The notes below the pieces were generated by a model. The model saw only the letters and a list, made by a program, of their open reading frames with translations. It searched no databases and was not told where the DNA came from. Source: Flavobacteriales bacterium (GTDB taxonomy: Bacteria; Bacteroidota; Bacteroidia; Flavobacteriales; Flavobacteriaceae). From it: DNA of 39,050 nucleotides. Position 1 is the stretch's first letter, and each line of letters begins with the position of its first letter. The stretch lies in contig QIJL01000029.1 in NCBI GenBank assembly GCA_003232435.1, positions 1 to 39,050 on the forward strand. The letters run 5' to 3'. Position numbers and translations under genes: made by a program. Below are positions 1 through 39,050 of this stretch, one piece after another.

Positions 1-202
1 ACCCTGTTAACCGGGCTTTAGCCCAAAACCCGTAATACCGAACCAATAACCATAGGGCTTTCAGGAATCATAGCTATTTTAAACTAGAGCCAAGATTATA
101 GGTGTGAAAATGATTTGATTCTTTCTCCATTCGATAAAGTAAAATCAACGAATAAGAATCTGCGCTTTGACGTACATAAACGTAAAACATAGTCGGCTCC
201 AT

Positions 203-230
203 AAAAAAGTCCTGAAATCCAGGACTTTTG
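203..230 (-). terminator. Hairpin terminator downstream of tRNA-Arg
   Basis: Inverted repeat AAAAAGTCCTG..CAGGACTTTTG just after the tRNA 3' end on the minus strand, with A/T flanks. Confidence 0.7.
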
Positions 231-235
231 TTTAG

Positions 236-309
236 TGACCCCGGCAGGATTCAAACCTGCAACCCTCAGAGCCGAAATCTGATGCGCTATTCAGTTGCGC
301 CACGGGGCC
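236..309 (-). tRNA. tRNA-Arg (anticodon TCG)
   Basis: Reverse complement GGCCCCGTGGCGCAACTGAATAGCGCATCAGATTTCGGCTCTGAGGGTTGCAGGTTTGAATCCTGCCGGGGTCA folds as a cloverleaf; anticodon loop TTTCGGC; GGTTTGAATCC T-arm; CCA not encoded. Confidence 0.93.
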
Positions 310-312
310 GAT

Positions 313-636
313 TTAGAGTGCGCAATTTACACAAAAAGAACTTTCTGGTGCTAATAAAATACGCTCAATCCTAATTTCGTTTTTACACTTTAGGCAGATG
401 CCAAAATCATCCGTTCCGAGCCTGTCAAAATTAAGCTTGAGTCCGGCCAAACGTTCCTTGGCTTTTAGCAAAGCAGCATCCATTACACTTCTGTTATTGA
501 TTGCATCCATCCGTGAGACCCTGCCAATAGCGTTGTCGGGAGAAATCGGTTGTGTTAGCTCTTCGTACCTCAAAACACTCTTTTCGGTTTTGACAATTTC
601 CGTTTCAAAAAGCTTGCGAATTTTTATGATATCCAT
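313..636 (-). CDS. DksA/TraR-family zinc-finger protein
   Basis: 107 aa ORF with C-terminal CLKC...CVNC finger and a helical N-terminus. Confidence 0.8.
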   Translation of the reverse strand: MDIIKIRKLFETEIVKTEKSVLRYEELTQPISPDNAIGRVSRMDAINNRSVMDAALLKAKERLAGLKLNFDRLGTDDFGICLKCKNEIRIERILLAPESSFCVNCAL

Positions 637-653
637 CCTATAAAAAACTTAAA

Positions 654-1100
654 CTAGGATAGTTTGGCCTTAACAATAGTGGAAATTGTTTTTCCATCGG
701 CTTGTCCTGCCAATTCTTTTGAGACCATTCCCATTACTTTACCCATATCTTGCATGCCAGAAGCTCCTGTAGCTTCGATGGTCTGAACCACGACTTTTTC
801 AATTTCTCTCTCGGTCAATTGATCGGGCAAGAATCGCTCGATTATAGCAACTTGCGCCAATTCTGGTCCAGCCAAATCTGCCCTACCCTGTTCGGTAAAA
901 ATAACTGCACTATCCTTTCTTTGTTTCACCAGTTTCTGTACCAGCTTTATTTCATCCGCTTGTGAGAGCTCCCCTGCGCCACTTTCGGTACTCGCCAAGA
1001 GCAATGCCGATTTTATGGCCCGTAGAGATTCTAATGCCACTGTATCCTTAGCTCTCATCGCGGTCTTCATTTGTTCCATTACATCTTGCTGCAAACCCAT
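654..1100 (-). CDS. GatB/YqeY domain-containing protein
   Basis: 148 aa, MGLQQDVMEQMKTAMRAKDTVALESLRAIKSAL... typical YqeY family. Confidence 0.9.
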   Translation of the reverse strand: MGLQQDVMEQMKTAMRAKDTVALESLRAIKSALLLASTESGAGELSQADEIKLVQKLVKQRKDSAVIFTEQGRADLAGPELAQVAIIERFLPDQLTEREIEKVVVQTIEATGASGMQDMGKVMGMVSKELAGQADGKTISTIVKAKLS

Positions 1101-1190
1101 ATCTTGTTAGTTTTAAAGGATAGCGAAGATAAAAAATAAACCCGAAAGCTGTAGTAGCCTCCGGATCCAAAATTTATAGGGAACTTAACG

Positions 1191-3128
1191 CTAATCCACG
1201 TTATCCTCAAAAAAAGAATTGTTGGTACGAAGTTGTATTTCTCCGTTGCTGTCTTCACCTAAGGTTGTTCTAGAAACCTTGCTTTCGTTTGGGTTTTCGG
1301 TCAAATCGATACCTTGTCTTTTATAGGCTGGCTCTTTTTCGATTTCCTCAATGCTATTCACGTTGTTCTGAAACTTATAATTGAAATCTTTCAATTTTCT
1401 TCTGCGTTCATCTGCTCTTTCTTTCAAAAGTTTATCGAGCGGGCTGTTCATTGGATCGATTTCTCCTTCCGGCTGTACTTCTTCTTCTGTGGTTTCAAGT
1501 GTTTTCTTTTCGAAAACCAATTCATTTTCAACGATTTTAGGCTCAAACTCCTCAGCCTTTGATTTGGCCCCGGTCAACTTGTTTTCCAATTCCATATAGT
1601 CATCAAGACTGTACCGGGTTTCTCCCTCTTTATTGTATTCGAGTACAGGAATGACCTCAATATGGTCCTTTACGTCCAACTCTTTAACATCGTCTTCTAG
1701 ATCAAAGGTGATAACGTTTTCTTTGTCTTCTTCTGATTTGTCGATATCAGTGCCCAACGGTAAATCGAAGCCCAATGCAAATTGGTCTTCTTCCTTTTCA
1801 GTGCTGAGTTCTTGAGGGTCTACAACTTCTATATTCTTTATGGTCTCAGTTGAATCGATAATCACAAAATCATCCTCGGAAACCTCTACTTGGGCAACCT
1901 CCTCGATAACTTCCTCATAGAAAACACTGAAATTTTTGATGTAGTTCGTTGTAGGAATCAAATCCATTCCCAATTCATCTTCCAAATCATCGACCAAAGT
2001 ATGTTTGATGACCGGTTCTTGCTCAACTTCCTCTTCCAAACGGTGATCTACGTTCTGGGAAGTCAAATCCCTTTCCGCTCTCTGTTCATCTTCCAGCGTA
2101 TGAATGATTTTCTTAGCTTCGGTATTCACTATTTCGTTCTGTTGATCGATATCAAATCCAGTAGCGATAACGGTAACACCAATTGCTTCCCCAAGATCTT
2201 GATCTTCGCCGACGCCCATAATGATATTCGCACCATGCCCGGCCTCGACCTGAATATGGTCGTTTATTTCTCCTATTTCGTCTATTGTAATTTCTTGAGA
2301 TCCAGAAACGATCAAAAGCAGCACGTTCTTAGCCCCCGAGATTTTATTGTCGTTCAAGAGCGGAGAATCAAGCGCTTTCATTATCGCCTCGTTCGCTCTA
2401 GCCGAACCTGACGCCATTGCTGACCCCATAATAGCGGTACCACTATTCGACAACACTGTTTTAGCATCACGAAGGTCGATATTTTGAGTATAGTGATGAG
2501 TGATTACTTCGGCAATTCCCCTTGCAGCGGTAGATAAAACTTCATCCGCTTTTGAGAACCCGGCCTTGAAACCTAGATTACCATAGACTTCGCGTAATTT
2601 ATTGTTGTTGATTACGATCAATGAATCTACATTTGTACGCAATTTTTCTATTCCGACCTGAGCTTGTTGACAACGCATCTTACCCTCGAACTCAAAAGGC
2701 ATGGTCACGATGCCAACTGTCAATACATCGAGATCTTTCGCTTGTCTTGCAATAACCGGAGCTGCACCAGTACCGGTACCACCGCCCATACCAGCGGTGA
2801 TAAATATCATTTTGGTCGTAGGGGTCAACATCTGTTTGATCTCTTCCATACTTTCAAGGGCCGCTTGTTCCCCCACTTCAGGATTGGCACCAGCTCCCAA
2901 TCCTTCGGTCAATGAAACCCCTAACTGTATCTTGTTGGGCACCGGGCTACTGTTCAATGCCTGAGAATCGGTATTACAGATTATAAAGTCAACTCCGTTT
3001 ATTCCCGATTGGAACATATGGTTTATGGCGTTGCTTCCGCCACCACCGACTCCAATCACCTTAATCACATTGCTCTGGTTCTTGGGAAGGTCAAATGCTA
3101 TACTTTCAAACTCGGTGTTATTGCTCAT
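1191..3128 (-). CDS. ftsZ: Cell division protein FtsZ with long acidic C-terminal linker
   Basis: Tubulin signature GGGTGTGAAP; GTPase domain followed by about 300 aa acidic linker. Confidence 0.98.
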   Translation of the reverse strand: MSNNTEFESIAFDLPKNQSNVIKVIGVGGGGSNAINHMFQSGINGVDFIICNTDSQALNSSPVPNKIQLGVSLTEGLGAGANPEVGEQAALESMEEIKQMLTPTTKMIFITAGMGGGTGTGAAPVIARQAKDLDVLTVGIVTMPFEFEGKMRCQQAQVGIEKLRTNVDSLIVINNNKLREVYGNLGFKAGFSKADEVLSTAARGIAEVITHHYTQNIDLRDAKTVLSNSGTAIMGSAMASGSARANEAIMKALDSPLLNDNKISGAKNVLLLIVSGSQEITIDEIGEINDHIQVEAGHGANIIMGVGEDQDLGEAIGVTVIATGFDIDQQNEIVNTEAKKIIHTLEDEQRAERDLTSQNVDHRLEEEVEQEPVIKHTLVDDLEDELGMDLIPTTNYIKNFSVFYEEVIEEVAQVEVSEDDFVIIDSTETIKNIEVVDPQELSTEKEEDQFALGFDLPLGTDIDKSEEDKENVITFDLEDDVKELDVKDHIEVIPVLEYNKEGETRYSLDDYMELENKLTGAKSKAEEFEPKIVENELVFEKKTLETTEEEVQPEGEIDPMNSPLDKLLKERADERRRKLKDFNYKFQNNVNSIEEIEKEPAYKRQGIDLTENPNESKVSRTTLGEDSNGEIQLRTNNSFFEDNVD

Positions 3129-3172
3129 AATACTATTGTTACTGGTTTATGTTGTAAGTTCTTTATTCTGTT

Positions 3173-4498
3173 TTATTCCGCGTTATCTAAAAAGTCCTTC
3201 AGCTTCTCGGACCATTTATCAAATACGGACTTTCGTTCCTTTGTTCTTTTTGCATTGTTCTCGGCACCACTTTCCTCGCCTGCCATCACCAACTCTTCCT
3301 CCAAAATATCTCCTTCTACTTCCTGTCTCTTCGCACCTTCATTTCGAACTGCGTTCATCAAGAGACCAACGGCCGTTGCGTATAGGGGACTTGCAACTTC
3401 CTCTTCTGAATCACCAGCTAAATGCTCGTTCGGATATCCGATACGGGTATCCATTCCTGTTATATACTCAACCAATTGTTTTAGGTGTTTCAATTGGCTT
3501 CCACCACCTGTAAGTACGATACCGGCAATCAATTTTTTCTTCTGTTCTTCGTGCCCGTAATTTTTGATTTCTACGTAAACCTGCTCTATGATTTCGACAA
3601 CCCTCGCATGAATGATCTTTGAAAGGTTTTTAAGTGTTATTTCTTTAGGCTCGCGACCCCTTAATCCAGGAATGGAAACGATTTCGTTGTCCCTGTTTTC
3701 GCCGGGCCAAGCAGAACCGAATTTCATTTTCAACAACTCGGCCTGTTTTTCGATGATCGAGCATCCTTCTTTGATATCCTCGGTAATAACTCCGCCACCA
3801 AAAGGAATTACCGCCGTGTGACGGATGATACCATCCTTGAAAATGGCCAAATCGGTAGTACCACCACCTATATCAAGTAAGGCAACACCGGCTTCTTTTT
3901 CTTCTTTGCTCAAGACCGCATCGGAAGATGCCAATGGCTCCAACGTAATATTTCCTAAATCGAGTCCGGCACTTTTGATACATCTGCCTACATTTTTGAT
4001 GGACGATACCTGGCCAACAACAACATGAAAATTGGCCTCTAGACGACCGCCGTACATACCGATAGGTTCCTTGATTTCTGCCTGCCCATCGACTTTATAT
4101 TCTTGGGGCAATACATGTATGATTTCTTCACCGGGAAGCATGACCAACTTATACACCTGATCACAAAGTTTATCAAGATCATCTTCATTGATGACTTCTT
4201 CGGAGTCTGCCCTCGTGATATAATCGCTGTGCTGAAGGCTACGAATGTGTTGCCCTGCAATACCAACGACTACTGAACTGATCTCAAGGCCAGAGTTGGC
4301 TTCCGCCTCTTCGACCGCTTGCTGTATCGATTTTATGGTTTGCGTAATATTGTTCACCACCCCTCTATGCACACCGAGGCTTTTGGACTTTCCGATGCCC
4401 AATACCTCGATTTTACCGTACTCATTTTCCTTACCGACAATGGCAACGATCTTAGTGGTTCCGATATCTAATCCTACTGAATATTTTGTTGATTCCAT
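3173..4498 (-). CDS. ftsA: Cell division protein FtsA
   Basis: Actin-like fold motifs (VGLDIGTTKI, LLDIGGGTTDLAIF); adjacent to ftsZ. Confidence 0.97.
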   Translation of the reverse strand: MESTKYSVGLDIGTTKIVAIVGKENEYGKIEVLGIGKSKSLGVHRGVVNNITQTIKSIQQAVEEAEANSGLEISSVVVGIAGQHIRSLQHSDYITRADSEEVINEDDLDKLCDQVYKLVMLPGEEIIHVLPQEYKVDGQAEIKEPIGMYGGRLEANFHVVVGQVSSIKNVGRCIKSAGLDLGNITLEPLASSDAVLSKEEKEAGVALLDIGGGTTDLAIFKDGIIRHTAVIPFGGGVITEDIKEGCSIIEKQAELLKMKFGSAWPGENRDNEIVSIPGLRGREPKEITLKNLSKIIHARVVEIIEQVYVEIKNYGHEEQKKKLIAGIVLTGGGSQLKHLKQLVEYITGMDTRIGYPNEHLAGDSEEEVASPLYATAVGLLMNAVRNEGAKRQEVEGDILEEELVMAGEESGAENNAKRTKERKSVFDKWSEKLKDFLDNAE

Positions 4499-4502
4499 TA
4501 TT

Positions 4503-5222
4503 TTAAATTTTGGTGCACACTACTTGGTTATTGAATTCTAAGTTGACCATGGCGTAATCGTTCAAGGTTTTGTCTTTATCAGCTTTACTATAAAATGCCT
4601 TGAACTTTCTGAACTTACTTTCAAGGTTATCTATACCTCCCAAATTCACGACAAAGTGCTCCATTCGGAATTTTAATTGATAATTTTCTTCCTCGGCAAT
4701 ATGTATTCCGATTACATTCTTACGTAGAAAATCATCTTTATTTATGAACTTTAAAATCTCATATACATCTTCGAGGCTCTTCCCGGTAATATTTCCGGTA
4801 ATAATGGGAACTCTGGCCGAATGACTACGTGAAAACGGCATACTTTTTCCTTCGTCATCCAAATAAAATTTTGAACTCCCCTCAATACGTCCAATCGGTT
4901 TTCGCTGTGTGATTTTTGACATGAGCTCACCGTTTACAGTAAGGTAAACTTGGGCACTTTTTACCATTTCATTGGCCTCGATGACCTCTTCCATAGTATT
5001 CAAAACTAATTTTTCTTTGGGCACATTATTCAGCGGTCCGTAATTTTGTATTAACAATTTATTAACCACGCCTTGTGTGATGTATAAATTTTGGTCTCCA
5101 ACGAATTCAATATTGATTCCGGCAACCTTTTTTTGCATGCTTCTATGATTAGAAAATGCGTAAAGCCCCATTATTGCGCCAATTAGGCCGGTCAACTTGA
5201 TAAAGTTCATATTAATTCGCAT
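4503..5222 (-). CDS. ftsQ: Cell division protein FtsQ
   Basis: Single N-terminal TM then POTRA/FtsQ-like region; position between murC and ftsA. Confidence 0.85.
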   Translation of the reverse strand: MRINMNFIKLTGLIGAIMGLYAFSNHRSMQKKVAGINIEFVGDQNLYITQGVVNKLLIQNYGPLNNVPKEKLVLNTMEEVIEANEMVKSAQVYLTVNGELMSKITQRKPIGRIEGSSKFYLDDEGKSMPFSRSHSARVPIITGNITGKSLEDVYEILKFINKDDFLRKNVIGIHIAEEENYQLKFRMEHFVVNLGGIDNLESKFRKFKAFYSKADKDKTLNDYAMVNLEFNNQVVCTKI

Positions 5223-6564
5223 GTTCCAATTCTTTTGTGATTTTAGGCACTTCCAATCCGATATCGCCTGCTCCCATAGTCACCAGAACTTCAGGGCTTT
5301 GGCTCTTAATTTCTTGTATCAGATTGTCTTTTTTTATTACTTTTTTATTCGGGTTTTCAATTTTTTCCAATAACCATTCCGATGTAATACCATCTATTGG
5401 TTTCTCCCTTGCGGGATATATATCCAACAAAAGAATACTGTCGAATTTTGAGAGGCTTTCTGCAAAATCATCGGCAAAATCTTTAGTACGCGAAAATAAA
5501 TGTGGCTGAAAAACGACCAATACCTTTTTATCCGGATGCATTTCATAAACGGCATCATAAATGGCATTTATTTCGGTAGGATGATGAGCGTAGTCGTCGA
5601 TAAAGACAAAATCTTCTTCCTTGATCTTATACGAAAATCGGCGCTGAACACCTTTGAACGTCTCAAGCGCTTTGGCAAGGCGGTCAGGTGGGGAACCAGT
5701 CTGAACCGCCATCGCAAAAGCTACCAGACCATTAAGCAGATTATGCCTGCCAGGTTTGTTGAACTTAACCCCCGTTAGGGCATTAGCGGGGGTATTCAAG
5801 TCAAAAATGTAGGTGCCATGTTCTATTTTTAGATTTCGAATGCAATAATCCGAATCGTCTTCTATACCATAAGTGATTCCGTCTAAAGGCAGCCCATTTC
5901 TAACGAACAATTTTCCATTGGGCTTTAAACAGCCTACAAAATCTTTAAATGATTGTCTCAATGTTTCGGCATCACCATAAATATCAAGGTGATCGACATC
6001 CATTGAAGTAATGCAGGCCACATCAGGAAACAATCTCAAAAACGAGCGGTCGAACTCATCTGCCTCAACGACGGAAAAGTCATTTCCTTGGAAGATAAAA
6101 TTACTATTGAAGTCTTCGGAAATCCCACCTAAAAAAGCGGTAAAGGGCGTTCCTGTTTCTTTAAGCAAATGGGCAAGAATACTACTCGTAGTTGTCTTAC
6201 CATGTGTGCCTGCAACAGCAAGACAAAATGTATTTTTTGTAATCAGGCCCAAAACCTCAGAACGTTTTTTGACCTGAAACCCATTATTAAGAAAATATTG
6301 GTATTCTGAATGTTCGGAAGGTACCGCTGGTGTATAAACAATCAAAGTTTTTTCAGGATTCGTAAAATCATCGATAATCTTTTCGACCGAATCATCATAG
6401 TGAATAGCAATGCCCAAATTTTCCAATTCTTGGGTCAGCGGAGTTTCGGTTTTGTCGTAGCCCGCCACCTCTTTATGAATGAACTTAAAATAGCGGGCAA
6501 GGGCCGACATACCGATGCCTCCGATACCTATAAAATAAACGTTATGTATCTCTTTTAAGTTCAC
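5212..6564 (-). CDS. murC: UDP-N-acetylmuramate--L-alanine ligase
   Basis: [33 protein letters not shown] motifs; GTG start overlapping the murG stop. Confidence 0.97.
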
Positions 6565-7688
6565 TTAGTTGTCTCCTCTAAATCTCCCCGGAGGGGAGAC
6601 TTGATCAATAGTTTTTCTATTTCGTCTACGATATGTTTTGTCGCATCCGGCAAAGCCAATTTCTTGATATTGTTGCCCAATTCGTTTTGTTTTTCTTCGG
6701 ATTGGTGCAACTCTGAAAAAACAGCTTCGAACTCCGTATCCAAATCTTTTTCTTTTAACATCAGAGCAGCATTTTCGGCGACCAGGGCTTCGGCGTTCTT
6801 CGCCTGATGATCTTCCGCTACGTTCGGTGACGGAATAAAAATTGTCGGTTTGCCTACAATGCACAATTCAGAAACCGAACTTGCCCCCGCCCTGGAAATA
6901 ATATAGTCGGCAGCGGAATAGGCAAAATCCATCTTATTCAGAAAATCAAAAACCTTTACACTTTCCGAATCGTATTTTTTATACTGCTCGAAATAAAGTT
7001 TGCCACATTGCCAGACCAATTGTAAGTCCATCGACCTAAAAAAGTCCAGTTCTTTTTCAATAAGTTGGTTGATTCTTCTTGCTCCCAGACTTCCTCCTAA
7101 AACAAGAGTTGTCTTTTTATCCGGATTCAATCCAAAGAAATCAATAGCCTCATTTTTGTCTACGTTCATCTCGACCAAAACGCCACGAACGGGGTTTCCG
7201 GTCTTTACTATTTTACCCGAAGGAAAGAATTTTTCCATTCCGTCATAAGCGACACAAATTTTGGCGACTTTATCCTTGAGCAATTTATTGGTCATTCCGG
7301 CATAAGAATTCTGCTCTTGCAAAACACAGGGAATACCCCGATCCGAAGCTACCTTTAACAGTGGGCCGCTCGCAAAACCACCGGTGCCGATAACGACGTC
7401 TGGTTTAAATCGTGATACTATTTTCCTTGCCTTTAACAAACTACTGATCAGTTTAAAAGGAAACATCAGATTCTTGACCGTTAGTTTCCGTTGTAATCCT
7501 GTGATCCAAAGGCCTTCAATTTTATAGCCGGCCTTAGGTACTTTTTCCATTTCCATGCGGTCTTTTGCCCCTACGAACAAAAATTCCGCTTCTGGGTGTC
7601 TTTTCTTCAACTCGTTCGCTATGGCGATGGCGGGGTAAATATGACCGCCTGTACCTCCTCCAGAAAGTATGAACTTATAATTGCCCAC
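6561..7688 (-). CDS. murG: UDP-GlcNAc lipid II transferase MurG
   Basis: [17 protein letters not shown]28 family C-terminal region; atypical palindromic tail at the C-terminus. Confidence 0.97.
6571..6600. repeat. REP-like GC-rich palindrome inside the 3' end of murG
   Basis: GTCTCCTCTAAATCTCCCCGGAGGGGAGAC: inner stem CTCCCC/GGGGAG, outer GTCTCC/GGAGAC. Confidence 0.6.
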
Positions 7689-8883
7689 TTAGCACTTCTA
7701 AAGGGTTCGTTATTTCCATATCCGAACTTCTACTTTTACTCTTTTTCTTCGCACTACCTTTTACGCTGGCGCTTAAAATGATTCCTATTGCCAAACAGGT
7801 CATCCAACTTGAGGTACCCCCACTACTGATCAATGGCAAGGTCTGCCCCGTGACCGGGAATAATTCTACAGCAACTGCCATATTGATCAATGCCTGAAAA
7901 ACGATCGGAAGGCCAACACCGAGTACCAACAATTTTCCGAAAATCTTCTTATTGGCATTCGCAACGACGACTATCCTGAACAACAACAGCAGATAAAAAA
8001 ACATCAAGGCTATTCCTCCCACCAGTCCGTACTCCTCGACTATTATCGCATAGATAAAATCAGATGAGCTCTGTGGAAGAAAATTCTTTTGAATACTCTT
8101 GCCGGCACCTTTACCGACTATTCCACCCGTCGCAATCGCAATCTTCGCTTTCTCGATTTGGTAATCGGCTTCGCTATCTTCATCATTTGTAAAGCTGGAA
8201 ATTCTATTTTCCCATGTGTTTACTCGATTACTGAAAGAATCAGGGAAAGCTTTAGCTACAAGCACAAAAAATGCTAGACATAAAAGACCGCTACCAGCAA
8301 TTCCCAATAAGTATTTAGTGGGGTATCCTCCTAAAAAACATAACAGTAAAACCATTGAAAAAATGATACCTGCCGTAGAAAAGTTGGCAGGCAAAATCAA
8401 AATGACGACCAAAAAAACCGGGACCCATAACGGAAGAATACTCTCTTTAAAAGTAACCTCCTTATCTTTTATTTTTGATAGATATCGTGCCACGTAAATC
8501 ATCAAAACAACCGATGCTAAATTGGAAGTCTGAAAAGTGATTCCCACCAATGGCAATTGAATCCAACGACTGGCATTGGCACCTTCGATAGTAGTGCCTT
8601 GTGCCAATGTAAATACCAAAAGCACTAAAACAATTGGCATCGCGATAAGCGACAAACCCTTGAAGTAACGGCTCGGTATTCGGTGTATTCCATAAATAAT
8701 TCCAAAACCAAGTATCAACAACATGGCATGTTTCACCAAATAACCCATCGTGGTTCCACTGCCAACAACATAGACCAAATTACTGCTGGCACTATAGACG
8801 GGCAAAAATGAAAACAAAGCCAAAAGCGCGACCACAGCCCAAATAGTTTTATCTCCCTTGATATTTTGGAATAACGATTTCAC
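7675..8883 (-). CDS. ftsW: SEDS-family glycosyltransferase FtsW
   Basis: Multi-TM protein with FtsW/RodA C-terminal motif ([12 protein letters not shown]); GTG start. Confidence 0.95.
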
Positions 8884-8986
8884 AGATACTGATTATTGAT
8901 TACTGCCTACTGTTTACTGTTTACTGCTCACTGTTTACTGTTTACTGCCAACTGCTTACTACCTACCGCCTACTGCTCACTGTTTA
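8882..8986 (-). repeat. Degenerate heptamer tandem array (TRRRCAG-like, about 15 units) filling the murD-ftsW spacer
   Basis: Minus strand parses as TAAACAG TGAGCAG TAGGCGG TAGGTAG TAAGCAG TTGGCAG TAAACAG TAAACAG TGAGCAG TAAACAG TAAACAG TAGGCAG TAATCAA TAATCAG TATCTGT; the first TAA is the murD stop. Confidence 0.95.
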
Positions 8987-10318
8987 CAAATTCCTAATCG
9001 CTTCCTTGAATTGATTTCCTCGATCTTCATAGCTTTTAAAAAGATCGAAGCTTGCACATGCCGGTGAAAGCAGAACCGTGTCACCTCGCTCAGCGATTTT
9101 ATAGGCAACCTTAACGGCCTCCGACATCGCAAATGTTTCCACCATTAAATCGACGACATTGCCAAAGAAATCCTTGATCTTTGAATTGTCTTCACCCAAG
9201 CAAATAATCGCCTTTACCTTTTCACGAACCAAGGGCATCAATTGACTATAGTCATTTCCCTTGTCAACCCCGCCGACGATCCAGACGGTCGGGGCACTCA
9301 TACTATCCAGGGCAAAAAAGGTAGCATTAACGTTTGTTGCTTTTGAGTCGTTGATATACTGTACATGGCCAATTCTGAGCACTTTCTCAAGACGATGGGG
9401 AGCTCCATGAAAGTTTGTAATACTTTCTCGGATGGTGTCTTTTCGTATTCCTACCAAAGTAGCCGCCAAAGAAGCCGCCATCGTATTCTTTAAATTGTGT
9501 CTGCCCTCAAGTGCTAGGTTGTCGGTGGTCATGCGCATTGTATTGTTTTTAACTTGTATTACTATTTCGTTGTTCTCGACATGGGCACCTTCTTCCAATT
9601 TATTTTGGATGGAAAAAGGCACTAAGTGGGATCTGACAGGATGCTTTTCTAACCAGTTAACAATTACTTCATCATCGGCATCATAAATCAGAAAATCCGA
9701 TTCGGTTTGGTTCGTCACAATCCGAAATTTGGAGGCTATATAATTTTCAAACTCATGCTCATAGCGATCCAAATGATCAGGAGTGATATTCGTTATTATG
9801 GCAATTTGTGGTTTAAAGTCGATGATACCGTCCAGTTGAAAACTGCTGATTTCCAAAACATAAAAATCAAAGCTTTTTTCAGCTACCATTTTCGCATAGC
9901 TATCTCCTATGTTACCCGCCATGCCAACATTTAGCTTCTCGGCTTTGAAAATGTGATCCGTCAACATAGTTGTGGTCGTCTTGCCGTTACTACCGGTAAT
10001 TCCTATTATCATCGCATCAGTGTATTTCGATGCAAATTCGATTTCAGAAATAACCGGTATTCCGTTAGCAATCAGATCTTTTATCAAAGTCACCTTATCA
10101 GGTATCCCCGGACTTTTCATTACAAGATCGGCGTTCAAAATCTTCGATTCGGTATGTTGACCTTCCTCCCAATCAATCCCAAAATGTTCAAGAACTTTTT
10201 TATACTTTTCTTTGATGATTCCTTTATCCGAAACAAAAACATCAAAGCCCTTTTTTAATCCTAATATTGCTGTACCAACTCCACTTTCTCCTCCTCCTAA
10301 TGCAACAAGCCTCGCCAT
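8984..10318 (-). CDS. murD: UDP-N-acetylmuramoylalanine--D-glutamate ligase
   Basis: [24 protein letters not shown] motifs. Confidence 0.97.
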
Positions 10319-11539
10319 CTATCTGACCTTTAAAGTCACGATAGACAGAATTGCCAAGACGATACTAATAATCCAAAAACGGGTTACGATCTTGCTTTCG
10401 TGATATCCTTTTTTTTGATAATGGTGGTGCAAGGGCGCCATCAAAAAAATACGCTTGCCTTCACCCAATCTTTTCTTCGTGTATTTGAAATAACCTACTT
10501 GCACCATAACGGAAACCGATTCCGCGAGGAATATTCCACATAGAATGACAAGCAATAATTCTTTTCTTACGATAATCGCGATTACGGCTATGACCCCGCC
10601 TATGGCAAGACTTCCGGTATCTCCCATAAATACTTGAGCAGGAAAAGCGTTGTACCACAAGAACCCTATCAGGGCGCCTGCAAATGCAGTGATGAAAACA
10701 AGAAGTTCACCTGCACCACTTATGTACATGATATCGAGGTATTCTGAAAAAATGATATTACCCGAAACCCACGAAAAAATACCTAACGTAAATACTATTA
10801 TCGCCGATGATCCGGCCGCCAAGCCATCTATACCATCCGTTAGGTTTGCACCATTGGAAACCGCCGTGACTATTAAAATGACTATAGGTATGAACAACAA
10901 CCAAGCGTATTCTTTTGCCCCTTCACCTGCCCATGAAATAAGGCTACTGTAATCCAGCTCATTGTTTTTGATAAAAGGAACTGTGGTCATTGTGGATTTT
11001 ATGTCTTTTCCTTTAACCTCTTCCACGGTAAATTGCTCGGTTATGATAGTCTTGCCATGCTCTCGCATAGTAACCTCAGGGTGGAAGTACAAGGTCAAAC
11101 CTACTATTAGACCTAAGACAACCTGGCCAATTACCTTGAACCTGCCTTTTAGGCCCTTTTTATTTTTTTTGAGTATTTTGATATAATCATCTACGAAACC
11201 TATTATACCCATCCAAATAATGGTGACGATCAATAGAATGATATAGATGTTCATAATATCGGCGAACAGCAGTACTGGGATCAAAGTGGCCATGATGATG
11301 ATCAATCCGCCCATGGTCGGCGTGCCCGATTTTTGTTGCTGCCCTTCCAAGCCTAGGTCACGAATGGTCTCCCCAATTTGTTTGCGCTGTAGAAAAAGTA
11401 TTATTCTTTTACCGTAGGCCGTGGCCAAAATCAAGGAAAGCAGCACGGCCATAGCTGCCCTGAATGTCTGAAACTGAAACAGACTTGCGCCCGGCACCTG
11501 ATACTCATTTTCTAAATATTCGAACAGATAATATAACAT
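10319..11539 (-). CDS. mraY: Phospho-N-acetylmuramoyl-pentapeptide transferase
   Basis: [32 protein letters not shown] motifs. Confidence 0.98.
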
Positions 11540-11558
11540 GCCTTATCTGGTTTACACT

Positions 11559-13025
11559 TTATTTATTCAAGCTGTCTAAATAGCCCTTGATAATCTTAAA
11601 ATCGTCGAAATCAATGCGCTTGCCATTGGTTTCTTGATAGGTTTCGTGGCCTTTACCGGCGACCAAAATGATATCCTTTGCCAGTGCCAATTGGCACGCT
11701 GCCTTGATGGCCTGATCTCGGTTTTCAATGGACAATACTTTTTGTTTATTCTGCATCTCGACCCCTGCCTCCATCTCTTCGATAATCGCCGAAGGAGATT
11801 CTGATCTCGGATTGTCAGATGTAAAAATGGCCTTGTTGCTCATCTCCGATGCGATATAACCCATAACCGGACGCTTAGAGCTGTCTCTGTCGCCACCACA
11901 CCCCACAACGGTGATGACGTTTTCATTTCCAGTTCTCAACGTGTTGATAGTTTCAAGCACGTTTTTTAGTGCATCCGGTGTATGGGCATAATCAACAATA
12001 GCCGTAATCTTGTCTTTCGATATAAAGTATTGAAACCTTCCATCTACATTATCCAATTCGCTCAGTAGACGAAGTGTTTCTAATTTTTCCAGTCCTAATA
12101 ATTCCGCGGTAGCGTAAATGGCCAACATATTATAGGCATTGAAATGCCCTATAAGCTTCGTCCATAGTTCGTTGTCATTGACTTTCAACAATTGGCCGTC
12201 GAACTGATTCTCCAAAACCTGCGCTCTATAATCGGCAAAGGTCTTCATAGCGTAAGTGAACTTCTTCGCCTTGGTATTTTGAAGCATTATCAAGCCGTTC
12301 TTATCATCGATATTGGTCAGCGCAAATGCCTTTTTATCGAGTTCATCGAACAATATTTTCTTAGTGTCGCGATATTCCGCGAAAGTCTTGTGGTAATCTA
12401 AATGATCATGTGAAAGATTGGTGAAAATCGCACCCTCGAAAACAAGGCCCTTGGTTCTTTTTTGGTGAATACCGTGTGAGCTGACTTCCATAAAGCAGAA
12501 CTCAACACCGGCTTCGTTCATCAAATCAAGGTGACGATTGATGGCCAAGGCATCGGGAGTTGTATGCATGGTAGGATATTCCTTATCATCAACCATTACT
12601 TTTATGGTGGATATCAAACCAACCTTGTAACCGGCCTTTTTGAAAAGTTGATATAACAGACTGCTAATAGTGGTCTTGCCATTAGTACCTGTTACGCCAA
12701 CCAGCTTTAAGTTTCTGGAAGGATTTTCATAAAAGTTGGATGCCATGATGGCCAAGGCCTCATTGCCATCACGAACCTGAACAAAAGTGACTTCGTTGAC
12801 CATCTCCGCCGGGAGTTCTTCACATACAATAATAGCCTTCGCTCCAGAAGCGATCGCTTTTTCGATATACTCATGACCATCGGTCACGGTACCTCGAACG
12901 GCGACAAAAACATCATCGAGACCAACTTTTCGGGAATCAAAACGTATCGAATTGACCATGATGTTGGTACTACCATTGACTGCAGTCAGGCCTACACCAT
13001 ATAGTATGTCTTTCAATATCTTCAC
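11559..13025 (-). CDS. murE: UDP-MurNAc-tripeptide synthetase MurE
   Basis: GVTGTNGKTTISSL; DNPRSESP (meso-DAP-type motif). Confidence 0.96.
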   Translation of the reverse strand: MKILKDILYGVGLTAVNGSTNIMVNSIRFDSRKVGLDDVFVAVRGTVTDGHEYIEKAIASGAKAIIVCEELPAEMVNEVTFVQVRDGNEALAIMASNFYENPSRNLKLVGVTGTNGKTTISSLLYQLFKKAGYKVGLISTIKVMVDDKEYPTMHTTPDALAINRHLDLMNEAGVEFCFMEVSSHGIHQKRTKGLVFEGAIFTNLSHDHLDYHKTFAEYRDTKKILFDELDKKAFALTNIDDKNGLIMLQNTKAKKFTYAMKTFADYRAQVLENQFDGQLLKVNDNELWTKLIGHFNAYNMLAIYATAELLGLEKLETLRLLSELDNVDGRFQYFISKDKITAIVDYAHTPDALKNVLETINTLRTGNENVITVVGCGGDRDSSKRPVMGYIASEMSNKAIFTSDNPRSESPSAIIEEMEAGVEMQNKQKVLSIENRDQAIKAACQLALAKDIILVAGKGHETYQETNGKRIDFDDFKIIKGYLDSLNK

Positions 13026-15028
13026 GAAAGTTCGAGTATTATTTTTTCAACCTTGTTTATGTCGGTCCCCTGTGAAATGGATTGTTTTTTGACTTTCCCA
13101 TTACCTCTAATCTCAACCTGCAATCCTAAGTTTTCCAAAATAGAGATGGCGTCCATACCGCTCATTCCCTTTACATTGGGTACACTATTATATTTTTTCT
13201 GAGCCTCGGCATAGTATTTTTGATATTCGTTTTCAAGCTTTTGATTTTCCGCTGTCATCAATTCGACTTCATTTACCAAAGGATTGTTCGCATAAATTTT
13301 TTGCGCGACCGATTTGAAAACCGGTCCTGCTACATCGGCTCCATAATAACCAACACTTTTATCAGGTTCATGAATCACCACAATGCATGAGTACTTCGGA
13401 TTTTCAGCAGGGAAGTAACCCGAGAAACTAGAGATGTAACCAAATTTGTCCGGATCCTTTGATGCATAGTTTTTTTGGGCCGTTCCCGTTTTGCCCGCCA
13501 TTGAGAAGTTGGCGGAATACAAGCTATGACCCGTACCATGCTTTTCGGAAACTACATTGGCTAATAATCGTTGAACTTTCTTGACGGTCTCTTGAGAACA
13601 GATCGCCGGATCGATAACTTCTTTTTCGAATTTATGTATTGTCGTATTCCATTCTTTTACCTCCTTTATCATTCGAGGTTTGACCATCTCCCCATCATTG
13701 GCAATGGCATTATAAAAAGTGAGTATTTGTAAAGGGGTCATTGACACTTCGTATCCGTAGGCCATTTGCGCCAACGAAAGACCAGACCACCCCTTTTCAC
13801 CCGGATACCGAATTACCGGCTCACCTTCTCCCTTTATAGGCAAGCCAAGCTCTTGGTGTAATTTCATTTTCCGTAAACGTTCGACATATTTTTCAGGATT
13901 ATCTTTATAACTAGTGTGAATCATTTTGGCGAAGGCGGTATTCGATGAAACTTCGAAGGCCTTAGCCATTGAAATTTTTCCGTAACCTCCGTGCTTGGAG
14001 TCTTTTATTTGGTGTCTATAAATTCGCCAGGATCCTTTTTCGGTATCGATGACCGTGCTTGTGTCGATAACTTTGTCTTCGAGCGCAGCAACCAAACTCA
14101 TTAACTTAAATGTAGAACCTGGTTCACTCGATTCACCAATGGCATAATTCAGTCGCTCATAATATTTGCCGTCTTTAGTTCTGCCTAAATTCGAGATTGC
14201 CTTGATTTCGCCCGTTTCGGTTTCCATAACGATTACGCAACCATGATCGGCATTGTATTTTTCCAATTGGCCTAAAAGTCCATGATGCGCGATATCCTGA
14301 ATATTGATGTCAATTGTTGAAATAACATCATAGCCATCTTTCGGCTCGATGATATTGTCAAGGCCTATAGGTTTCCATTGACCTTTTGCGATTTTTTGCT
14401 TCAGACGTCTGCCCTCAATACCTCGTAAATATTGTCCGAATGCACCTTCTAGACCAACTCTTGTAGCATAACCGTTTTCATCAAAGCGCTCGTAACCGAC
14501 ACTACGTTCCGCAATTTTCCCCAAAGGATGTTCGCGTACCGTTTTTTGCTCTATGATCAATCCACCTTGGTAAGGGCCTTTTTCGAACAATGGAAATCCT
14601 TTGACCGCCATATACTCGGAATAATCGATATTTCTGGCTATGAGGGCATACCTGTTCTTATTGGCCTTGGCCTTGCGAAAGACCTGTTGATAGTGTGAAG
14701 ACGATTTGCCCAGCAGCTTTGCCAAGGCCTCCGATAAAGGTTTGATATTTTCATTAAAATCGGAATCCTTGACCGTCTCCGCATCAAAACGGACCGTATA
14801 GCGTGAAACCGAAGTGGCCAAGAGACTACCATCATCGGAATATAGATTGCCGCGATTGGGCTCTATAGTGAACATTTTTTCGGTGCGCTTTTCGGCTAGG
14901 CTTCGATACTTATCACCATGAACCACTTGAATACTGACCAACTTGAAGACGACCGCGACCGCAAACAGAAACAATCCTGCTGTGACCACATATAAACGCT
15001 TTAATATTTTTTTTTCAGAAACCGGCAT
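13022..15028 (-). CDS. ftsI: Division-specific class B PBP / FtsI transpeptidase with C-terminal PASTA domain
   Basis: SSEPGSTFK, SSN, KTGTAQ transpeptidase motifs; C-terminal SVPNVKGMSGMDAISILENLGLQV PASTA. Confidence 0.95.
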   Translation of the reverse strand: MPVSEKKILKRLYVVTAGLFLFAVAVVFKLVSIQVVHGDKYRSLAEKRTEKMFTIEPNRGNLYSDDGSLLATSVSRYTVRFDAETVKDSDFNENIKPLSEALAKLLGKSSSHYQQVFRKAKANKNRYALIARNIDYSEYMAVKGFPLFEKGPYQGGLIIEQKTVREHPLGKIAERSVGYERFDENGYATRVGLEGAFGQYLRGIEGRRLKQKIAKGQWKPIGLDNIIEPKDGYDVISTIDINIQDIAHHGLLGQLEKYNADHGCVIVMETETGEIKAISNLGRTKDGKYYERLNYAIGESSEPGSTFKLMSLVAALEDKVIDTSTVIDTEKGSWRIYRHQIKDSKHGGYGKISMAKAFEVSSNTAFAKMIHTSYKDNPEKYVERLRKMKLHQELGLPIKGEGEPVIRYPGEKGWSGLSLAQMAYGYEVSMTPLQILTFYNAIANDGEMVKPRMIKEVKEWNTTIHKFEKEVIDPAICSQETVKKVQRLLANVVSEKHGTGHSLYSANFSMAGKTGTAQKNYASKDPDKFGYISSFSGYFPAENPKYSCIVVIHEPDKSVGYYGADVAGPVFKSVAQKIYANNPLVNEVELMTAENQKLENEYQKYYAEAQKKYNSVPNVKGMSGMDAISILENLGLQVEIRGNGKVKKQSISQGTDINKVEKIILELS

Positions 15029-15359
15029 TTGCCCTTTCTTTGTTTTGAGATTTAACTTTTATTTTTTTTGGAGGAATCTCCGAGGGGTACAACCCTTTTT
15101 CCAATAGCGATTGCGATATTGTCGATTCCAACTTCAATTGTTGCACATCTGAACGTATATCAACGAACTCGCTTCGCAATTCCTTGACTTCTTCGCTCAG
15201 AGCCGCAATCTTATGCACTTGAGTATCGGCACTATGAGAGCTTCCTATCATAATAGTGGCTAAAAAGGAAGTGAATATGATAAATAGCCAATTTTTGGGA
15301 GCGTCGCCGCTTACCAAGAATTTTCCTTTTAAAATGTCCAATATTCCGTCTTTCATCAT
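15015..15359 (-). CDS. ftsL: FtsL-like cell division membrane protein
   Basis: 114 aa, single TM followed by coiled coil, between rsmH and ftsI. Confidence 0.75.
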   Translation of the reverse strand: MMKDGILDILKGKFLVSGDAPKNWLFIIFTSFLATIMIGSSHSADTQVHKIAALSEEVKELRSEFVDIRSDVQQLKLESTISQSLLEKGLYPSEIPPKKIKVKSQNKERANAGF

Positions 15360-15371
15360 TCATCTTTTTTC

Positions 15372-15496
15372 ATTCCCTCGAAGGAGGGAATCTGTTCTTT
15401 CTTTGGTTCGGGGAATTTTTAAAGGCTTGCGCTTTCAACCCCTCCGTCTCCCCGCCGAAAAAGGCGGGGATCCACCTCCCCTCGTCTGAGGGGAGG
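15372..15496. repeat. Composite of three GC-rich hairpins (REP/BIME-like) in the rsmH-ftsL spacer
   Basis: ATTCCCTCGAAGGAGGGAAT (15372-15391); CCCCGCCGAAAAAGGCGGGG (15450-15469); CCTCCCCTCGTCTGAGGGGAGG (15475-15496). Confidence 0.75.
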
Positions 15497-15507
15497 AGCC
15501 ACCACGA

Positions 15508-15539
15508 TTCAACAGTTCAACATTTCAACATTTCAACTA
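15508..15539 (-). repeat. Octamer tandem array starting at the rsmH stop codon
   Basis: Minus strand TAGTTGAA ATGTTGAA ATGTTGAA CTGTTGAA (4 x 8 nt); TAG is the rsmH stop. Confidence 0.9.
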
Positions 15540-16448
15540 TCTGCGTTCCGCGATTCGGAGCTTGGCACTTCGCGCCCTATTATTCTTTGCTACTTCTTCT
15601 TTCGATGGAACGACCAACTTTCCCACTTTCTTGAAAGGCACATCTACATTTCCGTAAAAGTCCTTCTCTGCCTCACCTTCGAATTTTCCTTCCCGTATGA
15701 ACCTTTTTGCCAATCGATCTTCCAAAGAGTGGTAACTGATCAAGCTCAATCTTCCTCCGGGATCCAACAAATCAACACTTTGTTGTAAGAACTCTTCGAT
15801 TGCTACTAACTCTTGGTTCACCTCAATTCGAATCGCTTGGTATACCTGTGCGATTATTTTATGCTCTTTACTTTGCGGCAAAAACCTTTTCAAGACTTCC
15901 TTTAATCGCAAAGTGGTCTTAATCGGGTCATTTTCTCTTTCGTCAACTATAGTTCGTGCCATGGCATCGGCATTTCGCAATTCTCCGTACTGAAAAAGTA
16001 CCCTGCGCAAATCTTCATATTCATATGAATTGACCACATCAAAGGCCGACAATTCATTTTGCATGTTCATTCGCATATCGAGATCTGCGTCGAAGCGCGT
16101 CGAAAAACCACGTTCGGCTTTATCGAACTGATGCGACGAAACCCCGAAATCGGCCAAGATTCCGCCTACCTTCTGAATGCCATAGAACTTCAAAAACTGC
16201 TTTAGGTATCGAAAATTCTCATTGATAAGGGTAAATCTTGAATCATCGATCGTATTTTCAAATGCCTCATCATCCTGATCAAAAGCCAGCAATTTGCCAT
16301 CTGCACCCAACCGTTTCAGTATTTCATCGGAATGTCCTCCGCCACCGAAGGTTACATCCACATAAACTCCATTTTCCCTAATGTTTAGTCCGTCAACGGA
16401 CTCCTTCAACAATACCGGATTATGATATTTCGACATCGTCTCCGTCAT
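15537..16448 (-). CDS. rsmH: 16S rRNA (cytosine(1402)-N4)-methyltransferase RsmH (MraW)
   Basis: YHNPVLLKESVDGL, DVTFGGGGHS, ISYHSLEDRLAKRFIREG motifs. Confidence 0.97.
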   Translation of the reverse strand: MTETMSKYHNPVLLKESVDGLNIRENGVYVDVTFGGGGHSDEILKRLGADGKLLAFDQDDEAFENTIDDSRFTLINENFRYLKQFLKFYGIQKVGGILADFGVSSHQFDKAERGFSTRFDADLDMRMNMQNELSAFDVVNSYEYEDLRRVLFQYGELRNADAMARTIVDERENDPIKTTLRLKEVLKRFLPQSKEHKIIAQVYQAIRIEVNQELVAIEEFLQQSVDLLDPGGRLSLISYHSLEDRLAKRFIREGKFEGEAEKDFYGNVDVPFKKVGKLVVPSKEEVAKNNRARSAKLRIAERR

Positions 16449-16890
16449 CGCCCATTACCTCTTCCGCCAATGCGGCAAAATCTTCAGCCGTTTCATCCAA
16501 TACTTTCTCATAACTATCCTTGTCCCAGACTTCGACAATGTTTATGGCTGAGCTTAGCACGACTTCCTTAGAAATACCTGCGATAGCAACCAAATTCTTC
16601 GGAATCAGCAACCTGCCAGTCGAATCGATCTCGACCACCTTTACCCCGGCCGAAAACCTTCTTATAAAATCGTTGTTCTTCTTTTTGAACCGATTCTTTT
16701 TGTTCATCTTTTCCATCAAGATATTCCACTCTTCCATCGGATATAACTCCAAACAAGGTTGAAAAACCGATCTTTTGATCACAAAACCCTTGGTCAGAAT
16801 AGGCGACATCTGATTTTTTAGGGCAACCGGTAACATTACCCTACCTTTGGCATCGGCCTTACAATCGTATGTTCCAATAAAATTGATCAC
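16420..16890 (-). CDS. mraZ: Division/cell-wall cluster transcriptional regulator MraZ
   Basis: GTYDCKADAKGRVMLP and DSTGRLLIPKNL tandem AbrB/MraZ motifs. Confidence 0.95.
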   Translation of the reverse strand: MINFIGTYDCKADAKGRVMLPVALKNQMSPILTKGFVIKRSVFQPCLELYPMEEWNILMEKMNKKNRFKKKNNDFIRRFSAGVKVVEIDSTGRLLIPKNLVAIAGISKEVVLSSAINIVEVWDKDSYEKVLDETAEDFAALAEEVMGDDGDDVEIS

Positions 16891-16919
16891 TTTGCATTGG
16901 TTGGTTTACTAATAGAACT

Positions 16920-16927
16920 CAAATATA
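16920..16927 (-). promoter_or_regulatory. Bacteroidota-type -7 promoter element (TATATTTG, matches TAnnTTTG) upstream of mraZ
   Basis: Perfect TAnnTTTG match on the minus strand, about 30 nt before the mraZ start. Confidence 0.6.
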
Positions 16928-16937
16928 TAGATTTTAT

Positions 16938-16963
16938 TACCACATTTTACCACAAAATACCAC
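16938..16963 (-). promoter_or_regulatory. Three GTGGTA direct repeats at 10-bp spacing: putative MraZ boxes
   Basis: Minus strand GTGGTATTTTGTGGTAAAATGTGGTA just upstream of the -7 element of mraZ. Confidence 0.8.
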
Positions 16964-17155
16964 TTTTGTTTAAAAATTGGATGTTTTTGGTATGAGGATA
17001 TTATTTCTATTGGTTCGAAGACCATACTGGGGTATGTTAAAAATACCTGTATGACCACCTTAAATAAATAACCAAAAGTTAAAACATGTTTTTTTTCCAA
17101 AAAATCAGGTATCTTTAGCTAATCCCCTTCCGGCCTACTTTCTATAAAATAAAAT

Positions 17156-17215
17156 ATGGATAGATTCTTCTGGGTCTCCATAAAACGGGATATCCATTCG
17201 ACCAAAACCGCATAA
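17156..17215 (+). CDS. Possible 19-aa upstream ORF (MDRFFWVSIKRDIHSTKTA)
   Basis: ATG..TAA whose stop directly abuts the GTG start at 17216. Confidence 0.3.
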   Translation: MDRFFWVSIKRDIHSTKTA

Positions 17216-17956
17216 GTGATACAAATCCGTCCCATTTACATAATCTTTTTGTTCTTCCTCTTTTTATCGAACATCATTAACGGGCAGGTCAAAACTCACG
17301 AAGTTGATTTCTATAATTGGTTCGATGGCATTACCGGAATCGAAAATTCAGAACTGCACTACGGAATTGTATATGTTGAGAAGCATCGCACAAAAGGCAA
17401 GAAAACAAAGTTTTTTCCTGAGCCTGACTTTGTCTTGGGGTCGGTTGTTTTTGATGGTCAACCCTACACTGATCTCAACTTGAAATATGATGTGTATGAT
17501 GATGAGGTATTGATGCAGGTAGATAGACGATTAGGAGGCAGCATTTTACAACTTTACAAAGCCAAAGTCAATCGTTTTAACATCGGCGGTCATGATTTTA
17601 TAAAAATCAACGATTCAAAAATAAAATCCGGGTTTTACGAGGTTTCTTTGGAAAAGCCGCTGTTTTCCCTTTTGAAAAAACACCGAAAAAAACTGACAGA
17701 GTTATTGGGCAAAAAGTTGATTTTCTATGAATTTGAAGATGGCAAAAAGGAATGTTTTCTATATTATCAACAAAATTATCATCTCATAAAAAAAGTTTCC
17801 GACTTGACGGAGCTTTTTCCTGTACATACGGCACAATTGAAATCCTTCGATAAAAATCAAAATTCAAACTCCGATTTTGATTTGCTGTTAGAAGGGTTAT
17901 TGGTGCATTTAGATACTTTATTGCATAAAGAAACCGATAAAACAGACGAAAATTGA
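17216..17956 (+). CDS. Secreted protein of unknown function, first gene of a TonB-receptor operon
   Basis: 246 aa with signal peptide (IYIIFLFFLFLSNIINGQ); overlaps the next gene by 4 nt. Confidence 0.7.
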   Translation: MIQIRPIYIIFLFFLFLSNIINGQVKTHEVDFYNWFDGITGIENSELHYGIVYVEKHRTKGKKTKFFPEPDFVLGSVVFDGQPYTDLNLKYDVYDDEVLMQVDRRLGGSILQLYKAKVNRFNIGGHDFIKINDSKIKSGFYEVSLEKPLFSLLKKHRKKLTELLGKKLIFYEFEDGKKECFLYYQQNYHLIKKVSDLTELFPVHTAQLKSFDKNQNSNSDFDLLLEGLLVHLDTLLHKETDKTDEN

Positions 17957-20718
17957 GGTTTTTATCCATCATAATAACCCTATTGTTTGGCCTTCAAGCG
18001 GTATTTGCACAAACTGAAGAACCTAAACTATCGATTAGTTTCAACGAAACCGATCGAGAAGAGGTTCTATTGCAAATAGAAAAAATTGTGGGAGTCGATA
18101 TCTATTATGCCCAAGAATGGCTTGGAAATGAACGTGTTTCCGGCACGTATCAGAATGCCCCGTTATCAGAAGTACTTGGGGATATTTTCAAAAATACCGT
18201 CATTAACTTTTATATTTTGGATAATAACAACATCGTACTGACCCGAAATACGGTTATAAAAGATGAGCTGCATCAAAGTTTTTATCGAGATTCCATCAAT
18301 ACCTTAAGTAGTGATGAACAAATTACCGAGACCCCTTCTTTCTTTTATTTGGAAGAAAAGCAAGATAAGGCCGCCAACATCGAAACAGTGCGGATCGGTC
18401 GGGAACAAAGAAACTCGCGACAAGAAAAATTCATACTTTCCGGAACCGTCAAAAATAATTTTACAGGCGAACCGATACAGAATTTGGCTATCGTGGTCAA
18501 AGGTGGTTCGGCCGGGACGAGCACCGATGCTCAAGGGTTTTACCAAATAGAGCTGCCCGCCGGGGTAAGTATTCTACAGACCAAAGCGATTGGTATCGAA
18601 AGCGTCGAAAAACGTGTTGTCATATATAATAACGGGCAATTGGACTTCAACCTCAACGAGAATATCGAGCAACTCGATGAGGTCGTGGTCGAAAGCAACC
18701 GTCTAAAAAATGTGGAGACCGTTGTGACCGGCGTGATCGAACTCGACGTTGCCGAAATCAAGACGATTCCGTTGGTTCTGGGCGAACGCGATATTCTCAA
18801 AACGGCCTTAACCTTGCCCGGAATCACAAATGCCGGCGAAGGTGCTACAGGCTACAATGTTCGAGGAGGAGGTACCGACCAAAATCTTATTTTATTAGAT
18901 GATGCCGTCATCTATAACCCGTCCCATTTTTTTGGCATTTTTTCGGCGCTGAATCCTTTTACAACAGGAACGGTAACCATTTACAAAGGGAGTATTCCCT
19001 CGGAATATGGCGGACGCCTATCTTCGGTCTTCGACATCAACACCAAAAATGCCAACACCCAAAAATTTTCGGGAGAAGCCTCATTGGGGCCCGTCACGAG
19101 CAACCTTGCCCTTGAAATACCCATTGTAAAAGACAGGTCAGGTATTATCTTAGGCGGAAGAACTACATACTCAAATTGGATCTTGAATGCTTTGGATGAT
19201 GAATCGCTGAAAAACAGTAGGGCCTCCTTTTTCGATGTGGTCGCCAAATACAATGACAGGATCAACGAGAACAATACCTTTTCGGCAACAGGATACTATA
19301 GCAGGGACGCGTTTAGTATTACTTCAGATTCGGTTTATAGCTATAGTAATCGCTTATTTTCATTGAGATGGAACCGTAAGCTGAACGAAACGAACTCGAT
19401 GAACGTTTTGCTGTCGAATAGCCAATATGGCTTTAACATCGAATTCGAGGGCAACTCGGATAAAAATTTCGATTTGGGCTATAGAATCAACGAGACCGAA
19501 TTCAAATTGAAACTATTGAAGCTTTATAAAAAATCCCATAAAATCAATTACGGTCTTTCGAGTAAATTGTATCTGGTCGATCCAGGGGATGTGGATCCAA
19601 TCGGTTCAGAATCCATAGTAGAACCGTTAAGCATTCAAAGAGAGAAAGGATGGGAATCGGCCTTATTTATTTCCGACAATATAACATTGAACAAAAAACT
19701 CTCGGTCGATCTGGGCCTACGGTATTCGTTTTACGCCGCTCTCGGAAAATCGTCGCAAAGCATCTATCAAGACGGTGTTCCCAAAGACGAAGGCACTTTG
19801 ATCGAAATCAAGGAATTTGACAACAATGAAATTATCAAGACCTATGGCGGGTTGGAAGTCAGGGCGTCGACCCGTTATTTTTTGACGCCAAGTCTATCGG
19901 TCAAGGCAGGTTATAACAATACCTTTCAGTACATACACACCTTGTCGAGCAATACTACGGTATCGCCTACCGATACTTGGAAACTTTCCGATACCAACAT
20001 AGAACCCCAAAGGGCCGATCAGGTTTCCTTGGGTTTTTTCAAGAATTTCGACGATAATAGATATGAGCTGAGTTTAGAGGGCTATTACAAACGTTCGAAC
20101 AACATTTTAGACTATAAGGTAGGGGCGCAACTATTGCTCAACGAATCGATCGAGACCGAGGTTCTTCAAGGAGAGGGAAAAGCGTACGGTGTAGAACTGT
20201 TGCTAAAAAAGAGCGACGGCCGATTGAACGGGTGGTTGGGCTATACCTATTCGCGCACATTCATAAAACTTGACAGCGAGTTTCTCGAAGAACGGATCAA
20301 TAACGGGGAATATTTTCCTTCCAATTTTGACAAGCCCCACGATATAAGTTTGGTTACGAATTACAAGTTTACGAAGCGCTATAGTCTCTCGGCGAATTTC
20401 GTATACCAGACCGGAAGGCCAGTAACCTTTCCAATAGGCTCTTACTTTTTAGATGGTTCTGAATATGCGCTTTACAGTGACCGAAACAAGTTTAGAATTC
20501 CCGATTTTTATCGTTTGGATCTTAGTTTAAATATCGAGGGCAACCACAAGGTCAAAAAATTCGCACATAGCTTTTGGAACATCTCGGTGTATAATGTATT
20601 GGGAAGGAACAACCCTTACTCGGTGTTTTTCGTGACCGAAGATGGTTCTTTGAAGGCTTATCAGAGTTCCATTTTTGCAATTCCTGTACCAACGATTACT
20701 TATAATTTTAAATTTTGA
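17953..20718 (+). CDS. TonB-dependent receptor with N-terminal STN and carboxypeptidase-regulatory-like domains
   Basis: STN region (LSISFNETDREEVLLQIEKIVGVDIYY), CarbopepD_reg-like region, plug (GYNVRGGGTDQNLILLDDAVIYNPSHFFGIFSALNP), C-terminal beta-barrel. Confidence 0.92.
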   Translation: MRFLSIIITLLFGLQAVFAQTEEPKLSISFNETDREEVLLQIEKIVGVDIYYAQEWLGNERVSGTYQNAPLSEVLGDIFKNTVINFYILDNNNIVLTRNTVIKDELHQSFYRDSINTLSSDEQITETPSFFYLEEKQDKAANIETVRIGREQRNSRQEKFILSGTVKNNFTGEPIQNLAIVVKGGSAGTSTDAQGFYQIELPAGVSILQTKAIGIESVEKRVVIYNNGQLDFNLNENIEQLDEVVVESNRLKNVETVVTGVIELDVAEIKTIPLVLGERDILKTALTLPGITNAGEGATGYNVRGGGTDQNLILLDDAVIYNPSHFFGIFSALNPFTTGTVTIYKGSIPSEYGGRLSSVFDINTKNANTQKFSGEASLGPVTSNLALEIPIVKDRSGIILGGRTTYSNWILNALDDESLKNSRASFFDVVAKYNDRINENNTFSATGYYSRDAFSITSDSVYSYSNRLFSLRWNRKLNETNSMNVLLSNSQYGFNIEFEGNSDKNFDLGYRINETEFKLKLLKLYKKSHKINYGLSSKLYLVDPGDVDPIGSESIVEPLSIQREKGWESALFISDNITLNKKLSVDLGLRYSFYAALGKSSQSIYQDGVPKDEGTLIEIKEFDNNEIIKTYGGLEVRASTRYFLTPSLSVKAGYNNTFQYIHTLSSNTTVSPTDTWKLSDTNIEPQRADQVSLGFFKNFDDNRYELSLEGYYKRSNNILDYKVGAQLLLNESIETEVLQGEGKAYGVELLLKKSDGRLNGWLGYTYSRTFIKLDSEFLEERINNGEYFPSNFDKPHDISLVTNYKFTKRYSLSANFVYQTGRPVTFPIGSYFLDGSEYALYSDRNKFRIPDFYRLDLSLNIEGNHKVKKFAHSFWNISVYNVLGRNNPYSVFFVTEDGSLKAYQSSIFAIPVPTITYNFKF

Positions 20719-21920
20719 TGAACAAAAGGGTCGCTATATATTGCCTCGATATTTTACTATTTGTTTTGGTAGGATGCCTTTTCGGTGCCTGTACAGAACC
20801 TTTTTCTCCTGATTTTTTACCCCAGACGGAAAGTATCCTCGTTGTGGATGCGACCCTTTCCAACGAATTAAAAAACCATGAGATACTACTTAGCCGTTCT
20901 TCACAGGAACAAGGTACATTTCAATTCGAAGAAAATGCAGCCATCCGGATCGTCGATGATAACCAACAGGCATTTACTTTCACGGAATCAGAACGCGGGA
21001 AATATATATCCGACGTTGCGTTTAGCGCAGAACCCAATAAAACATATCGCTTGTTCATAACCACTTCGAATGGCCGCATGTATGCTTCCAATCCCGCAAC
21101 GCTACCGCAAACAACACAAATTGATAATGTTGAGGCCAAAAAAACGGCTACCGATAGTAGTGTAGATGGTGTTAAGATAACAGTCGACAGTTTTGACCCC
21201 ACTGGTAGTTCCACTTATTACAGATACGAATATGAAGAAACCTATAAGATCATAGCCCCGAAATGGGCGCCTGATGAGCTTGTCGTGGCGTCGGAAGAGA
21301 ATATGACAGTTGGGATCTTTGGGCGCCAAAATGAAGACCGAACTTGTTATGCTACCGATAGATCGAACACTATTATTTTAACAAAAACGTCGGGGGCAGG
21401 TGAGGATCGGGTAACCGATTTCAGCGTGCGGTTTTTAAACCAAGGCAATTTTATCATCTCGCACAGGTACAGTATTCTGGTCAAACAATACGTACTTTCA
21501 AGGGAGGCCTACACTTTTTATGAAAAACTGCTTGACTTCTCAGGGTCAGAAAGCCTGTTCTCTGAAAGTCAGCCCGGTTTTATCAATGGTAATATTTTTC
21601 CTGAAGATGGAGGATCCGAAAGGGTGGTCGGTATTTTTGAAGTTTCATCTGTTTCCGAAAAACGCACATTTTTTAATTATGCCGATCTTTTTCCTGAGGA
21701 AGAACTCCCTCCTTTTGTTGACGAATGCAGGTCGACTATTTTTGGGCTCGGAGGCGAACCGTCGGTATTTGAACACGTTAAGGCAAAAAGGGTAAGCTAT
21801 GTTGGCAATGTGACCAATCCCATGACAGGGGCCTTGGAAGCATATATCGTTGTACCCAGGGTATGTGGTGATTGTACAGTATTGGGCAGTACGACCGTAC
21901 CTGATTTTTGGGAAGAATAA
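20718..21920 (+). CDS. DUF4249 family lipoprotein
   Basis: Lipobox LFGAC, then TEPFSPDFLPQTESILVVDATLSN typical of DUF4249; starts on the TGATG overlap with the receptor stop. Confidence 0.85.
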   Translation: MNKRVAIYCLDILLFVLVGCLFGACTEPFSPDFLPQTESILVVDATLSNELKNHEILLSRSSQEQGTFQFEENAAIRIVDDNQQAFTFTESERGKYISDVAFSAEPNKTYRLFITTSNGRMYASNPATLPQTTQIDNVEAKKTATDSSVDGVKITVDSFDPTGSSTYYRYEYEETYKIIAPKWAPDELVVASEENMTVGIFGRQNEDRTCYATDRSNTIILTKTSGAGEDRVTDFSVRFLNQGNFIISHRYSILVKQYVLSREAYTFYEKLLDFSGSESLFSESQPGFINGNIFPEDGGSERVVGIFEVSSVSEKRTFFNYADLFPEEELPPFVDECRSTIFGLGGEPSVFEHVKAKRVSYVGNVTNPMTGALEAYIVVPRVCGDCTVLGSTTVPDFWEE

Positions 21921-21931
21921 TTTACAAAGAA

Positions 21932-23716
21932 ATGAAAAAACTGCTTTTTTCGATTTTTATAGTGTTTCTAGGGCCGCTTTTGGGCCATGGGCAGCACCGA
22001 ATAAAAAATCTGGAAGAACTCAATGGTTTTAACGCCATTCCGAAAGAGACTGTTTTTGTTCATTACAATGACAATCTTTTGCTCGCTGGGGAATATCTCT
22101 ATTATAAGATATATTGCCTGAACGCCAAAGACCGAACGCCAAGTAAAATCAGTAAAATAGGGTATGTTGAATTGGTAGGAAAAAATGGGGAATCGGTTTT
22201 CAAACATAAAATGAGATTGACCTCTGGAGAGGGACAAGGCGATTTTTTCATTCCGGTTAATGTTGCTAGTGGGCACTACAAACTAACCGGCTATACCCAA
22301 TGGATGCTAAATGAAGGAGCGGAAACAATTTTTATCGATGATGTCATCGTCATTAATCCGTATCAAGAATTACCGAAAATTACTTCCGCCGCATTGGGCA
22401 ACTCAATAAAACTTGTAAAAAAAGATGGTACAAATCATCCTATTGATTCTGCGGTCTTTTCAAAAAAGACCAATTCATCCTTTAAAATAGATTTGCCCAA
22501 AAAAACTTTCGGCAAACGAAAACCGGTCAAATTAAAAATCGTAAAATCAGGAAGTGAGAATCTAATTGGTAAATATTCCATTTCAGTTCGGAAAAAGAAT
22601 CTTGTCGAACTACCACACGGCCAAAGCGCATCGAATTTTGCATCGAATCTACCTATTCCGAAAAATACAAATACGATAAAAATCAACGAAGAGATTTATC
22701 TCCCTGAACTTCGGGGCGAATTGATTTCAGGCAAAATAATATCTAGTACAGACGACTCGCCTGTTTCAAATCAAACCATAAGCCTATCGATTTCCGGCAA
22801 TGATGCTGTGGTCAAGATTTCCCGCTCCAATGCGAATGGCGTTTTCTATTTCAACCTCGACGGGTCGAACAGAAAGAGTGACATCCTATTAGAAATGCTA
22901 GAGATCGGCAATGATGAGTCGAAAATTATATTGGATTCGATTGCGCCTTTGAACTTAAAATCCACCGGTTTTAAAGAAATTACCGTTTCGCCAGATTTGA
23001 ACCCTATGATTCGAGAGCGGAGTATTTTCAATCAAGTAGAAAGTGCTTTTTTTGAACAAAAAGCTGACAGCATTCTTGTCGCTGGTTCTGGTTTGCCCGT
23101 CTATAGAAACTTTCAAGAAACCTACGTTCTTGATGATTATAAAAGGTTCAAAACCCTTAGGGAAACCCTGGTCGAAATCATCGAAAATGTCTTTATAAAA
23201 AAAATCAAGGGTAAGCTTACTTTACAGGTCAGAAGAGAAGACGAGTTCTTTGTTGACTCTGGCGATACCCCGATGTTATTAATTGACGGCATAGTGGTTC
23301 AAGACCTGAACAGTTTATTGGAATATGATATCAAAAAAATAGATCAAGTCAATATATCGAGAAACGAATATTATATCGGGCCGAAAAGATACCAAGGCAT
23401 TGTTTCAATTGACACAAAACAAGACGGTTATGCCCAACAAATAAAAACGGATAATTTGTCGAAAATCGAAATTGACGGGCCACTTTCGGTGAAAGAATAT
23501 TATTTTCAGGACTATTCTGGAATATCTCCCTCAAATACAAAACATATCGCAGATTTCAGGCAGCAATTATTATGGCGACCTAATCTTGAATTGAACCAGG
23601 AGACCATCCTTGAATTTTTTACTTCGGATAATACGGGCGATTTTGAAATTCGTTTAGAGGGTTTCACTTCGTTGGGCAAACCTGTATCACTTTCAGAAAC
23701 AATTCATGTAGAGTAG
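21932..23716 (+). CDS. Secreted MG2-like / TonB plug-like protein without beta-barrel
   Basis: Signal peptide; YLYYKIYCLNAKD..GYVELVGKNGESVF..G.GDFFIPVNVASGHYKLTGYTQWMLN (MG2-like); LLIDGIVVQDLNSLLEYDIKKIDQVNISRNEYYIGPKRYQGIVSIDTK (plug-like). Confidence 0.7.
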   Translation: MKKLLFSIFIVFLGPLLGHGQHRIKNLEELNGFNAIPKETVFVHYNDNLLLAGEYLYYKIYCLNAKDRTPSKISKIGYVELVGKNGESVFKHKMRLTSGEGQGDFFIPVNVASGHYKLTGYTQWMLNEGAETIFIDDVIVINPYQELPKITSAALGNSIKLVKKDGTNHPIDSAVFSKKTNSSFKIDLPKKTFGKRKPVKLKIVKSGSENLIGKYSISVRKKNLVELPHGQSASNFASNLPIPKNTNTIKINEEIYLPELRGELISGKIISSTDDSPVSNQTISLSISGNDAVVKISRSNANGVFYFNLDGSNRKSDILLEMLEIGNDESKIILDSIAPLNLKSTGFKEITVSPDLNPMIRERSIFNQVESAFFEQKADSILVAGSGLPVYRNFQETYVLDDYKRFKTLRETLVEIIENVFIKKIKGKLTLQVRREDEFFVDSGDTPMLLIDGIVVQDLNSLLEYDIKKIDQVNISRNEYYIGPKRYQGIVSIDTKQDGYAQQIKTDNLSKIEIDGPLSVKEYYFQDYSGISPSNTKHIADFRQQLLWRPNLELNQETILEFFTSDNTGDFEIRLEGFTSLGKPVSLSETIHVE

Positions 23717-23816
23717 TAGTATATTCAGATAAGAACTATGGTTTACAGGATATCTTCAGATAAGATGAAAATCGCCGCTTGAAATTCCAAATACGCTGCT
23801 ATAATACGGAATTGCC

Positions 23817-23824
23817 TATATTTG
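23817..23824 (+). promoter_or_regulatory. TATATTTG -7 type promoter element before the alpha/beta hydrolase
   Basis: Perfect TAnnTTTG match about 25 nt upstream of ATG 23849. Confidence 0.45.
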
Positions 23825-23848
23825 TTCGAAGACCAGATTCGACCGTGC

Positions 23849-24613
23849 ATGGATGAAAAATTAATTTCCGAAGGAAAGTTCAAGTACATGGAGAAGGGGG
23901 AAGGAACCCCCATCATTATTTTACATGGTCTTATGGGCGGGTTGAGCAACTTCGAAGGCGTGATGGACCACTTCCCGAAAAAAGGGTACAAAGTTCTGAT
24001 CCCCATGCTTCCCATTTATGACTTGCCCATGTTGAAAACCAATGTGAAGCAATTCGCCAGATTTCTCGAAAAATTTATTGAGTTCAAAGGTTTGACCGAT
24101 GTTATTTTATTAGGAAACTCGCTAGGAGGGCATATCGGTCTTCTTCATACCAAATTATTTCCCGAAATGATAAAAGCCCTTGTAATTACAGGAAGTTCAG
24201 GACTTTACGAGAGTGCAATGGGCGATGGCTATCCTCGTCGAGGGGACTACGACTTTATCAAGGCGAAGGCCGAAAAAGTTTTCTACGACCCGAAAGTGGC
24301 CACCAAAGAAATTGTCGACGAAGTATTTGCGACCGTCAATGACCGAAACAAGACCATAAAGACTCTTGCAATCGCCAAAAGTGCGATTCGTCATAATATG
24401 TCGGACGATCTGCCCAGTATGAATACCCCCACATGCATTATCTGGGGAGAAAACGATACGGTCACTCCGCCCGATGTAGCCAAATTATTTCATGAACTAC
24501 TGCCCGATTCCGACCTGCATTGGATAAAAAAATGCGGTCACGCCCCTATGATGGAACATCCTTTGGAATTCAATGAAATCTTGGATGCTTGGTTAGAAAA
24601 ACGAGAGTTTTAA
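23849..24613 (+). CDS. Alpha/beta hydrolase
   Basis: HGLMGGLSNF oxyanion region, LGNSLGGHIG nucleophile elbow, WGENDTVTPP acid, CGHAPMMEHP His; ATG start preferred over the TTG at 23822. Confidence 0.9.
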   Translation: MDEKLISEGKFKYMEKGEGTPIIILHGLMGGLSNFEGVMDHFPKKGYKVLIPMLPIYDLPMLKTNVKQFARFLEKFIEFKGLTDVILLGNSLGGHIGLLHTKLFPEMIKALVITGSSGLYESAMGDGYPRRGDYDFIKAKAEKVFYDPKVATKEIVDEVFATVNDRNKTIKTLAIAKSAIRHNMSDDLPSMNTPTCIIWGENDTVTPPDVAKLFHELLPDSDLHWIKKCGHAPMMEHPLEFNEILDAWLEKREF

Positions 24614-24614
24614 G

Positions 24615-24782
24615 GGTAGACGGTAGACGGTAGACGGTAGACGGTAGACGGTAGACGGTAGACGGTAGACGGTAGACGGTAGACGGTAGACGGTAGACGT
24701 AGACGGTAGACGGTAGACGGTAGACGGTAGACGGTAGACGGTAGACGGTAGACGGTAGACGGTAGACGGTAGACGGTAGACG
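24615..24782 (+). repeat. GGTAGAC / TAGACGG heptamer tandem array (about 24 units, one internal 6-nt unit)
   Basis: 11 perfect TAGACGG units, one TAGACG (24694-24699), 11 more units, terminal TAGACG; begins directly after the hydrolase TAA. Confidence 0.99.
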
Positions 24783-24796
24783 AAAAATTAAGCTTT

Positions 24797-24828
24797 TAAA
24801 CTCCTAAACCAATAAACTCATAAACTTT
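24797..24828 (+). repeat. Octamer tandem array TAAACNNN x4
   Basis: TAAACTCC TAAACCAA TAAACTCA TAAACTTT. Confidence 0.8.
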
Positions 24829-24834
24829 TTTTGT

Positions 24835-24870
24835 ACTTGAACTTGCGTTTGCACTTGAACTTGAACTTAA
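24835..24870 (+). repeat. Hexamer tandem array ACTTGA x6 in the engB leader
   Basis: ACTTGA ACTTGC GTTTGC ACTTGA ACTTGA ACTTAA ending 4 nt before the engB GTG. Confidence 0.85.
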
Positions 24871-24874
24871 TCCA

Positions 24875-25492
24875 GTGAAAATAAAATCGGCAAACTTTGT
24901 TATAAGCAATACCGACGTGGCCAAATGCCCGAACGAGCTCTTGCCGGAATATGCATTTATCGGCCGATCGAATGTTGGCAAGTCATCTTTGATAAATATG
25001 CTGACCGAGCGAAGAAGTTTGGCAAAAATCTCTGGGCGCCCCGGAAAAACCCAACTCATCAATCACTTCAAAATCAATGGCAATTGGTTTTTGGTCGATC
25101 TACCGGGATACGGTTACGCTCGCGTATCAAAAAAAAGTAAAAAAACATTTCAAAAATACATTACCAACTACTTTGAACAGCGCGAACAATTACTTTGCTC
25201 CTTCGTACTGGTAGATATCCGCCACGAACCCCAACCCATTGATATGGAATTTATGGAATGGATGGGCGAAAACGAGATTCCATTTTCCATAATATTTACC
25301 AAGGCAGATAAATTGAAACCTGCTATAGTCAAAAAAAACGTTGATGCTTATTTGCAAGAATTGGTAAATGGGGCCTGGGAAGAAGCGCCGTCTCATTTCG
25401 TCACTTCCTCATCGAAGGACATTGGGCGCGAAGAGGTTCTGGAGTTTATCGATTCCATAAATGACGGATTTTTTAAAGAAGAATCTGGTTAG
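24875..25492 (+). CDS. engB: Ribosome biogenesis GTP-binding protein EngB (YihA/YsxC)
   Basis: FIGRSNVGKSSLIN, GRPGKTQLINHF, DLPGYGYA, FTKADK motifs. Confidence 0.97.
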   Translation: MKIKSANFVISNTDVAKCPNELLPEYAFIGRSNVGKSSLINMLTERRSLAKISGRPGKTQLINHFKINGNWFLVDLPGYGYARVSKKSKKTFQKYITNYFEQREQLLCSFVLVDIRHEPQPIDMEFMEWMGENEIPFSIIFTKADKLKPAIVKKNVDAYLQELVNGAWEEAPSHFVTSSSKDIGREEVLEFIDSINDGFFKEESG

Positions 25493-25513
25493 GTGCTGGG
25501 TGCTGGGTGCTAA
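25490..25513 (+). repeat. Short heptamer array starting at the engB stop codon
   Basis: TAGGTGC TGGGTGC TGGGTGC TAA; TAG is the engB stop. Confidence 0.8.
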
Positions 25514-25516
25514 AAA

Positions 25517-26042
25517 TTATATTTGATTTCGAAAAGCAATCATCATATTCATCAATTTGAATGCCTGATTATAATGCTCATTGAATACCTTTGGTTCAAT
25601 GTACTTTCTATTGCGCGCTTTGTAAAGACATGTTACTACTTCAGCCAACGAACGGATTGAATACCCCATGAACTTTCTAAACTCTGGATCAGATGGCAAA
25701 ATGCTTCCTTCAGAAATATTGAACCCATCTTGAGTTATGGTATTTAAGCGAAAAATTATGCTTTTGTTCTCTAATGAAGTGTTTTTTTAGCAGCATAGCA
25801 TAGCTACAGCATAGCTACGGTGCGAAAAAAAGACAAAATTAGAGGGCAAAATGATGATTTTGCAGGTAATAGCATAGCTCAAGATGGGTTCATTAAGTGC
25901 AATAGAGTCGGCAGCTCTTCTTATTTGCGATGAAAGATCGTAAATCTCCTTTTTAGGAAATTTTTCGGCCAAAGAATTCATTTCTTCGCCAATGTCCATT
26001 GCTTTTTGTCAAATAACCAGTTTTTCAAATTTGAAACTTATT
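25517..26042 (-). pseudogene. Four-helix-bundle (S23/IVP-type) protein gene, disrupted by a nonsense codon and a MITE
   Basis: Fragments FEKLVI*QKAMDIGEEMNSLAEKFPKKEIYDLSSQIRRAADSIALN and ISEGSILPSDPEFRKFMGYSIRSLAEVVTCLYKARN join exactly when 25721-25891 plus one TSD copy is removed; in-frame TGA at 26009-26011 where Trp is expected. Confidence 0.88.
25721..25891. mobile_element. 171-bp foldback MITE with 3-bp ATT target duplication
   Basis: Terminal inverted repeats GAACCCATCTTGAG/CTCAAGATGGGTTC (14 bp perfect, about 24 bp with 2 mismatches); arms stay palindromic towards the centre; ATT at 25718-25720 and 25892-25894. Confidence 0.88.
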
Positions 26043-26125
26043 TTGTTTTTGCTCAAATATAACTCATTGACATTACTAGACTTCCCGCATCCCGCTCCCA
26101 GCATCCATCCTTATAATGGCCTTTC

Positions 26126-26485
26126 CTAAATACGTGAAATTATTAAGTCAATCAATCTTTCGGCATCCCTTAGTTGGTTCATCTCCACTGTATTTATTAA
26201 TACTTCCAATCCGTTTTCGGCTTCCGCAAGTACAATTGGGAAAGTAAACTTGTGACCAAATTTCGACGCATATTGTTTTTTGAATTCATCCTTATGTAAA
26301 AATTCCATTTGTAAATCTGATTCGGTTCGAAATTTCTTCCAAACGTTATTCTCTGTAAATGCACCGTAAGTAATCTCACAAAGTTTGCATTCGTATGTAC
26401 TCGGACTCAAAATTTTATGAGCCCCATCTATAATAAGGTTACGCAGGCCTGAATCGGCATTATATATAAAGATGAGCTTTTGCAA
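26126..26485 (-). CDS. Conserved hypothetical protein (CxxC-containing, about 119 aa)
   Basis: Full-length ORF MQKLIFIYNADSGLRNLIIDGAHKILSPSTYECKLCEITYG... Confidence 0.65.
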   Translation of the reverse strand: MQKLIFIYNADSGLRNLIIDGAHKILSPSTYECKLCEITYGAFTENNVWKKFRTESDLQMEFLHKDEFKKQYASKFGHKFTFPIVLAEAENGLEVLINTVEMNQLRDAERLIDLIISRI

Positions 26486-26530
26486 TTTGGTGTCCCTCGT
26501 TATTGATTGGTAAAGCTATATATTTATAAT

Positions 26531-26761
26531 CATTGTTGTCCGGTAAAACCCTCCTACGGCAGGCAGGGACATAAGACCGCTTCGCTGTTAGAATAAAGAA
26601 CAAAGACGCGACCGTAACCAATTGATAGCCCGATTAGTAGTGATATATGAATTTTACATCCTATAATTTTCATTACATTATCCAAAAGCAAGCTGTCTTA
26701 TTTTAAAAACCTTTTAAACTTTACAATAGCAAGGCTTTAAAATTTTGATCGGACAACAATA
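26531..26761. mobile_element. IS remnant / MITE with 11-bp TIRs and 9-bp flanking direct repeat
   Basis: ATTGTTGTCCG (26532-26542) and CGGACAACAAT (26750-26760), flanked by ATTTATAAT at 26522-26530 and 26762-26770. Confidence 0.75.
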
Positions 26762-26785
26762 ATTTATAATTCCTAAAAAAAAAAT

Positions 26786-27529
26786 ATGATGCCAAAAAAA
26801 ATCGCGTTTTCATTTCTCTTTTTGGCTCTCGTTCAATTACAATTGAAGTCACAGAAAATAGATAATGCTTACAATTCCGAAACCCTTAAAATAGTCCCTA
26901 TTTCCGAGCATAGTTTCGTACACATTTCTTATTTAAATACTTCAGAATACGGAAAAGTACCTTGTAATGGTCTTGTTTATATAAGGAATAATCAAGCAGT
27001 TGTTTTTGACACGCCGACCAATCCCGAAGCATCAAAAGAATTATTAATGTGGCTGACCGAAAACAAAAAATCGAATGTTATAGCCGTAGTGATTAATCAT
27101 TTTCACGTCGATTGCCTAGGAGGCCTTGAAACTTTTCACGAATCAGGAATTGCTTCGTTTACCAACAATGAAACTATAAAATTGGCCAAGGAGGAGGGAG
27201 CAGTTGTTCCGCAAAACGGATTTGACCTGCAAAACGAATTAGAGGTCGGAGGGGAAAAAATCATCAACAGGCATTTTGGGGAGGCTCACACCATGGACAA
27301 CATTATAAGTTATATTCCCGATGAGGAATTAATCTTCGGCGGTTGTATGATAAAATCACTGAACGCCCAAAAAGGAAACCTCAACGACGCCAATGTTTCG
27401 GAATGGAGCAACACTGTACGCAAGATAAAAAAGCATTACCCGAATTTGAGGATCATCGTTCCCGGTCACGGAGCGCATGGAGACAAAAAATTATTAGATT
27501 ACACTATTAAACTTTTTAAGACCAATTGA
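26786..27529 (+). CDS. Subclass B1 metallo-beta-lactamase
   Basis: HFHVD (HxHxD), FGEAHTMDN (H196), LIFGGCMIKSL (C221), VPGHG (H263): full B1 zinc ligand set; signal peptide. Confidence 0.9.
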   Translation: MMPKKIAFSFLFLALVQLQLKSQKIDNAYNSETLKIVPISEHSFVHISYLNTSEYGKVPCNGLVYIRNNQAVVFDTPTNPEASKELLMWLTENKKSNVIAVVINHFHVDCLGGLETFHESGIASFTNNETIKLAKEEGAVVPQNGFDLQNELEVGGEKIINRHFGEAHTMDNIISYIPDEELIFGGCMIKSLNAQKGNLNDANVSEWSNTVRKIKKHYPNLRIIVPGHGAHGDKKLLDYTIKLFKTN

Positions 27530-27530
27530 C

Positions 27531-29156
27531 ATGAAAAAAGTATTCAAATTAGTTATTCCATTACTATTATTAATAGGATGTAACGAAAAGGTTGAAAAAG
27601 ATAAAGAAAGAATTCCGCCGGTAATTGCTCCTTTTTCAGATGTAGATACCTTGGCCATCAACGATTGGTGGAATCGTGCCGATAACCCTATTATCAATTT
27701 GAAGGTAAGTCGCGATAGTGTTGTCGCCTTCGGAATTTATACTGTTTCAAAAAACACTTTAAAACTAAGTGCCCAATTGTACCCGCTATTTCCTGAAGAA
27801 ACAAGGGAAGTCAGTTTGGAAGTAGAAGAAAATGGCGCATGGGAAGAACTACAAAAACAAAATGTGAACGATCTAGGGTGGTCGGCTTTATTCCGAATAG
27901 ATAATTGGGACGATTCCAAAGATGTGAAATACCGTATCCGTCATGGCGAAAAAGCCTTTTTTGAAGGACTTATCCGAAAAAATCCGAAGGGCAAAGAACA
28001 AATTTCGCTGGCGGCACTTTCGTGTAATTCAAATAAAGATAGGGGCATGCGTGAAAATTATGTGCGCAACATCAATCATCAAGATCCCGATCTGATATTC
28101 TTCGCAGGTGACCAATCGTATGATCATACCGAACATACGGCGGCGTGGTTGAAATTCGGACTCCAATTCAGAGAGACCTTTCGAAATCGGCCTGCTATTA
28201 CGATTCCTGATGATCACGATATCGGACAGGGGAATCTTTGGGGCGAAAATGGCAAGGTGTCAACGGTTTCCGGTAGTTCTGATGGGGGCTACACCTATCA
28301 TCATGAGTACGTAAAAATGGTCGAGCGATGTCAAACGGCACATTTGCCCGATCCCTACGACCCTACCCCTGTTAAACAAGGTATCAGCGTCTATTACACG
28401 AATTTACTATGGGGAGGTGCAGATTTTGCCATTTTAGAGGATCGGAAATTCAAATCAGGCCCTGCGGGTAAGATCCCGCAGCAAGGGCCGCGGCCAGATC
28501 ACATTAGAAACCCAGAGTACGACCCGGCGTCGATCGACTTGCCCGGGCTCAAACTTTTGGGTGATCGGCAATTGAGCTTCTTGGATGATTGGGGAAGCCA
28601 AAATTCAGATGCCCTAAAAGTCGTACTGTCACAAACCGGATTCTGTGGCGGCGCACATATTCATGGTAGTTTGGACAACCGATTACATGCCGACCTCGAT
28701 TCCAATGGCTGGCCGCAGACCGGTCGTAAAAAAGCTTTGGAATTGATTCAAAAAGCCGGAGCCGTGCATATCGCGGGCGATCAACATTTGGCAACCGTAA
28801 TCAAACAAGGTATCGATGATTTCGGTGACGGGCCTTGGTCTTTTGTCGTACCCGCCATTGTAAACGATTATTACAGCCGCTGGTGGTGGCCAGAAGATGA
28901 AAAAGCAGGGGCAAATCCCAATAAAAATACATCCTTGCCATGGACAGGGGATTATCTCGACGGCTTCAACAACAAAATAAGTATGATAGCCTACGTAAAT
29001 CCTGAAAGTGATTCAAAAGGCGGCGGGTACGGATTGATTCATTTTAACAAAAAAGGAAAAACAACAACTTTCGAATGCTGGCCTCGATATGTCGATGTTA
29101 CAAAAACCGATGCTGAACAATTCGAAGGTTGGCCGATGACGGTCTCGATGGAATAA
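27531..29156 (+). CDS. PhoD-like alkaline phosphatase/phosphodiesterase lipoprotein
   Basis: Lipobox LLIGC; FFAGDQSYDH, DDHDIGQGNLWGE, HIAGDQHLAT metallophosphatase motifs. Confidence 0.85.
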   Translation: MKKVFKLVIPLLLLIGCNEKVEKDKERIPPVIAPFSDVDTLAINDWWNRADNPIINLKVSRDSVVAFGIYTVSKNTLKLSAQLYPLFPEETREVSLEVEENGAWEELQKQNVNDLGWSALFRIDNWDDSKDVKYRIRHGEKAFFEGLIRKNPKGKEQISLAALSCNSNKDRGMRENYVRNINHQDPDLIFFAGDQSYDHTEHTAAWLKFGLQFRETFRNRPAITIPDDHDIGQGNLWGENGKVSTVSGSSDGGYTYHHEYVKMVERCQTAHLPDPYDPTPVKQGISVYYTNLLWGGADFAILEDRKFKSGPAGKIPQQGPRPDHIRNPEYDPASIDLPGLKLLGDRQLSFLDDWGSQNSDALKVVLSQTGFCGGAHIHGSLDNRLHADLDSNGWPQTGRKKALELIQKAGAVHIAGDQHLATVIKQGIDDFGDGPWSFVVPAIVNDYYSRWWWPEDEKAGANPNKNTSLPWTGDYLDGFNNKISMIAYVNPESDSKGGGYGLIHFNKKGKTTTFECWPRYVDVTKTDAEQFEGWPMTVSME

Positions 29157-29492
29157 CTACCCCTTCAAATCTAACTTTTCGGCGAAATAATCGCAAAAAT
29201 CTTTCATTGTAGCGGTCATTTTTTCGTCTTGGGTTGCCTTCATAAAAGTATCGGAGAGTGACACCAAAGTCTGATGAAAAAAGATTTTCATTTCGTCAAC
29301 GGGCATATCTTTTGTCCAAAGGTCGATTTTTAGCGATTCTTGGTTCTTGCTGTCCCAAACCGAAAGAAGCATGGCCTTTGCCTCTACATTATCGATACCA
29401 CCATCTTGGGCTGACCAGTTCAATTTTTCGGGAACCCGGTTTTTATCGAGACCAACGGTCAAGGTTATTTGCGATTCGTGCAGTTCTGCCAT
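29157..29492 (-). CDS. gldC: Gliding motility protein GldC
   Basis: 111 aa GldC-like sequence downstream of gldB. Confidence 0.9.
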   Translation of the reverse strand: MAELHESQITLTVGLDKNRVPEKLNWSAQDGGIDNVEAKAMLLSVWDSKNQESLKIDLWTKDMPVDEMKIFFHQTLVSLSDTFMKATQDEKMTATMKDFCDYFAEKLDLKG

Positions 29493-30478
29493 TACTTTTC
29501 TGGTTTGTAGTTCGACTTTCTGAAAATCTCTTCGGCCGGTACTTTTAATAATTGTTGAAGGGTCAAATCAGTTTTTTCCATATAGGCTCTGACGATCCGC
29601 CAACCCAAATATCTGCCGATTCTTGGTGGGGATTCATTGTCGATCAATTCCAATCCGAACTTTGAAAAAGGGCCGATGTCCAAAAATCTCGCTTCTAGTT
29701 TGTTGTCTGTACTGTACAATAATTCATGCTCTATAAAATAACGCCAAATCGGTTCCTCATTGGCCAGTGCCCAATCGTACTGGTCTTGAGAATAGCCGAT
29801 TTTTTGGGCATCAGTGGTCAGCGGCACCAATTTCTCCTTTAAGTAAAGTTCCTTCCCGTAATAGACTATTTTCGACAGAAAAGTACGTTCGGTGGGATAA
29901 TTCAAAACTTTGGTCGCAAAGGCCCCAGCGACATCACTGGTCATAAATTGTCTATCCAACCCGGCGGCTATGAATTTTTGCATCCCCTCGTAAAACTTAT
30001 GATCAGGGCCTAGATAATTGTCGAGACCTATAAGTAACAGGCTATCGGTCAAGATTATCCGATTTTGATAATCGACATTCGAAGTTACCGTAAGTACCTT
30101 TGGCCCGCCGATCTTCGGAAAGTAGTACTTGATATGTTTGAACAATAGTTCAAGATCGTTTTTTTCTTCTTCGAAATCGGGAAAAGCTTTCCCGACCTCA
30201 TCTAAAAGTTCTATTTGAATGGTGTCATCTAACTTTTGGATCCAGATACTATCCGGATATTGAGCCGGAAACAGATAGGGATACTTTCTTTTGATTTCAG
30301 GGAAACTTTCCGCCGTTGTCTTAGACAGTTCACGGTCGAATCGAAACACCTTTAAATCCATTGAGATTTTTTCCACATCTTCGATGACCTTATTTTCGTC
30401 ACCACAGGAAAAAACCATCAAACCGATTAAGAGTAGAAAGAAAATTCGCTTAAGCATATAAAGTATTTGTAAGTTCAC
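29492..30478 (-). CDS. gldB: Gliding motility lipoprotein GldB
   Basis: Lipobox VFSCG, GldB-like sequence, coupled to gldC. Confidence 0.92.
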   Translation of the reverse strand: MNLQILYMLKRIFFLLLIGLMVFSCGDENKVIEDVEKISMDLKVFRFDRELSKTTAESFPEIKRKYPYLFPAQYPDSIWIQKLDDTIQIELLDEVGKAFPDFEEEKNDLELLFKHIKYYFPKIGGPKVLTVTSNVDYQNRIILTDSLLLIGLDNYLGPDHKFYEGMQKFIAAGLDRQFMTSDVAGAFATKVLNYPTERTFLSKIVYYGKELYLKEKLVPLTTDAQKIGYSQDQYDWALANEEPIWRYFIEHELLYSTDNKLEARFLDIGPFSKFGLELIDNESPPRIGRYLGWRIVRAYMEKTDLTLQQLLKVPAEEIFRKSNYKPEK

Positions 30479-30514
30479 TTCAATATTAGGTTGCTACCCA
30501 TTATTTTTATCGCG

Positions 30515-30522
30515 CAAAGTTA
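30515..30522 (-). promoter_or_regulatory. TAACTTTG -7 type element upstream of gldB
   Basis: Perfect TAnnTTTG match on the minus strand, about 37 nt before the gldB start. Confidence 0.5.
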
Positions 30523-30533
30523 AATGAATTTCC

Positions 30534-31319
30534 ATGCAGACCGAAAAAGTTGTCGATCATATTGTAAAATGGTTAAGTGATTATGCCGCTAAAGCGGGAA
30601 TGAAAGGATTTACAATAGGTATTTCAGGAGGAATAGATTCTGCCGTTACCTCGACATTATGTGCCAAAACAGGTCTTGAACTACTTTGTCTCGAAATGCC
30701 CATTCATCAACATGCCCATCAAGTAGGAAGAGCGGTGAACCATATCGAATGGCTACAAGAGAATTTTGACAAAGTATCCCAAGAAAAAATAAATCTTACC
30801 CCCGTCTTTGATAGCTTTGTTTCCGCCTTGCCAAAAGTCGATGAAGACAGTCGTTTTTTAACATTGGCCAATGCAAGGGCCCGGCTAAGAATGACAACGC
30901 TATACTATTTCGCCGGGCTCGAAAAGTATTTAGTCGCGGGAACAGGCAACAAGGTTGAAGACTTCGGTGTAGGGTTCTATACCAAATATGGAGATGGCGG
31001 AGTCGACCTAAGTCCTATCGCAGATCTTTTAAAGAGTGAAGTTTACGAAATTGCCAGATTCTTGGGTATAAATCAAGAAACTATAGATGCGGCGCCCACC
31101 GATGGCCTATGGGCCGACAACCGTTCAGACGAAGATCAAATAGGTGCTACGTACCCCGAATTGGAGTGGGCCATGCAGATGCAAGATGAAGGAAAAACAG
31201 AAAATGATTTTTCAGGTAGAAGAAAAGAGGTTTTTCTTATATTTAGAAAATTCAATTCTGCAAACCGTCACAAGATGGTTCCGATACCGATTTGCGAAAT
31301 TCCTATCGAGTTAAAGTGA
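30534..31319 (+). CDS. nadE: NAD(+) synthase
   Basis: GISGGIDSAVTSTL P-loop; GTGNKVEDFGVGFYTKYGDGGVDLSPIADL. Confidence 0.96.
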   Translation: MQTEKVVDHIVKWLSDYAAKAGMKGFTIGISGGIDSAVTSTLCAKTGLELLCLEMPIHQHAHQVGRAVNHIEWLQENFDKVSQEKINLTPVFDSFVSALPKVDEDSRFLTLANARARLRMTTLYYFAGLEKYLVAGTGNKVEDFGVGFYTKYGDGGVDLSPIADLLKSEVYEIARFLGINQETIDAAPTDGLWADNRSDEDQIGATYPELEWAMQMQDEGKTENDFSGRRKEVFLIFRKFNSANRHKMVPIPICEIPIELK

Positions 31320-31486
31320 CCACTCAACTGGATTTCAGGTAAGTAAAACGAAAATAATTACATAAATAAGGCATTTTAAGAAAAAAGTTAGACTTTTGTT
31401 TACCAAAATAGATAATTAAACCTTACATTGCATGTCAGTATTTGTATACATGTCCAATGTCTAAATTATCTCAAAAACATATCAAA

Positions 31487-32116
31487 ATGATCAAAGTATT
31501 AATTGCGGACAATCACCCGGTCGTGAGAACGGGCGTAAGAAGTGTTTTGGAATCCGCTAATGGTTTTCAAGTTGTAGATGATGTAGCGACCACCGGAGAA
31601 CTTTTTGAAAGGCTTGAAAAGCTGACACCAGATGTCGTGATGCTTGAGATGGACATTCCTGAGATCAATGGTATTGCCGCGCTTCGTAAGATCAAGAAAT
31701 CGTTTCCTGATGTAAAGGTACTTATGTACAGCGGTCAATCTGAAGATGTTTATGCGTTGAGCTCAATTAGAGCTGGTGCCTTTGGTTACCTTGCAAAAAC
31801 TTCAGAATTAGAGTATATTGTTTCGGCCGTGAAAAAAGTTGCTGAAGGCAATATGTTCATTACCAACGAACTTGCACAACGTTTGGCCTTCGATGAGGGT
31901 ACACAAAAGCCAAGAAGATTCTTCAGAAAACTTTCAACTCGAGAAGTAGAAGTATTAAAATTATTGGCAAGCGGAAAACGTAATAAAGATGTGGCTATAG
32001 GTCTTAACTTAAATGAAAAGACGGTTAGCACATACAAAGCACGTTTGATGAAGAAATTAAATGTAGACAATATGGTTGATCTTTTGCAGCAAGCAAAAGC
32101 TCTTGAGTTATATTAA
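31487..32116 (+). CDS. NarL/FixJ-family response regulator
   Basis: REC domain (MIKVLIADNHPVVRTGV) and LuxR HTH (LSTREVEVLKLLASGKRNKDVAIGLNLNEKTVSTYKARLMKKL). Confidence 0.93.
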   Translation: MIKVLIADNHPVVRTGVRSVLESANGFQVVDDVATTGELFERLEKLTPDVVMLEMDIPEINGIAALRKIKKSFPDVKVLMYSGQSEDVYALSSIRAGAFGYLAKTSELEYIVSAVKKVAEGNMFITNELAQRLAFDEGTQKPRRFFRKLSTREVEVLKLLASGKRNKDVAIGLNLNEKTVSTYKARLMKKLNVDNMVDLLQQAKALELY

Positions 32117-32142
32117 ACTAAGAATACCACGCCAAAAACATA

Positions 32143-32165
32143 AAACCCAGGCAATGCTTGGGTTT
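32143..32165. terminator. Hairpin between convergent response regulator gene and dnaG
   Basis: AAACCCAGGCAATGCTTGGGTTT followed by T-rich tract. Confidence 0.75.
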
Positions 32166-32172
32166 CTTGTTT

Positions 32173-34182
32173 TTAATGAACTTTTTGTTCAAAATGTTTG
32201 ATAACCAGTCCATTTCTTTCCGCCAATTTGACCTTCAAACCATTGAATTCCATGGAATTTTCCAATTGCTCTTTCGTTGCAATTCCCTTTTCTTCATTAT
32301 TTAAAGATTCATTTGCTATTCCAGTAAGTAAGTCATCGATCAACTTCAACCTTATGGAAGTAATTGTCTGAGAAACTCTTAAAACAATATCTTCATTTTT
32401 TTTCTTCACAAATATTTCCCTTCGTTTCCAATCATGAAGTTCATACTTGTTTTCACTCATATCTAAATTCACCACAATTTGTGAAATATTCTGCGGAATT
32501 TTGTTAATCCAATCAATAAAGCTAAAGTTTTCGCCAGCTATTAGTTCATTTATTAAAAGACTATAAACTGATCTGAAAACTTCATTGGCAAATTCTATTT
32601 CATCTTCTTGCAAATCAAGGTAAATCTTCTCGGCCACTTTTCTATCACTTTCTTTTTTTACCATTATTAGGTCCCCATTCTCATCTTGCTCTTGATACAA
32701 TTCTAAAAATTGCACTTTGTTCATTCCAAACTGAAGAAGAATTTTTAGAATTTCCTTTTCATGAATATCATGAATATTTACATGTTCAATTATATTGTCA
32801 TCCTTTACAATTTCAAAGGCCTTTTGGTCTTGCCGGGCTTTTTTACTTTGGTCCGCTTGTGCTTTCTTTCCGATCTGCGCCAAAGTGTTGAAAAGTACTT
32901 CCTCGGAAACATTCATGATGCGGGCACATTCCTGTATGTAGATTTCTTTCTTGATGCGATCGGGAATTTTGGCAATACTATTGACAATGTCTCGCACCGT
33001 ATCCGCCCGTTTTATAGGATCATCGGAAGCTTCCTTCAGCAACAACGAAGCCTTGAACTGAATAAAGTCTTTTGCATTTTCCTCTAAATAAAGAACAACA
33101 TCTTCATATTCGTTGTTCTTTGCGAAACTATCGGGATCCTCACCTTCAGGAAAAGCACATACCTTGACGTTCATACCTTGTTCTAAGATCAGGTCTATCC
33201 CCCGTATAGAAGCCCGCAAACCAGCGGCATCTCCATCGAAAAGCACCGTAATGTTTTTTGTAAGCCGATTGATCAACCGAATCTGATCGGGTGTCAATGC
33301 CGTACCACTTGATGAAACCACGTTGTGTATTCCCCTTTGATAAAGCTGTATGACATCGGTATAACCTTCGACCAAATAACAATTGTCTTCTTTGGCAATT
33401 GCCTGTTTCGCATAATAAATGCCGTAGAGCACCTTACTCTTATGGTAGATATCGCTTTCAGGGGAATTAAGATATTTCGCGGCCTTTTTATCATTCGTCA
33501 AGATTCGCCCACCAAAGCCCAATACCCTACCGCTCATCGAGTGGATAGGAAACATCACGCGCCCCTTGAACCTATCGAATCTTCTGTTTTTGCTAGAATC
33601 AGAAGCATCTTCTTTGACAATGGTCAGTCCGGTTTTTTGAAGATAGTCAAGCTGGTATCCTTTTTCGATGGCTGCGTTCGTGAAACCATCCCATTGATCA
33701 AGACAATACCCCAAGCCGAATTTTTTTATCGTTTCAACAGTAAAACCCCGTTCCTTAAAATAGGTCAGTGCTATTGCTTTACCAGGTTCAGAATCCCAGA
33801 GAATATCCTGAAAATATTTTTGTGCGTATTCCGAAACCAGATACATGCTTTCGCGTTCGTCGGCTTCCGCTTTTTCTTCATCCGTCCGCTCGGTTTCTTC
33901 TATCTCTATATTATACTTTTTGGCAAGATATTTTATGGCTTCGGGGTAGGTAAAATGTTCATGTTCCATCAAAAAGGCCACAATATTTCCACCTTTGCCA
34001 CTGCTGAAATCCTTCCAGATCTGCTTTACCGGAGACACCATAAAGCTCGGTGTTCTCTCATCGCTAAACGGACTCAATCCCTTAAAATTCGACCCTGATT
34101 TCTTCAACTGTACAAAATCGCCGATGACCTCCTCGACACGGGCGGTCTCATATACTTGATCTATGGTAGATTTTGATATCAA
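32173..34182 (-). CDS. dnaG: DNA primase DnaG (CHC2-type zinc ligands absent)
   Basis: SPFSDERTPSFMVSP, VEGYTDVIQLYQRGIHNVVSSSGTALT TOPRIM, LFDGDAAGLRAS. Confidence 0.96.
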   Translation of the reverse strand: MISKSTIDQVYETARVEEVIGDFVQLKKSGSNFKGLSPFSDERTPSFMVSPVKQIWKDFSSGKGGNIVAFLMEHEHFTYPEAIKYLAKKYNIEIEETERTDEEKAEADERESMYLVSEYAQKYFQDILWDSEPGKAIALTYFKERGFTVETIKKFGLGYCLDQWDGFTNAAIEKGYQLDYLQKTGLTIVKEDASDSSKNRRFDRFKGRVMFPIHSMSGRVLGFGGRILTNDKKAAKYLNSPESDIYHKSKVLYGIYYAKQAIAKEDNCYLVEGYTDVIQLYQRGIHNVVSSSGTALTPDQIRLINRLTKNITVLFDGDAAGLRASIRGIDLILEQGMNVKVCAFPEGEDPDSFAKNNEYEDVVLYLEENAKDFIQFKASLLLKEASDDPIKRADTVRDIVNSIAKIPDRIKKEIYIQECARIMNVSEEVLFNTLAQIGKKAQADQSKKARQDQKAFEIVKDDNIIEHVNIHDIHEKEILKILLQFGMNKVQFLELYQEQDENGDLIMVKKESDRKVAEKIYLDLQEDEIEFANEVFRSVYSLLINELIAGENFSFIDWINKIPQNISQIVVNLDMSENKYELHDWKRREIFVKKKNEDIVLRVSQTITSIRLKLIDDLLTGIANESLNNEEKGIATKEQLENSMEFNGLKVKLAERNGLVIKHFEQKVH

Positions 34183-34308
34183 AACGGATAAATATTCTGT
34201 TTACGCTGCGAAACGAACAATATCGCAAAGATATTCGATATAAAGAAATGGAGTTTTAAATCTTTTATATGCCAATGAACTTTCTGTTCCCTGTCCTACT
34301 AAAAAGTA

Positions 34309-34378
34309 CTATGGTGTTCCCTCTCCCTCGGGGGAATGCCATCTTCTAGGGCATGACCCTTGGGTGAGGGGTTACCCT
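34309..34378. repeat. REP-like imperfect palindrome
   Basis: CCCTCTCCCTCGGGGGAATGCC..AGGGCATGACCCTTGGGTGAGGGG inverted arms. Confidence 0.45.
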
Positions 34379-34531
34379 ATTTTCAGGGATGCAATTTTCA
34401 CCGTAGTCAGGGTTCTACAATGTATGATTTTGAAGCAACTTTGTATCATCAAATCAATCTAGTCGACCTCGCTCGGCGAAAAAGAGTTTTAACAGTTGCC
34501 GAAACTTGTTCAGCACAAAAAAACTATTATT

Positions 34532-34957
34532 ATGATCTGGGGAATTACATTGATCTTATTGAGCCTTATCGCAGTACCATCATTGATACTGTCTAAAAAA
34601 CCAAACGCCAAAGAACTCTTGGAAAAGGTGGAGCCATACCAAGGTTGGCTCGGAATCGTTTTCTGCTTTTGGGGCGTGTGGGGAATTATTTCCTCAATTC
34701 TTAACGTCGGCTGGTTAAGCTCTTTTCCGATTTGGTGGATTACACTATTAGCTGGCAACATTGTTTCAGCTACTTTGGGCTTTATGTTAGGCTCTGGCTT
34801 GATAAACAAGCTTTTTTTATCAAAAAACGACGTTGCCAAGGCAAGGGCCGAGGAGCTACGGACTAAGATCGCACCAAAACAAGGTAAACTCGGCATATTG
34901 GGTCTTATCGTCGGAATCTGGATGATCGTTGCCTCTTTTTTATATACCATCGCATAA
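34532..34957 (+). CDS. Small integral membrane protein with internal duplication
   Basis: Several TM segments; repeated motif [26 protein letters not shown] / [27 protein letters not shown]. Confidence 0.65.
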
Positions 34958-35038
34958 GTTTTGCCCTAAACGAACGTTAAAACAGTAACTATCAACAAAC
35001 AGACCCTGAAATTAATTCAGGGTGAAAAATCAAAAATC

Positions 35039-35650
35039 ATGAAAAATCTATTTCTAAGTTTCGCTTTCGCCTTAACCACTATGGGTCTTTTCGCCCAAGG
35101 CAATCAAAACACCATTTCTGTCGGTGGAGTTCACAAATATAGCATAGCACCAGAATACAAGGCCAATATGATCATCAGTATGAGCAATGTCTATTACGAT
35201 GCCGAGACTATGACCTTTTCGTCTATTAAATCAGGTTATCTTGATAAATTGGCCAAAGTGGGGATCAGCAGCGATCGCTTGACCGAAAACGAATTGCAAT
35301 ACTTACTTTCCGGTTATGATAAGGAAGGAACGGTTTTGACTTTCGTTACCAAGTCGTTAGATGAAATGAATAAATTTCTTAAGGTCAAATCAGTGGGAGT
35401 TACAAAGTCAGATACAAATCTCGTTGTTGAGATGACAGATGCCCAAATGGCCGAATATGCCAAGATGGCTTATGAAAACGCAAAACAAAAAGCAGAGGCC
35501 TTGGCCAAGAAGATCGGAAGAACCATCGGAAAAGCTACTTCCATCAGTGACTCGAACAGCAATAAAATTTACGATTCGATGTACTATGGCTACGGAAACT
35601 CATTTGATTCAAAAGAATATCATATTTCGGTATCCTTCGAATTGTTATAA
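35039..35650 (+). CDS. SIMPL (DUF541)-like exported protein
   Basis: Signal peptide; ISVGGVHKYSIAPEYKANM...AYENAKQKAEALAKKIGRTIGKATSISD. Confidence 0.7.
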   Translation: MKNLFLSFAFALTTMGLFAQGNQNTISVGGVHKYSIAPEYKANMIISMSNVYYDAETMTFSSIKSGYLDKLAKVGISSDRLTENELQYLLSGYDKEGTVLTFVTKSLDEMNKFLKVKSVGVTKSDTNLVVEMTDAQMAEYAKMAYENAKQKAEALAKKIGRTIGKATSISDSNSNKIYDSMYYGYGNSFDSKEYHISVSFELL

Positions 35651-35676
35651 TAATCTTTAGTTGGTTGTTTATTGAG

Positions 35677-35735
35677 AGAGCCTTGTTTGCCCAAGAAATA
35701 TGTCCATGTTACTTAACGGCACACAACAAGGCTCT
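35677..35735 (+). terminator. Long-loop hairpin between the SIMPL-like paralogs
   Basis: AGAGCCTTGTT (35677-35687) / AACAAGGCTCT (35725-35735), 11-bp perfect stem, 37-nt loop, followed by TCTTAAAT. Confidence 0.45.
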
Positions 35736-35769
35736 TCTTAAATAATCTGCCCAAAATAAATACCATACC

Positions 35770-36330
35770 ATGAACAACCTAAACAACGGAATTGTAGTCA
35801 ACGGCGTTTTTGAATATGCGATAAAACCGGAATACTGTATCAAAATGGTACTGAGCTTGCAGAATGTAAATTTCGATCGGCCCACTGTAACCTATAGTGA
35901 TATTCGAGAGGAGTATATGGAAAAACTCGTCGATGAAGGAATCGCCGGTCAGCCCGATGTACACTTGAAAGAAGACCCTTTGGCCTATTCTCTGATGGGT
36001 TATGAAATGGAGGGCAACATCATCGAGTACAAGACCGAATCGTTGCAAATGGCCCAAAAGTTCTTGTCTATCAAATCAGACGGGGTATTTAAATCAGATT
36101 CGATCATGTGGATCGAATTGACCGATGAAGAAATGGCAGACTATGCCAAAAAGGCTTTCGAAAATGCCAAGCAGAGGGCCATGGCGATTGCGAAAAACGT
36201 GGGCAAAGGTTTGGGCGATGTCATCTTTATCGAGGATACCAACCCAAAAAAGTATATGGACGGACTTTACCAAACCGATAATTTGCAAATAAGGGAGTAT
36301 TACATAAAAGCTGCTTTTGAACTTGTTTAA
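35770..36330 (+). CDS. SIMPL-like paralog lacking a signal peptide
   Basis: GIVVNGVFEYAIKPEYCIKMVLSL...AFENAKQRAMAIAKNVGKGLGDVIFIED aligns with the upstream paralog. Confidence 0.65.
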   Translation: MNNLNNGIVVNGVFEYAIKPEYCIKMVLSLQNVNFDRPTVTYSDIREEYMEKLVDEGIAGQPDVHLKEDPLAYSLMGYEMEGNIIEYKTESLQMAQKFLSIKSDGVFKSDSIMWIELTDEEMADYAKKAFENAKQRAMAIAKNVGKGLGDVIFIEDTNPKKYMDGLYQTDNLQIREYYIKAAFELV

Positions 36331-36336
36331 AGAACG

Positions 36337-37209
36337 ATGAAATTCCTGTGGACAATAGCCATCATTTGTGCGCTCTTTCTTAATTGCAAAGAAGGGAATT
36401 CCAATACGCAAGTAAAAACTGTAGTAGCTGATCAAAAGATTCCTAGTTCTGCTTTGTTTGATTTACCGGGAAATACAATTGCAGAACGTTTTAATGTTCC
36501 TGAAGGATATACAAGGATAAAAGTTGATTCTGCTTCCTTTGGAAAATATCTTAGAAATCTTCCCCTGAAGGATGCCGGCGAAAAAGTAATGTACTTTGAC
36601 GGAAGCACCAAAAACAAAAACAATGTCTACGATGCCGTTATAGATCTACCTATCGGTAAACGCGACCTGCACCAATGTGCCGATGCGGTAATGCGATTAC
36701 GGGCGGAATACTTTTTCAATCACAAAAAATACGATAGTATCCATTTTAATTTTACCAACGGATTTCGCGCCGATTATTCAAATTGGCGAAAAGGAAAAAG
36801 AATCTCCGTAAACGGAAACAATGTTAGATGGAACAATAGCGGACAACCTTCCGATTCTTATCAAACCTTTTGGAAATATCTTGAAATGGTCTTCAGCTAT
36901 GCTGGTACGGCATCTTTGGAAAGGGAGATGAAGGCGATTTCCTTGGCAGAATTAAAAATCGGCGATGTTTTTATCAAAGGTGGCTTTCCCGGCCATGCTG
37001 TCATTGTGGTCGATATGGCCAGAAATAAAAGCACGGGTAAAAAGATATTTCTTTTGGCTCAGAGCTATATGCCTGCCCAAGAAATTCAAATCCTAAAAAA
37101 TCCGGATAATTCAGAATTAAGTCCTTGGTATAGTTCTGGGATTTCAAATGAATTGCGAACCCCGGAATGGGTGTTTAAAAAAACAGAATTAAGACGATTC
37201 GTCGATTAG
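36337..37209 (+). CDS. DUF4846 family lipoprotein
   Basis: Lipobox LFLNC; RFNVPEGYTRI..FGKYLRNLPLK..CADAVMRLRAEY..GFPGHAVIVVDMA. Confidence 0.85.
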   Translation: MKFLWTIAIICALFLNCKEGNSNTQVKTVVADQKIPSSALFDLPGNTIAERFNVPEGYTRIKVDSASFGKYLRNLPLKDAGEKVMYFDGSTKNKNNVYDAVIDLPIGKRDLHQCADAVMRLRAEYFFNHKKYDSIHFNFTNGFRADYSNWRKGKRISVNGNNVRWNNSGQPSDSYQTFWKYLEMVFSYAGTASLEREMKAISLAELKIGDVFIKGGFPGHAVIVVDMARNKSTGKKIFLLAQSYMPAQEIQILKNPDNSELSPWYSSGISNELRTPEWVFKKTELRRFVD

Positions 37210-37250
37210 ATTTGACGAAATACTCAAACCGAACGTTTCTTTTTGTCTCA

Positions 37251-37327
37251 GAATCCGAAGGATTCGCATATTTGTAAATACCCAATAGTCCGATATTCGA
37301 CCCCAACGGGGTCGTATCTATGAATTT
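37251..37327. repeat. Two adjacent copies of a hairpin-plus-tail element
   Basis: GAATCC-GAA-GGATTC-GCATATTTGTAAAT and GACCCC-AAC-GGGGTC-GTATCTATGAATT. Confidence 0.65.
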
Positions 37328-37379
37328 CACTATTTGCTATAAATATTGAATCTCTACAAGATTTTCTTTCCATGAGGTT

Positions 37380-38044
37380 TCACGCCAACAACCATAGGCA
37401 GATTCCTAGTTCCCCAATACTCGAAGGAATACTAACAATTGTCGAGAACATGGTTTTTCCGTAACCATCAAAAAGAAAATATCCACAAAATCGATAAGGT
37501 ATCCGAAGCAACCCAACATCAACATAATACCCAAAGATTTAGGAAGAAAACCAGATTTGTACACCAAATATCCGAACGGAAGTAACCACAATCCCCAAAA
37601 TATGTTGGCGGCCAAATTTCCATTACTGTACGATTACAAAGACAACATTACGTGGGTGTTCAGTTCTTCTTTCGAAAAGACCTTTAAGTATGCTTCATCG
37701 CTCAGCAGGTCTAGTACATCAATTTGATGAACAATGTTCAAATACGAAATGGGTACGCTAACAATTGCAAAAATGACCATCAACATTGCATGTTCTTTAT
37801 TTACCGAGCTCAGCAATCGGTAGAGGGCCAATGGCAACAAAATAAATGCGACACAACTAAGCAGCCCCATGACAATCCCAAATTGAAAGAGCGATTTGGA
37901 TTCCAAGATATTACTAATTGTTTTGGCCGCATCATCTCAAACGACCAATTGCGATGGAACGTACATCATGCTTATCACGCCGGTAATGATAAGCAAGAGA
38001 TAGAAGAGTCCGGCAATTCGGGCATTTTTCTTAGTTGGTTTCAT
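37380..38044 (-). pseudogene. DUF4386-type membrane protein, decayed (two nonsense codons and a frameshift)
   Basis: MKPTKKNARIAGLFYLLLIITGVISMMYVPSQLVV*DDAAKTISNILESKSLFQFG...HVMLSL*SYSNGNLAANIFWGLWLLPFGYLVYKSGF..., C-terminal IGELGICLWLLA in another frame. Confidence 0.85.
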
Positions 38045-38061
38045 TTTTTTGGTTTTTTGCA

Positions 38062-38934
38062 CTACTCCAAAATCGATTTTAGGCTAACTTCATGCCATTT
38101 ATCATGCTGATCAATATACTGCAATATTGCCGCATGACTTGCTCCCACCAACACCATAATCCGTTTATCTTTTTCATTTGTGTATTTTTGAATCATTGAC
38201 CACATATATAGATTCCTTTTGTACCATTCCGCTGTTAAAAATGGGCCGATAAAATTATCATGCCCTCCCGCCTTTAATGGTATTTCATTGTGAAATTCAT
38301 TACTCATATCTCTCAATTCAGGAGAATTTAAATAATTGGTCAAGTCAATGAGGGAAGTGCCTTTTTCTATTTTATTATCAAATTCGAGTGTGAAAGTTTC
38401 TATTAGACTTGTAATTCTCGACTGAAGTTCGGCTTGGCCGCTTTTATAAATCACGGTCATAACACTATCAAATGGGAACTCGGTTTCGCCATAGTCAATG
38501 CCAATGACACCTTTCAGGTTATTCTTTTGGGCTGTTCTAAATGCCAATTGAAATATCTCGTTCTTTTTATAAAAATCACTGAGGTTATCTTGAACAAAGT
38601 ACTTACCCTGTTGGTAGAGATTAAAGAGAGAATCCAACTCAACTTGTTCTTCATAGTTCCATTCAACAAATATCTTAGATGGTTTAAACTCTTCTATCTT
38701 AGATGCGATAAATTCCAGCTCTTTTTGCGATTCTTCTTTTAAGATATCAAATGATTTTGTCTTGGCAACATCTGCTCCCGGGTTGTTATAGTGAAAGGTT
38801 CCTACAAGCAAAACTTGAGTTGCATCTTGATGAAATTTTGATTTACTTGATTCATCCGACTTTTCTTGTTGATAACATCCTATCATAACGCTTGCGATAA
38901 AGAAAATAACAAATCTTGTTTTTAAGTTCTTCAT
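38062..38934 (-). CDS. DUF5694 family lipoprotein
   Basis: Lipobox VMIGC; VLLVGTFHYNNPGADVAKTKSFDIL..EFKPSKIFVEW. Confidence 0.8.
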   Translation of the reverse strand: MKNLKTRFVIFFIASVMIGCYQQEKSDESSKSKFHQDATQVLLVGTFHYNNPGADVAKTKSFDILKEESQKELEFIASKIEEFKPSKIFVEWNYEEQVELDSLFNLYQQGKYFVQDNLSDFYKKNEIFQLAFRTAQKNNLKGVIGIDYGETEFPFDSVMTVIYKSGQAELQSRITSLIETFTLEFDNKIEKGTSLIDLTNYLNSPELRDMSNEFHNEIPLKAGGHDNFIGPFLTAEWYKRNLYMWSMIQKYTNEKDKRIMVLVGASHAAILQYIDQHDKWHEVSLKSILE

Positions 38935-38997
38935 TTTAGTATATTCTTATAGGAGAATTTGTAACTGTTCAGCCGAAGTGCTTTCTCCACCCCTTTG

Positions 38998-39043
38998 TCA
39001 TTCCGAACCTGCCTGCCTGCAGGCAGGCGAAGTGAGGAATCCC
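38998..39043. repeat. TCATTCCGAAC...GAAGTGAGGAATC repeat with embedded 18-bp palindrome
   Basis: GCCTGCCTGCAGGCAGGC (39011-39028) is a perfect palindrome inside TCATTCC..GGAAT arms. Confidence 0.65.
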
Positions 39044-39050
39044 TTGGGAG

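Follow-up and report, generated by a model that had tools for sequence, protein, structure and literature searches.

The spacer between murD and ftsW in a marine flavobacterium (Flavobacteriales bacterium, assembly GCA_003232435.1) is one member of a dispersed heptamer repeat family, CAGTNNN, in which a fixed CAGT is followed by three variable bases. It is probably a lineage-specific copy that was seeded at a compact murD/ftsW junction, and the many stop codons it carries would then be a by-product of the repeat sequence. The spacer was studied within a window of 39,050 nucleotides, by which the whole analysed stretch of contig QIJL01000029.1 (positions 1 to 39,050) is meant.

Read on the minus strand, the TAA of murD (8986-8984) opens exactly 14 phased heptamers, which are followed by TATCT and the GTG of ftsW (Table 1), as the initial annotation had described. 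Also as described there, 13 of the 14 units begin with a stop codon (TAA, TAG or TGA), TTGGCAG being the exception. The array was independently detected by TRF (8887-8987, period 7, 14.4 copies, score 83; alternatively called with period 21 and score 111), and its self-identity at a lag of seven amounted to 0.719, whereas 5000 dinucleotide shuffles averaged 0.285 and never exceeded 0.479, so that it has the tandem 7-bp unit typical of dispersed intergenic heptamer repeats. At 100 nt the gap indeed stands alone in the stretch from ftsQ to ftsI, all other junctions there being overlaps or measuring at most 19 nt. CAGT is followed in this array by AAA, GAG, AGG, AAG, TTG(G) or AAT and never by TAT, and G runs of at least three, the tracts of quadruplex-forming repeats, are absent. 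Two of the earlier statements hold in part only. Read-through was said to end within about 21 nt, which is true of two frames, closed every 21 nt, and not of the third, in which a 42-nt stretch is free of stops because of the TTG unit. Likewise, GG was said never to follow the T of a unit, which applies to this array and not to the genome, as four CAGTGGN units occur elsewhere, also within another stop-anchored array (L179).

Table 1. Features at the murD-ftsW junction, in coordinates of the window.
Feature	Position	Strand	Basis
murD	8984..10318	-	Pfam: Mur_ligase_M, MurD_N, Mur_ligase_C
murD stop codon TAA, native position	8984..8986	-	MurD C-terminus EAIRNL* aligns with relatives' EAIKNL*
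14 heptamer units, register TNNNCAG (= CAGTNNN), unit 1 including the murD stop	8889..8986	-	sequence, TRF and self-identity test
TATCT, partial or degenerate array end, adjoining the ftsW start	8884..8888	-	
ftsW start codon GTG, native position	8881..8883	-	comparison with relatives
ftsW	7675..8883	-	Pfam: FTSW_RODA_SPOVE

In the metagenome-assembled host genome of 4.1 Mb the pattern CAGTNNNCAGTNNNCAGTNNNCAG (at least four units) was found at about 17 sites, and the reversed control gave none. Of the 150 Flavobacteriaceae genera that were sampled, 40 contained arrays of at least five units, with controls near zero in most genomes; in a few genomes of this sample the mirror pattern exists as a separate heptamer family. 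By its core and period the murD-ftsW spacer therefore belongs to a dispersed family, and this family occupies many, mostly intergenic loci; in the wider sample, all but one of the 124 arrays lay outside long ORFs. To see which end of the arrays is younger, unit degeneracy was followed along them: the identity of the core was 0.84 in the first and 0.92 in the last unit, and only the first unit was clearly more degenerate (p=0.06). A scan for all arrays of periods 5-9 in 829 kb yielded just 16 intergenic rows, a number too small for statistics.

The comparison with relatives comprised 109 other murD-ftsW loci, some genomes being counted twice. None of them contained the same array, and the spacer was mostly 2-12 nt long; it measured 12 nt in Kriegella sp. 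EG-1, whose FtsW is 90% identical, and 3 nt in Kriegella aquimaris. A few other spacers were long, among them those of L035 (144 nt) and L071 (93 nt), which show heptamer traces of other kinds. Comparison of the spacer across relatives, as the initial annotation had proposed, thus revealed no conservation of the array, and a conserved element in the spacer was rejected. Both the C-terminus of MurD (...EAIRNL*) and the N-terminus of FtsW match those of the relatives; hence the gene ends are native, the array sits between intact ends, and a MurD C-terminus truncated or replaced by the array was rejected as well. Taken together, the absence of the array from the relatives' junction and the sameness of the gene ends show it to be a recent insertion or expansion. 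Other arrays of the same genome also occupy junctions which are short or array-free in relatives. Three of these further arrays are alike, the CAGT arrays of L179 and L187 in the own genome and a (GGTAGAC)24 array in the window (24615-24782), in that the upstream protein is changed in its last one or two residues at most. At L187 the downstream gene of the nearest relative overlaps its neighbour (TGATGA), where the own genome has about 180 nt starting with a CAGT array, and at L181 the stop of the gene falls inside unit 1, yet the C-terminus is still native.

Several other arrays were noticed in the window. The (GGTAGAC)24 array begins 1 nt past the TAA of ORF 23822-24613 (alpha/beta hydrolase) and is succeeded at 24783-24874 by AT-rich sequence, C-rich heptads of the AAACTCAT type and TTGAAC hexamers, up to the start of ORF 24875-25492, a member of the 50S ribosome-binding GTPase family; the relatives lack this array. 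From the stop of this latter ORF about three copies of GGTGCTG extend (25490-25511), a young-looking stop-anchored array. Directly at the stop of ORF 15537-16448 (-) there are 3.8 copies of an 8-mer (15508-15537), which reads ATGTTGAA in the minus-strand direction.

The position of CAGTNNN arrays relative to genes was assessed in 102 spacers, with one array per spacer. In 79 of them the CAGT strand had its 5' edge closer than its 3' edge to the neighbouring coding end (p=2e-8), and leaving aside the own genome this held in 70 of 88 spacers; p-values are approximate, since gene ends were taken from simple ORF calls and many of the arrays come from the same genomes. Within -21 to +15 nt of the coding end lay the 5' edge in 64 and the 3' edge in 12 of the 102 spacers. 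The left edge of the array stood at a stop (-21 to +15 nt) in 50 of 70 spacers, where random placement would give 19.9 and reached no more than 31 in any of 5000 draws, and the phasing to stops that had been postulated beyond this locus was thereby borne out. Polarity was strongest where the array lies between a stop and a following start (43 of 50) and had the same sign in convergent (14 of 19, p=0.06) and reverse-strand spacers (20 of 30, p=0.10), neither class being significant alone in a sign test; in 13 reverse-strand cases the edge preceded the called start by 3-9 nt. The CAGT strand accordingly has its 5' edge either immediately behind a stop or some 5 nt ahead of the start of an opposite-strand gene. 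This phasing to gene ends is genuine and extends across the CAGTNNN family, and slippage alone is no sufficient account of this 5'-edge anchoring. As a separate observation, CAGTAAT arrays were located 5-6 nt upstream of the apparent start of the same gene in two genera (L175, L193). We take this gene to be trpB by the look of its product (MSYQANEKGYY / MNTYHADEKGY).

Tandem, intergenic and dispersed heptamers are known as STRR (short tandemly repeated repetitive) sequences from filamentous cyanobacteria. CAGTNNN shares their description as dispersed intergenic tandem heptamers, a likeness of description and not of sequence, and differs in unit and phylum. Rehm et al. (2015; PMC4692102), who cite three heptamers from Calothrix, described GGGAATC and GGGGA(C/T)T repeats in Xanthomonas and Nostoc. 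Whichever way the genes point, these repeats lie nearer to the 5' ORF; on the coding strand they are close to stops or overlap them, on the non-coding strand they are near starts, and no associated function was found for them (PMC4692102). The CAGTNNN family resembles them in its 7-bp unit, its dispersed and intergenic occurrence, its polarity and the occasional facing inverted pairs, and the murD-ftsW array itself fills the gap from 1 nt after the stop. The unit of Rehm et al., however, is G-tract bearing and quadruplex-forming, which CAGTNNN is not, and its positions are 83% conserved between two close species, whereas not even the nearest relative has the murD-ftsW copy. Direct repeats of TAACTGA were reported from Beggiatoaceae, Cyanobacteria and some Bacteroidetes (MacGregor, 2015; PMC4679880), with the remark that one orientation necessarily ends reading frames, noted as a constraint. 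Their reverse complement, CAGTTAT, has the CAGT core and the period in common with the murD-ftsW array; they too are intergenic and mixed with other heptamers, and in some Bacteroidetes long arrays correspond to short repeat-free spacers in close relatives, as at murD-ftsW. By contrast, the exact TAACTGA/TCAGTTA unit is absent from the murD-ftsW array, which shares the CAGT core alone, and most TAACTGA repeats are oppositely oriented and immediately precede starts, while the present array follows a stop and fills the spacer from stop to start. The earlier view that no element of this kind had been described can therefore not be upheld, since polar stop-adjacent heptamers (PMC4692102) and CAGT-core repeats (PMC4679880) represent the kind. 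In the literature searched no description of a flavobacterial CAGTNNN family with gene-end polarity was found, and the family with this polarity adds a new case.

In the account we favour, a CAGTNNN copy would have entered the compact junction by insertion or seeding, leaving the native murD stop and ftsW start intact on either side, and its 7-bp units would have multiplied via tandem duplication or slippage. The abutment on the murD stop would follow the family-wide polarity, with the 5' edge of the CAGT strand at the end of the coding sequence, and much of it could be due to compact operon junctions tolerating insertion solely between stop and start. Stops in all three frames would arise as a by-product because the invariant T of CAGT and a purine-rich NNN make up TAA, TAG or TGA, and a period of seven rotates them through the frames. 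What speaks against this account is that slippage by itself leaves the anchored 5' edge unaccounted for, that the convergent and reverse-strand spacers taken singly fall short of significance, and that stop-forming units are in slight excess in the other genomes.

An alternative which we consider unlikely is a regulatory 3'UTR/5'UTR element, the RNA of which would be bound by S1, Csp or a CsrA-like protein, or which would act on transcript ends, and thereby alter ftsW. Such a role would suit the strictness with which arrays are placed at coding ends across many genomes; protein binding of TAACTGA repeat RNA was proposed by MacGregor (PMC4679880), and quadruplex-forming heptads were found to contain transcript starts or ends at a higher frequency than controls (Rehm et al.; PMC4692102). 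However, because the polarity is constant, CAGT lies on the coding strand at stops and on the non-coding strand at starts, so that the two positions give rise to different transcribed sequences, and the array is not conserved at murD-ftsW. Nor did the transcribed spacer show a stable fold, its minimum free energy having a z of +1.6, with 194 of 200 shuffles folding at least as well. The array had no Rfam match, the only one in the window being a tRNA elsewhere, and an RNA structure, an intrinsic terminator or a known RNA family was rejected on these grounds.

It is quite improbable that a mobile composite element, made up of CAGT heptads, an AT-rich centre and C-rich heptads or TTGNNN hexamers, inserts as a whole and is represented at murD-ftsW by its heptad arm only. 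Junctions filled exactly from stop to start would fit such an element, as would a right-hand sequence common to L176 and L178 and partly to the GGTAGAC locus of the window, and the facing CAGT arrays that form inverted repeats at L186, L174, L209 and L215. Against it, neither a target-site duplication nor an encoded protein was seen, the murD-ftsW copy is without a right arm, and just three locus pairs of the own genome share right-hand sequence, for which reason a general composite element with a common right-hand partner was rejected.

Some features of the spacers themselves may be recorded here. The facing arrays of the four loci named above run inward from both coding ends, and at L186 an inverted repeat (CAGTGGTCAGTATTCAGTAAGCAGT) is placed near both ends of a spacer of about 200 nt. 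Runs of TTGNNN hexamers (TTGAAC, TTGCAC and TTTGAA types) and likewise C-rich heptamers (CATCCAG, CTAACCT, CTCAAAC) often intervene between a CAGT array and the next gene (L192, L198, L202, L207, L213 and window 24831-24868); of 39 segments that run up to a start, 5 contained three successive TTGNNN, and the reversed sequence contained none. At L188, L191 and L220, in two genomes, the apparent end of an IS3-type insertion sequence (TGTACGTCCCTGATATAGGTTGACC), the transposase being judged by eye, abuts CAGT arrays, which may be safe landing sites for insertion sequences.

A further reading is that of a translational stop cassette, in which selection keeps stops in all frames so that ribosomes reading through the end of murD are caught and ftsW is uncoupled or tuned; the initial annotation had suggested, tentatively, that the array could set the ftsW:murD translation ratio or uncouple the two genes. 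We regard the cassette as highly improbable, even though 13 of the 14 units carry stops, every frame is closed and the array occupies the only long spacer of the cluster. The supposition that the stop was kept while the sequence drifted finds no support in the own genome, where 67 of 98 intact units have a stop at the T and 66.3 are expected if the next two bases are independent. The dinucleotides after CAGT in this genome (AA 46, TG 15, AG 12, GA 9, AT 6, GG 4 and few others) imply tolerance of TTG, TAT and TGG units. Behind other genes the family also occurs with stop-free units, and 10 of 49 stop-anchored arrays have no stop in the T register, such as the CAGTCGT/CAGTGGT arrays of L214, L215 and L217; the stop fraction is 0.47 in anchored and 0.45 in unanchored arrays. 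Changes to non-stop triplets as frequent as changes from stop to stop had been named beforehand as an observation that would speak against the idea, and among the single-step differences between neighbouring units 7 were stop/non-stop and 11 stop/stop, a surplus that transitions alone would favour. In the other genomes combined, 451 of 871 units form stops compared with 429.9 expected, a small excess whose calculation assumes independence, which units that arose as tandem copies of one another do not have. Furthermore, no relative has an array at murD-ftsW, and one tandem stop would be enough against read-through. The many stops are thus most likely a side effect of the repeat sequence and not a purpose-built cassette. 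Finally, an assembly or binning artefact is scarcely credible despite the fragmented genome (669 contigs, 84% complete, 6% contaminated), as the array is short and degenerate and hence easily assembled, it lies on a 39-kb contig with intact flanking genes, and the CAGTNNN family also occurs in well-assembled genomes, for example on the 4.27-Mb contig of G080.

If the murD-ftsW array is a seeded repeat copy, its sole likely effect on the host would be that an unstructured leader of 100 nt replaces the close spacing and weakens the translational coupling of ftsW to murD. Termination-reinitiation coupling would be lost and ftsW would rely on its own unstructured, A-rich leader; an uncoupling of ftsW from murD is plausible.

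With the tempting reading of a stop cassette corrected, the Flavobacteriaceae provide, with a unit that forms no quadruplex, an independent phylum-level case for the rule that heptamer arrays have a fixed edge at coding ends, and this case weakens explanations of the rule that are based on quadruplexes. There is a small chance that arrays of unrelated units (CAGTNNN, GGTAGAC, GGGAATC of Xanthomonas, GGGGATT of Nostoc) share one directional process across phyla, a seeding or extension outward from the ends of coding sequences on the G-bearing strand; if so, recent insertions like that at murD-ftsW would be the places to catch it. Heptamer arrays can enter an essential operon of division and cell-wall genes between intact gene ends, and the array in this marine flavobacterium constitutes a natural experiment on the coupling of ftsW and murD.
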